IMG/VR virus record: IMGVR_UViG_3300039307_000285
Span: 1-44,469 of that record
Strand: one strand, 5' to 3'
DNA from: a virus
Length of the DNA: 44,469 bases
A program made the position numbers and the translations under genes. Every line of letters starts with the position of its first letter. Within the stretch, counting starts at the first letter, position 1. The notes beneath the pieces are model-generated. The model did no database searches. It saw only the letters and a program-made list of their open reading frames with translations, and was not told where the DNA came from. Below, in pieces: positions 1-44,469 of this stretch.

Positions 1-405
1 GGAGATTAACAAGACCTCTCCTGTGTAGGTAAGGAATCAGAAGACCACCAAGAGGCTCGACCAAAAATTTCCGAAGAGGAGATTACGACAACTTCCAAAA
101 GGGTTTTTCGACAGCTTCGCTATCTATGCACGCCTCCTGCATGTATTTGGCTAGCTGATATGCTCATCTTATCAACCAAAGCTCGAGGCACTGGCCCCGC
201 CGCTTAAACCTTCCTTGCCGGTCCCCCTGAAATGGGCACCGCCCACCAGTTTAAACCTAAAAATTGCGGGTCTAATGGGGAGGAAAACGGGACTGATTTA
301 GGCGATAGCCCCTTTGCCTAGGGAAAAAAAGGGGGGGGCCTTGGGGAGTTCGAGGCGGAGCCTATCATTAACTTTTAGGTGAAAGTTAATGAGCACCTCA
401 CTTTC
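1..405. other. Left-edge stretch without a supportable gene
   Basis: No gene with a start codon and ribosome site is seen here. A plus-strand frame is open from about 10 to 207 but has no start codon near its beginning. An A7 run followed by a G8 run lies at 324-338. Composition is mixed and no tRNA-like fold was recognised. It is probably decayed or intergenic DNA of the older element. Confidence 0.4.
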
Positions 406-582
406 CTACTTGCTCAATTTGAAAAAGTCGAATCCACCACCTCTTTTCCAGTTTACTAGATTAGATAGCCCTCCATCTTCGCCATCTACAACTAGCCGGA
501 GTCGATGGGCACAGTGCGAAATTGCGTGGTCGCCCTGTTCAATCCCGATGTATTGTCTCCCCATCTTGTGGCAGAATAAAGG
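406..582 (-). pseudogene. Remnant of a type III / N4-N6 DNA methyltransferase C-terminus
   Basis: The minus-strand frame reads M-G-R-Q-Y-I-G-I-E-Q-G-D-H from position 564, then V-V-D-G-E-D-G-G-L-S-N, N-W-K-R-G-G-G-F and F-F-K-L-S-K before a TAG. This order (RxYIGxEQ, then GexGGxS, then NWxGGGxF) is the signature near the C-terminus of Mod-type DNA methyltransferases. The catalytic DPPY and the SAM motif are absent, and only about 55 residues remain. An in-frame amber codon at 583-585 separates it from the open frame upstream. Read as a degraded fragment. The family call rests on motif recognition only. Confidence 0.55.
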
Positions 583-726
583 CTACTCCTCCCACCAATG
601 GATTTTTTCGCCTGTGTTGCCATTTTTTAAGCAGACCATTTGCCATATGTTAGGGCCGACTACCCACCTAACCACATAACCGTCTGTTATTGCGGATATT
701 GTACTCCAAGGTCGAAGTCGGATCAC
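583..726 (-). CDS. Small hypothetical protein (47 aa), possibly a fragment
   Basis: A minus-strand frame from a GTG at 726 to a TAG at 583 gives 47 residues with a protein-like pattern rich in Trp and Val (R-W-V-V-G-P-N-I-W-Q-M-V-C, then G-E-K-I-H-W-W-E-E). No good Shine-Dalgarno precedes the GTG, so it may be the tail of a broken gene. It is in the same frame as the methyltransferase remnant that follows, separated only by the amber stop. The two may once have been one decaying region. Function unknown. Confidence 0.3.
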   Translation of the reverse strand: MIRLRPWSTISAITDGYVVRWVVGPNIWQMVCLKNGNTGEKIHWWEE

Positions 727-742
727 TTGGACACATAAGGGC

Positions 743-748
743 TATAAT
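743..748 (+). promoter_or_regulatory. Candidate -10 element (TATAAT)
   Basis: A perfect TATAAT lies inside GGGCTATAATAT, about 30 nt before the small gene at 778. No convincing -35 hexamer is seen at 16-18 bp spacing. The same 12-mer recurs at 1169-1180, before the winged-helix gene, and a close variant lies at 883-893. Confidence 0.35.
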
Positions 749-777
749 ATGGGTAGAACACAAATCCGGAGAGGCCG

Positions 778-897
778 ATGAGAGGATTCTTTTATGACCC
801 CGAAGAGGAAAGGCTGGCCAGGAGTAGAGCGAGAGCCGCAAAATATCGGGAATGCCAAAGACGTATCACGGCATACCATGAAGGCTATTATATATAG
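778..897 (+). CDS. Small basic hypothetical protein (39 aa)
   Basis: The ATG at 778 follows GGAGAGG (768-774) at proper spacing, and a TATAAT lies 30 nt upstream, so this short frame has a full expression signal. The 39-residue product begins M-R-G-F-F-Y-D-P-E-E-E-R and continues with an Arg/Ala-rich segment (R-A-R-A-A-K-Y-R), consistent with a short helix that could bind nucleic acid. It ends with TAG. Not recognised as any family. The start is supported by the ribosome site, the function is not known. Confidence 0.5.
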   Translation: MRGFFYDPEEERLARSRARAAKYRECQRRITAYHEGYYI

Positions 898-1016
898 TTT
901 AATCAGCTAAGGCTTATGAGTGATGGATGTCAGATGGAGTAGAAAAAAGTATCGATCGAGTCAAAAATTAATTAAAAAAAATAAATTAATTTAACGGTAA
1001 ATAAATTAACTTATGA
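898..1016. other. AT-rich spacer
   Basis: About 120 bp, strongly AT-rich from 963 to 1013 with repeated TTAATT and AAATTAA words. A similar AT-rich block recurs at 3258-3330. Such blocks can be unwinding elements or promoters in small replicons, but nothing specific is shown here. Confidence 0.35.
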
Positions 1017-1286
1017 GAGCAACTGGAGCAACCCCGCACGTGCCTGAGCTGCGGCAAAAGCTTCTCATCGGAGGGACCGCAGAACCGGATTTGCCCAAGC
1101 TGCGAGATGGCCAATGCAGATATTGAACTAAAAATTTCATCAACAGGCCAGGAGGTTTCGCGTCAAACGGGCTATAATATAGGTAAAAAGTTTCCTGGGG
1201 GTCGTTGGCCAACAGTTCTTTCAAGAGCAGGGGCGGAGTCCCTGGCCGCCCCTGTCTCCAGGAATTCCGCCTATGAGGTGGCAAAC
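1017..1286 (+). pseudogene. Zinc-ribbon frame lacking a start codon
   Basis: This frame encodes R-T-C-L-S-C-G-K-S-F-S-S-E-G-P-Q-N-R-I-C followed by P-S-C, a CxxC-x(13)-CxxC zinc ribbon typical of small phage and plasmid regulators. The frame begins directly after a TGA at 1014-1016 and contains no ATG, GTG or TTG before the first Cys. An ATG at 1013 lies in another frame. Either a small deletion removed the start or a CTG at 1023 is used. The frame stays open into the winged-helix gene at 1287, which has its own ribosome site. Confidence 0.45.
1173..1178 (+). promoter_or_regulatory. Candidate -10 element (TATAAT)
   Basis: Second copy of GGGCTATAATAT, about 110 nt before the winged-helix gene. 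A 9-bp-armed palindrome (1228-1236 and 1246-1254, CAGGGGCGG pairing with CCGCCCCTG) lies between it and the start and could be an operator or attenuator. No clear -35 box. Confidence 0.3.
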
Positions 1287-1781
1287 ATGGGAAAGCAAAC
1301 TTGTCCTGAACTCGAAAAAGGGTATGACCAGAATGAGTCAAAATGCAAAAGGTGCATTCGGAGCAAAGAATGCATAGAGATCATGCGAGTCATGGCATCG
1401 CCGGTCAAATCGCCGAATAAGGGGAATTTCGTCCCGTTGCCCCACTGGCTCCTGGATGACGGTTTTATCAAGAAGGACAAGGACAACCCCGAGATGGCCC
1501 TCACACCCCCGGAGTTCCTGGTCCTTATGATCTTTGCCCGCTATGCCTCCTTCAAACAGGGCAACCAACACGGATGCAGGTATGGCGAGACCTTCATAAC
1601 GAACCGGAGGGTGGCGGAGATCCTGGGGATGAGCAGGGCCAGCATAGACCGGATCGCAGCCAGCCTGGGTAAGAAGGAGCACCTTTTGACGGTCCGTCTG
1701 GAGTATGACGGCAATCGCAACAAATGCATCCGCCTGGTCTCATTCATGCTTGAAGGAAGGGAGGACGACGGCAGCCGATGA
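1287..1781 (+). CDS. Winged-helix DNA-binding protein with N-terminal Cys cluster
   Basis: The start at 1287 is chosen over an earlier in-frame ATG (1107) because GAGGTG sits 6 nt before it. The 164-aa product has Cys at 6, 20, 23 and 29, a possible zinc site. A winged helix-turn-helix follows at about residues 70-150 (L-T-P-P-E-F-L-V-L, then I-T-N-R-R-V-A-E-I-L-G-M-S-R-A-S-I), resembling HTH_36 and replication-module HTH domains. It stands upstream of two 23-bp direct repeats and a probable replication initiator. A role as regulator or replication accessory is inferred from context. Confidence 0.6.
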   Translation: MGKQTCPELEKGYDQNESKCKRCIRSKECIEIMRVMASPVKSPNKGNFVPLPHWLLDDGFIKKDKDNPEMALTPPEFLVLMIFARYASFKQGNQHGCRYGETFITNRRVAEILGMSRASIDRIAASLGKKEHLLTVRLEYDGNRNKCIRLVSFMLEGREDDGSR

Positions 1782-1815
1782 ACCCTCCAATGAATTAAAT
1801 ACAAAATCCTACTCA

Positions 1816-1861
1816 CTATTAGATTTAATAGCGGGGCACTATCAGATTTAATAGCGGGGTA
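1816..1861 (+). repeat. Two tandem 23-bp direct repeats (iteron-like)
   Basis: Units at 1816-1838 and 1839-1861 differ at two positions and share the core AGATTTAATAGCGGGG. They lie directly between the winged-helix gene and the replication-initiator-like gene. Length, tandem spacing and place are those of replication iterons or operator repeats. Only two copies are present, so an autoregulatory operator is equally possible. Confidence 0.5.
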
Positions 1862-1918
1862 GCGGGCCACAATAGGATATGGTGCACATTAAAAAGAAGG
1901 ATAATCTAAATATCCATT

Positions 1919-2938
1919 ATGATTAACCAGTTACAGCACATAAACGTGACCATTCACAGGCACATCGATCGTATTCAGATTACTCTCCTGGACTATGGGG
2001 ACCGGGTGCTGCGCAGGCTGAAGCGATGCTACGTCCATAAGCAGGTCAAGCTAGAAAAGCCATGGGGATTCGAGCTTCTGCACAATTTTCGTGACGGGGA
2101 GAGCGTGAAGCTCTCGTATATCCACTACCCCAAGCCGGAGAATCCTTTTTCCACGCTAGACCTTCATGATGTGACGCTCAAAGACCAGTATTTCCTGATC
2201 GACTTGCTCAAGGATTGTCACCGCTATTGGATCAAGCAGGTTGAGTTTGCTATGGATATCATCCCTGAGAATAAATCCGATCTCATCCCTGCATACAGGT
2301 CCATCGATCGTGGTCTGGTTATCCCTAACTCCAGGGTGGGGTGTTTTCGGTGTGTTGGTCGGACCCATTACTGGGGCACGAAAAATCGGAACCCTGGCAA
2401 AGAAAAAGAAGGCGATCCCCATGCGGGGTCGAAGGGGCTAAGGCTGTATCCTGGCCCCAAAGAAAAGCCATGGGGATTCGTCAGGCTGGAACTCCAGGCC
2501 AACAAGCCTCTAATTGAAAAGCGCAACCTGGAGCTGCCCATCGCTCCCGATGCTGTCAATCCTTTCGACTTCATCGAATATCGTACGGATTTTAGGGATG
2601 AAAAGGCTGCCGATATCTTCTTTAGGCGGAGTCAGAGGTGCGGCTTGCCTAAGCGCCAAGGCGACGAAGGCCAATCCCTATGGAATTGTATTGATCTTGC
2701 TGTGACTTGCCTGATCGTGGATAACTCTATAACCGCTCAGTACGAAGGCTATACAGCCGTCGCCGACCAGATCAGCGGCGTCAAAGAGAAGTTGCCGTTT
2801 CTGAAACACCGGATAGACGACCTGTTCCCCAAGTGGCCAGAGAAAAAAGAACAGCTTTTGGAGGACCTCGGGAACGGTTTCATCAGAAGGGTTTATGACT
2901 TACCGGACCGTCTTAGCCATAGGAAGGCATGGATATGA
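1919..2938 (+). CDS. Probable replication initiator (Rep_trans / phage replication-factor type)
   Basis: A 339-aa protein. Features seen: V-E-F-A-M-D-I (108-114), H-Y-W-G-T-K-N-R-N (150-158), K-G-L-R-L-Y-P-G (172-179) and F-V-R-L-E-L-Q (187-193). This order (acidic strand, YxGxR-like loop, RxY strand, RxEL strand) is that of rolling-circle initiators of the Rep_trans / replication initiation factor group. The phrase E-K-P-W-G-F occurs twice (46-51 and 182-187). No clear HUH motif is visible, so the family is tentative. It lies after 23-bp repeats and overlaps the next gene by ATGA. Confidence 0.5.
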   Translation: MINQLQHINVTIHRHIDRIQITLLDYGDRVLRRLKRCYVHKQVKLEKPWGFELLHNFRDGESVKLSYIHYPKPENPFSTLDLHDVTLKDQYFLIDLLKDCHRYWIKQVEFAMDIIPENKSDLIPAYRSIDRGLVIPNSRVGCFRCVGRTHYWGTKNRNPGKEKEGDPHAGSKGLRLYPGPKEKPWGFVRLELQANKPLIEKRNLELPIAPDAVNPFDFIEYRTDFRDEKAADIFFRRSQRCGLPKRQGDEGQSLWNCIDLAVTCLIVDNSITAQYEGYTAVADQISGVKEKLPFLKHRIDDLFPKWPEKKEQLLEDLGNGFIRRVYDLPDRLSHRKAWI

Positions 2939-3132
2939 CACCTTCGCCTAATACAAAAGCACCGACTCTTAGAGCCGCTTCCCTAAACCCAGACCGGAAA
3001 AAAGCCGCCTACATGCAGGCGCGGATGGCGGGAGAGGACATTCCCGATTACATAGTCCAGGCGGTCCTCCGGGCCGGGACGGACGGGAAGGCCCCCCCCC
3101 ATCCCAGGTGCCCACCCCTGCGCCGCCTGTAG
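2935..3132 (+). CDS. Short hypothetical protein, frame broken at a C9 tract
   Basis: The start at 2935 overlaps the stop of the initiator gene (ATGA), with AGGAAGG 7 nt upstream. The N-terminal half (P-D-R-K-K-A-A-Y-M-Q-A-R-M-A-G-E-D-I-P) looks like a small DNA-associated or accessory protein. At 3092-3100 there is a run of nine C. In the present frame the protein ends at 3132. With one extra C the frame runs on to a TAA at 3258-3260, adding a Pro-rich tail that looks natural. The gene may be slippage-controlled, broken, or affected by a sequencing error. Confidence 0.5.
   Translation: MTPSPNTKAPTLRAASLNPDRKKAAYMQARMAGEDIPDYIVQAVLRAGTDGKAPPHPRCPPLRRL
3092..3100 (+). repeat. C9 homopolymer inside a coding frame
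   Basis: Nine consecutive C within the small gene at 2935. C9 gives the short product. C10 would extend it to 3260. Tracts of this length are prone to slippage in replication or transcription. Confidence 0.7.
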
Positions 3133-3361
3133 GGGTCTTAGAATCGACTGTAGGGGCAAAAGGGGAGCAGCCCAGGCCCAAGACCCTGCCACCCCGCCCC
3201 GGCAGGCCGCTGCCCGGGATGCAATCTGCTGGCGGGGAGTCCCGCATGAGAGGAGATTAATTTAAGATAATTTTAAATTAGTTAATAAAAATGGCTTTAC
3301 ATCCTCATTAAAGCATATTAACTTAGCATATAAAGGCAGCGATAAAGAGGGGGTTTGAGCC

Positions 3362-4072
3362 ATGGAAAAAGCTTTCCTTTATTTGCGAGTGAGCACCCCT
3401 GGACAGGTGGACGGTTTCGGCTTCGATCGCCAGGAGGGAACCTGCCGGGAATATGCCAAGGCAAACGGATATGAGGTTGCCGGGGTATTCCAGGAGAAAG
3501 GCATCTCGGGTGCCAGAGACGAAACCGAGCGCCCTGCTTTCCAGGAGATGATGTCCGCCATCCTGGGCAACGGCGTCAAGATCGTGATTGTGGAGGGGCT
3601 GGATAGGTTAGCCAGGGAATGGGAGATACAGAAGGCCCTGCTGATCTACCTGGCCAGCAAGGGCATCGACCTGATAAGCGCCCGGACCGGGGAGAATGTC
3701 ACCCAGGCCGTGAAGGCAGACCCGATGCAGAAGGCCCTTATCCATATGCAGGCAGTTTTTAGCGAGTTGGAGAAAGATCAGCTTGTGCGGCGGCTGCGGA
3801 AGGCCAGGGACGCCAAGAGCAAAGAGCAGAAGAAGCGCTGTGAGGGCCGCAAAGCCTATGGCCAGACACCTGAGGAGAAGAAGGTCATCGAGCGCATCAG
3901 GGCCATGAGGCGCACCCGGCGGAACAATACTCCGGGAATGACCTTGCAGGAGATCGCCGACCGGCTGAATTCGGAGGGGATCACCACCAAGGACGGAAAG
4001 AAATGGACGCCCACGCAAGTCTACAACGTCGCGGGGAAGAAGGCCAGTAAAGGGAAGGAGGCAAAGCCATGA
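3362..4072 (+). CDS. Small serine recombinase (resolvase/invertase family)
   Basis: A 236-aa resolvase-type protein. Catalytic Ser11 lies in Y-L-R-V-S-T. The D-R-L-A-R motif is at 81-85, F-S-E-L-E-K-D (the helix-E region) at 133-139, and a DNA-binding helix-turn-helix at about 190-225 (M-T-L-Q-E-I-A-D-R-L-N). It cuts and rejoins DNA at specific sites through a phosphoserine intermediate. GAGGGGG stands 8 nt before the ATG. A TATAAA at 3329-3334 could be part of its promoter. It overlaps the next recombinase by ATGA, so the two are translated together. Confidence 0.9.
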   Translation: MEKAFLYLRVSTPGQVDGFGFDRQEGTCREYAKANGYEVAGVFQEKGISGARDETERPAFQEMMSAILGNGVKIVIVEGLDRLAREWEIQKALLIYLASKGIDLISARTGENVTQAVKADPMQKALIHMQAVFSELEKDQLVRRLRKARDAKSKEQKKRCEGRKAYGQTPEEKKVIERIRAMRRTRRNNTPGMTLQEIADRLNSEGITTKDGKKWTPTQVYNVAGKKASKGKEAKP

Positions 4073-5268
4073 AACCAGAACCACAGAGAAGGGCCGCGGG
4101 CTACATTCGTGTATCCACCGTCAGCCAGGCCAGGGAGGGGGAGAGCCTGAAAACCCAGAGGGATTCCATCACCCTCTATTGCAGCAATCATGGCCTGGAA
4201 CTGGCCAACATTTATGCCGATGAGGGCGTGAGTGGCAGGAAGCAGGACCGCCCCGGCCTCGCGGCCCTGCTCAAGGACGCCTCCCAGAAAGCTTTCGATT
4301 GCGTGGTTGTCAGTAGGCTGACCCGTTTCGGGCGCAGCGCCAGGGACCTGGTGAACAACCTCGGGGCCTTGGATGACCACAACATCCGCTTCGTGTCGCT
4401 GAAGGAGAACATAGACACCAGCACCCCCGCCGGTCGGCTGCTGCGCCACGTCCTTATAGGGATCGCCGAGTTCGAGCACGAGACCATCAAGGACCAGATG
4501 CTATCCAACCGTCATGTCCGGGCCAGGCGGGGCGACATCCTGATCGGGAAGCCGCCCTATGGCTACACCTGGGACAAGGGGAGGAAGTGCATTGAGATCA
4601 ATCCCGAGGAGGAAGCGGTCTATCGCCGCATGGTGGGAATGTGCCTGGGGGGGAAGAGCTACAGGGACGTAGCCATCGCCCTGCGCCGGGACGGCATCAA
4701 GGCCAAGTTGGCCCTGTTCTCCTCGACGGTGGTCGGCCAGATTCTCAAGAACCCCTGCTACTACTCGGGGCGGCTGCTGCGCAACACGAATGTTTTCAAA
4801 GGGAACCAGAGGACGAAAGAGGAAAAGCCTGCCGACCAGCATTTCCAGATCGCCCTGCCGCCGCTGATCGACAAGATCACCTGGAGCCGGGTGCAGGAGA
4901 GGATAGCCTTCAACAAGGTCAAGACCAAGCGCACCACGAACCCCAATTTCTGGCTGAGGAACGTCCTGAAATGCGGCGAGTGCGGCGGGGCGATCAAGCC
5001 TAAGTCTGTCCGGGGCCAGTTCGACTACTACTGCTGCTACTGGGCCACCTCCGGGAAGAAGTTCCTGGAGGCCGCCGGGAGGAAGCACAAGTGCCGCCTG
5101 CCCAGCATTCCGGCCCAGGAGATCCATGACCGGGTGAGGTACCACCTGCTTGACGACCTGACCTTCGGCCGGTTCAACATAGGCCCGCAGTACGCCCCCT
5201 CAGTGAAGCCGAACGCGAGAAATGAGCGCCAGAAACGCGAGAAATGGCTAAAAAAAGATGGCAGATAA
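4069..5268 (+). CDS. Large serine recombinase, 3' end replaced by prophage DNA
   Basis: Resolvase domain with Ser16 (Y-I-R-V-S-T) and S-R-L-T-R-F-G-R (82-89), then a Recombinase domain (about 155-275), then a zinc ribbon with Cys302, 305, 322/323 and 342. The family normally has a further long coiled-coil segment of 50-150 residues, which is missing here. Codon 379 (5203-5205) coincides with a Mu-like right end, so the last 21 residues, rich in Lys, Arg and Glu, are phage-end sequence read in frame. The gene is therefore probably disrupted. Its remainder should lie past the other prophage end, outside this window. Confidence 0.8.
   Translation: MKPEPQRRAAGYIRVSTVSQAREGESLKTQRDSITLYCSNHGLELANIYADEGVSGRKQDRPGLAALLKDASQKAFDCVVVSRLTRFGRSARDLVNNLGALDDHNIRFVSLKENIDTSTPAGRLLRHVLIGIAEFEHETIKDQMLSNRHVRARRGDILIGKPPYGYTWDKGRKCIEINPEEEAVYRRMVGMCLGGKSYRDVAIALRRDGIKAKLALFSSTVVGQILKNPCYYSGRLLRNTNVFKGNQRTKEEKPADQHFQIALPPLIDKITWSRVQERIAFNKVKTKRTTNPNFWLRNVLKCGECGGAIKPKSVRGQFDYYCCYWATSGKKFLEAAGRKHKCRLPSIPAQEIHDRVRYHLLDDLTFGRFNIGPQYAPSVKPNARNERQKREKWLKKDGR
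5204..5246 (+). mobile_element. Mu-type phage right end with two transposase-binding-like repeats
   Basis: The sequence starts TGAAGC, the same six bases as the right terminus of phage Mu. It then carries AACGCGAGAAATG twice (5212-5224 and 5234-5246), exactly 22 bp apart. This is the spacing of the adjacent R1 and R2 MuA sites, and the core resembles the Mu AACGCGAAA. The five bases just outside are CTCAG (5199-5203), the expected 5-bp target duplication. Confidence 0.7.
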
Positions 5269-5278
5269 AATCAAATGG

Positions 5279-6076
5279 TCATTGGAAAAATGCGGGGGGG
5301 GGGGTAGCAAGGTCATAATTGGCGATTAGCAACTCGCGGGCTTTCTTCCCTTGCCCACTTTGAGTTCCAGTGCTGTAAGTCGTCTTAACCTCCAAAAAGT
5401 TGAAAATCGCAAAAGTCTGGCGCACTTCCGGGACGTCGTTAAGGCTCAAGAGGAACTGGCCGCTAAGCTGGCGAAGGATCTGCGCCAGCCTGGTAAAATC
5501 CTCCCGGCCGAAGATACCGGGACCATAATCATTCTCATGGCTATAGTAAGGCGGATCGCAATAAAAGAAGGCACCTGGGCCGTCATAACGCCGCAGACAT
5601 TCCTCATAAGGCAGGCTCTCCAAAATCACGCTTTCCAGGCGGTGATGAATCTCATATAGGGCCTCCTCGATACGATAAATCGAGATCGGCCCCCCTCCTG
5701 CATTTGCTCCTCCAAAATGCTTTCCAAAGCCAGCGAAGCCAGTCCGGAAAAGATAGAAGATGCGAGCGGCGCGCTGGATATCGGTAAGGGTTTCCGGGGG
5801 ACTGGCACGCAGCCGCTTAAACTCTTCCCGGCTCTTGAGGCTCCATCTAACGCAGCGCAGGAATTCCTCCGGATGCGCCTGGACCACTCGAAATAGGCAG
5901 ATCACCTCCCCGTTAAGATCATTCAGGACCTCAACGCGGCTGGGGGCCTTCGCCAAAAGGATGGTCCCCGAGCCGCCGAAAGGCTCACAGTAGAGTTGAT
6001 GCTCCGGGAGCAGGTTCAGAATGGTTTTGCATAAAGAACGCTTGCCCCCTAAATAGGGTTTGAGCTTAGATATTAT
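5279..6076 (-). CDS. dam: D12-class adenine-N6 DNA methyltransferase (Dam-like), non-canonical start
   Basis: Conserved N-terminal motifs K-P-Y-L-G-G-K-R and E-P-F-G-G-S-G-T (SAM binding) and the catalytic D-P-P-Y are all in one frame. The first two lie upstream of the earliest ordinary start codon (TTG at 5956). The frame is open back to a TGA at 6086-6088 but contains no ATG, GTG or TTG there. GAGGAG precedes an ATA pair at 6071-6076, given here as the tentative start. Upstream of the TGA, in the same frame, an ATG at 6104-6106 with GGGGGAGG would start M-I-Y-A-Y-P. Last gene of the prophage, like mom in Mu. Probably protects phage DNA. A C11 tract lies near its 3' end. Confidence 0.75.
   Translation of the reverse strand: MISKLKPYLGGKRSLCKTILNLLPEHQLYCEPFGGSGTILLAKAPSRVEVLNDLNGEVICLFRVVQAHPEEFLRCVRWSLKSREEFKRLRASPPETLTDIQRAARIFYLFRTGFAGFGKHFGGANAGGGPISIYRIEEALYEIHHRLESVILESLPYEECLRRYDGPGAFFYCDPPYYSHENDYGPGIFGREDFTRLAQILRQLSGQFLLSLNDVPEVRQTFAIFNFLEVKTTYSTGTQSGQGKKARELLIANYDLATPPPAFFQ
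5294..5304 (-). repeat. C11 tract in the dam 3' end (G11 on plus)
   Basis: Eleven consecutive C on the coding strand encode the T-P-P-P-A near the C-terminus of the methylase. Length changes would alter only the last few residues. Confidence 0.7.
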
Positions 6077-6151
6077 TAAATCTCCTCATGGGTAGGCATA
6101 GATCATGGCCTCCCCCAAAATCTCGCCGCCTTGGGGCTTAGATGCAGCCGG

Positions 6152-6499
6152 CTACGATCCTGGCGCCGATGCTGGCTTCCCCGTCAGCTTGCCGACCAGG
6201 CGGCCTACCGGGTCGGTGATGTCGAGATCGGGGCCCGGGTTGTAAAGATGCAGGTCCAGGACCTGGCGGATGGCCATGATATAGCCGACGACCTCATAAT
6301 AGGCGTCGGCCAGGTTGAATTCCTGGGTATCGGCGTCGCCGTGATCGTCACCGCCGCCCTCGGTTTCGCAGCGCCGGTGGGTATTGAAAAGGTCGCCATC
6401 GGGCAGCGGAGAGGGCAGCCGGCCGAAGCAGACGCGGCCGGCGAAGCTGGTGAGGCAGGTGCAGGTGCGGTCCGGGCAGTTGGCCAGGCGTTCATCCAT
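6152..6499 (-). CDS. Hypothetical phage protein with Cys-rich N-terminus (115 aa)
   Basis: The ATG at 6499 has AGGAGAT upstream. N-terminal Cys residues C-P-D-R-T-C-T-C and V-C-F suggest a small metal site. A His/Asp-rich stretch (G-G-G-D-D-H-G-D-A-D) and an amphipathic helical region follow, ending with L-V-G-K-L-T-G-K. It lies between the collar-fibre gene and the methylase at the end of the late operon. No family recognised. Possibly a tail-fibre assembly or host-range accessory, by position only. Confidence 0.5.
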   Translation of the reverse strand: MDERLANCPDRTCTCLTSFAGRVCFGRLPSPLPDGDLFNTHRRCETEGGGDDHGDADTQEFNLADAYYEVVGYIMAIRQVLDLHLYNPGPDLDITDPVGRLVGKLTGKPASAPGS

Positions 6500-6521
6500 G
6501 ATTGAGATCTCCTGGGAAAAT

Positions 6522-6551
6522 GGCGGGATGCGCTGCGCTTTCCCGCCCTAC
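6522..6551. repeat. Palindromic element P1 (GGCGGGA...TCCCGCC)
   Basis: A 30-bp unit with arms GGCGGGA and TCCCGCC followed by CTAC. Other copies are at 11281-11310, 16494-16523, 18681-18710, 21186-21215, 35575-35604 (inside GemA) and 37521-37550 (inside a small gene). This copy supplies the TAG stop of the gene at 6548-6688. Confidence 0.85.
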
Positions 6552-6688
6552 ATAACGTCCTCGGCGACGGCGGCGGCCGCTTCCTCCACAGTCTTATTGA
6601 TCCAGGCGCTATGGATGAAATGGGCCACCGTGCAGGCGATGATGTTAATCACCAGGATCTTGGCCAGGTCGAAAAGTATCTTTTGCAT
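6548..6688 (-). CDS. Small membrane protein (46 aa)
   Basis: A strong GGAGG stands 5 nt before the ATG at 6688. The product has an N-terminal hydrophobic helix (I-L-F-D-L-A-K-I-L-V-I-N-I-I-A) and an Ala-rich acidic tail. The stop codon TAG is part of palindrome P1, so the tail was fixed by that repeat's insertion. It could be a holin-like or membrane-anchored late protein. Function not recognised. Confidence 0.6.
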   Translation of the reverse strand: MQKILFDLAKILVINIIACTVAHFIHSAWINKTVEEAAAAVAEDVM

Positions 6689-6743
6689 GGGGACCTCCTA
6701 CCGCTATCGGATTTTGCACAGGCGAGACGCCTGTGCCACCGGG

Positions 6744-7625
6744 TTAATATTTGATGATGAAGTTAAAGACCTGGAAAGACGGGTTATAGGGACCAGGTCC
6801 TGCGACAGTCTGAGCCGCCAGTCCACTTGCCAACTGGTAAGTTCCAATGGACATATTATTCTCATCGACCAGGGCATTAATTGAAGCCGATGCCAATGCC
6901 AAAGCCGGCACGCTGAAATCAATCGCGCCCCCGCTTCCCCCCAGGGTCGAGCCGGTGCCGGAGTCGGCTTTGCCCAGGGGAAAGCGCTGCTTCAGGTTGG
7001 GCAGGTTGAAGGTGATGGAACCGTCGCCGGCGCCGTAGGCCGTCCCCAGGATGGAAAATAAAGAGGCATAGGTGGTGCGGGAGACCGCCTGGCCTTGGCA
7101 GAGCAGCCAGCCGGTGGGCGCGGCGGCGCCCCCGTAGGGCATCAGAGCGCCCACCGGAGTTCCCCCGGCGCCTCCCATCATGACCAAGACCCCATCCGTG
7201 GCGTCATAGACCACCAGGGCCGGCTGGTTGGCGGTGAGGGTGGCCCCGACGATGGAGATGGCCCCCAGGCCGTTGATGTTGAGGGTGGCGGCTCCGGTGG
7301 AGTTGACGTTGGGAATGAATTTATAGACGACGCCCCCGACGTAGGCGGTGATGGCGGGATTCAAACTGATGCTGTAGGCGTTGCCGGAATTGGTAGCTAA
7401 CGGCACGCTGGGGTCGAGGGGCCGCAGGGCCACCCAGGCGTTGTTGGCGCTGTTGCGCTGCTTCAGGTAGCCGGTGCCGGTGTCGGCCCAGAGCATGTAG
7501 GCTTCCGGGTTGGAAGGCGCCGCGGGGCCGGAGTTCAGGGTGTTGATGGTATCGAGGGCCAGGTTGAGATTGGCCCGCACCTGGGCGCCGGTGCCGTCGG
7601 GAACGACTAAAGGATTCTGCGACAT
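6744..7625 (-). CDS. Tail-collar fibre protein
   Basis: A 293-aa protein whose C-terminal half carries the phage tail collar domain: G-A-L-M-P-Y-G-G, A-P-T-G-W-L-L-C-Q-G-Q-A-V, then Y-A-S-L-F-S-I-L-G-T-A-Y-G-A-G-D-G and F-N-L-P-N-L-K-Q-R-F. The N-terminal half is a fibre-like shaft. It forms a tail-tip or side fibre that recognises the host surface. It overlaps the upstream zinc-ribbon gene by 19 bp and sits just after the tail-tip gene. The nucleotides after its stop contain palindrome P3 (CACAGGC...GCCTGTG). Confidence 0.85.
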   Translation of the reverse strand: MSQNPLVVPDGTGAQVRANLNLALDTINTLNSGPAAPSNPEAYMLWADTGTGYLKQRNSANNAWVALRPLDPSVPLATNSGNAYSISLNPAITAYVGGVVYKFIPNVNSTGAATLNINGLGAISIVGATLTANQPALVVYDATDGVLVMMGGAGGTPVGALMPYGGAAAPTGWLLCQGQAVSRTTYASLFSILGTAYGAGDGSITFNLPNLKQRFPLGKADSGTGSTLGGSGGAIDFSVPALALASASINALVDENNMSIGTYQLASGLAAQTVAGPGPYNPSFQVFNFIIKY

Positions 7626-7816
7626 TTTATTTTCCCCCTCACCCTAACCCTCTCCCCCATTGGGGGAGAGGGGATAAAGGTTGCTGGCAAGGGCAACTCC
7701 TTGCTGGGCAGATCATTGCACCTATCCCTTTTCCCGCAGATATCGCAAAGGCCATAAGATTTAAACCAGGTCAGGGGCCATTGCCGGTCTAAGGCACAAG
7801 AATCGCAATAAAACAT
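7607..7816 (-). CDS. Small zinc-ribbon protein (69 aa) with repeat-derived tail
   Basis: The ATG at 7816 shares a base with the TAA of the tail-tip gene (TAATG), so it is translationally coupled. M-F-Y-C-D-S-C and L-C-D-I-C-G-K give two CxxC pairs, a zinc ribbon. The last 20 or so residues (P-S-P-P-M-G-E-R-V-R-V-R-G) are encoded by a palindrome with CCTCTCCCCC and GGGGGAGAGG arms at 7646-7673, so the C-terminus is repeat DNA read in frame. Role unknown. Confidence 0.6.
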   Translation of the reverse strand: MFYCDSCALDRQWPLTWFKSYGLCDICGKRDRCNDLPSKELPLPATFIPSPPMGERVRVRGKIKCRRIL

Positions 7817-10767
7817 TATTGGCCCACCTTCCAGTTGAATTCGGAAACCACCGGCGTGACCCCGGCTTGATAGACGGTGAAGACCAGCCTGAGGTTGATC
7901 TTCCAGGCATAATACTGGCCGGGCCGCAAATCCTGCCAGGCGCCCCAGGTGCTGCCGTCGGTGGAAATCTGGAGCTGCACCTTGACGTCGGCCTGCCCGG
8001 CGGCGAGGCCGTCCACGTCCGGGATGGAATCCCAATCGGTCCAGCCGTCGACGTCGGCGGTGGGCAGCACGCTCTCGAAAAGGTAATTGGCGGCCACGGT
8101 GACCAGCTTGGCACTCCCCAGGTTGACGAGCTGGGCCGCGGCGATGGTGTAAGATCCGGGTCCGCCCCCGGAGATCTCCAGGTCGCCGGCGCCGTCCTTG
8201 AAGACGCCTCCGGACATGGCGCCGGGCCAGCCGTTGGCGTAGTCATCGTAGGAGGCCAGGATGGTGGCGATGATGCTGGAATTGGTGACCGCCAGGGAGG
8301 AAGCCGCCCCGTAAAAGCCGTTGTAATGGGCGGCCACCCAATAGGTCCCATCTCCATAGCAGGGGCAGGTGGGGATGGCGGCGCGGGCCACGATCTCGGC
8401 GGTGCCCCAGGCGGCGCCCTTGCGCACCTCGTAATCCATCTGCCGGTAGGCGGCCAGCGGATCGGTGGCCTTATCCCAGGTCAGGGACATTTGGCCCGAC
8501 TGGTAGAAGGAGGCCAGCGAGGTGATGGCGGGCAGCCCCTTGGTCATGGGGGCGCCGCTCAGGTAAAAGGTGTAGGCTTCGACCTCGTCCAGGGATTGGG
8601 TGGCGCCCTGCCAGAGGTTGAAGCTCAAAAATTTAACGTACAGGGTTTGCCCGACCTGGCTGGGATCGAAGGGAATCTTGAAGATGGCCTGGTCCAGGCG
8701 GCAAAAGGCGCTGTTCTGGGCGTGGGCGGTGATGGGGGTCAAATAGGCGCCCCGGCGCAAATAGGTGGCCAGCGTATATTTATTGGCCGCGGTGAGGGTG
8801 GCGGTCTCGTAGCTGATGATCTCGCCATCCAAGAAGCAGGCGGTGGCCATGAGGTCGGCGTCCTGCTGGGTCCCGGAGAAGAGGACGCCCCGGCTCTCGC
8901 TCAAATCGACCTGGCAGGAATCGGCGGTATCGGGGTCGCTGCCGGAGGGGAGCTGCGCCGCCAGGACTCCCATGCGGGCCGGGTTGCTGACCTGTCCCGC
9001 CTGCCGGTAGGTAATGCCGTCGAAGCTGATCCAGACCTGGGCGCCGCCCCAGGCGCTACCGCCGCTGACCGCCAGCCACGCTTCATAGCCCTTCTGGGTG
9101 AGTAGCGCCGGGGCCTCGAAGATGATGGGCGGGTTGATGGCGCCGGGATCGGCATTCCAGTTGAGCTGCAAGCCGCCGCAGGGCTGCAGGGTGTGCACCG
9201 CCGGGGTGCCCGCGGCCTCGGGCCATTCCTCCACCAGGAAGTCGAGGGAGCCGTCGTCCGCCTCTTCGATGGAGATGACGCGGCACATCACTCCGGAGAG
9301 GCCCAACTTGGGCACCGTCAGCTTGACCCAATCCATCGGGTCCGGGAGGAAGTAGCGGCCGTCTAACTTGAAGCCGTAGGTATTGCGGATATAGAGGGAC
9401 TTCTGGAGCATGCACTGGCCGATGAACTGCGCCAGGGTTCGGTTGGTGATGGCGTGGGCCTCGACGTTGGTCTGGATGCGGGGGCCGTATTCATCGATGG
9501 CGGTGAGGTCCTTGGGGTCGGCGATGGCGGGGTTGTAGTTGTTGGCCCGGTCGTAATATTCCATCTGGAACCAGTTGTCGGCGTCGGAGATGGCGGTGCG
9601 GGCCGCGGTCACCGGGGGCTTGTTCTTGTCCGCCAGAAAATCGTCGGGGCCCAGGCTGTAAACCGGCGTCAGGTTGGGGGTGAAGGTGACGACGGGGAGG
9701 TTGGAGGTCCGGGCGCCGTAGATGATATTGACGGCCTTGCCGGCGTCCGCGGCGTTGAAGGTATAGAGGCCGTTGACCACCGAATACTGGCCGGCGTTGG
9801 GAGGCCCGGGGACATTCAGGAAAAAGGCGATATCATTGGCATCCTCCTGCCACCACACGTCAAAGTCCTCCAGCCAGTTGGGCACGGCGACCTGGAAAGG
9901 CGAGGCCGGGATGGTGCAGGCAACGGTGGTGGTGGCGGGCGGCGAGCCGGTGGCGGGGGTGTCGCCATAGGGAACCACCGTGAGCTTGCCCCCGGACCAG
10001 ACGATCTCGGAGTTGGCCAGCTGGCAGACGTAGTTGAGGAAGTCGGCGGCCGTCTGCTGGGTGGTCATCTGGGGGCTCAAGAGAATGGCGTTGGCCAGGC
10101 AGTAGTTGCTGAATTGGGTGAGGTCGCCGATGAGGGAGGGATCCCAGCCGCACCCGTAATTCTTATTGGTGAGAAAGTCGTAGATGATATCCGCGGGGTT
10201 GGCGTCGAGGACTCCCTGGGCCTGGTTGTATTGCTTGAGGCCGGCCACCTCGAAGTTGAAGTTAGGGACCTGGCCGCTGCTGCCGAGGGAGAGGCCGGCC
10301 TTGCAGGCCACCGCCAGGCCGGCGTAGGCCAGGGCCTGGGCCGGGTAGTTGGCGCTGAGGTAGCCCCAGGGAGTCGCCGGCCGCAGCCCGAGGGCGATCT
10401 GATCGAAATAATACGAGGGGGGTTCTACCGTGCTCGCCACGTAAACGTTGGGCACCGCCAGGATCGGCCCCAGGCAGATGCCGATCATCACGTCCATTGT
10501 ATAGAGGTAGGAGGATATCTGGGGCACCGAGGAGCGGGAGGCGGTGCCCCCCTTGCCGCCGCCGCCGCCGCTGCTGGTGCTGGTGTATTGGGGGATGGCC
10601 TGGAAGTTGGCGGCCCAGAGGAGGTTGCCGGGGATGCGCTGCTGGCCGTAGACCAGGGCGATGACCGCGCCCTGGCAGGAGCTTTGCGCCAGGTAGCCCA
10701 TGAGGGGCACCTGCTGCTGGGAGGGGCTCTTGGCCTGCTTCTTGATGGCCCCCCCAAAAAGACTCAT
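7816..10767 (-). CDS. Phage tail-tip / host-specificity protein (J-like, GTA type)
   Basis: A 983-aa protein at the end of the tail module. The N-terminus (S-L-F-G-G, then V-P-L-M-G-Y-L-A-Q-S-S-C-Q-G-A-V-I-A-L-V-Y-G-Q-Q-R-I-P-G-N) is typical of lambda J/GTA tail-tip proteins. The middle has the phage tail protein region (A-D-F-L-N-Y-V-C-Q-L-A-N-S-E-I-V-W-S-G-G-K-L), and the C-terminal third has fibronectin-like beta repeats. It makes the central hub and contacts the host. It follows the NlpC/P60 gene, the order seen in siphophages and gene transfer agents. Confidence 0.85.
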   Translation of the reverse strand: MSLFGGAIKKQAKSPSQQQVPLMGYLAQSSCQGAVIALVYGQQRIPGNLLWAANFQAIPQYTSTSSGGGGGKGGTASRSSVPQISSYLYTMDVMIGICLGPILAVPNVYVASTVEPPSYYFDQIALGLRPATPWGYLSANYPAQALAYAGLAVACKAGLSLGSSGQVPNFNFEVAGLKQYNQAQGVLDANPADIIYDFLTNKNYGCGWDPSLIGDLTQFSNYCLANAILLSPQMTTQQTAADFLNYVCQLANSEIVWSGGKLTVVPYGDTPATGSPPATTTVACTIPASPFQVAVPNWLEDFDVWWQEDANDIAFFLNVPGPPNAGQYSVVNGLYTFNAADAGKAVNIIYGARTSNLPVVTFTPNLTPVYSLGPDDFLADKNKPPVTAARTAISDADNWFQMEYYDRANNYNPAIADPKDLTAIDEYGPRIQTNVEAHAITNRTLAQFIGQCMLQKSLYIRNTYGFKLDGRYFLPDPMDWVKLTVPKLGLSGVMCRVISIEEADDGSLDFLVEEWPEAAGTPAVHTLQPCGGLQLNWNADPGAINPPIIFEAPALLTQKGYEAWLAVSGGSAWGGAQVWISFDGITYRQAGQVSNPARMGVLAAQLPSGSDPDTADSCQVDLSESRGVLFSGTQQDADLMATACFLDGEIISYETATLTAANKYTLATYLRRGAYLTPITAHAQNSAFCRLDQAIFKIPFDPSQVGQTLYVKFLSFNLWQGATQSLDEVEAYTFYLSGAPMTKGLPAITSLASFYQSGQMSLTWDKATDPLAAYRQMDYEVRKGAAWGTAEIVARAAIPTCPCYGDGTYWVAAHYNGFYGAASSLAVTNSSIIATILASYDDYANGWPGAMSGGVFKDGAGDLEISGGGPGSYTIAAAQLVNLGSAKLVTVAANYLFESVLPTADVDGWTDWDSIPDVDGLAAGQADVKVQLQISTDGSTWGAWQDLRPGQYYAWKINLRLVFTVYQAGVTPVVSEFNWKVGQ

Positions 10768-10782
10768 TCCGCTTTTCCCCTT

Positions 10783-11244
10783 TTACCCTTTTTCCCCTGC
10801 CCTTAAAGGCCAGGGGCTGAAGAACTTGCGCTCGCGGCCCTGGAATCTCAGGTTGCCCTGGGCGTGGTCAGTGACCACCCCGAGGCCCACGGCGGCGTGG
10901 ATGATCAAAGGCCACGAGGTGATGATGGCGGCGTGGCTGAAGCAGCGGCCCATCTTCCAGATGACCACGTCACCGGGGCCCTGCTCGCCCTCCGGGATCT
11001 CCCGGCCGAACTGGCTCAGGTATTCGAGGTATTTTTCTTCGCTCTTGTGCAGGTGCCACTGGTAGGCGTAATGCTCCACGGTGATCGCCGGGATGAGGCC
11101 CGCGGCCCGGTAGACCGCCACCAGCAGCATGCCGCAGTCCACCCCGGCGCCCTTGACCATGGCCTCGTGGTGGAAGGGGGTGGAGAGCCAGGTGAGGGCC
11201 TCGTGGATGACGGATTGGCGCTGCGCCGCTTCTAGAATATTCAT
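10783..11244 (-). CDS. NlpC/P60 tail-tip peptidoglycan peptidase
   Basis: A 153-aa protein from the internal ATG at 11244. Catalytic Cys37 is in G-V-D-C-G-M-L-L, His104 in F-S-H-A-A-I-I and a third polar residue His116. This is the NlpC/P60 Cys-His-His arrangement. It probably opens the cell wall during DNA injection. It sits between the DUF2163 and J-like genes, as in lambda (K) and GTAs. The earlier ATG at 11277 lies in a heptamer array, so 11244 is preferred although its ribosome site is weak. Confidence 0.85.
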   Translation of the reverse strand: MNILEAAQRQSVIHEALTWLSTPFHHEAMVKGAGVDCGMLLVAVYRAAGLIPAITVEHYAYQWHLHKSEEKYLEYLSQFGREIPEGEQGPGDVVIWKMGRCFSHAAIITSWPLIIHAAVGLGVVTDHAQGNLRFQGRERKFFSPWPLRAGEKG

Positions 11245-11306
11245 GGTTTTACTGCTCACTGCTCCCTGCTCACTCATAAAGGCGGGATGCGCTGCGCTTT
11301 CCCGCC

Positions 11307-12176
11307 CTACACTGCCGTCGAGGGGGCCGGAATGAAGGGCTGCCCCCCGAAGGCGTTGAGGTTGCTGAACTTGGTGAGGCAGGTGCTCAGCTGCCGGTCG
11401 CAGCCGGCCCAGGCGGTGAAGGCATCTCCGGCCGCCGGGCCGCTGCCGATGAAGGGCACCATGACCGTGACCACCGCGCCGGCATACAACTTGATGGCCC
11501 GGGTCTGCCCGGCCGCGGCCCCGGTGGTCATCTGGATCTTCCCGAGGGTGAACCAGCCGTCGGGCTGGGTCAGGTTGGTGAGAAAGGAGAAGGCGGTGTT
11601 GCCGCCGCTGGCCTGGACATAGCCTCCCTGGGCGAATCCGGCCCGGGCCACGCCGCAGTTGGCGTCGTAAAGGGAGTAGGCGCAGGGCGCCTGGTAGAGC
11701 TGCCAGGGGACCTGCTGGTCCAGGAGCTCCAGAAAGGACTTGACGTTGATCTGGACCTGGCCGTAGTCCACCGCGGGCAGGTCGGCGACCCGGCCCTTGA
11801 AGAGCACCACCGGGTTAAACTGCGCCGGGTTGGCCCAGGAGGCGAAGATCAGCCGGCTCATGGTGACCACCGCGCCGTCGAGGGCGCCTTGGAGCAGGGC
11901 GGTCTGGAAGCCGGCGCCCTCCAGCAGGTTGCCGGTGGTGGCGAAGCAGATGAGGGTGAGGGTATCCACCTGGACGCCCCGGACCTGCTTGAGCTTGCTG
12001 CGCTGCATCAGGGGGCCGGTGGCCGCGTAGGTGTGGCCGCCGATGGTAATGTTGACGTCCGCGGAGGTGAGGTAGAGGTGCGAGCCGTCGGTGAAGGCGA
12101 AGTCGAAGATGTCGGCCTGATAAAATTGCCGGTTGGCGGCCAGGAAGGCGATGAGTCCGGCATCCGCGCTTTTCAT
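11307..12176 (-). CDS. DUF2163 / BR0599-type tail protein
   Basis: 289 aa. The N-terminal domain (Q-A-D-I-F-D-F-A-F-T-D-G-S-H-L-Y-L-T-S-A-D) matches DUF2163. The C-terminal part (A-P-C-A-Y-S-L-Y-D-A-N-C-G-V and A-G-C-D-R-Q-L-S-T-C) matches the phage BR0599 domain with its paired Cys. In GTAs the equivalent is a baseplate hub component that may bind an iron-sulfur cluster. It starts 50 bp after the DUF2460 gene, and its last residues and stop are provided by the start of palindrome P1. Confidence 0.85.
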   Translation of the reverse strand: MKSADAGLIAFLAANRQFYQADIFDFAFTDGSHLYLTSADVNITIGGHTYAATGPLMQRSKLKQVRGVQVDTLTLICFATTGNLLEGAGFQTALLQGALDGAVVTMSRLIFASWANPAQFNPVVLFKGRVADLPAVDYGQVQINVKSFLELLDQQVPWQLYQAPCAYSLYDANCGVARAGFAQGGYVQASGGNTAFSFLTNLTQPDGWFTLGKIQMTTGAAAGQTRAIKLYAGAVVTVMVPFIGSGPAAGDAFTAWAGCDRQLSTCLTKFSNLNAFGGQPFIPAPSTAV

Positions 12177-12196
12177 GGGTTTTTGCCTTTGCCTTT

Positions 12197-12229
12197 ACTG
12201 CTCACTGCTCACTGCTCACTGCTCACTAT
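12197..12229. repeat. Heptamer array, TGCTCAC type
   Basis: Four tandem units preceded by TTTGCC hexamers (12186-12195), between the DUF2460 and DUF2163 genes. On the coding strand the unit reads GTGAGCA and carries TGA. Confidence 0.85.
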
Positions 12230-12828
12230 GCCCTCACCTGCGCCAGGGTGACCTTCTTGGCCGTGGCGTAGGCGATGTTCTCGGCCTGGAGCTCCTCGGT
12301 GTCGTCCTTGAACTTCACCCGGTAATAGAAATAGAAGTCCGCGGTGACGGCGACGCCGGCGCCGGGCGCCGTAGTAAAGGTCACGGTTCCCGCGGCCAGG
12401 TAGGCGATGGTGTAGGTGGCAGGGTTCTGTAAAACCCCATTCAGGTAAATCTTGGGGGCGATGGGGGATTGTTGAATATCATTGCGAGCCTCTACGAAAA
12501 GGCCGCCAAGGCTGCGGATGAACTGGAAAACCGTGGTGCTGCCGTCCCCGGCGCCCAGCGCCGCGGCCTGGGCGAAGTTATCCATCTGGTCGTTGAACAG
12601 GAAGGGGTCGAGGGCGCCCCCGCGGGCGGCGTAGAAGCCCCAGAAGGTCGCCAGGTCGGAGGCGGAACGCAACATGTTGAGGGGAATATCCCATTCATAG
12701 AGAGGCAGCGAGCGCAGGCCCACCCGGGTCTCGTAGCCGCTCTCCGCCTGGTTGTCGAGGGTCTTCCAGAGCTGCCGCTTGGGGATCGGCCAGCCGAGGA
12801 TCAAGGTGGGGAAGATGGCGTTAGACAT
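12226..12828 (-). CDS. DUF2460 distal-tail protein
   Basis: 200 aa, with the family hallmark near the N-terminus: F-P-T-L-I-L-G-W-P, then S-G-Y-E-T-R, L-P-L-Y-E-W-D-I-P and F-W-G-F-Y-A-A-R-G-G-A-L-D-P-F-L-F. This distal tail protein connects tube and hub in GTA-like tails. The ATG has no visible Shine-Dalgarno. It is preceded instead by GGCTACT-type heptamers. The TAG stop runs directly into a TGCTCAC array. Confidence 0.85.
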   Translation of the reverse strand: MSNAIFPTLILGWPIPKRQLWKTLDNQAESGYETRVGLRSLPLYEWDIPLNMLRSASDLATFWGFYAARGGALDPFLFNDQMDNFAQAAALGAGDGSTTVFQFIRSLGGLFVEARNDIQQSPIAPKIYLNGVLQNPATYTIAYLAAGTVTFTTAPGAGVAVTADFYFYYRVKFKDDTEELQAENIAYATAKKVTLAQVRA

Positions 12829-12845
12829 AAGTAGCCAGTAGCCAG

Positions 12846-12893
12846 TGTAGGGGCGGGTTTTACCTGCCCAGGGCGGCTGGAAGCCGCCCCTAC
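12846..12893. repeat. Palindromic element P2 (TAGGGGCGG...CCGCCCCTA)
   Basis: Two adjoining inverted repeats bounded by GTAGGGGCGG and CCGCCCCTAC. Related copies: 15934-15956, 19541-19563, 23071-23093, 24412-24470, 30641-30687, 37014-37067, 37464-37516, 40792-40818, 40917-40938 and 43915-43937. Confidence 0.85.
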
Positions 12894-12928
12894 GTTATTG
12901 CTCACTGCTCACCGCTCACCGCTAACTG

Positions 12929-13288
12929 TCAGTGGCCAGTGGTCAATCCCTTTTTCGGCCTGGTATCCAACAACACTTCCTCAACGCCGGAAATGGAGTC
13001 AATTTCTGAAATCAGGCAGCCTGGGAAAGGCGGCCGCGTATCCTCTGCCGCTTTCCAAACCAGGCCGGTTTTCGGATCATAACCCACCCTCTGATAGCAC
13101 GGCTGACATTCATACTCCACGTTGCCCTCTTCATTGAGGCCAAAGGCGGCTATCATGGCAGCCGGCGTCGCAAAGAGGATATTTTCACAGAAGGGACATT
13201 GGATATAGGGGAATATAGATTTGAGCCCCTCCAAGTCGGCATGCATCACCCGCACCAGTTCTTTTTCGCGCCGCAAAATTTCGGTCAT
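12929..13288 (-). CDS. Zinc-ribbon hypothetical protein (119 aa)
   Basis: Two CxxC pairs (I-Q-C-P-F-C-E-N and Y-E-C-Q-P-C-Y-Q) about 45 residues apart form a zinc ribbon. The N-terminus is a short charged helix (T-E-I-L-R-R-E-K-E-L). Start at 13288 with GAGAGGAAAAG upstream. It lies between the tape measure and DUF2460 genes, a place for small tail-assembly factors, but no family is recognised. The stop TGA and final residues T-G-H come from a GGCCACTG-type repeat. Confidence 0.5.
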   Translation of the reverse strand: MTEILRREKELVRVMHADLEGLKSIFPYIQCPFCENILFATPAAMIAAFGLNEEGNVEYECQPCYQRVGYDPKTGLVWKAAEDTRPPFPGCLISEIDSISGVEEVLLDTRPKKGLTTGH

Positions 13289-13312
13289 CTTTTCCTCTCC
13301 TGCTCTTGCCTT

Positions 13313-13358
13313 TACTGCTCACCGCTCCCTGCTCACCGCTCACCGCTCACCGCTAACT
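13313..13358. repeat. Heptamer array, TGCTCAC/CGCTCAC type
   Basis: Six to seven degenerate heptamers. The TAG stop of the tape-measure gene (13353) lies within it. Confidence 0.8.
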
Positions 13359-15740
13359 GACCGGCACAAAGTTGCGCCCCAGGGCCTGGATGGCCGCGGC
13401 CAGGGCCCGGGGGTTGGCCAGCAGGACCCGCTGCACGTCGGCGCCGTCGAAGGCCACGATTTGCAAGGCGCCGGGCTGGATATTCACGCCGCCAGCGCCG
13501 GGCGCCCCAGCTCCCTGGGCCACCATCCCTCGGACGCCCTGGGCCAGGTTGGCGGGCAGCACCATCTCTTGTGGATGCAGGAGGGCCAGGGAAGCCGAGG
13601 GCACATTCCAGCCTCCGGCCGCGGAGGGGACGTCCCAGCCCCCGGCCGCCGAGGGGACTATTCCGCCGCCTTCAAATGAAAAAAAGGGCAAGGAGGACAA
13701 GCCGCCTCCCATTTCGAAGCTACCGCCCCCCGCGCCCCCGCTGAGAAGCATCCCCATGATCTGCGCCAGCCCGCTGGCCATATAGCTCTCCACAATTTTC
13801 GAAAAGGCCTGCACGAAAGAGGAGATCATGGCGGTGCACAGATTCTGGATAGCTTTTTGCATGGTGGTGCCCTGGATGATCCCCATCACCGAGCCGTCAA
13901 TGGCATTCTGGATGGGGGAAAGCACGCCCTCAATGGTCTGCTTGGTCTTAAGGGCGGCCTGTTCCTGGGCCTTCTGAATTTCTAAGGCCTTTTTTTCCTT
14001 GAACTCCGCGTCCTTCTCCGCCAGCTTTTGCAGCTCGGCGTAGTAGCCGGTCCAGTTGGCCTTGGACTGCTCAATATGGCGCTGCTCCAGGGCCAGGGAC
14101 TGGGCGGTGAGGGCCTGCTCCTGCGCCGCGGCGGTGGAGGCGGAGATCTCGCCGAACTGCTCCTTGAACTTCACCTCCTCCCGGGCGGCGTCGAGGCGCA
14201 TCTGGCCTAACTTCAGGTCGTTGTCCAGGCGGGACTGCTCCATCGTCCGCTGCTGCTTGTCGTATTCCTGGTCGAACTGGGCCTGCTTCTTGAGGACCGC
14301 CTGGTACTCGGAGCTTTTCTCGCCGTAGGTCTTTTTGACGAAGGCGACCTCTTCGGTCATCAGGGCCTTGCGGGCGTCCCAGTTGGTCTTCTCGGAGGTC
14401 ATCTGCCGGTCCAGCTCGGAGATGTGCTCCTTGGCGGCCTCCTGGGCCAGGGCCTTGTTGACCGCGTAGAGCTCCCGGTTCACCGCCAGGTATTCCTTGG
14501 AGCCCTCGGCGCACAGGGCCAGCTTCGATTCCCAGAACTCCTTTTCCTTCTCCTTGGAAAAATCGAGGAAGGCGTTCTGCTCGGTCTTGAGCTGCTCCAG
14601 CTCGTCCTTCCACTGCTGCAGGAGGCCCGGGCCCCCCCCGCCGCCGCCCCCCTTGCCCTTATCCAGGGCAGTATAAGAGGCGCCGCCCTCCCACTCGCCG
14701 CCATGTGTGCCATAAGCGCCGCCCATAGCGGACGGCATCCCGGCCCCGGCGCCTTTGCCGCCCATGCCCCCCAGCCAGCCCCCAACCGCGCCAATAACCC
14801 GGAAACCCAACAGGAGATCCTGAAAGGGGGCGCTGTTGACTATGAACTCGATCCCTTTAATGATGCCGCTGGCAGCTGTCGCAATGATTGGCCCCAGGTT
14901 GGCAAAAGTTTTTCCAAAATCTAGAAGCGTAGGGATTACTTCTGCTCCAATCTTATATTTGACGGCATCGAGGACCAGGTTGACGTCGGCCATGCCGGTT
15001 TGAAATTTGCGGGCCTGGGCCACGCTGTCATCGCCCAGCTGGATGCCCAGCTGCTGGAGGCGGCGGCTGGCTTCCGCCACGTCATCTTGGTGAACCCGGA
15101 GGAGGTCGTTGATGTTCTGCACCCGGGCGCCGAAGGCCGCCAGGGCCGCCTGGTTGCGCTGGTGGCCGACCTGGTATCTCCCCAGGGCCTCAGTGACCCC
15201 GAAATAGATCTTTTCCAGGCTGGAGTTGAGGTCGATATTGACGCCCACCTGGCGGCCCATGTCCACCACGGCGTCGCCGTTGGTCTTGATGTTGCGCTCC
15301 AGCATGCGCAGGGCCTGGGAGACGGTGTCGCTGCTGACGCCGACGCGATTGTAGGCCTCGATTAAGGCCCCGGCTTCGCCTACGCTGATGCCCATCTGGT
15401 TGGAGAGCTTCTTGGCCTCCAGGTTCATCGAGACGTATTGGTCCACCGCGCCCTTGAACAGGGCGCCGCCGCCGAGGATGGCGCCCAGCCCCGCGAAGCC
15501 CGCGGTCAGGCCGGAGATAGTGGAGCTGAGCTGGGTCAGCCCGGCGGAAATCTGGCCGTGCATCTCCTTGAAGCTGTCGGCGATCTGGGAGGTGGCGCCG
15601 GCGGAGCCCGAGCCCAGCTGGTCCAAGTCGGCCTTCATCTGGGCGGTGGCGTCCTGGACCGTGCCCTTGGCCTGGTCGAAGCCGGCCTTGAGCTCGTCGG
15701 CGGTGGCGCCTATCTGGACGTCAATGCGGTCATCGGCCAT
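13353..15740 (-). CDS. Tail tape-measure protein
   Basis: 795 aa. The N-terminus (I-D-V-Q-I-G-A-T-A-D-E-L-K-A-G-F-D-Q-A-K) and the first 300 residues are helical with hydrophobic patches. A long Glu/Lys/Gln-rich coiled coil follows (about 380-620), then a Gly-rich C-terminal domain with P-S-A-A-G-G-W repeated. It sets tail length and passes through the tube during injection. Size, composition and place straight after the G/GT chaperone genes identify it. CCGAGG precedes the ATG. Confidence 0.9.
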   Translation of the reverse strand: MADDRIDVQIGATADELKAGFDQAKGTVQDATAQMKADLDQLGSGSAGATSQIADSFKEMHGQISAGLTQLSSTISGLTAGFAGLGAILGGGALFKGAVDQYVSMNLEAKKLSNQMGISVGEAGALIEAYNRVGVSSDTVSQALRMLERNIKTNGDAVVDMGRQVGVNIDLNSSLEKIYFGVTEALGRYQVGHQRNQAALAAFGARVQNINDLLRVHQDDVAEASRRLQQLGIQLGDDSVAQARKFQTGMADVNLVLDAVKYKIGAEVIPTLLDFGKTFANLGPIIATAASGIIKGIEFIVNSAPFQDLLLGFRVIGAVGGWLGGMGGKGAGAGMPSAMGGAYGTHGGEWEGGASYTALDKGKGGGGGGGPGLLQQWKDELEQLKTEQNAFLDFSKEKEKEFWESKLALCAEGSKEYLAVNRELYAVNKALAQEAAKEHISELDRQMTSEKTNWDARKALMTEEVAFVKKTYGEKSSEYQAVLKKQAQFDQEYDKQQRTMEQSRLDNDLKLGQMRLDAAREEVKFKEQFGEISASTAAAQEQALTAQSLALEQRHIEQSKANWTGYYAELQKLAEKDAEFKEKKALEIQKAQEQAALKTKQTIEGVLSPIQNAIDGSVMGIIQGTTMQKAIQNLCTAMISSFVQAFSKIVESYMASGLAQIMGMLLSGGAGGGSFEMGGGLSSLPFFSFEGGGIVPSAAGGWDVPSAAGGWNVPSASLALLHPQEMVLPANLAQGVRGMVAQGAGAPGAGGVNIQPGALQIVAFDGADVQRVLLANPRALAAAIQALGRNFVPVS

Positions 15741-15750
15741 GTTAACCTCG

Positions 15751-15861
15751 GTGAGCAGTGAGCAGTGAGCAGTGAGCAGTGCGGTCCCGCAACTTTTGCT
15801 TTTGCCGTTGCTTTTGCCTTTGCTTTTACTGCTTACTGCTTACTGCTTACTGCTCACTACT
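15751..15861. repeat. Opposed heptamer arrays with hexamer spacer
   Basis: GTGAGCA units at 15751-15780 and TGCTTAC/TGCTCAC units at 15830-15861 face each other across a spacer rich in TTTGCC-like hexamers. The arms can pair into a long hairpin in RNA. The stop of the GT frame lies in the right arm. Confidence 0.8.
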
Positions 15862-16172
15862 CTGCCGCCGAAGGCGGCGACAAGTTCCTTCAGCTCCTCG
15901 AGGGTGCCGTAGCGGCCGCCGGCCGCCGCCTCCGGGCGGCTGGAAGCCGCCCCTACAGCCGCCCCTGCGTCCGCGGGCGCCTCATAGCCCAGGTAGGTGG
16001 CCACCAGGTCGCCCACCGGGGGGTGGACGCGCCAGTAGCGCTCCATTTCGTAGAGGCGGGGCAGCGTCAGCTCTCCGATATACTCCCAGGTCCAGCCGGT
16101 GAGACTGGCTACCCGGGCCCGGATAAGCCCCCAGTCAGGGCGCTCCCCGCCCCCGGTTCCCCCGGCTGGCGT
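15840..16172 (-). CDS. Tail assembly chaperone T extension (expressed by -1 frameshift)
   Basis: This frame has no start of its own near its beginning. It reads E-R-P-D-W-G-L-I-R-A-R-V-A-S, then L-T-G-W-T-W-E-Y-I-G-E-L-T-L-P-R-L-Y-E, the conserved opening of T extensions of siphophage GT chaperones. It lies at -1 relative to the preceding gene and overlaps its last 60 nt. The shift probably occurs in the G-rich run around 16145-16172, but no textbook slippery heptamer is present. Its C-terminal part contains a palindrome-derived peptide (A-A-S-S-R-P-E-A-A). Stop from a heptamer array. Confidence 0.7.
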   Translation of the reverse strand, partial: TPAGGTGGGERPDWGLIRARVASLTGWTWEYIGELTLPRLYEMERYWRVHPPVGDLVATYLGYEAPADAGAAVGAASSRPEAAAGGRYGTLEELKELVAAFGGRVVSSKQ

Positions 16173-16480
16173 CTCTCCAGGCCGCTGGCCTTCATCAAGG
16201 TGTCGTAGAGGGCCAGGAGAGCCGGAAAGTCAAGGTCGCGCTTGAGGCGCTTCCGGGAGATGCCGCCCCATAGCCCCCAACGCCGGGGATAATTGCGGGC
16301 CAGGCCGGCGTGCAGCAGGTCGATAATTACCTTGATGCGCTGCTGCGGCGTTGTTTCCTGAATCCCCAGGGATTGAAGGCCCTCCCAGTTTTCCTCCAGT
16401 GCTTCCAGGTTCAGGGGCGGCAGGATATAGTCCTTGCCCCCCAGGCGCAGGGGGACGCCCTCAAGTTTCTGCTTCACCAT
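16109..16480 (-). CDS. Tail assembly chaperone (G-like)
   Basis: 123 aa, with GGAGAGG before the ATG at 16480. The N-terminal strand region (L-R-L-G-G-K-D-Y-I-L-P-P-L-N-L) and the following helices are typical of the chaperone between tail tube and tape measure. The C-terminus turns Gly/Pro-rich (G-E-P-G-A-G-S-A-L-T-G-G), where the frame change to the T extension takes place. It coats the tape measure during tail assembly. Confidence 0.75.
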   Translation of the reverse strand: MVKQKLEGVPLRLGGKDYILPPLNLEALEENWEGLQSLGIQETTPQQRIKVIIDLLHAGLARNYPRRWGLWGGISRKRLKRDLDFPALLALYDTLMKASGLERRQPGEPGAGSALTGGLSGPG

Positions 16481-16558
16481 TGTGACCTCTCCTGGCGGGA
16501 TGCGCTGCGCTTTCCCGCCCTACGGCTTTCACTGCTCACCGCTCACTGCTCACTGCCC

Positions 16559-17323
16559 CTAATACGGCAGCGACAGGGTGAAGATGTTCTCGGCGGCGTC
16601 GGCGGCGGCGATGAAGTCGAACTCCGGGATGCTCACGTCGCCCACCTTGGTGGCGATGGTCAGCTTGTCACTCATGCAGTTGTTGAGAATGAGCACCGCG
16701 CCGTAGCTCCCGGTGATATTATCCAGCACGCACATGAAGCTGGGCGCCAGCCCCGCCAACTGATTGACGACGGTCAGCGTCTGCCCCACCGTGGAGAGGG
16801 CATAGAGGTAGTCGATGAGGAGGGCCGCGCCCTCGTCTGCCGCCGCGAAGGTATAGACCCCGGTGGTCTCATTGACGCTGTAAGCCCCCAGGGCCTCGGA
16901 GCCGCTGGCCACCCGGGTGAGGGGGATGCCGGTGGCGGCATAAACCACCCCCAGGTTCTTGGAGAAGGTGCCGCTGCCGGGCGGCGTGATGGTCACCGTG
17001 TAGGGCGAGGTGGCCGGGACGCTGTGCGTCTCGTTCACTGCCGGCAGGATCTGGCCGGTGGCCGGGGCCGAGCCGCCGAAAAATTGGGCCATGACAGCCA
17101 TGTTGATGGAGGCCATCTTCGATTTCCCGGTGACCTTGCCCTGGGCCCGGAAATTGGCCTCGGCGAACTGGTTCTGCCCGAAGACCTGCTTGGCGGTGAA
17201 GGCGAACTCGACGCTGCCCTCCTGCAGGATGCCGCATTTCACCGGGGTGGGCACCGCGGGCGAGACCGCCGGCGGGATGAAATACATATTCCCGGTGCCA
17301 AACCAAAAGACCTTAACAGCCAT
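16559..17323 (-). CDS. Major tail tube protein
   Basis: 254 aa, beta-rich and moderately Thr/Ala-rich, with AAAAGGAGG before the ATG. It sits between the tail terminator-like gene and the G-like chaperone, the fixed place of the tube protein. An inserted Ig-like or decorative domain is suggested in the middle by T-S-P-Y-T-V-T-I-T-P-P and V-N-E-T-T-G-V-Y-T-F-A. Identified by order, size and composition rather than by a unique motif. Confidence 0.75.
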   Translation of the reverse strand: MAVKVFWFGTGNMYFIPPAVSPAVPTPVKCGILQEGSVEFAFTAKQVFGQNQFAEANFRAQGKVTGKSKMASINMAVMAQFFGGSAPATGQILPAVNETHSVPATSPYTVTITPPGSGTFSKNLGVVYAATGIPLTRVASGSEALGAYSVNETTGVYTFAAADEGAALLIDYLYALSTVGQTLTVVNQLAGLAPSFMCVLDNITGSYGAVLILNNCMSDKLTIATKVGDVSIPEFDFIAAADAAENIFTLSLPY

Positions 17324-17340
17324 GTCAGCCTCCTTTTTTT

Positions 17341-17440
17341 AGTTCAAGGTTCAAGGTTCAAAGTTCAAAGTTGGAAACCTTTTGCCTTTGCCTTTGCCTC
17401 TGCCTTTAACCTTGAACCTTGAACTTTGAACTTTGAACTA
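17341..17440. repeat. Inverted TTCAAAG/CTTTGAA heptamer arrays
   Basis: TTCAAGG/TTCAAAG units (17342-17372) and ACCTTGA/ACTTTGA units (17408-17438) oppose each other across TTTGCC hexamers, in the gap between the terminator-like and tube genes. Confidence 0.8.
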
Positions 17441-17872
17441 AAACACCAAGATCTCCACCGGGATCAGGGCCACCGCCTGGGGGCCCCAGTCGCCGCCGCC
17501 CACGATCTCGATCTTGCCGGCCAAGCGGCAGGCGTTCACCAGACCTCCCAGGGTCTGGACTTCCTGGCCGGCGGCCGGCGCCAGCGCCGCGGCCACCGCG
17601 TCGATCAGGGGATTGAGCAGGGCCTGGGGCGAGGCCTGCTGGTCGGCGCCCACGTTGACGTAGAGGGCCAGGTCCACGTGCAGCACCCAGCGGGGCGGCA
17701 TGTGCCAGCTCTGGTATTGGGCCGTCTCCCCCACCTGCTCCATGATCAGGGCGGGCTGCTCCGCGGCGGGCACTTCGTTCCAGTGGCGCACCCGGCGGGA
17801 GGATGAGACCAGGCCCGCTACCGCGCTTACCAGGTTAAAAAGGGCGCTGTAGATGGCCTCGCGGTTCGTCAT
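17438..17872 (-). CDS. Tail terminator-like protein
   Basis: 144 aa, starting T-N-R-E-A-I-Y-S-A-L-F-N-L-V, a helix followed by beta strands (R-W-V-L-H-V-D-L-A-L-Y-V-N-V-G) and ending V-A-L-I-P-V-E-I-L-V-F. This matches the size and layout of siphophage tail terminators (minor tail protein U group), and it lies between the gp10-like and tube genes. AGGAA precedes the ATG. Family inferred from pattern and order. Confidence 0.65.
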   Translation of the reverse strand: MTNREAIYSALFNLVSAVAGLVSSSRRVRHWNEVPAAEQPALIMEQVGETAQYQSWHMPPRWVLHVDLALYVNVGADQQASPQALLNPLIDAVAAALAPAAGQEVQTLGGLVNACRLAGKIEIVGGGDWGPQAVALIPVEILVF

Positions 17873-17882
17873 TTTAAATTCC

Positions 17883-17951
17883 TGTGAGCGGTGAGCAGTG
17901 AGCAGTGAGCAGAAAACCCAACTGCTTACCGCTTACTGCTTACTGCTCACT
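17883..17951. repeat. Opposed heptamer arrays forming a strong hairpin
   Basis: GTGAGCA/GTGAGCG units (17884-17912) followed after a short spacer by TGCTTAC/TGCTCAC units (17921-17949). The arms pair over about 25 bp. It lies between the gp10-like gene and the tail terminator-like gene. Confidence 0.8.
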
Positions 17952-18417
17952 ATCCTTTAACTCCTTCGCTCACCGCGGCCTCGATGGCCGCCCGGATGCG
18001 GGCCTCATTCTCCCGCAGGCTGGAGCGCAGAAAGGAGCGCTCCGGGTAGCGGGCGATATGCTCCCGCACGCTGATCTTCCGCGGCTCCTTCACCGCCCGG
18101 CCGAAGGCCTGGGTCATCATCCGCATATGCTCCCGGATGGTGAAGGCGCCCCCGTATTCGTGCACCCGGCCGTAGACCACGCCGGTGCCCACCCGGGCGG
18201 AAAGGCCGTCGCCGCCCAGCTCCACGTTGATGCTGCCCCGGAGGTGGTCGCTGCGGTTCCTGAGCACCTGGCCGGAGAGCTTGTTGGCCTTGACGTAGCC
18301 CATGAGGTCGAAGGCCTGGATGGAGATGGCCCGGCGCAGGGCGCCGGTCACCTGCGGGGGCACCCGCTCCAGGCGGGCGATTACTTCTTCCTGGCCGACG
18401 ATCCAGGCTTGTATCAT
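17950..18417 (-). CDS. HK97 gp10-like tail completion protein
   Basis: 155 aa. R-A-I-S-I-Q-A-F-D-L-M-G-Y-V-K, then G-T-G-V-V-Y-G-R-V-H-E-Y-G-G and R-S-F-L-R-S-S-L are the hallmarks of the HK97 gp10-like family, which joins head and tail. It is followed by the tail terminator-like gene, as expected. TAG is followed at once by a GTGAGCA array. Confidence 0.85.
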   Translation of the reverse strand: MIQAWIVGQEEVIARLERVPPQVTGALRRAISIQAFDLMGYVKANKLSGQVLRNRSDHLRGSINVELGGDGLSARVGTGVVYGRVHEYGGAFTIREHMRMMTQAFGRAVKEPRKISVREHIARYPERSFLRSSLRENEARIRAAIEAAVSEGVKG

Positions 18418-18453
18418 TTTAAATCCCAGTAGCCAGCAGCCAGTTTTTGCCTT

Positions 18454-18486
18454 TACTGCTCACTGCTCACTGCTCACTGCTCACTT
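18454..18486. repeat. Heptamer array, TGCTCAC type
   Basis: Four tandem units after a TTTGCC word, between two head-tail genes. A second array with the same unit is at 18651-18675. Confidence 0.8.
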
Positions 18487-18626
18487 CAGTTGGGGCTGGT
18501 TAATTGCACGTAAAGGGCCGCCAGGAGCTGCTGCCAGGGGATCTTCCGGCAGCCCAGGATCAGGGCCGCGTCCCGCAAGGCGATAATTGCCCGCTGCCCG
18601 AAGGTATCGGTAAGTTTCGCTTCCAT
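18486..18626 (-). CDS. Small head-closure-region protein (46 aa)
   Basis: A short frame from ATG 18626 to TGA 18486. Helical, starting M-E-A-K-L-T-D-T-F-G-Q-R-A-I-I-A-L-R-D-A. The gene lies between the gp6-like connector and the gp10-like gene, where siphophages place a head-closure gene, though it is too short for a normal one. Bounded by repeat arrays on both sides. Function unknown. Confidence 0.5.
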   Translation of the reverse strand: MEAKLTDTFGQRAIIALRDAALILGCRKIPWQQLLAALYVQLTSPN

Positions 18627-18722
18627 AACTTCGCCCCCGCCTTTGCCTTTACTGCTCACTGCTCACTGCTCACTCTTAAAGGCGGGATGCGCTTCGCTTT
18701 CCCGCCCTACAGCCGCTCACTA

Positions 18723-19304
18723 TCATATGGGCGCCACCCGCTTGTAGCGGTTGAGCACCTGCATGATGCCCGGCGGGATATCCTTGAGGTAGGCCACAGT
18801 GCCCAGGCCGCCGGGCAGCGCCTTGCTCGACTCGCCGATGCGGGTGCGGCCCGCATAGCCCAGGGCGCAGAGCTCGATGGCCGCCTGCTCCAGCTCCCCG
18901 GGCACGCTGCTGTAGCCCGCGGTATATTTCACCTCCACATTCCCCAGGCCACGGTGGAAGACGTAGCCGCTCAAGATGAGCTGGCCGGGCTGCCCGGGCC
19001 CGCTGAGGTCCGGGGCCGGGGGCACCAGGCGCCAGCCGGGGCTGACCGTGTCCGGGGCCGGCGGGATGGTGATGGTATCCACGGCCACCAGGGCGACCGC
19101 GGTCACCGGGAACTGGCGCAGCACCAGGAGCTGGCCGCCGGAGCCGTCATAGAACTCGTCGTAGCTGGCCGAGCCCAGGGAGCGGTTGAGGTAGCGCGCC
19201 ACCCAGCCGCTCACCGCGGTGATCAGCCTCGTCAGCAGGGCGTCGTCCGTGGTGCTGCTGATGTTCAGCCAGGCCTTAAGGTCGGCCAGAGTGGTCAGGT
19301 CCAT
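18723..19304 (-). CDS. Head-tail connector (gp6-like adaptor)
   Basis: 193 aa. The N-terminus T-T-L-A-D-L-K-A-W-L-N-I-S-S-T-T-D-D-A-L-L-T-R-L-I is the classic helix pair of phage gp6/HK97 adaptor proteins. V-K-Y-T-A-G-Y and the late helix A-A-I-E-L-C-A follow. It forms the ring below the portal. It starts just behind the small Lys-rich gene. The ATG has no clear ribosome site and follows GGCTACT heptamers. Confidence 0.85.
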   Translation of the reverse strand: MDLTTLADLKAWLNISSTTDDALLTRLITAVSGWVARYLNRSLGSASYDEFYDGSGGQLLVLRQFPVTAVALVAVDTITIPPAPDTVSPGWRLVPPAPDLSGPGQPGQLILSGYVFHRGLGNVEVKYTAGYSSVPGELEQAAIELCALGYAGRTRIGESSKALPGGLGTVAYLKDIPPGIMQVLNRYKRVAPI

Positions 19305-19323
19305 GACAGTAGCCAGTAGCCAG

Positions 19324-19527
19324 TTACTTTTTGGCTTTGCCCTTGGGCGCTGGCACCGGCTCTTCTTCGGCCGCCGCCGCTGGTTCTGCCTCGGTATGGA
19401 TGGCGTAGCCGGCGTTCAGCAGGTGTGGCGCCAGATGGTCGGGGACCTCCACCACCCCGTCAACCACCGGGAAGTGCTGGTTTTCATAGCTGACGCCGCC
19501 GTCATCGATCAGGGCCTTCAGTTTCAT
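19324..19527 (-). CDS. Small protein after capsid (67 aa)
   Basis: Start at 19527 with GGAGGAG at good spacing, preferred to the ATG 12 nt upstream. A beta-like N-terminal part (K-L-K-A-L-I-D-D-G-G, V-V-D-G-V-V-E-V-P) is followed by an Ala/Glu/Pro linker and a Lys-rich tail ending K-G-K-A-K-K. Short genes of this kind often follow the capsid gene and act as decoration or connector accessories. That role is inferred. Confidence 0.6.
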   Translation of the reverse strand: MKLKALIDDGGVSYENQHFPVVDGVVEVPDHLAPHLLNAGYAIHTEAEPAAAAEEEPVPAPKGKAKK

Positions 19528-19567
19528 ATCTCCTCCCATAGGGCGGGTTGAAGCCGCCCCTACGCCT

Positions 19568-19628
19568 TACTGCTCACTGCTCACTGCTCACTGCTCACTG
19601 CTCACTGCTCACTGCTCACTGCTTACTA
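19568..19628. repeat. Heptamer array, eight TGCTCAC units
   Basis: Eight near-perfect tandem heptamers in the gap between the capsid gene and the small gene at 19324. The TAG of the capsid gene abuts the array. Confidence 0.9.
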
Positions 19629-21161
19629 CCCGTTGGCGGCGTTGGCGATGACCGCCATCGCCGGCGGGAAGTAATGTTTGAGGACGCCGTCGAAATAGAC
19701 GCCGAACTCGTCGGCCCACTGCACCTTGGGCCAGTCCACCGCAATGTAGTCGAAGCGCAGCTCCAGCTCCCGCACCACCGGCACGTTGGAGAGGGGATAG
19801 GGGATCTCCAGGGCTTCGAAGAGGATGGTGCCCGGAGGCATGTTGGGCTCGATCATCAGCTTCACCCGCCTCGCCCCCCTCGGGTCGAAGGGGTTGAGGA
19901 TGGAGTCCACCACCATGCCGCCCACCAGGCCGCTCTGGTCCGCGGGGACCATGAAGTGAAAGGACTGGGAGGCGGTGGCCCCGGTGCCGGTGAGCAGCTT
20001 CTGGGTGATGTTCATGGCCTCCTGGGCGTTCACCCAGACCTGGTCCACCCCGATGCGGTAGTGGTCCCAGAGGTAGCGGAAGACCGTGGTGAACTCCTGG
20101 ATGCCGCCCTTGCCGTCGGCGGTGAGGGGCGTGCCCACCCCCGGGGTGCCGGTGGCCATATTGTAGATGTAGCTCCCGGAATTGGGTTTCCAGGCCTGGT
20201 AGAGCAGGCCGTCATAGACCAGGGCATTTTTGCTGTAGTCCGTGGCTGCGAGGCTGGCCAGGGTCTGGGTGGAGGCCCCGACGGCGCTGAGGATGACGCT
20301 GTTGATGCTGGTGATGGCCGCCAGGGTGGCGTTGCCGGTGGTGCCGATGAACCAGGCGTAGGCCACCGCGCCGGGGACTACCGGGGTGTAGGCGTTCACC
20401 GCGGTCTTGCCGCTGGCCGTGGTGTGGCTGGTGATGCTGGAGGGGATGGAGGTGCCGCCGTTGTAGGTGGTGGTGCCGCCGTAGGGGCCGGCGTTGGCCC
20501 GGGCCACAGTCTGCAGGATCTTGGTGGCCGCCACCGCCGCGCCCAGGGCGGTCATGCCGCCGATGTTCATCAGGGCTTCCAGGGTGAGGGCCACCACCGC
20601 CACGTCATAGGCGGTGGAACCCGAAAGGCTGCCGCTGGAGGCGTCATCGGCCACCGTGGGGGCGGTGGGGGTGCCGAGGGCCACGGCGGTGCCGTTGCCG
20701 CCCAGGTGCAGGCCGTCCTCCCAGAGGCGCACCGCCTTCAGCAGGTTGAGCCGGGCGGTGGCCCGCAGGTCCTGGAAATTCACGGCGGCGCGCCACGCCT
20801 GCTCGGTGACGAAGTCGTCGAAACCTAAGAAGCGGTAAGCGGCGTAGTATTCAGCCGTATTGGTGGAGACCACCCCGCCGCGCTTGCCTTCGGCGACGCC
20901 CAGGGAGAGGGCGCCGATGTTGACGCCGGTGATGGCCTTCCAGTTGGCCTGGGAGCCGTAGCCGCCCACCCGCCGGGGGATGGAATCCACCAGGGGCACC
21001 AGGTAGGGGAAGAGGTTCTTGGCCGGGGCCTCCAGGTTGTAGGCCTGGAGTCCCTGGGTGGCCACGCTGCTCTGGGTGAAGGCCTTGAGCAGCTCGCTAT
21101 TGGGCCGGTCCAGCTCGCCCCTGATCAGGGCCACTGTTTGCGCCAGCAAGGTCGGATCCAT
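19626..21161 (-). CDS. Major capsid protein (HK97-fold, with insertion)
   Basis: 511 aa, AAGGAG before the ATG. The N-terminal part (F-P-Y-L-V-P-L-V-D-S-I-P-R-R) and C-terminal part (R-V-K-L-M-I-E-P-N-M-P-P-G-T-I, then Y-F-P-P-A-M-A-V-I-A-N) follow the HK97-type layout. The middle, about 190-310, is Thr/Ser/Gly-rich and probably an inserted surface domain. It directly follows the protease-scaffold gene, the standard order. Confidence 0.8.
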   Translation of the reverse strand: MDPTLLAQTVALIRGELDRPNSELLKAFTQSSVATQGLQAYNLEAPAKNLFPYLVPLVDSIPRRVGGYGSQANWKAITGVNIGALSLGVAEGKRGGVVSTNTAEYYAAYRFLGFDDFVTEQAWRAAVNFQDLRATARLNLLKAVRLWEDGLHLGGNGTAVALGTPTAPTVADDASSGSLSGSTAYDVAVVALTLEALMNIGGMTALGAAVAATKILQTVARANAGPYGGTTTYNGGTSIPSSITSHTTASGKTAVNAYTPVVPGAVAYAWFIGTTGNATLAAITSINSVILSAVGASTQTLASLAATDYSKNALVYDGLLYQAWKPNSGSYIYNMATGTPGVGTPLTADGKGGIQEFTTVFRYLWDHYRIGVDQVWVNAQEAMNITQKLLTGTGATASQSFHFMVPADQSGLVGGMVVDSILNPFDPRGARRVKLMIEPNMPPGTILFEALEIPYPLSNVPVVRELELRFDYIAVDWPKVQWADEFGVYFDGVLKHYFPPAMAVIANAANG

Positions 21162-21241
21162 AGGTTTTTCTCCTTACTCTAAAGTGGCGGGAGGCGCTGC
21201 GCTTTCCCGCCCTGCACTGCTCACTGCTCACTGCTCACCGG

Positions 21242-23038
21242 TTAAGGCCGTCCGATGATAAAGGGTTTGTCCATGGCCGCCTTGGTCTGGGCCAGGGCGG
21301 TGGCCTGGTGGTCGATGGTGCCGTCGGCCTTCTTGATGGGCTCGACCTGGGCGGCCGGATCGTCCTGCCCCAGATCCTGGGCCTTGGTGATCACCCGGAG
21401 GACCGGGCCGCCGGGCTTGGGGATCTCGGCCAGCTTGGCCTGGATGGTCTCCAGGTTCTTTTTCAGCTCCCCGATCTCCTCGTCCTTCTTGCCCAGGGCC
21501 TCGGTGTGGGCCGTCTCCAGCTTTGCCAGGTCCGCCTTGTGCGCCGCTTCGACCTTCCCCAGGCGCTCCCCGATCAGTTGTTCAACTTCCTGTTTGTTCA
21601 TCTCGCTCACCTCGCTTTTTTCCGCTCCCTTGCAGTCGGCGCCCAGGGCGACGGAATGGTCATGGATTCCCTGGATGCGCTCCAGGTCGCCGGCGGAATG
21701 GCGGGCGCCGGCCTTGGTCATCATGAACATGGGGACGCCCGTGCCGCCCCCCACTTCCTGCAGGCTGTCTTCCCCCAGCTCCGAAATGGCGAAGGCCTTG
21801 AGGGAATCGACCGCCGCCGAAAGTGCGGCCAGCTGCTCCGCGGGCTCGCCCTCCAGGCTCTCATTGGCGATCAGGCAGAGAAGGCTGGAGGCGGCATTCA
21901 AGGCGACCAGGGCGTCCCGGACTTCCTTGCCGGCGTATTTGGCCAGGAGCGGCCCGAGATCCAGCTTGATCAGGGCGCCGGCCAGCGCCGCCTTTTCCTC
22001 CTTGGTGCTGCCCTCCCAGTCGGCGGGCAGCAGGTCGGTGGCCTTGAGGTCCCTGGCCCGGCTGATGATGTGGGCCTTGGCCTTCTCCTTGTCCTTGGCC
22101 CGGCCGTAGGCATGCACCGCGTTCTCCAGGTCCTCCCGGTTGACGATGGGAAAGGAGCCGTCCGGCAGGGCGTGGCCCTTGTCGGCCAGGTTTTTGCGTT
22201 CCTCGTCGGAAAATTCGCGTTTATGCAACTTCGCCAGGCCCTCTTCGCAGGAGGCGATTTCAAGCTTTATGGCCGCAATGGCCCTGGTGGCTTCGCCTTG
22301 ATGGAAATTGCGGGCATCCCGGTGATAACTGGCCGCCTTTTCATTGCCTTCCTTGTGATGAATTTTCATGGCCTGGTTGTGGGCGTTGGCGGCCTCGCCG
22401 TGAGAATTGAAGCCATCGTTCTTGGCGGCCTCGGCGGATTTTTCATTAGCTTTTTGAGAGGCCTCTTTAGCCTGGTCGCTGCCTTTATCATCGCCGCCCA
22501 TGGCCGCGAAGGCCGCCTTGCGCTCCTCATCGGATTTGAAGCCGTCGGCGTCTTTGGTGAAACTCATTTCCGCCATGCTGCCGTCCGCCTTCACCAGGGT
22601 GTATCGGGCCGTCTTCAGGCAGGGGTTGTCCACCAGGGAGACCTCCTTGGGGAGGGCGGTGAAGCGCATGAATTCGCCGTCCTGCCAGCGCTTGGCATAG
22701 GAGCCGCCGATGGACATGCCGGTGTAGACCCCCTCGATGCACTTCTCCAGCTCGGCCCGGTCCACGATCTTGGCGGCGAAGTCGACGGCCTTCTCCTCAT
22801 CGAGAAACGAGATCTCGGTGAGCTTGCCGACGGCCACCTGGCCGTGCATGGCCCGGACGTTGCCTTTGGAAAGGCCGCCGGTGGCCTGGGCGAACTCCTC
22901 GCTCCACTTCTGGAAGTTGGGCTTGGAGGATTCGTAGTCTAAGATCTCCCCGGCCGAGTCCGGCAGCTCCTGGGTCATGCGGCCGAAGATCATGCCGGCG
23001 GCCGCGTCGACCTTGGTAAGCTGGGCGAATAGTTTCAT
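21242..23038 (-). CDS. Prohead protease-scaffold fusion (XkdF-like)
   Basis: 598 aa. The N-terminal domain (about 1-160) resembles XkdF-type prohead proteases: A-M-H-G-Q-V-A-V-G-K, then G-V-Y-T-G-M-S-I-G-G with a candidate Ser, and S-L-V-D-N-P-C. The middle has the block F-S-D-E-E-R-K-N-L-A-D-K-G-H-A-L-P-D-G-S, common in phage protease-scaffold proteins. The C-terminal 120 residues are a coiled coil (E-Q-L-I-G-E-R-L, K-A-D-L-A-K-L-E-T-A-H), the scaffold. It shapes and then clears the procapsid. GGGAGC precedes the ATG. Confidence 0.8.
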   Translation of the reverse strand: MKLFAQLTKVDAAAGMIFGRMTQELPDSAGEILDYESSKPNFQKWSEEFAQATGGLSKGNVRAMHGQVAVGKLTEISFLDEEKAVDFAAKIVDRAELEKCIEGVYTGMSIGGSYAKRWQDGEFMRFTALPKEVSLVDNPCLKTARYTLVKADGSMAEMSFTKDADGFKSDEERKAAFAAMGGDDKGSDQAKEASQKANEKSAEAAKNDGFNSHGEAANAHNQAMKIHHKEGNEKAASYHRDARNFHQGEATRAIAAIKLEIASCEEGLAKLHKREFSDEERKNLADKGHALPDGSFPIVNREDLENAVHAYGRAKDKEKAKAHIISRARDLKATDLLPADWEGSTKEEKAALAGALIKLDLGPLLAKYAGKEVRDALVALNAASSLLCLIANESLEGEPAEQLAALSAAVDSLKAFAISELGEDSLQEVGGGTGVPMFMMTKAGARHSAGDLERIQGIHDHSVALGADCKGAEKSEVSEMNKQEVEQLIGERLGKVEAAHKADLAKLETAHTEALGKKDEEIGELKKNLETIQAKLAEIPKPGGPVLRVITKAQDLGQDDPAAQVEPIKKADGTIDHQATALAQTKAAMDKPFIIGRP

Positions 23039-23093
23039 GATGATTGCTCCCTTTTTCGGTTTTCTGCCCAGGGCGGCTAGAACCCGCCCCTAC

Positions 23094-23138
23094 ACTGCTC
23101 ACTGCTCACTGCTCGCTGCTCACTGCTCACTGCTCACT
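23094..23138. repeat. Heptamer array, TGCTCAC type
   Basis: Six units, one with a G for A change, downstream of the secreted-protein gene, next to a P2 palindrome at 23071-23093. Confidence 0.85.
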
Positions 23139-23747
23139 CTAATTAAACGTCTCCACCGAGGTCTTGGAGGCCACGGTGTAGCCGCCGATGGTCTCGGCGG
23201 CGATGGTCAGGGTGTCGGTGTCGGCGCCCGCAAAGGTGCCCCCCTCGGTGATGGCCACGGTGGCCACCCCGTAGACGAAGTTCAGGGTGGTGGAGGCGAT
23301 GGAGGCGGTCCCGGCGCTGCTGCTGACGGCGATGGAAACCCCGCTGCTCACCGCCCGGTTGTACCAGGTATGGGTCTCGCCCGCGGCGTTCTGCAAGGTG
23401 ACGGTGACGGTGCGGTTGGCCGCCGAGGCGTGGGCGGTGGTCAGGGTCGCCGGACTCACCACGAAGACCAGGTTGCCGGACAGGGCGTTCTTCGTCTGCA
23501 CGTAGTCGAGGCGCTCGAAGCCGGCCTTTTCATAGGCCGCCAGCTGGTCAGCGGAGATGGTGACATGCCCCAGGGCGTCGGGATAGACCTTGGCGCCGGT
23601 ATTGTCCGTGTAAGAGGTGAGCCCGGCCGGGGCCTTCATGATGATGCTGTTGCTCTGGGCCGCGGCCGGGGAAGTGAGCAGCGAGCAGTGAGCAGTGAGC
23701 AGCAAAAGCAAAACGCCAAGGACAAAGGCAAAGTTTTTAGGTTTCAT
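23139..23747 (-). CDS. Secreted protein with repeat-derived signal peptide
   Basis: 202 aa with AAAGGAGG before the ATG. The N-terminus has K-P-K then a hydrophobic core and A-A-A-Q as a likely signal peptidase I site. The part L-L-T-A-H-C-S-L-L-T is the translation of a TGCTCAC heptamer array, here read inside the gene (about 23673-23705). The rest is beta-rich, Ala/Thr/Val-rich and Ig-like (S-P-A-T-L-T-T-A-H-A-S-A-A-N-R-T-V-T-V). It lies between portal-MuF and the protease. Function unknown. Confidence 0.65.
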   Translation of the reverse strand: MKPKNFAFVLGVLLLLLTAHCSLLTSPAAAQSNSIIMKAPAGLTSYTDNTGAKVYPDALGHVTISADQLAAYEKAGFERLDYVQTKNALSGNLVFVVSPATLTTAHASAANRTVTVTLQNAAGETHTWYNRAVSSGVSIAVSSSAGTASIASTTLNFVYGVATVAITEGGTFAGADTDTLTIAAETIGGYTVASKTSVETFN

Positions 23748-23846
23748 AATTTCCTCCTTTAGGGCCTTTCAGTTTTCGGTTTCCAGTTTTTATTGATTAC
23801 TTATTGCTTTCTATTCCTGCGCCGTCACGGGCGCAGCATCGCAGTC

Positions 23847-26396
23847 TCATTCCGGGTGCGCCGGGGGGTGGAGGTCCCCGGAGGGAAACTCCTCTCCCAG
23901 TGCCACCATCCCCTCATCGGCGTTATCGTCGCATTCATCGGGTTTGCTGTGCTCGCTCCCTAAGAGCCAGATCGTCCCCTCCACCACCCCCGAGGCCTTG
24001 TAGGCCTGGAAGTTGCCCTCCTGGTCGGCGTTGGCCGCCTCGGTGCGGGCGATCAGCCCGGCCCGCTTGCTGCTGAAACCGTAGTTGTCGGCCAGCGTAT
24101 CGGCCAGCTTGCCGGTGCTCCAGCCCTCCTGCATGGCCTGGGTGACGTCGGCCCGGATAAACTCCCGGGTGGCCTCGTCGATCTTGGTCACCAGGTCGGC
24201 GGCGTGGTCCGCGGCCCAGGCCACCGCCAGCTCGTTGACCTGGCTGGTGATGGCCTCGTCCTCGAAGTCGATCTGCACGAAGGCCGCCACGCCCCCGTTC
24301 TGGGCCATCTTGGCCAGGATCGCCGCGGCCTGCTCCCGGGTGGCGGCGATCCCGGCCAGGTCGAGCCGGGCCAGGAGCTTGTCGATCCGGGCCTCGTCAT
24401 CCTCTGCCTTTTGTAGGGGCGCACCCGTGTGTGCGCCCCCAGGGCGGACACGTGGGTCCGCCCCTGCAACAGGGGTTAGCGCTTTTTCTGATCCCTGATC
24501 CCTAATCCCTGATCCCTTGCTTAACTTCAGGCCCCTGGCAATCTGCTTGGCCGCCGCCTTGGCGTCCTTCTTGAACGCCTTTTCAAAGAGCTCTTGGATC
24601 TGCTCCCGGGCCGCTACCACCTCCGGCCGCTCCCGGTCTATCCTCTCAATTTTTTTTTTAGCCTTGGCAATGGCGGCCTTGATAAGGGGCTTGGCCCGGT
24701 CCATCAGGCGCCCTATTGACTCGGCGTCCCAGGCTTTGATTCCCCATTCAGCCGCGGCTTGTTCTTTAATCTCTGACAATTTCTCAACCGCGGCCTTATA
24801 TTCCTCTGGCGTTTTCGCCTCCGGGATATAAGGGCAATAGCCAAAAGGAAAATCAAAGGTGCGGGGCGCTTTTACAAGGTCTATCTTATAATCCCTAAAC
24901 CAATCCTCCTGATCTTTGCCCAGTTTTTGGGCCGGCGCCGCGGCGGACGACCCTGGCGGAGTCTGGCCGCTCGCCGGCCCGGGGGGTTCTGGGCCGCCCC
25001 CTTTTTCATCCGGCCTCGGCTGCGGCTGCGGCTGGGGCTCCGGCTCTTTGCCGATATCCGCCAGGACCACCACCCCCTGGGTGCTGACGATGAAATCCGG
25101 GTACTCGTCGGGATCCAGCCCCAGGCTCTGGCGCACCTCGGTGCGGGTGCGGATGCCGCTCCCCACGTCCGTGGCGTTGATCTTGGCCTGGACGTCCGGG
25201 GCCACCGACTCCTCCTCCTGCCAGGTGAACTCCAGGTCGTAGTAGCCCCAGAAGCGCCAGATGATGTAGTCCATCAGGTCCTTGATCCAGGACATCAGGG
25301 GCTGCAGGCCCTCCTCGAGGGCGGCCTGCTGGGAGGACTGGGCCACGGCCCGGTTCATCTGCCTCACAAAAGGCGTGGGCGGAAGACTGAAGGCGTAGCA
25401 GACGATCCTCACGTACCACTCGTCAAAATCATCCTTGAGCCCCTCCAGCTTGGGGAAGACCGGCTTGGTGCCCGCCGGGATAAAGCGCATGCGCCGGCGC
25501 TCCTCCAGGCGCCCCGCTAATATGGCGTCCCACCAGGCCTGGAACTGGGCGATCTGGTCCGGCGACCAGTCCGGGGGCACCTCGGCGAAGCCCTCGGGGA
25601 CGTTGCCCTCGGTGTAGAAGTGGAGCTGGAAGAGCTGGCGCCGCAGGGCGATATTCAGGATCATCAAGATCTGCTCCACGGGCGAGTAGCCGTAGAACTT
25701 GTGCGGCCGGGGGTTGCGGGGGATGTAGATCAGGTCCTCGGCGGTGTAGTCGGTGGCCGGGATGCCGTGCAGCACCTGCTGGTAGGCGGCGGCCGGGGGC
25801 ACCGGGGTGCGGCCGTTGGCGTCGATCTTCAAGACGATGGTGGCCCCGTCCACGATCTCCAGGGCGTAGAGCTGGCCGTTCAGGGCCTGGCGCGGGTAGA
25901 GGCAGGGGGCGTCGATGACGAACACGTCCTCCAGGAGCATCCTCAGCCACGCCTGCCAGGAGTGGCTGCGGTCGGGGTAGCGCAGGAAGTTCTCGATCTC
26001 GGCGATGCGCTTGTCGTCCTCCTTGACCCCGCTGCCCTCCTTGCCCCGGATGGCGTTCTTGAGCTTGACCATCTGGTCCTTGCGGGTTTCGATGCAGGTG
26101 CGGGTGATGGCCTCGGCTTCGGCGAAGGCCCGCATCATCTCGAAGGGCACCAGCTCCCCGGCCCGGGGTTGAATGTAGAGGTTGTAGGCCACCGGGTAAT
26201 CGAGGGCCCGGGCCGCGGCCTCCGGGGGCGCCTGGGGGGCGATGGGCACGTGGGGGCCGAACCACATCTCGGCCTCGGGCGCCGCCGGCACGGTGCGGTA
26301 GCCCCCCGCGGTCAGGTCGGCGAACCGGGGATCCACCGGGGTGCGCAGGGCTTGCGCCCGTTTGATTAACCCCGTATCTGAGTTACGATTAGCCAT
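23847..26396 (-). CDS. Portal-MuF fusion protein, ending at a TGA in the HPxCxC motif
   Basis: 849 aa. Residues about 50-460 are a portal domain (V-P-F-E-M-M-R-A-F-A-E-A-E-A-I-T-R-T-C, then G-Y-S-P-V-E-Q and R-T-E-V-R-Q-S-L-G-L-D-P). A Pro/Gln linker follows (E-P-Q-P-Q-P-Q-P-R-P-D), then a MuF-like minor head domain (I-A-R-T-E-A-A-N-A-D-Q-E-G, G-S-E-H-S-K-P-D-E-C). These are usually two genes. A palindrome-derived peptide (G-A-D-P-R-V-R-P-G-G-A-H-T-G) lies near 630. The MuF family ends in HPxCRC. Here the frame reads P-P-A-H-P-E then TGA then D-C. The ATG lacks a clear ribosome site. Confidence 0.85.
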   Translation of the reverse strand: MANRNSDTGLIKRAQALRTPVDPRFADLTAGGYRTVPAAPEAEMWFGPHVPIAPQAPPEAAARALDYPVAYNLYIQPRAGELVPFEMMRAFAEAEAITRTCIETRKDQMVKLKNAIRGKEGSGVKEDDKRIAEIENFLRYPDRSHSWQAWLRMLLEDVFVIDAPCLYPRQALNGQLYALEIVDGATIVLKIDANGRTPVPPAAAYQQVLHGIPATDYTAEDLIYIPRNPRPHKFYGYSPVEQILMILNIALRRQLFQLHFYTEGNVPEGFAEVPPDWSPDQIAQFQAWWDAILAGRLEERRRMRFIPAGTKPVFPKLEGLKDDFDEWYVRIVCYAFSLPPTPFVRQMNRAVAQSSQQAALEEGLQPLMSWIKDLMDYIIWRFWGYYDLEFTWQEEESVAPDVQAKINATDVGSGIRTRTEVRQSLGLDPDEYPDFIVSTQGVVVLADIGKEPEPQPQPQPRPDEKGGGPEPPGPASGQTPPGSSAAAPAQKLGKDQEDWFRDYKIDLVKAPRTFDFPFGYCPYIPEAKTPEEYKAAVEKLSEIKEQAAAEWGIKAWDAESIGRLMDRAKPLIKAAIAKAKKKIERIDRERPEVVAAREQIQELFEKAFKKDAKAAAKQIARGLKLSKGSGIRDQGSEKALTPVAGADPRVRPGGAHTGAPLQKAEDDEARIDKLLARLDLAGIAATREQAAAILAKMAQNGGVAAFVQIDFEDEAITSQVNELAVAWAADHAADLVTKIDEATREFIRADVTQAMQEGWSTGKLADTLADNYGFSSKRAGLIARTEAANADQEGNFQAYKASGVVEGTIWLLGSEHSKPDECDDNADEGMVALGEEFPSGDLHPPAHPE

Positions 26397-26405
26397 TTTT
26401 GATTA

Positions 26406-26442
26406 GTTCAAAGTTCAAAGTTCAAAGTTCAAAGTTCAAAGT
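26406..26442. repeat. Heptamer array, GTTCAAA type
   Basis: Five tandem units between the small coiled-coil gene and the portal gene. On the coding strand each unit reads CTTTGAA and carries TGA. A related array in the opposite sense is at 26698-26721. Confidence 0.85.
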
Positions 26443-26678
26443 TAAAGGCTCGCCAGTTCCGCTTCGGCCAGTTTTTTAAGGGCCTGTCCCAGCTCGATTT
26501 GCGCGTCGATCCCCTGAATGCGTTCCCGGAGCACCTGTTTCCGCAGGTCTTTAATCAGCTGAGTAGGATCCTTCTCCTGCTGCAATCCCGCCATTTTCCC
26601 CCTGAGGGCCTCGTTTTCCTCAAGGGCTTCCTGGAGCATTCTGCTCAATTCTTCATTGGTGAATTTCTTTTTAGCCAT
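26442..26678 (-). CDS. Small coiled-coil protein (78 aa)
   Basis: Start at 26678 with GGAGAGAGC upstream, preferred to a longer start in the repeat. Almost wholly helical: N-E-E-L-S-R-M-L-Q-E-A-L-E-E-N-E-A-L, then L-R-K-Q-V-L-R-E-R-I. It sits between large terminase and portal, so a packaging or connector accessory role is possible. No family recognised. Confidence 0.6.
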   Translation of the reverse strand: MAKKKFTNEELSRMLQEALEENEALRGKMAGLQQEKDPTQLIKDLRKQVLRERIQGIDAQIELGQALKKLAEAELASL

Positions 26679-26727
26679 CGGCTCTCTCCTTGCTTTCAAC
26701 TTTGAACTTTGAACTTTGAACTCTCCC

Positions 26728-28392
26728 CTAATGAAACGGGTCCATCAGGGCCGCATAGGTATCCGGCTGGGTCTTTTTCAGCGCCGCGGCCGCCTTTTCT
26801 ATTTCCTCTTCCCGGGGCGTCCCCTCTGTTCCCCTTTTCCCCTCTTCCCCTTTTCCCCCTTCCCCCTCTTTCTCGGCCCGGTCCTGGTAGTATTGGAAGA
26901 GCCCCATGCTGGCGCCGCCCTCCAGCTGCTCGATGGCGCCTTCCAGGGCGTCGGGGCCGTCGTCGTGCACCGTCTTGCTGGGAAAGTAGAGCATCTGCTC
27001 GATGAGCAGGTCCTGGTTGCCCTGGCCCCGGCAGAAGCGGATCTTGCCCCGCTCCACTAAGGGGCTCAGCCGCGACACCCGGGTCTCCTTGGCGGTCTTG
27101 TGGGTGACGCCCTTGGTGGGCAGGTAGTAGCCGCGGGCCTGGGCGGCGCGGTCGAAGTCCTTCAGCACCAGGCGCTGGAAGGCGTTGTCCTCCACCCCGA
27201 GGCGCCAGAAGCCCCAGCGCGCATGGCGCTCGTAGGCCGCGGCGATGGCCGCCTCCAGGCTGGACTTGCGGATGTAGGCGTCCAGCACGTAGAAGATCGC
27301 CTCCTTGCGCTCGAAGCCCACGATGATGAGGGCCTTGTAGTCGGCGCTGGCCCCGGTCTCGATGGAGGGGTCGAAGAAGCCGGCCACCACCAGGTCCTTG
27401 CCGGCCAGGTCGGCGGCCTCGTAGTAGCGGATCCAGGCCTCCCGGAAGACCCCCTCCTCGTTGATGGGGTCGTTCATCTTCTCGGCGTTGAAGGCCAGCG
27501 TCCCCATGAGGCGCTTCTGCTGGTGCAGCTTGGAGAGCGGGTGCCGGGCCGGCCAGAGGGATTCGCCCTCGGGGGTGATGGCCCGGTAGAGCCGCCGGGT
27601 CCACTCCGGCCAGGGCTCCTCGTCGGAATGTATCGCGGTGTGCAGGGCCGAGCGGTTGGCCAGGATGGTGCCGATCCACAGCAGGCTGCCGTCCGACTCG
27701 AGTGAGGGGTAGACGGTGCGCAGCACCCAGCGCAGCACTTTGCGCACCTGCTCCGGGTTCTGGACGTTGAGGTCGTTTTCCAGGTCGTCCAGGACGATGA
27801 GGTCGGGGCGCCACTGCTTGTGCTTCAGGCCCCGGAGGCGCTGCCCCCGGCCCCGGGCCTTCACCCGGATATCGGTGAGGGTGACGAAGTCGTTGACCGC
27901 CCAGTCCGGGCGCACCAGCTCCCCGAAGTCGCATTTGATCCGGTCGTTGTAGAGCAGCTCCAAATATATATAGCCGGTGAGGTCGCTGGCCAGGTCCTCG
28001 GTGTCGCTGCCGATGATGATGAAACGCCGCAGGCCGTAGCAGATCTGGTGCAGCACGTAGCCGAAGGAGGTGATGGTGGTCTTGGCGAACTCCCGGGGCG
28101 CGGCCACGGCCACCGGCACCACCACCTCAACGCCTGGGCTGCCGGGGCGGCGGTCCAGCAGCTCGATGAGCTCCTGGTGAAACGGCGCGAACTCCTGGGA
28201 GAAATAGTGGGGCAGGTAGGTGCGGAAGAATTCCAGATGGTCGGCGCGGCCCCGCTCCCGCCGCTCCTTCTTGGCGGCCTCGGAGTCATCCTCGAAGCCC
28301 CGGGCCTCCCGGAACAGGCGCCCCAGGATCTCGTCGGCCCGGGCCTGGAATTCCCGTTTGGTATATTTCTTCTTGAGCGTGACTTCGGGCAT
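26728..28392 (-). CDS. Terminase large subunit (Mu gp28-like)
   Basis: 554 aa. An ATPase domain has a deviant Walker A (A-A-P-R-E-F-A-K-T-T, 97-106) and Walker B L-I-V-L-D-D (198-203). A C-terminal RNase H-like nuclease follows with acidic residues in F-F-D-P-S-I-E and V-H-D-D-G-P-D-A-L. It drives DNA packaging into the prohead and makes the headful cut. GGAAAG precedes the ATG. The last 60 residues form a Glu/Gly/Lys-rich linker. Position ahead of portal-MuF matches Mu. Confidence 0.9.
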   Translation of the reverse strand: MPEVTLKKKYTKREFQARADEILGRLFREARGFEDDSEAAKKERRERGRADHLEFFRTYLPHYFSQEFAPFHQELIELLDRRPGSPGVEVVVPVAVAAPREFAKTTITSFGYVLHQICYGLRRFIIIGSDTEDLASDLTGYIYLELLYNDRIKCDFGELVRPDWAVNDFVTLTDIRVKARGRGQRLRGLKHKQWRPDLIVLDDLENDLNVQNPEQVRKVLRWVLRTVYPSLESDGSLLWIGTILANRSALHTAIHSDEEPWPEWTRRLYRAITPEGESLWPARHPLSKLHQQKRLMGTLAFNAEKMNDPINEEGVFREAWIRYYEAADLAGKDLVVAGFFDPSIETGASADYKALIIVGFERKEAIFYVLDAYIRKSSLEAAIAAAYERHARWGFWRLGVEDNAFQRLVLKDFDRAAQARGYYLPTKGVTHKTAKETRVSRLSPLVERGKIRFCRGQGNQDLLIEQMLYFPSKTVHDDGPDALEGAIEQLEGGASMGLFQYYQDRAEKEGEGGKGEEGKRGTEGTPREEEIEKAAAALKKTQPDTYAALMDPFH

Positions 28393-28404
28393 CTTTCCGA
28401 ACCC

Positions 28405-28482
28405 AGTGATCAGTTATCAGTGGCCAGTAATCAGTAAAGGCAAAGGCAACGACAAAATCTCTTGGAACTGATCACTGATCAC
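28405..28482. repeat. Heptamers of the ACTGATC type (contain GATC)
   Basis: Degenerate CAGTGATC/CAGTTATC units at 28405-28436 and CTGATCA units at 28466-28482, in the gap before the terminase gene. GATC is the usual target of Dam-like enzymes. Confidence 0.75.
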
Positions 28483-28484
28483 TT

Positions 28485-28829
28485 TTATTTCCCCCGCGGT
28501 ACAGTGCGGATCTGAAACCGTATGGTCAGACCGCCGCCCAGGTCTTCGACCCCGGTCCTGCCGTTTTCATTGACCGCCAGCCCCAGGGCCCCGGGGACGA
28601 TTACCTGCTGCAGGCCATACCTGGCCAGCGCCTCGGCGATCTCCTTATCTGCCGCGGCGATCTTGGCCAGCATCTCCTGCTGCTCTCGGAGCCTGACTTT
28701 TTCCTGGGCTTTCTGCGCCTTTAGCTCCTCTGCGTGGGCCTTGTCCGGCGGCGCCGGGGCCTTCTGCTCCTGGGCGAAGCCAGGCGCGGCCAGCGCCAAA
28801 GCAAGAATTAATAATAAAGCCCTTCGCAT
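28485..28829 (-). CDS. Periplasmic coiled-coil protein with signal peptide
   Basis: 114 aa, AAGGAGAG before the ATG. A clear signal peptide (R-R-A-L-L-L-I-L-A-L-A-L-A-A-P-G-F-A) with A-x-A cleavage before Q-E-Q is followed by an Ala/Lys/Glu helix and a beta C-terminus. It lies between the secreted fibre-like gene and terminase. Likely acts in the periplasm, perhaps in lysis or exclusion. Family unknown. Confidence 0.6.
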   Translation of the reverse strand: MRRALLLILALALAAPGFAQEQKAPAPPDKAHAEELKAQKAQEKVRLREQQEMLAKIAAADKEIAEALARYGLQQVIVPGALGLAVNENGRTGVEDLGGGLTIRFQIRTVPRGK

Positions 28830-28844
28830 CTTTCTCTCCTTATT

Positions 28845-30206
28845 TTAATTGAGCATTGTGTAATTAACTTTATCGGTGTCCGATGAATTCGAGGAAATAA
28901 TAGTGAAGCCAGTCCCTGCCGTTATCGTTCCCACCGAGAGTACCCCGTTGTTCACTGCGGTGCCTGTTCCTGCATGAGTCAACTGAATAAGGCTGTTGGC
29001 CGTAACGCTATTATTGCTCACGCTAACTGTGCCGCTTGAAAGGGAGCCAGATTGTCCTACTAAGCCGTTGGACGTGACCAAATTCCTAAAAACACCGGGA
29101 GAGATTATCCTAAAATATTCATTTCCACTGACATCCCGGAATATTTTAGTGTTGCCATTAAAATAGGAAGGCTCCCCCTGGAATTGAACGAGGGTTGTGA
29201 GATCACCAATGTTTAGATAGCCACCCCCCCATATTGAACACAGATTAAGGTTGCCGCCGCTATAATACATAGTAAAATTAGAGGCGATCCCGGTCCCAGA
29301 TATATTAAAGTTGCCAACCTGCTGCGTGCCGGGACTGCTGCCTTGAAGATTGAGATAGGAACCGCCGCCGGAAGGTGCCTGGAATGAAGGAGCCGACCCC
29401 GCGCCGTTGGAGGTCATCACATAGCCCGCGGTGCCGGGAGCTATGCCTCCGATGGTCCCGGTGCCGGTCCAGTAGGCGATGTAGTTTGCGGTCCCGGTTC
29501 CCGTCACCGGGTTGGTGAGCGGGGCCTGATAATCGGTGCCCGCGGCGGCGATGCTCAGGACGCCGGTGCTGGTGGTGTTTTTAACAATGCCGGTTCCCAG
29601 GGCCCCTAAAAACTGCGCCCCGGACAGGCCGGAGTCCGCAGTCCCCTGGGCGATGAAGGCGTTGGCGAACTGTACGTTGGCCGAGCCGTCCACCCTGTTG
29701 CCCGCCAGCAGCCGGGCGGTGGTCCACTCGGCGGCGCTGCCGGTGGTATTCTGATTCAGGGTGGGGAAGGTGCAATTTTGCAGGTTCCCCGAGGCCGGAG
29801 TCCCCAGGGCCGGGGCGGTCAGCGTCTTGTTGGCGAGGGTCTGGGTCCCGCCGGTGGTCACGAAGTTAGAGGGGAAAACATTGGAGCTATCGGTCAGCGT
29901 CTTGTTGGTGAGGGTCTGCGTCCCGCCGGTGGTCACGAAGTTAGAGGGGAAAACATTGGAGCTATCGGTCAGCGTCTTGTTGGTGAGGGTCTGCGTGTCC
30001 GTGGTGCCGACAATGGCCCCCGCCGGAGGGGTCAGGCTGGTTCCCCAGGCGACGGCGGTTGAGACCGCGACCCCGGCCCCGGGATAGGTCATGCCGCCCC
30101 CGCCGCCGGTGCTGGGCGGCGCCGGGATCTTTTCCAGGGCCCAGGCGGGATGGAAGGCCACGCAGATAGCCAGGAAGATGATCGGCAGTAATGATTTGCG
30201 TTTCAT
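28845..30206 (-). CDS. Secreted tail-fibre-like repeat protein
   Basis: 453 aa with GCGGGAG upstream. An N-terminal signal peptide (K-R-K-S-L-L-P-I-I-F-L-A-I-C-V-A-F-H-P-A) is followed by a Gly-rich linker and 25-residue repeats built on T-Q-T-L-T-N-K-T-L-T-D-S-S-N, two nearly identical at 75 bp period plus partial copies. The rest is beta-rich, Gly/Thr/Ser-rich and like fibre shafts. Such repeats are common in phage fibre proteins, but a Sec signal peptide on one is unusual. It may be exported to coat the host or neighbouring virions. That is inference. Confidence 0.7.
   Translation of the reverse strand: MKRKSLLPIIFLAICVAFHPAWALEKIPAPPSTGGGGGMTYPGAGVAVSTAVAWGTSLTPPAGAIVGTTDTQTLTNKTLTDSSNVFPSNFVTTGGTQTLTNKTLTDSSNVFPSNFVTTGGTQTLANKTLTAPALGTPASGNLQNCTFPTLNQNTTGSAAEWTTARLLAGNRVDGSANVQFANAFIAQGTADSGLSGAQFLGALGTGIVKNTTSTGVLSIAAAGTDYQAPLTNPVTGTGTANYIAYWTGTGTIGGIAPGTAGYVMTSNGAGSAPSFQAPSGGGSYLNLQGSSPGTQQVGNFNISGTGIASNFTMYYSGGNLNLCSIWGGGYLNIGDLTTLVQFQGEPSYFNGNTKIFRDVSGNEYFRIISPGVFRNLVTSNGLVGQSGSLSSGTVSVSNNSVTANSLIQLTHAGTGTAVNNGVLSVGTITAGTGFTIISSNSSDTDKVNYTMLN
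29816..29990 (-). repeat. 75-bp tandem repeats inside the fibre-like gene
   Basis: Units begin at 29816, 29891 and 29966 (third partial) and encode 25 residues each. The second and third are almost identical, which suggests recent duplication. Confidence 0.85.
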
Positions 30207-30221
30207 AACAACTCCCGCGTA

Positions 30222-30298
30222 TCAGTGATCAGTGAGCAGTGAGCAGTGAGCAGTGAGCAGTAAAGGCAAAAACTGGCTACTGGCTACTGACTACTGCA
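30222..30298. repeat. Mixed heptamer arrays (GTGATCA, GTGAGCA, CTACTGG)
   Basis: ATCAGTG and GAGCAGTG units at 30222-30262 face ACTGGCT units at 30270-30298. Three heptamer families in one gap. The TAG stop of the 30291 gene lies in the right arm. Confidence 0.8.
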
Positions 30299-30629
30299 AT
30301 AAGGTGATATACAGGCTGCCGGTGCCGGTGGCCGAAATCACTTGAAAATTGGAAACCTCGGCGGGGCTCTCCAATTTCTCCCCGGCGCCCGGGTAGATGG
30401 TATCCCCGGTCGAGGTGGTGGGCGCGGCGCCGGCCACGCTGAAATAGAGCAGGGTGGCGCCGATATTGGTGACGCGGGCGCCGGCGACCACCCTGCCGGA
30501 AATCGCGGCCCGGGGCAAAGACACGGCCCCGGTGCTGGGCACGCTCAGGATATCGGAGGCCACCGGCGTCAATCCCAGCAGCAAAGAGGCCGCCACGGCC
30601 AGGACGAATATAGTGACGAGCTTGCGCAT
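30291..30629 (-). CDS. Secreted beta-rich protein (112 aa)
   Basis: GGGAGGGGAGC before the ATG. Signal peptide R-K-L-V-T-I-F-V-L-A-V-A-A-S-L-L-L-G-L, probable cleavage after V-A-S. The mature part reads A-R-V-T-N-I-G-A-T-L-L-Y-F-S-V and I-S-A-T-G-T-G-S-L-Y-I-T-L-L-Q, a small beta sandwich. It lies between the spanin pair and the secreted fibre-like gene and may be its partner. Stop codon TAG supplied by a heptamer. Confidence 0.6.
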   Translation of the reverse strand: MRKLVTIFVLAVAASLLLGLTPVASDILSVPSTGAVSLPRAAISGRVVAGARVTNIGATLLYFSVAGAAPTTSTGDTIYPGAGEKLESPAEVSNFQVISATGTGSLYITLLQ

Positions 30630-30683
30630 GCTCCCCTCCCGTAGGGGCGCGTTCTACGCGCCCCGGGCGGGTAGAACCCGCCC

Positions 30684-30926
30684 CTACTGCCTTTTCAAAT
30701 AATCGTCATATACTGCATCTGATTGCAGTTTGAGATCATGCAGGGCTTCCTTGACCTTTACCGGGTCCTGGGCCTGTGCCGGCGTCAGGTGGACCATCGG
30801 CCGGGGCAGGTGGGTTTTAGCCGCCTGCTCCCGGTCCATCTTTGCCGTCGGCGGTAATGATGCCGTCCCGGCGCAGCTGCTCATCAGCAGCAGCATCAGG
30901 ATCGGCAGCAGCGGCCACCATCTCAT
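30684..30926 (-). CDS. Outer-membrane lipoprotein, probable o-spanin
   Basis: 80 aa from ATG 30926. R-W-W-P-L-L-P-I-L-M-L-L-L-M-S-S-C-A-G is a lipoprotein signal with lipobox Cys near residue 18. The mature part is Pro-containing and short, like Rz1. It overlaps the upstream membrane coiled-coil gene by 110 bp in another frame, the classic overlapping spanin layout. A spanin pair fuses inner and outer membranes in the last step of lysis. Confidence 0.55.
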   Translation of the reverse strand: MRWWPLLPILMLLLMSSCAGTASLPPTAKMDREQAAKTHLPRPMVHLTPAQAQDPVKVKEALHDLKLQSDAVYDDYLKRQ

Positions 30927-31098
30927 GGTCCTGGCTCTCCCGGGTTCGCACCCTGATTTCCATTTCCTGGATCTCATGCGCCCTGGTCTCAATGGCCTGG
31001 GCCTCTTCCTTCTCGCCTTCGGCCTGGAAGGCCTCCACGGCCGCGGCTTCTTTCCGGCGGCCGAAAAGTCCTAAAACCCAGAGAAGGAATCTCATCAT
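30817..31098 (-). CDS. Inner-membrane coiled-coil protein, probable i-spanin
   Basis: 93 aa. A short N-terminal membrane segment (M-R-F-L-L-W-V-L-G-L-F-G) then a long Glu/Arg/Gln helix (E-A-Q-A-I-E-T-R-A-H-E-I-Q-E-M-E-I-R). This N-in anchor plus periplasmic coiled coil is the Rz pattern. Starts 4 bp into the 3' end of the 35-aa membrane gene. The next lipoprotein gene begins inside it. Confidence 0.55.
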   Translation of the reverse strand: MMRFLLWVLGLFGRRKEAAAVEAFQAEGEKEEAQAIETRAHEIQEMEIRVRTRESQDHEMVAAAADPDAAADEQLRRDGIITADGKDGPGAGG

Positions 31099-31202
31099 TG
31101 CCCGAGGATTCCCTTAATCAAATGTGCAAAGAGGTCGATGATCCAGAAATAGACCAGCGCGCCTCCGACTATGATGCCAAGCAGAATCCAGAGCCATTTC
31201 AT
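31095..31202 (-). CDS. Tiny membrane protein (35 aa)
   Basis: ATG at 31202 overlaps the upstream stop (ATGA), and the TGA at 31095 overlaps the following start. One transmembrane helix: K-W-L-W-I-L-L-G-I-I-V-G-G-A-L-V-Y-F-W. Next to the probable spanins. It could be a pinholin or antiholin, but this is only by position. Confidence 0.55.
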   Translation of the reverse strand: MKWLWILLGIIVGGALVYFWIIDLFAHLIKGILGQ

Positions 31203-31390
31203 GGCGTCACCCCCGGAGGGATATAATCCATCCCGAAATCCCGCTCATCATGGCCGACGCCGTTAAAGAGGCCCTCCAGCTTCTCCAGGTCAACGGTGAC
31301 CTGGAACTTCATCATATCCTTGGCGACCAGGCCGGGATCGTCCCAGGCGTCCTGGCCGCTCCGGGTGGGCGGCGCCGCGGGCCAGGACAT
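31199..31390 (-). CDS. Small hypothetical protein (63 aa)
   Basis: Polar, acidic product with F-Q-V-T-V-D-L-E-K-L-E-G-L-F-N-G-V and D-Y-I-P-P-G. Followed by the 35-aa membrane gene through an ATGA overlap, so part of the same operon. The precise start is uncertain because the region upstream is very GC-rich. No family recognised. Confidence 0.45.
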   Translation of the reverse strand: MSWPAAPPTRSGQDAWDDPGLVAKDMMKFQVTVDLEKLEGLFNGVGHDERDFGMDYIPPGVTP

Positions 31391-31431
31391 TTGCCCCGGC
31401 CCGGTGGCGCAGGCGTCCCCGCCTGCGCTCC

Positions 31432-31959
31432 TTATGAAGTAGGGACCGCCGCGGCCGCCGCCGCGGGAGCCGGCACGTTGGTCTGCCCGGCGACGTAGGC
31501 CTGGTAGAGGGCCGCCACCGCAGGATTCGCCAGCACCGTGGTCTTCAGGACCGGCAGCGCCGTGGTCGTCGAGCTGATGGCGTTCTGCACGTCCGCCGCG
31601 GTCACCGGGGCGCTCCCCGTGGGGTTCTGGTTATAGGCAATGGCCTTACCCAGAAGCGCCAAATCGGTATCTGCTGCGGTGACATAGGGGAATGCCGCCT
31701 GGGTAATCGCCGCTGCATTGGCAGGTTTTACCCCAGCAACTTCCAGCGTCCCCTGCGCCAGGGCGCTCCAGAAGGGATAGTCGGCCTGGATGGCGGTCAG
31801 CCCCTTCTGGACGTCGGCGATCAGCGGGGCCATGAAGGTCTCGACCTTCTGGATATCCGCCTTGGCCTTGGAATTGAAGACGCCGAAGCCGGAGCAACCG
31901 CTCAGGGCCACCGCCCCCGCCATCGCCAGAATCGCCAGGATTGCTAAAAGTTTTCTCAT
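31432..31959 (-). CDS. Lipoprotein (175 aa)
   Basis: GGAGGATAAAG before the ATG. Signal and lipobox: R-K-L-L-A-I-L-A-I-L-A-M-A-G-A-V-A-L-S-G-C. The mature part is helical and Ala-rich (F-M-A-P-L-I-A-D-V-Q-K-G-L-T-A-I) and ends in an Ala/Pro tail. It lies just behind the small terminase gene. A role in superinfection exclusion or lysis is possible. Family not recognised. Confidence 0.6.
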   Translation of the reverse strand: MRKLLAILAILAMAGAVALSGCSGFGVFNSKAKADIQKVETFMAPLIADVQKGLTAIQADYPFWSALAQGTLEVAGVKPANAAAITQAAFPYVTAADTDLALLGKAIAYNQNPTGSAPVTAADVQNAISSTTTALPVLKTTVLANPAVAALYQAYVAGQTNVPAPAAAAAAVPTS

Positions 31960-32013
31960 TTTCTTTATCCTCCAGTTGGGGTTGTTTTTGCCTTCCTAAT
32001 TACTGGCTACTGG

Positions 32014-32466
32014 CTACTCCAGACTCCGGAAATATGCCCGGATGCGCTCGCCGTGGAGCTGCAATTCCCCGGCCGGGACCTCCTGGGCCTTGAGGAAGTC
32101 GGTGTAGCGCCTCATCACCTCCACGCTCATCACCCCGAGGTCTATTTCCTGGCGCTCCACCCCCCGAATGGCCGCCACCGCCTTGTTGATGGCGTCGAAG
32201 GTGGCGTTGTCCAGGACGCAGTTCTCGGCCTGGGCCTCCAGGCTCTTGAGGTAGACGTCCAGGGCGGCCCGCATGCGGGCCGCCAGGCTCCGGGGCGACT
32301 TCAGGGCGGCGCGGCGCTTCTCCTCCCAGCCGCCCTTCTGCTTCCATTTGTAAACCGTGTTGGCGCACACCGGCAGGATCCCGGCGATCTCCTCCGCGGT
32401 CTTGCCGTCATGGACGAAAAGCCTCTCGGCCTCGGCGAAATAGGCCTCTTCCTTGCGCCCGGTCAT
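32014..32466 (-). CDS. Probable terminase small subunit (DUF1804-like)
   Basis: 150 aa. N-terminal HTH: A-E-R-L-F-V-H-D-G-K-T-A-E-E-I-A-G-I-L-P then C-A-N-T-V-Y-K-W-K-Q-K-G-G-W-E. A helical oligomerisation part follows (A-L-D-V-Y-L-K-S-L-E-A-Q). The pattern is that of small terminases of Mu-like phages, which recognise the packaging site. GGAAGGG upstream overlaps the preceding gene's end. Confidence 0.7.
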   Translation of the reverse strand: MTGRKEEAYFAEAERLFVHDGKTAEEIAGILPVCANTVYKWKQKGGWEEKRRAALKSPRSLAARMRAALDVYLKSLEAQAENCVLDNATFDAINKAVAAIRGVERQEIDLGVMSVEVMRRYTDFLKAQEVPAGELQLHGERIRAYFRSLE

Positions 32467-32469
32467 CTT

Positions 32470-32709
32470 TCACCCTTCCAGTTCGGCCTTGATCTTCCTG
32501 GCCAGCTTCACCGCCTCGGCCAGGTCGGCGGCGGCGGCCAGGACGTGGTCCTCCTTGATGGAATCCAGGTCCTCGTCGTGGATGCGGAAGGTGTTGAGCT
32601 GGATGGCCTGGATGAGCCGGTCGATTTTCAGGCACAGGTCCCGCAGGCGCTCCTTCTTTGCGGCCAGGCCGCCTTTCTTGATCAGGTCGAGGGGGTCGGT
32701 CATGCTCAT
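32470..32709 (-). CDS. Small helical protein (79 aa), Mu gp26-like position
   Basis: ATG at 32709 overlaps the previous stop (ATGA). Helical throughout: D-P-L-D-L-I-K-K-G, L-R-D-L-C-L-K-I-D-R-L-I-Q-A-I-Q. It lies between a membrane-anchored coiled coil and the small terminase, the place of short genes 25-27 in Mu. Function unknown. Confidence 0.6.
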   Translation of the reverse strand: MSMTDPLDLIKKGGLAAKKERLRDLCLKIDRLIQAIQLNTFRIHDEDLDSIKEDHVLAAAADLAEAVKLARKIKAELEG

Positions 32710-33101
32710 CTCCTCAGCAGCGGCCAGAAAAAGTAAGCCACCAGGTGGACGGCCCCCAGGAAGAAGGTGAAACCCCCCGCCCACCAGGACAGGCGCCGGC
32801 GGATCTTGCCGATCTCGTCATTAAAGGCCTCCTTCATATCCAAGACCGGACAGGTGTGGGCCGGGTCCCGGTGCACCGCGCAGGGGCAGTATTCGATTCG
32901 TTGCAGGCGCCCCCCCTGCTTCTTGAGCTCGCTCTCCTGGTGCCTGATCTCGGCCTGCTGCTCGGCCAATTTCCCCTTGAATTGCAGCTCCATCCGGTCC
33001 AGGTCGCCCCCCAGCAGGGAGTAGAACCGATCCAGCAGGAAGGGCAGGTTTTCCCGCTCTTCGCCGTCCAGGCCCTCGAAGATCGAGGCGGGGCGCGCCA
33101 T
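32706..33101 (-). CDS. Coiled-coil protein with C-terminal membrane anchor
   Basis: 131 aa. Central coiled coil (K-G-K-L-A-E-Q-Q-A-E-I-R-H-Q-E-S-E-L-K-K), a Cys/His patch (Y-C-P-C-A-V-H-R-D-P-A-H-T-C) and a C-terminal helix W-W-A-G-G-F-T-F-F-L-G-A-V-H-L-V. It resembles the membrane proteins near gp25 of Mu-like phages. TAATG overlap with the holin-like gene suggests a lysis role. Confidence 0.6.
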   Translation of the reverse strand: MARPASIFEGLDGEERENLPFLLDRFYSLLGGDLDRMELQFKGKLAEQQAEIRHQESELKKQGGRLQRIEYCPCAVHRDPAHTCPVLDMKEAFNDEIGKIRRRLSWWAGGFTFFLGAVHLVAYFFWPLLRR

Positions 33102-33292
33102 TATGAGGCCGGGGGCGAGGCCGGGGGCTTGGAGCTGTTGGTCAGCACCAGGCCGCCGCCCAGGGCGAAGCCGCAGATAGACACCCAGGTTGTGTGATCA
33201 ATCGCCTTGAAAATCAGGGCCACGGTGGCGGCGATGGCCACCCCGCCCATTACCGTGGTTTTCGGATCGCCTTTGATGCCGCTCAGGTCCAT
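33101..33292 (-). CDS. Holin-like protein (63 aa)
   Basis: Two hydrophobic helices (T-T-V-M-G-G-V-A-I-A-A-T-V-A-L-I-F and W-V-S-I-C-G-F-A-L-G-G-G-L-V-L) with a short loop containing D-H. GGAGG before the ATG. First gene after the terminator at 33.44 kb, and so probably the first late gene. Size and topology fit a class II holin that releases the endolysin. Confidence 0.6.
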   Translation of the reverse strand: MDLSGIKGDPKTTVMGGVAIAATVALIFKAIDHTTWVSICGFALGGGLVLTNSSKPPASPPAS

Positions 33293-33434
33293 CTTTAGAG
33301 CCTCCAGTAATTAGTAAACAGTGATCAGTGATCAGTGATCAGTGATCGGTCCCGATGCCCCCTATTCAAGCATAAATGCAAGGGGCTTTCCTGCCGCTAA
33401 TGCCGTTACTGCCGTTAAAGTGAAGTGATGACAC
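33293..33434 (-). promoter_or_regulatory. Probable late regulatory region with three 9-bp repeats
   Basis: Between an intrinsic terminator and the first late gene. Three near-identical 9-bp units (TAACGGCAG, TAACGGCAT, TAGCGGCAG on the coding strand) lie at 33391-33417. A GATC-rich heptamer array (33324-33350) follows. No standard -35/-10 pair is obvious, consistent with an activator-dependent late promoter. Confidence 0.45.
33308..33350. repeat. Heptamer array of ACTGATC type, four GATC sites
   Basis: Tandem CAGTGAT units upstream of the holin-like gene. A second short array (33457-33482) lies on the other side of the terminator. Confidence 0.85.
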
Positions 33435-33457
33435 AAAAAATTGCCCCCGAAGGGGCA
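33435..33457 (-). terminator. Intrinsic terminator
   Basis: On the minus strand, TGCCCC-TTCG-GGGGCA is followed by ATTTTTT. A six-bp GC-rich stem with a stable TTCG loop and a U-run. It separates the early/middle genes from the late operon. Confidence 0.8.
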
Positions 33458-33488
33458 GTGATCAGTAAGCAGTGATCAGTAGGAGGAA

Positions 33489-33701
33489 TCAATCCTGGTT
33501 GAGGCTCGCCAGATATTCCCGGATGGCGCTCTCCGGGATCAGCCATTTGCGCGGGCCTGTTTTGATCGCATCCAGCACCCGGTCCTGGCAAAGTTGCCGC
33601 ACCCAGCGCGGCTTGCACTTCAGCCTGATAGCCGCCTGATCCGGCCTTAATAACTTATCCTCCTGCTGCTGCGCCGCCGCCACTCCCGGATGCCATGCCA
33701 T
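33489..33701 (-). CDS. Excisionase-type HTH protein (70 aa)
   Basis: Start at 33701 after GGGGGAGG, preferred to a longer start in the heptamer repeat. MerR/excisionase-like helix-turn-helix: L-L-R-P-D-Q-A-A-I-R-L-K-C-K-P-R-W-V, then K-W-L-I-P-E-S-A-I-R-E-Y-L. It lies just before the terminator and the late region and may be the middle regulator that activates late transcription. The role is inferred from place. Confidence 0.65.
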   Translation of the reverse strand: MAWHPGVAAAQQQEDKLLRPDQAAIRLKCKPRWVRQLCQDRVLDAIKTGPRKWLIPESAIREYLASLNQD

Positions 33702-33758
33702 GGCCTCCCCCTCCTTTGGCTTTGCCTTTACTGGCAACTGGTAACTGATCACTGATCA

Positions 33759-34160
33759 CTATCCTTTCACCACCCAGACCCTGGCCCGCCTCAGCCCGAA
33801 ATCCCGGCACTCCCGCACCGTGGGCCGGTGGATATCGACCCGCGGTTTCTGCCACTGGGGGGGCATCAGATCGTCGAACGTGAAGCAGCCGACCCCCTCC
33901 ACTACGATCCGGGTCCCGAAGCGATAATCATAGGTTCCCCGGCCGCTCTTGAGGCCCAGGGACCGGGCCAGGGGCCGGGAGAGCGCCAGGCAGCCGGGAT
34001 AGACCCTTTTGCCGCTGGTGGTCTTCTTTCCCGCCAGGCAGTAGGCGGTTATAGTGGCACAGGCTTCCAGCCTGTGCCACTTATGGTCCGCCGGCGGGAC
34101 GCCGGCGCCACTGGCCGCGCCCTGGATGGTCAGCATGGCATAGAGCAGCGCCGCCGCCAT
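33759..34160 (-). CDS. 3D-domain (RlpA/MltA-fold) exported protein
   Basis: 133 aa from ATG 34160, overlapping the endolysin stop. Hydrophobic start A-A-A-L-L-Y-A-M-L-T-I-Q-G, then a peptide derived from a palindromic repeat (H-K-W-H-R-L-E-A-C-A). Next comes a 3D domain: T-I-T-A-Y, G-T-R-I-V-V-E-G-V, F-T-F-D-D and R-V-D-I-H, with the Asp residues at 96, 97 and 109. The domain occurs in lytic transglycosylase-like wall enzymes, so it probably assists the endolysin. Confidence 0.7.
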   Translation of the reverse strand: MAAALLYAMLTIQGAASGAGVPPADHKWHRLEACATITAYCLAGKKTTSGKRVYPGCLALSRPLARSLGLKSGRGTYDYRFGTRIVVEGVGCFTFDDLMPPQWQKPRVDIHRPTVRECRDFGLRRARVWVVKG

Positions 34161-34879
34161 CAGAGCTTCAGCTCCAGGGCCGTTAAGGTGGCGGGGCCGC
34201 ACTCGCCGTCCACCACCAGGCCGCCGTGCCCTTTTTGGAAGGCGGCCACCGCCGCCGCGGTCTCGGGGCCGTAGATCCAGTCGGTGCGGCCGGTGGGCAG
34301 GTATCCCAAATTCTTCAACCGGCACTGGATCTTGAAGACCGCTTCCCCCTTGCTCCCCAGGCGGTAAACCGCGGGCGCTTCAGGGGCCGCGGCCTCCTCG
34401 CCGCCGTAAGGGTCGTAATTCTGGGCCGGATACCAGCCGCCCCTAAAGAGGTCGCCCTGGTGACTCACGGCGCAGCGCTGCACGTGGTCGGTATCGCGAA
34501 AGCTGTGGGGCTTTCCCGGCGCGCCCCAGTCGCCGCCCCAGATGAGGCCGTGCTTCCTGCCCAGGCGCCCCAGGAAGGAAAAGTCGCCGTCCCAGGAGGG
34601 TTGGCCCTGGACTCGCTTGACGATATCGCAGGCCAGGCCGTAGTGGTGCACGCCCACGGTTTTAAGCTGGGTGGCGCCCTGCTCGTATAACAGGCTCTGG
34701 CGCTCCTGGCTGCGGTAGGTCTCGAAGACCATCAACTCCAGCCCTGCGGCCAGGGAGTCCGCTAATATGGCCGCCACCGCCGCCCGGGTCACCGGCTCCA
34801 GCAGGTTCACGTCCCGGATGGCCGCGGTCGATAGAAACCGGGGATCCTTTTTTATGACCTCCTCGTAAAAATTACCCAT
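34160..34879 (-). CDS. Endolysin: M15 peptidase with peptidoglycan-binding domain
   Basis: 239 aa with GGGAGG upstream. Residues 1-145 are a VanY/L-Ala-D-Glu peptidase domain with Y-R-S-Q-E-R-Q, zinc-site H-H-Y-G-L-A-C-D (78-85) and D-T-D-H-V (129-133). Residues 172-239 form a PG_binding_1 repeat (A-V-F-K-I-Q-C-R-L-K-N-L-G-Y-L-P). It cleaves wall peptides at lysis. The 3D-domain gene follows with an overlap, and the holin-like gene is 900 bp further. Confidence 0.85.
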   Translation of the reverse strand: MGNFYEEVIKKDPRFLSTAAIRDVNLLEPVTRAAVAAILADSLAAGLELMVFETYRSQERQSLLYEQGATQLKTVGVHHYGLACDIVKRVQGQPSWDGDFSFLGRLGRKHGLIWGGDWGAPGKPHSFRDTDHVQRCAVSHQGDLFRGGWYPAQNYDPYGGEEAAAPEAPAVYRLGSKGEAVFKIQCRLKNLGYLPTGRTDWIYGPETAAAVAAFQKGHGGLVVDGECGPATLTALELKL

Positions 34880-34901
34880 GTCCTCTTAACCTCCCGTTTC
34901 C

Positions 34902-34938
34902 AGTTATCAGTGATCAGTGATCAGTGATCAGTGATCAG
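34902..34938. repeat. Heptamer array of ACTGATC type, four GATC sites
   Basis: Tandem CAGTGAT units directly following the YkgJ-type gene, whose TGA stop is part of the array. Confidence 0.85.
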
Positions 34939-35312
34939 TTGCGTTTACGGGTCTTAAAATTCCAGCACGCATCTTCGGCAATATAAAAGCAACTGGGTGA
35001 ATAAAAAGGGCCAGTAAATTCTTTTCCGTGGTAAAAAGGGTATTCACTGCAAACCAAGGGTCTTTTTTCATAAATGGAGCAGCGGCCATTTTTGAGATGA
35101 TCGCAGGCAAAAGTTGCAACTTGCCCTTCTTCAAAAGAGGAAAAGTAAAAGGGGTTTATTTCTTTAGCTTCTAATAGGGAGATAGGACGCCAATAACTTG
35201 GTAAAAGATCAAATGATTCGCGATGGATATAAAATCTTGGGCTCAATGAAATTGCCTGGCAGCATAGGCCGCCGCATTCTAAACAATCTTCATAAATTCC
35301 ATTGTCATCCAT
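34935..35312 (-). CDS. YkgJ-type CxxCxxCC cluster protein
   Basis: 125 aa. D-C-L-E-C-G-G-L-C-C at 9-18, then F-A-C-D-H, G-R-C-S-I-Y-E-K-R-P-L-V-C and S-C-F match the zinc/iron-chelating YkgJ domain (PF03692). The gene is clearly more AT-rich than its neighbours and uses codons such as TTT, AAA and ATA freely. It looks like a recently gained moron between GemA and the endolysin. AGGAA precedes the ATG. Function in the phage is unknown. Confidence 0.8.
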   Translation of the reverse strand: MDDNGIYEDCLECGGLCCQAISLSPRFYIHRESFDLLPSYWRPISLLEAKEINPFYFSSFEEGQVATFACDHLKNGRCSIYEKRPLVCSEYPFYHGKEFTGPFYSPSCFYIAEDACWNFKTRKRN

Positions 35313-35343
35313 GCTAATTCCTGGGAAGTAGGAACTTTACTGA

Positions 35344-35775
35344 TCACTGATTACTGGCCACCCTGTCCCTCATCGCCTTCAGCCCGTTCAGCACCTTCTG
35401 GGCCTCGGACAGCGAGAGCCATTCCGGGGCGGCTACGTGAAACCGCCGCCGCAGGAATTTCCGCAGGGCGCCTTCCCGCTCATGGGGCGCGGCGTTGCTC
35501 AGGGCGTCCCAGCGCCTGCGGATCTCGGCCAGCTGCTCCGCCGTGGCCCGCCCCTCCCTGGCCGTGGCCTTTTTGGCGGGATGCGCTGCGCTTTCCCGCC
35601 CTACGCATTCCACTAAATGCTCGATGACCAGGCCGGCCCGGTCGAAACTCAATTCAGAGCTGCTTTTGACCCGGAATCCGCCCAGCATCTCGCGGTAGGC
35701 GCCGTCGTCGGCCCCGAAGAGCTGCCGCCGCATCACCTGAATCTTCTTCTGCTGGGGGCGGGAGATGGGCTTCAC
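35344..35775 (-). CDS. GemA / Mu gp16-like regulator, interrupted by an in-frame repeat peptide
   Basis: 143 aa. R-P-Q-Q-K-K-I-Q-V-M-R-R-Q-L-F-G, then Y-R-E-M-L-G-G-F-R-V-K-S-S-S-E-L-S and the final helix Q-K-V-L-N-G-L-K-A-M are DUF1018 (GemA/gp16) hallmarks. In Mu-like phages the family modulates host gene expression and replication. At about 55-70 the peptide C-V-G-R-E-S-A-A-H-P-A-K is palindrome P1 read in frame. ATGA overlap with the preceding gene. The TGA stop lies in a heptamer. Confidence 0.8.
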   Translation of the reverse strand: MKPISRPQQKKIQVMRRQLFGADDGAYREMLGGFRVKSSSELSFDRAGLVIEHLVECVGRESAAHPAKKATAREGRATAEQLAEIRRRWDALSNAAPHEREGALRKFLRRRFHVAAPEWLSLSEAQKVLNGLKAMRDRVASNQ

Positions 35776-35936
35776 GTCAGTCTTTCTCCGTGGTCTTTGA
35801 AGCCCGGAGCAAAATATTTACAGGATCCCTCGGCATAGCGGCCGCGTTTCAGACCCGAGGGGAGGCAAATGACATGATTTGGCCCAGCCCCATCCCCCCA
35901 CCAGCAGAAACCACAGCATTTCCAATAGGGCTTCAT
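35772..35936 (-). CDS. Small Cys/Trp-rich protein (54 aa)
   Basis: ATG 35936 overlaps the stop of the HTH gene and TGA 35772 overlaps the GemA start, both by ATGA. K-C-C-G-F-C-W-W-G-D, then H-V-I-C-L-P and S-C-K-Y-F-A-P-G form a Cys-rich fold like short phage zinc or disulfide proteins. Its perfect coupling on both sides shows it is a real gene. Function unknown. Confidence 0.65.
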   Translation of the reverse strand: MKPYWKCCGFCWWGDGAGPNHVICLPSGLKRGRYAEGSCKYFAPGFKDHGERLT

Positions 35937-36121
35937 AGCTCTTCCCAGAATGGTTTTAAAAACCGGGCGCGGCTGGGATGGCGCAGTTTAGCCACGCCGC
36001 TGGCCAGGATCCGCTTAATGTAGGACCGGCTGACCCCCATCTCATCGGCAATCTCCTGCAGGAGGACGTACTCGCCATCATTGCTTTGCTGGCCTTCCGC
36101 TTCAATTTCCTCATGGCTCAT
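35933..36121 (-). CDS. HTH protein (62 aa)
   Basis: Start shares one base with the upstream TAA (TAATG). Helix-turn-helix L-L-Q-E-I-A-D-E-M-G-V-S-R-S-Y-I-K-R-I-L at residues 20-39. Possibly a transcription factor for middle genes. Confidence 0.65.
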   Translation of the reverse strand: MSHEEIEAEGQQSNDGEYVLLQEIADEMGVSRSYIKRILASGVAKLRHPSRARFLKPFWEEL

Positions 36122-36423
36122 TAGCGCTTCCGGAACCTCGGATCGAGGTAGGGCGGCATGACGATGTGGCCGGGCTCTCTGGCTGCAATCACCTGGGCCA
36201 GCTCATGCTCCTTCCGGAGCATGTCGGTAAAGAGAACCGAGGCATGCGCCAGCAGTTGCAGGGAAATGAAGATAGGTTCGGGATAATTCATATAAAGTGC
36301 TCCCCGCTTGTCCATGACGATGGTGAGCGTGGCCGCCCTGGCTTCCAGCGGCGGCAACCCATCAGCATCCAATTCGGGCGGTTCGGGTACTGGCTGTGCT
36401 GGCCCTTTCTCTCCTGCGCTCAT
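36121..36423 (-). CDS. Hypothetical early protein (100 aa)
   Basis: GGAGAGG upstream. Pro/Glu-rich N-terminus, then T-L-T-I-V-M-D-K-R-G-A-L-Y-M-N and a helix I-S-L-Q-L-L-A-H-A-S-V-L-F-T-D-M-L-R. Coupled to the HTH gene. No family recognised. Confidence 0.55.
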   Translation of the reverse strand: MSAGEKGPAQPVPEPPELDADGLPPLEARAATLTIVMDKRGALYMNYPEPIFISLQLLAHASVLFTDMLRKEHELAQVIAAREPGHIVMPPYLDPRFRKR

Positions 36424-36445
36424 ATCCTCTCCTTCCTTTGCCTTT

Positions 36446-36488
36446 ACTGCTCACTGCTCCCTGCCCACTGCTCGCTGCTCACTGCTCG
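36446..36488. repeat. Heptamer array, TGCTCAC type, degenerate
   Basis: Five to six units. The TGA stop of the Gam gene lies in the right edge. Confidence 0.8.
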
Positions 36489-36997
36489 TTGGCTACGATC
36501 TTTTCCCGGTTGACCTCGTAGAAGAAGGCATCGCCGCCCTCTTTGCGCAGGTTCAGGGATTCGAGCTTCGCCAGGGTCGCCTCATCCAATTTTTTGACCT
36601 CCTCCTTGAGGATGGTCTCCTTGATCTTCAGGCATTGCTCCAGGCCCAGCTCCTTGAGTTTTTTAATCAGAAAGGCAGATGCGGCCTTATCCTTGGGAAG
36701 AATGATCTTCGTGGACCAGCGGAAGCCGAGGATGCCGAAATTGAGGATCTTCGACTTCTTGGGGCCCAGGTCCGCCTGGCGCTCCTGGCAAAAGACCCGG
36801 AGCTGGAGCGCCGCCAGCTTAATCTGCCCTTGCAGTTGTTTCACCTCGACCGCGGCCTTGGCCTTGGCCGCGGCGATGGTCTCCTGCAACCTGGCCTCGA
36901 CTTTTTCGATGCCGCGCTCCAGGCCGCCGATTTGGCGCAGCGCCTCGTCGGCGTCGTCCCAGTTCTTCACGCCGGACTCAATTCTTTTCCGCGTCAT
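36479..36997 (-). CDS. gam: Gam-like host-nuclease inhibitor
   Basis: 172 aa, GGGAGGGG upstream. A long N-terminal helix pair (I-E-K-V-E-A-R-L-Q-E-T-I-A-A-A-K) and the conserved block L-N-F-G-I-L-G-F-R-W-S-T-K-I, then K-E-E-V-K-K-L-D-E, are those of Mu Gam (PF07352), a Ku-like protein that binds DNA ends and blocks exonucleases. It helps protect phage DNA after infection. The stop comes from a heptamer. Confidence 0.9.
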   Translation of the reverse strand: MTRKRIESGVKNWDDADEALRQIGGLERGIEKVEARLQETIAAAKAKAAVEVKQLQGQIKLAALQLRVFCQERQADLGPKKSKILNFGILGFRWSTKIILPKDKAASAFLIKKLKELGLEQCLKIKETILKEEVKKLDEATLAKLESLNLRKEGGDAFFYEVNREKIVANEQ

Positions 36998-37214
36998 ATT
37001 CCCCTCCCGCTTTTGTAGGGGCGGCAGCTACAAAAAAGCCGCCTGGGCGGGTGGAACCCGCCCCTACCTCCTCGAAATACGGGGCGAAGACGTCCTCATC
37101 CAGCCGCAGCATCAGGCCGCCGCAGGAGACGCAGAGGGCGGTGGCGTCATCCAGCCCCGCCACCCGCTGGTCCCGGCCGCCGCATTCGGCGCATTGGTAC
37201 TCATAGATCGGCAT
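36978..37214 (-). CDS. FmdB-like zinc-ribbon protein with repeat-derived tail
   Basis: 78 aa. M-P-I-Y-E-Y-Q-C-A-E-C-G-G then L-C-V-S-C-G-G gives the FmdB-type zinc ribbon. From about residue 50 on (G-A-G-S-T-R-P-G-G-F-F-V-A-A-A-P) the sequence is a P2 palindrome (37014-37067) in frame. Start directly after the TAA of the gene upstream. Confidence 0.65.
   Translation of the reverse strand: MPIYEYQCAECGGRDQRVAGLDDATALCVSCGGLMLRLDEDVFAPYFEEVGAGSTRPGGFFVAAAPTKAGGEYDAEKN
37014..37067. repeat. Composite P2 palindrome, copy A
   Basis: Two linked inverted repeats. A nearly identical copy in inverted orientation is at 37464-37516. Both lie within coding frames. Confidence 0.85.
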
Positions 37215-37706
37215 TTAAACCCCCGTTCCCTGCAAGGCGGCGCTCTTCTTCGCCACATAGCGGCGCTGTTCCCTGCGCTTTCGTTCCACCCTGAGCAGGG
37301 ACTGCGCCACCAGGTGGTCGAAGCAGAGGCCCGATTTCCCCCAGGCCGCGGCGCCGCAGGCGCGGCAGAGAGGCTCAGTGGCACAGGCTTCCAGCCTGTG
37401 CGCCTTCGGCTCCGGCGTCGCCTGCTGACGCACCGTGTCACGCCGTGTCACGCATTTTGCCTTTGTAGGGGCGGGTTCTACCCGCCCTGGGCGGCTTTTT
37501 GTAGCTGCCGCCCCTATGGTGGCGGGATGCGCTTCACTTTCCCGCCCTACACAGGCGGCCGCCTGGCAAGCGAGGCATTTGGCCCGCACATACAGCGGCC
37601 AGCCCAGTTCCTGCCACTCCTCCGCCTCCCGGTAATTCTTCCGGCATTGCCCCGCCGAGAGCTGGATCTCCCGGCCGGTGCGGTAGCACCTCACCAGTCC
37701 GTTCAC
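37215..37706 (-). CDS. Cys-rich protein with large repeat-derived middle
   Basis: 163 aa, GTG start overlapping the previous stop (GTGA). N-terminal R-A-K-C-L-A-C-Q and C-terminal L-C-R-A-C-G-A-A-A-W-G-K-S-G-L-C-F-D-H-L are zinc-site parts. The middle, from C-V-G-R-E-S-E-A-H-P-A to H-R-L-E-A-C-A-T-E, is made of three palindrome families (P1, P2, P3) in frame, about a third of the protein. Function unknown. Confidence 0.6.
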   Translation of the reverse strand: MNGLVRCYRTGREIQLSAGQCRKNYREAEEWQELGWPLYVRAKCLACQAAACVGRESEAHPATIGAAATKSRPGRVEPAPTKAKCVTRRDTVRQQATPEPKAHRLEACATEPLCRACGAAAWGKSGLCFDHLVAQSLLRVERKRREQRRYVAKKSAALQGTGV

Positions 37707-38098
37707 GTTCTCTTTTCTCCTTCCAGCCGCAGGCGCAGCTGTCCCAGGTATTCCGGCACTGCCAGGCGCCGCAGCGCCGCTACCAGGGATAGGGAAAAGA
37801 TGCCGCGGTCTTCGTGGATCTGGCAGAAATCGAGGAGCTCCCTTTCATCGGCGGCCCAGAAATAGCCGGGATGGTAGCGGTTGCTGGCGGAGCAGATGGG
37901 GAAGCCCCGCCGGCGCAGCCCCTCGATCAGCAGCCGCAGCTCCCGGGTGTCGTTAATGGCGTTCTTCGCCGGGCGCTGGTAAACCCTGCTAAAAAGCTCG
38001 GCCCCGCTGATGGCGTTATCCCGGCCTTCATGGGAGAGCCAAAGGACTTTGACAATAGCGCGCTCGCTCTCGCTCAGGTTATCCAGGTCTATGATCAT
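37703..38098 (-). CDS. Winged-HTH protein (131 aa)
   Basis: Helical N-terminus, then A-I-N-D-T-R-E-L-R-L-L-I-E-G-L-R-R-R-G-F-P-I-C and N-R-Y-H-P-G-Y-F-W-A-A-D-E-R-E-L. This is the wing and recognition part of a winged helix seen in phage replication-region proteins. ATGA overlap upstream, GTGA overlap downstream. Confidence 0.65.
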   Translation of the reverse strand: MIIDLDNLSESERAIVKVLWLSHEGRDNAISGAELFSRVYQRPAKNAINDTRELRLLIEGLRRRGFPICSASNRYHPGYFWAADERELLDFCQIHEDRGIFSLSLVAALRRLAVPEYLGQLRLRLEGEKRT

Positions 38099-38271
38099 CT
38101 CAGCCTCCCCGCGCCCGGCAGCGGCCAGCTTTGCCGGAGCCGCCGCCGCACCCGAAATCTCCTCCGCGCCCGCCGAGCCAGCAGGGCCACGCCGTAAAGG
38201 CCGTAGAGCGCCAGCACCCAGACGAGCAGCACCAGGCAGCAGCCCAGCAGATCCCTCGCATTATTGGCCAT
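38095..38271 (-). CDS. Small membrane protein (58 aa)
   Basis: Starts inside the end of the preceding gene. One hydrophobic helix (L-V-L-L-V-W-V-L-A-L-Y-G-L-Y-G-V-A-L-L) and an Arg-rich cytoplasmic tail. Unknown role. Confidence 0.6.
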   Translation of the reverse strand: MANNARDLLGCCLVLLVWVLALYGLYGVALLARRARRRFRVRRRLRQSWPLPGAGRLR

Positions 38272-38479
38272 CGCCCCCTCCCTGCTTGCCCTGGCGCTGC
38301 GCCAGCCACGCCTGTATTTGGTTCTGAGTCCTGAAACGCGGTAGCCTTTGGCCTCGTATCGTAGGCCCTTTTTCCATCCGCTCCAAATGCCGATCCCCCT
38401 GCTGGGCCGCGCAGCATAAGGCACAGCATAGCCAGCCCAAGAGAAATGCCAGAAAGCCGACAATCGCCAATCCGATCAT
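38261..38479 (-). CDS. Small membrane protein (72 aa)
   Basis: N-terminal helix I-G-L-A-I-V-G-F-L-A-F-L-L-G-W-L-C-C-A-L-C-C followed by a basic soluble part with R-T-Q-N-Q-I-Q-A-W-L-A. GGGAAGG upstream. Coupled to the next membrane gene. Two adjoining small membrane genes in the early region may act in exclusion, by inference. Confidence 0.6.
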   Translation of the reverse strand: MIGLAIVGFLAFLLGWLCCALCCAAQQGDRHLERMEKGPTIRGQRLPRFRTQNQIQAWLAQRQGKQGGGDGQ

Positions 38480-38526
38480 GCCCTTCCCCTCCCTGCCTTT
38501 GCTGACTACTGACCACTGGCTACTGG

Positions 38527-38682
38527 CTACTGCCCTTTGCGCAGGTGCTCGCCCTGCGGCTCGTACATGCGCCGGCAGCCCTCCTCGAAGCAGCGCCGCA
38601 GCTTGCGCAGGCTCTTCCAGCGGTCCCAGGACCAGCAGTAAAAAAGGGTGCGCGTTGTATTAACGATGATTTTCTGGGACAA
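38527..38682 (-). CDS. Small Arg/Cys-rich protein (51 aa), TTG start
   Basis: GGAGG stands six nt before a TTG at 38682, which decides the start. S-Q-K-I-I-V-N-T-T-R-T-L-F-Y-C-W-S-W-D-R-W is followed by R-K-L-R-R-C-F-E-E-G-C-R-R. Stop TAG lies at the edge of GGCTACT heptamers. Unknown. Confidence 0.55.
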   Translation of the reverse strand: MSQKIIVNTTRTLFYCWSWDRWKSLRKLRRCFEEGCRRMYEPQGEHLRKGQ

Positions 38683-38709
38683 GTGTTGCCTCCTTTGGGA
38701 ACCCAGTAA

Positions 38710-38901
38710 TCAGTAATCAGTGATCAGGTTTTTCATCATGGTCTCATAGCTCTTAATCTTTTCACGGGCCTGTTTCTTTGTAATCATCTTCCACCTGATG
38801 GCTTCCCGGAGCGTTACCCACAGGAGGCCGTTGCAGGCATGGCAGGCACAGCCCCGACAGGTGCAATCCATGATCAATTCATCAAGGAGGGGATCATCCA
38901 T
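38710..38901 (-). CDS. Small Cys-rich protein (63 aa) ending in a heptamer
   Basis: D-C-T-C-R-G-C-A-C-H-A-C-N-G-L-L has five Cys in ten residues or so, a probable metal site, followed by a basic helix K-K-Q-A-R-E-K-I-K-S-Y. The last five residues L-I-T-D-Y and the stop are translated from ACTGATC-type heptamers. Confidence 0.55.
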   Translation of the reverse strand: MDDPLLDELIMDCTCRGCACHACNGLLWVTLREAIRWKMITKKQAREKIKSYETMMKNLITDY

Positions 38902-38937
38902 CTCTTTTCTTTGCCTTCACTGATTACCGTTTACTGA

Positions 38938-39426
38938 TCACTGATCACTTGCCTTCCTCCGCTTCTCGGCCCGCCGGTGCCAGTGGGGGGCGGCGTTGCC
39001 CTCCAGTCCCGGCGCCAGCCGGAAATAGAGGCGGTTCCCCTGGACGGCTTTGCCGGCCGGCCGGACCAGCTCCTGGCGCTCCAGAAATTCGGCGTATTTC
39101 TTGGCGTAGTCGTAGGAGCAGCCGGCCAGCCTCGCCAGGTCCACGTAGCTCCAGGCGTCGCCCTTGCGGGCCTTAAGAATGACGGCCCGCCAGAGTTTCC
39201 CCTGCACGCCCCCCTCGCCGCCGGGCCGGGAGCGGAAGTAAACGGGGTCGCCGGGCATGACGCCCACCTGGCCGGAGCGCTGCAAATCCCGCAGGATCTT
39301 GTGCACCCGGTCCCGGCCCTTCCAATCCGCCTTCGCCAGACCCAAGACGCCGCAAATCTCCGGCAGCGTCGCCTGGCGCAGCCGCGCCAGCGCTCCCTTG
39401 ACCGCCTCGGCGCTGATCTCCGCCAT
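38938..39426 (-). CDS. Double winged-helix DNA-binding protein
   Basis: 162 aa, GGAGGG upstream. Two similar HTH parts: A-T-L-P-E-I-C-G-V-L-G-L-A-K-A-D-W-K-G (about 18-36) and Y-V-D-L-A-R-L-A-G-C-S-Y-D-Y-A-K-K-Y (about 93-110). Likely an early regulator of phage transcription. The last residues S-D-Q and the TGA come from a heptamer array (38917-38949). Confidence 0.65.
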   Translation of the reverse strand: MAEISAEAVKGALARLRQATLPEICGVLGLAKADWKGRDRVHKILRDLQRSGQVGVMPGDPVYFRSRPGGEGGVQGKLWRAVILKARKGDAWSYVDLARLAGCSYDYAKKYAEFLERQELVRPAGKAVQGNRLYFRLAPGLEGNAAPHWHRRAEKRRKASDQ

Positions 39427-39427
39427 C

Positions 39428-39643
39428 TCACCCTCCTGCGGCGGCGCGCCGCATCTTCTGCCGCTCCTCAGGTTTCTTCGGGATAATAGTTAGCTCCAAG
39501 CCGGCTATTTCTTTAAGATGTTTTGGGCAGAAAAATAACCAGCCCACCATAAGGCCATCCGCATTTCTATGGGCGATCATTGCCAATTTGGATTGTTTCC
39601 CGCAGAACCAGCATGCTGCCATATATTTAGCCTTTTCCGCCAT
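39428..39643 (-). CDS. Zinc-finger protein (71 aa)
   Basis: Start at 39643 (GAGAAGGGG upstream), preferred to a longer start. A-C-W-F-C-G-K-Q-S and F-F-C-P-K-H-L give a CxxC...CxxH zinc site. Basic C-terminus. The gene follows MuB and may be a DNA-associated accessory. Confidence 0.6.
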   Translation of the reverse strand: MAEKAKYMAACWFCGKQSKLAMIAHRNADGLMVGWLFFCPKHLKEIAGLELTIIPKKPEERQKMRRAAAGG

Positions 39644-39663
39644 TGCCCCTTCTCCTTTGGCTT

Positions 39664-39737
39664 TACTGCTCACTGCTCACTGCTCACTGCTCACTGCTCA
39701 CTGCTCACTGCTCACTGCTCACTGCTCACTGCTCACT
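39664..39737. repeat. Largest heptamer array, ten TGCTCAC units
   Basis: Ten nearly perfect tandem heptamers between the MuB-like and zinc-finger genes, with TTTAC leading in. Confidence 0.95.
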
Positions 39738-39741
39738 CCCC

Positions 39742-40467
39742 TCACCCTCCCGCCGCCGCCTTGCGCTCCTTGAGGGCCATCTCCATCACCTTTTCGGTAA
39801 CGGCCGTCCCCGGATTGGCCTTCACCAGGCGCTCCACCTTCTTCAGGTTGCCGATCACTTCTCCGAACTGTCCGGTCTTCGCCTCTTCATGGATGCGCAC
39901 GGCCAGGGCCCGGGGGATCTCCGCAGGCGGCTCCATCAGCTCCAGGGCCATCATCTGCACGTCGGCCACGGTCAGGGGCTTGAATTCGACGATCTCCCCC
40001 AGGCGCCGCCAGGTGCGCTCGCTCTTGCGGTAAATCGCCTCCCGCCCGCTGCCTTCGCTCACCAGGATGACCGGCGCCCCGGAGAAATCCAGCAGGTCCC
40101 GCAGCGTCTCTAACAGGTCCTCCCGGCGAATCACCCGGTCGCCTTCATCGATCAGCAGCATCCGGGGGCGCCGTTTCAGCTCGTCGATCACCTGGCGCAC
40201 GTTCTTCTTGGTGGTCACCAGGGACGCCAGGTTCAGGGCCAGGGCGATATCCTCCATCATCCAGGAGGCGGACCATTTCTTGTGGCTCCGCAGGTACACG
40301 GCCCGGGCGTTTTGCACCACATAGCGCTCCACGGCCCAGGTCTTGCCCAGGCCGGTGCGGCCGTCCAGCAGCCCCAGGCCTTGCCCGGTGAGCACGCTCT
40401 CCCACAGGGCCTCGGCGGCCAGGAAGGTCTTCTGGACATTCTCGGTGACCACGAATTTTTCCCGCAT
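39742..40467 (-). CDS. MuB-like transposition ATPase
   Basis: 241 aa, GGAGG upstream. AAA+ ATPase with Walker A G-R-T-G-L-G-K-T (36-43) and Walker B M-L-L-I-D-E-G-D (104-111), then V-I-L-V-S-E-G-S-G as sensor. It binds target DNA and delivers it to the transposase, with target immunity in Mu. Directly follows the transposase gene, as in Mu. Lacks the long N-terminal HTH domain of Mu B. Confidence 0.9.
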   Translation of the reverse strand: MREKFVVTENVQKTFLAAEALWESVLTGQGLGLLDGRTGLGKTWAVERYVVQNARAVYLRSHKKWSASWMMEDIALALNLASLVTTKKNVRQVIDELKRRPRMLLIDEGDRVIRREDLLETLRDLLDFSGAPVILVSEGSGREAIYRKSERTWRRLGEIVEFKPLTVADVQMMALELMEPPAEIPRALAVRIHEEAKTGQFGEVIGNLKKVERLVKANPGTAVTEKVMEMALKERKAAAGG

Positions 40468-40499
40468 TGGTTAGGCCTCCCAGCTTTTCACCAGTTTTT

Positions 40500-40551
40500 T
40501 GCTCACTACTCACTGTTCACTGCTCACTGCTCACTGTTCACTGCTCACTGG
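40500..40551. repeat. Heptamer array between transposase and MuB genes
   Basis: About seven units, TGCTCAC with TGTTCAC and TACTCAC variants. The transposase TGA stop lies in it. Confidence 0.85.
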
Positions 40552-42230
40552 CAAACGGCCAGCCGGGCCCGCTTCTCGATGGACTCCTTCAGCATCCGGT
40601 AGGCCTGGTTCTCCTCCCGGATCAGGGCCATGCGCCCCAGGGCGGCTTCCGGCAGCTCTTCGCCCTGCAGTTGCCGCACCCGCATGGCCGCATACCAATC
40701 CACGTCGCTGGCATAAAGCTCTTCCGGCTCCGGCTCCAGATCCGCAGCCCTTTCCAGCACCTTGACCCCGGCCACCAGCTCTTCCAGGGTTTGTAGGGGC
40801 GGACCCATGTGTCCGCCCGCCTCCGGCATCTCAAACCCGCTCTCCCGCACCTCCGCCCGGGGCACCAGGTGGATGACGTTGCTCTCGGCCTGGGACGCGA
40901 AGCTGAAAGGCCTTGTCGGGGCGGCTTCCAGCCGCCCTGCCGCCTCCTCCTGCAATCGCTCCAGGGGCGTCCGCTCCCCGCGGCGGTAGTCGCCGGCCGG
41001 CTGCGCCTCGAAAGGCGCCGCCGCGTATTTGCGGCCGTCCCGGGGATCCGCCACCAGCACCGCCCCACCCCGCACCCCCAGATAGACCTCGACGCGCACG
41101 CCGCCGGGATAGGGCATCTCCCGCACCTGCCAGGGTTCGCCCCGGAAATCGAAGCACCCCGCGGCGTCCAGGGTGCGCCGCTCCCGGTGGAAGACGTGGC
41201 CCCAGGCCGCGGGGTCGATATCCACCAGGTCCTTGACCGTCAGCCAGGCCTCCTCCTTGCTCAGAGACAGGCGCCGGTGCCGGGTGCGGTTATATTCCTG
41301 CAAATACCAGCAGAGTTCCTGGTTCATCTCCGCCAGGGAGAATTCCCGGCGCTCCCAGCCCGGGTCCCGGAAAAAGCGGGCCTCGAAGCACCGCCACAGG
41401 GTCTTCCAGCCGCTTTCCACCTTGCCGGTGGCCTGGGGGCGCCCCGCCTCATGGGCCAGCAGCCGCACCCCGGCCGCCTCAGAGCAGAATAGCTGGAAGG
41501 CCTTGGTCTTATTGAGAGGCCCCTGGTCCAGGTAGAGGGTGTCGGGGAGGCCCCGGAAAGGCGCATGGGTCTCCACCTTCGACCAGGCCCATTGCAGGAA
41601 GTCGATGCCGTCGTCGGCGTTCTCCCCCTTGGCCACGCAGTAGCGCATTACCCGGAAGCCGGAAAAATCATCGACTAGCTGCCAGATCCAGACGCGCTCC
41701 CGCATCTCCCGGTAATCGCGGTTCTTGAAGATGATGGGGGAGAGCTTGATGACCCACTCGCCGCCCCGGTGGCGATGGCACTGGAAAGATTCGCTGCGGG
41801 AGGCGTCCATCTGGTGCAGCTCGTTGGGCCGCGACGCCTCGAAGCGGGCCTCCAGCCGCTGCACCCGGGGATGCAGCCCCAGCTCCCGGGCCAGGCGGTT
41901 GACGGTGCCCTCGGGGATGGCGAGCGCCAGCCCGCAGCCCTTCCGGGCCGCCTCTATCTGGGCGTCCGCGGTGGTCAGGGCCCGCACCCCTTTTTTGGGA
42001 TGGTATTTTTCCTCGATGATCGCCTTCACCGCCTCTACATATTCCGGGCGTTTGCGTTTCCCTTTGGTCTTGGGGGCCTTGCGGCCCGTGGCGCCGAAGC
42101 GCTTCTCCCGCTCCCGGTGGAAGGTGCCCAGCGACATGCCCAGGAGCGGCAGGCGCCGGGCCAGGAGATCGCCCTTTTTGCCGTGCTCCTCCCTTTCCCA
42201 ATCCCGCACCAGCCGGGAGAAGTTCCGCAT
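40545..42230 (-). CDS. MuA-like DDE transposase
   Basis: 561 aa from the ATG at 42230 (GGAG seven nt before), preferred to the ATG at 42245. An N-terminal HTH region, then a DDE core: Asp in H-Q-M-D-A-S (about 142), Asp in L-Y-L-D-Q-G (about 235), Glu in G-K-V-E-S-G (about 272). D and E are 36 residues apart as in retroviral integrases. A Mu-type C-terminal barrel and helices follow. It cuts and joins prophage ends. Two repeat-derived peptides (G-R-L-E-A-A-P-T and G-G-H-M-G-P-P-L-Q) lie in the C-terminal part. Confidence 0.92.
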   Translation of the reverse strand: MRNFSRLVRDWEREEHGKKGDLLARRLPLLGMSLGTFHREREKRFGATGRKAPKTKGKRKRPEYVEAVKAIIEEKYHPKKGVRALTTADAQIEAARKGCGLALAIPEGTVNRLARELGLHPRVQRLEARFEASRPNELHQMDASRSESFQCHRHRGGEWVIKLSPIIFKNRDYREMRERVWIWQLVDDFSGFRVMRYCVAKGENADDGIDFLQWAWSKVETHAPFRGLPDTLYLDQGPLNKTKAFQLFCSEAAGVRLLAHEAGRPQATGKVESGWKTLWRCFEARFFRDPGWERREFSLAEMNQELCWYLQEYNRTRHRRLSLSKEEAWLTVKDLVDIDPAAWGHVFHRERRTLDAAGCFDFRGEPWQVREMPYPGGVRVEVYLGVRGGAVLVADPRDGRKYAAAPFEAQPAGDYRRGERTPLERLQEEAAGRLEAAPTRPFSFASQAESNVIHLVPRAEVRESGFEMPEAGGHMGPPLQTLEELVAGVKVLERAADLEPEPEELYASDVDWYAAMRVRQLQGEELPEAALGRMALIREENQAYRMLKESIEKRARLAVCQ

Positions 42231-42231
42231 A

Positions 42232-42375
42232 TCAATCTCCGGCATGGGGCTTTTCCTTGTCTCCCCGCTGAGCCAGGGTCAGGAGTGCGCAGATCATATA
42301 GCCCCCGACGGCGCCAATGAACAGGCCGGCGATCAGGCCGGCGATGAATCTGGCGCTGAAAATAAACTCGGCCAT
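42232..42375 (-). CDS. Small membrane protein (47 aa)
   Basis: GAGGAGGGGG before the ATG at 42375. One or two helices: F-I-A-G-L-I-A-G-L-F-I-G-A-V-G-G-Y-M. Stop overlaps the transposase leader. Unknown function. Confidence 0.6.
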   Translation of the reverse strand: MAEFIFSARFIAGLIAGLFIGAVGGYMICALLTLAQRGDKEKPHAGD

Positions 42376-42385
42376 AACCCCCTCC

Positions 42386-42655
42386 TCAAATGGGATCGTC
42401 CGTTTTATGGAATGTGATAGCCCATCCCTCCCAGTCCAGCACCTCGGGTCCGGCATCCTCGGCCAGGTAGACGACCCAGCCGTTATGGAACTGGAGCCGA
42501 ACCGCCTCTTTGCCGTATATCTGGGATTTATTGACCCGAACCAGCTCCACCGGCGCAGCCGCGCAGCCGTAGAGGGAAACCGCCGCCGTCAATATCAGCC
42601 CAAGGCATATTCCTTTAAGGCGCACCTTGTTCCTCCCGGGCCGCGGCCTCGGCAA
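42386..42655 (-). CDS. Lipoprotein (89 aa)
   Basis: Basic start then L-G-L-I-L-T-A-A-V-S-L-Y-G-C, a lipobox. The mature part reads V-R-V-N-K-S-Q-I-Y-G-K-E-A-V-R-L and looks like a small beta domain. The gene overlaps the end of the DUF3102-like gene and lies ahead of the transposase. An early lipoprotein could act in superinfection exclusion. Confidence 0.6.
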   Translation of the reverse strand: MPRPRPGRNKVRLKGICLGLILTAAVSLYGCAAAPVELVRVNKSQIYGKEAVRLQFHNGWVVYLAEDAGPEVLDWEGWAITFHKTDDPI

Positions 42656-43499
42656 TGGTGAGGCTCGTATCGGCCTCCAGGTTTTGCAGCACCCTGAGAC
42701 CCATGTCGATGCAGGAGAACATGGCGTCCCGCGCCACCGGCGAGTCCACCAGCGTCTGGCGCTCCACCTTGGCCAGCAGCCGGAAGCCGTCCAGGACCTT
42801 TTCTTCGGCCCGCTTGATCAGGGCCATGGCCGCGTCCACCGGCGTCTCCCCCGGCACCTGGGCGGCGAGATCCCGGACCTGGTCCCGCAGCTCGGCGATC
42901 TCCCCCGCCGCCTTGGCCGTCTCCCGCCGCACCGACGCCTTCTCCTTCTCCCGGGCCCTGAGCAGCGCCTGCCTCATCTGCCGGGCGCTCATCAGCCTAA
43001 GGTTGTCCGCGGTGTAGCCCAGCACCTCGCCGCTCGCCTCGAACTCCTGCACCTCTTCCCCTGAGCAGACCTCCAGCATGGTCAGGGCCTTGGAATAGCC
43101 GCCGCTCGCCAGGGCGAACTGCTTGAAGTTGGGAAGCGCAGACGCGGCGCGGGCGAATTTCATGTAGGCATAGGCCCCGGCTCGACTGATTCCAGGAAAG
43201 TGTTCCTCTAAAATCTGTCCAAACGTCTGGACACTTTCATGCCTATGAATTAAATTTAGCCCCAGGCCCGCCAGGTAGAAGCCGTGCACCCCCTGGGTGA
43301 AGCCCGCCTGGGTGCGTTCGATCACCCTTGCCTCGTCATAGGGGCGCCCTGCTGCAAATTCCGCCAGCTCCCGCTCCAGGTCCTCGTTCCCCTGTTCCGG
43401 TGGCACCGGCATCTTGCCTGCGCTCTTTCCCTTTGCCCCTGGTGGCACAGGCGTCTCGCCTGTGCGTTTGCCAATATGCCTCACTGCCCCGGTTGCCAT
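42615..43499 (-). CDS. DUF3102-like protein
   Basis: 294 aa, AAGGAGAG upstream. The segment G-L-G-L-N-L-I-H-R-H-E-S, then F-G-Q-I-L-E-E-H-F-P-G-I-S-R-A-G-A-Y-A-Y-M and A-L-T-M-L-E-V resembles DUF3102 / ParB-related early phage proteins. A coiled coil (190-235, E-K-E-K-A-S-V-R-R-E-T-A-K) follows. The N-terminus has repeat-derived peptides G-E-T-P-V-P-P and K-M-P-V-P-P. It stands between regulators and the transposase. Function unknown. Confidence 0.55.
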   Translation of the reverse strand: MATGAVRHIGKRTGETPVPPGAKGKSAGKMPVPPEQGNEDLERELAEFAAGRPYDEARVIERTQAGFTQGVHGFYLAGLGLNLIHRHESVQTFGQILEEHFPGISRAGAYAYMKFARAASALPNFKQFALASGGYSKALTMLEVCSGEEVQEFEASGEVLGYTADNLRLMSARQMRQALLRAREKEKASVRRETAKAAGEIAELRDQVRDLAAQVPGETPVDAAMALIKRAEEKVLDGFRLLAKVERQTLVDSPVARDAMFSCIDMGLRVLQNLEADTSLTIAEAAAREEQGAP

Positions 43500-43509
43500 C
43501 TATCTCTCC

Positions 43510-43902
43510 TTATTCTTCTTTGTGCCCCGGCACCTTCACCCCAAACTGCCGGGCCAGGCGCGCCAGGTATCTTTGCACGTATAAGAGGGTCTCCATGAGG
43601 CCGGTGGCCGCCAGCCGAAACCCCGCCTTGTTCTGTTCGGCCCATTTCTCCGCCACCAGGGTGTGTAAAAGACGAAAGGCTTCGTCTTTGCTGATGCCTG
43701 CCCCTGCCGCCACCTCCCGCACCGATTTCCAGCCCAGGACATCCCCCCGGCCCAGAAACTCCACCACCTTCATGGCCTTTTGCACCGTCGCTACGCGGTA
43801 ATCCCGTTTCCCGGAGATTAAACGAGCTGGCACGCGATCTTGCCCGTATCTTACAGACACTGGCAGCCCCCACTGATCTTTCTCATTAGCCTCTACTGAC
43901 AT
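43510..43902 (-). CDS. IclR-type winged-HTH regulator (130 aa)
   Basis: V-Q-K-A-M-K-V-V-E-F-L-G, then S-V-R-E-V-A-A-G-A-G-I-S-K-D-E-A-F-R-L-L-H-T-L matches the IclR N-terminal winged helix. The ligand domain is missing. It overlaps the HTH gene by 10 bp. Likely a phage transcription regulator. Confidence 0.7.
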   Translation of the reverse strand: MSVEANEKDQWGLPVSVRYGQDRVPARLISGKRDYRVATVQKAMKVVEFLGRGDVLGWKSVREVAAGAGISKDEAFRLLHTLVAEKWAEQNKAGFRLAATGLMETLLYVQRYLARLARQFGVKVPGHKEE

Positions 43903-44147
43903 GCCGCGGTCTCCGTAGGGGCGGCTTCCAGCCGCCCTTCCTTCTTGCCGCCAAACAGCCTCGCCGGCACCCCGGCCTCAATCAGCGCCGCCACGATCCG
44001 GGGCACCCCGTAGCCTTTGGAGACCGCGCCTGCGGTGATCCCCAGTTGCGCCGCGATATCCTTGGCATAGATGCCGCGCTTCACCATCTCCCCCCGGATC
44101 AGCCGCCGCCATTCCTTGCGCTTGGTGAATTTGTCCTTGCCCATCAT
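43893..44147 (-). CDS. HTH regulator (84 aa), Ner-like position
   Basis: Starts by ATGA overlap. Helix-turn-helix Y-A-K-D-I-A-A-Q-L-G-I-T-A-G-A-V-S-K-G-Y-G at residues 27-47. The C-terminal G-R-L-E-A-A-P-T-E-T is a P2 palindrome (43915-43937) read in frame. In the Mu early region a small HTH protein (Ner) holds this type of place. Confidence 0.65.
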   Translation of the reverse strand: MMGKDKFTKRKEWRRLIRGEMVKRGIYAKDIAAQLGITAGAVSKGYGVPRIVAALIEAGVPARLFGGKKEGRLEAAPTETAACQ

Positions 44148-44469
44148 TCCACCTCTAACTCGTTTTCCTGGCGCCGCCGTCTCCGGCTCAGCATCTTGAT
44201 CTGCCGCTCCGTCTTGGCCAGGTCCAGCAGCCGCCCTTCCTCCTCATTAATCAGCCGCAGCCGCAGGCAGCCGTTCAGCGCCGCCAGGGGCAGCGCCGAC
44301 TCCGCCGCCCAGCACAGCACCGGGACCTCTGCGGTTTCCGGGAGGTTGCCCTTGCTGTCCGCGGCCCAGGCGTCCAGGCGGGGCACGCTCACCCGGTTGG
44401 GCAATCCCTCGGCCTTAAAGGCCAGGTTCATGCGCTCCGCGATCTGCGGCCGGCTGAATCGGCACCCCG
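44144..44469 (-). CDS. DNA-binding early protein, N-terminus outside window
   Basis: The frame is open to the window edge: F-S-R-P-Q-I-A-E-R-M-N-L-A-F-K-A-E-G-L precedes and includes the first ATG (44431), which suggests an HTH that starts further right. The C-terminal part has a Lys/Arg helix (I-K-M-L-S-R-R-R-R-R-Q-E-N). Partial gene. Probably a regulator in the early region. Confidence 0.55.
   Translation of the reverse strand, partial: GCRFSRPQIAERMNLAFKAEGLPNRVSVPRLDAWAADSKGNLPETAEVPVLCWAAESALPLAALNGCLRLRLINEEEGRLLDLAKTERQIKMLSRRRRRQENELEVE

Follow-up and report, generated by a model that had tools for sequence, protein, structure and literature searches.

The window, the whole 44,469-base IMG/VR record analyzed here (a single metagenomic record), contained no terminal repeats. 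Its main genes were encoded on the + strand up to position 5268 and on the − strand from there to the end of the window. On the left, a small serine recombinase gene overlapped the start of a large one; phage genes followed to the right of the large one (Table 1). The small recombinase matched the Pfam Resolvase domain (5e-30) and part of the Recombinase domain, as well as phrog_125 (invertase) and phrog_95 (integrase). Farther to the left, a 23-bp tandem repeat (CACTATYAGATTTAATAGCGGGG, 1814-1859) lay just upstream of an ORF at 1919-2938. The repeat possibly represents iterons of a mobile element, and the ORF resembled rolling-circle replication initiators by eye, which is a guess; profile and sequence searches returned no relatives of this ORF, and its single-sequence structure prediction had a mean pLDDT of 34.6.

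Table 1 Features of the 44,469-base window around the recombinase-phage junction and in the phage
Feature	Position	Strand	Basis or remark
Small serine recombinase, 236 aa	3362..4072	+	Host side; overlaps start of interrupted gene; intact by length
Host-coded part of large serine recombinase	4069..5203	+	Codons 1-378 and first base of codon 379
CTCAG, presumed 5-bp target sequence	5199..5203	+	Sequence; second copy would fall beyond the record
Phage right end, starts TGAAGC	5204..5273	+	Terminal ~70 bp aligns with right ends of L009, L011, and L013 and left end of L016
Phage-derived tail of recombinase frame	5206..5268	+	20 sense codons (KPNARNERQKREKWLKKDGR) and stop
Outer presumed transposase-binding site (R1 core), AACGCGAGAAATG	5212..5224	+	L009, L011, and L013 have GACGCGAGAAATG there
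Inner presumed transposase-binding site (R2 core), AACGCGAGAAATG	5234..5246	+	30 nt inside terminus
D12-class adenine methyltransferase	5279..6085	−	Pfam MethyltransfD12 2.8e-16; phrog_56 1.5e-62; adjoins right end
Terminase large subunit	26728..28392	−	phrog_38 1.3e-92
GemA/Mu gp16-like protein	35344..35775	−	Pfam GemA 1.9e-17; phrog_286
MuB-like AAA ATPase (transposition protein)	39742..40467	−	phrog_296 6.5e-30; Pfam AAA_22
MuA-like DDE transposase	40545..42245	−	phrog_310 1.1e-30; conserved D147, D240, and E277 (alignment with L002 and L004)
Early regulator gene, cut by record end	44144..44469	−	phrog_2345 transcriptional regulator

The large recombinase ORF (4069-5268) matched the Pfam domains Resolvase (PF00239, 1e-37), Recombinase (PF07508, 5.6e-13), and Zn ribbon (PF13408, 2.1e-7). 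Residues 4-369 aligned with positions 85-442 of the phrog_95 integrase profile (4.6e-95), and the match stopped there, at 442 of 651 profile positions; the junction between host and phage DNA (5203/5204) fell after residue 378. Four full-length homologues (463-546 aa) ran approximately 90-150 residues beyond the junction. Judged by the profile and the four homologues, the C-terminal domain, with the coiled coil that follows the zinc ribbon, was incomplete in the interrupted recombinase, in agreement with the loss of the usual C-terminal region described in an earlier note on this DNA. The recombinase retains the catalytic domain, the recombinase domain, and the beginning of the zinc ribbon and loses the coiled-coil part; the missing stretch corresponds to the remainder of the zinc domain and its coiled coil. 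In serine integrases, the coiled coil of the zinc domain carries interactions that control synapsis (PMC3783163). The truncated recombinase is probably inactive as an integrase. The same note had assigned the last 21 codons to phage DNA: the tail was indeed phage-derived, but codon 379 (5203-5205) was a hybrid, part host and part phage, so the count was reduced to 20 codons plus two bases. Judged by gene content, the interrupted gene, like the small recombinase gene next to it, may have belonged to a mobile element, which would then have been knocked out.

By its gene content, the DNA to the right of 5204 is a transposable phage. Terminase, portal, and tail genes lay between the transposase gene and the right end, which is a Mu-like order with the late genes toward the right end; the tail was of the GTA/siphovirus-like type (Phage-tail_3 and Rcc01698 domains). 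The methyltransferase next to the right end has a TTG as its listed start; the open frame continued upstream of this codon as far as a stop at 6086-6088, and this upstream part offered no ATG, GTG, or TTG. The last codons of the gene included 11 consecutive G. Many phage genes were separated by arrays in which a 7-base unit, CACTGCT or a variant of it, was repeated (at 12197, 15751, 18455, 19569-19610, 23093, 30230, 34906, 39665-39725, and others); relatives including L002 and L016 had such arrays too.

The features claimed for the right end were found at the junction largely as described. TGAAGC began at 5204 on the + strand, and the 13-mer AACGCGAGAAATG occurred exactly at 5212 and 5234, spaced by 22 bp; these were its sole copies in the window on either strand. 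Apart from low-complexity arrays of short units and the tandem repeat at 1814-1859, no other 13-mer in the window was repeated at a distance of 14-60 bp, and of 20 windows simulated with a first-order Markov model, 18 were without any close exact 13-mer pair. The TGAAGC hexamer was present 31 times in the window (17 copies on the + strand and 14 on the − strand) and alone is uninformative. The change of gene strand was real, and the recombinase frame ended at 5268 with the tail given in the earlier note. A step in GC content was also present, but at the junction itself it was weaker than claimed: 60.1% in 3362-5203 and 52.5% in 5204-6100, followed by 61-63% across the remaining phage.

Relatives of the phage were found among uncultured IMG/VR contigs (L002/L003, L004, and L009-L016), with tail proteins 62-86% and transposases 37-74% identical to those of the window; a scan with the tail protein (7816-10767) yielded seven relatives. 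A scan of the genome collection with the transposase alignment returned only weak Mucispirillum matches (29-32%). L002, L003, L004, L010, L012, L014, and L015 stopped before an end of the type sought. In L009, L011, and L013, the phage homology ended with the common site pair, at window positions 5207 (L009) and 5203 (L011 and L013), and the DNA beyond it had no meaningful similarity to the window flank. L011 and L013, which came from different metagenomes, agreed in their right end and shared one flank, within the third of a row of TPR-protein genes, and the flank of L009 was the terminator of a TPR gene. The three contigs represented two distinct insertions besides that of the window. Because one right end was found beside differing host DNA, the right-end sequence is not part of the recombinase gene. 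The R2 core was identical and at equal distance from the terminus in the right ends of L009, L011, and L013 and in the left end of L016. The R1 site of the relatives had GACGCG, unlike the AACGCG of the window, and site patterns allowing GACGCG matched only these three right ends and the left end of L016. The D12 methyltransferase was not found between the tail genes and the right end in L009, L011, and L013.

These junctions bear on whether the tail might be the genuine end of a short recombinase, with the 13-mer pair as an internal coding repeat (charged and coiled-coil-like, ARNERQKREK). The frame does stay open for 21 codons past the junction, but the same stretch of approximately 65 bp ended the phage homology in L009, L011, and L013 beside unrelated genes (the DNA encoding the tail adjoined TPR genes or the terminator in other contigs), the inner site and its neighboring bases recurred in a left end (L016), and the recombinase profiles and homologues had a much longer C-terminus. 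Such an origin of the tail is extremely improbable.

The left end of the phage was approached through the truncated regulator gene at 44144-44469. L016 was 97.3% identical to window positions 43954-44469 and continued to a left end. Bases 1-428 of L016 were host flank, matching the TPR repeats beside L011 (93.5%, uninterrupted host repeats), after which the sequence changed: from 429 it read TGAGGGGGGATGAG, starting TGAGGG, and AACGCGAGAAATG began 30 nt in. The R2 site of the window starts 30 nt from 5204, in the same register. The ungapped terminus-to-terminus match between the right end of the window and the left end of L016 was highest at offset 0 (43 of 70 positions; 27 of 70 at the next best offset). 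In addition, the flank of L009 was identical to the host flank of L016 in 73 of 73 bases, and it stopped at the T predicted by the common register. The 30-nt register, the 43/70 match, and the stop of the L009 flank place the right terminus at the T at 5204. If the layout of the window phage is as in L016, another 1.66 kb or so would separate 44469 from its left end, and its total length would be approximately 41 kb. L009 and L016 were also considered as two ends of one insertion and rejected as such: both adjoined one host sequence on one and the same side, and the phages pointed in opposite directions relative to it. As a separate observation, the identity of 97.3% in 43954-44469 contrasted with only approximately 64% DNA identity between the window and L016 in the neighboring transposase region, which points to the early regulatory segment having been exchanged between phages recently.

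The position of the terminus also bears on whether the join at 5203/5204 could be chimeric, with a host contig and a phage contig fused during assembly. The record is metagenomic, and a phage end that is present at several places in a community is prone to misjoins; however, the host sequence stopped exactly at the terminus base predicted by the ends of the relatives, and the phage end would be right even if this particular flank were wrong. We consider a chimera very improbable. Fixed ends with differing flanks were observed in the window, L011/L013, L009, and L016, that is, at three distinct positions plus that of the window.

The second base of the terminus was variable. The right ends of L011 and L013 started with TAAAGC and that of L009 with TTTAGC; therefore, the first two bases were TG at the right end of the window and the left end of L016, TA in L011/L013, and TT in L009. 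As aligned, the features conserved across the right ends are the terminal T, the site pair, and its spacing. In Mu-type chemistry, each 3′ end normally carries a conserved CA (PMC3562280). Ends with TA and TT may belong to decayed prophages, or the group may tolerate other terminal bases.

The transposition genes, the junctions of the relatives, the register of the L016 left end, and the recombinase profile and homologues led us to conclude, with high confidence, that a transposable phage of the Mu/B3 kind inserted by DDE transposition at 5203/5204 in the large serine recombinase gene; on the same evidence, the Mu-like right end that the earlier note had placed at 5204 inside the truncated gene was upheld. 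Against this conclusion stand the TA and TT right ends of the relatives, which are unexpected for Mu-type chemistry, and the pentamers flanking the other ends, which do not fit the target preference of Mu. In the proposed event, the phage would have been oriented with its right (late-gene) end toward the 5′ part of the recombinase gene. The two 13-bp repeats in the right end (R1 and R2) and the matching site in the left end are presumably bound by the transposase; 3′-OH ends would be exposed at the terminal T and joined to the target, which would be cut with a stagger. As in Mu, CTCAG would have been duplicated. The recombinase frame now ends in 20 phage-coded residues.

Mu-type phages can delete DNA adjoining one of their ends by intramolecular transposition. 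The recombinase may accordingly have been broken already, or its end may have been lost in a deletion made by the phage, and in either case no C-terminal part would follow the left end. No close relative of the recombinase, an intact one included, was found among the viral contigs and collections searched, which leaves room for such a history. Nevertheless, the frame was open and profile-like up to the junction, and the simplest event is one without a deletion, so that prior damage or deletion is unlikely.

Insertion at 5203/5204 would have used CTCAG as the target. This pentamer fits CYSRG, the target preference of Mu as quoted in PMC5977238, a fit expected for approximately 1 in 128 random pentamers. 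The bases beside the other ends (CCCCG, AGGCT, and CGGGC) do not fit it. Of the four insertion points known, all but that of the window were in or beside one type of tandemly repeated TPR-protein gene (L009:12873-12948, L016:1-428, and L011:6935-9271). In L009 and L016, opposite phage ends were located 10 bp apart, just after one terminator-like hairpin. The B3-like phage Ab30 is described as having insertion hotspots in repeats that form hairpins, where neither orientation is favored (PMC5977238); thus, a TPR or hairpin hotspot may be known behavior. A phage group that combines relaxed termini (TG, TA, and TT) with a strong preference for few host hotspots, such as a chromosomal TPR-gene repeat, is conceivable but rather doubtful, and with few junctions the hotspot is a lead only.

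For an uncultured transposable-phage lineage, the analysis fixed the right end to the base. Host and phage parts of the recombinase gene could be told apart, which guards against reading the truncated form as a new short integrase. With the junctions in L009, L011/L013, L016, and the window, there is a starting point for work on how this lineage recognizes its ends and chooses its targets. It is common for one mobile element to land in a recombinase gene that may belong to another, and the insertion of a new, uncultured transposable phage in a recombinase gene is in this sense ordinary; the variable second base of the relatives and their TPR insertions are less so.

Compared with Mu (AF083977), the window phage was similar in its MuA-like DDE transposase, MuB-like ATPase, and GemA, in having two right-end sites with a spacing of approximately 22 bp and an AACGCGA core, in the TG at its right terminus (Mu has TG at both termini), and in carrying a modification gene at the right end (mom in Mu and the D12 methyltransferase in the window phage). 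It differed from Mu in that its sites were approximately 9 bp closer to the terminus, its 13-mer was AACGCGAGAAATG and not AACGCGAAA, its tail was of another type, and its transposase was only distantly related. The right end of Mu in AF083977 reads TGAAGCGGCGCACGAAAAACGCGAAAGCG, and the earlier statement that it starts with TGAAGC was correct. Both ends of Mu and both ends of B3 begin with TG (GenBank records). Because the relatives begin with TAAAGC or TTTAGC, the identity of the hexamer with that of Mu is probably due to chance, and the real evidence is the 13-mer pair and the register of terminal T, 30 nt, and site; TGAAGC was set aside as evidence of kinship with Mu, since it was not conserved in the relatives.

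The Pseudomonas phages B3 and Ab30 (transposable siphophages, saltoviruses) were similar in that B3-type transposases were among the best GenBank phage matches (23-27% identity), and the ends of B3 begin with TG and carry GCGCGAAAT-like motifs. They differed in showing no close nucleotide similarity and in having other end sites. The IMG/VR relatives L009, L011, L013, and L016 had an identical end architecture, but they were inserted in or beside TPR genes; L009, L011, and L013 were without the right-end methyltransferase, and L009 and L011/L013 differed in the second terminal base.
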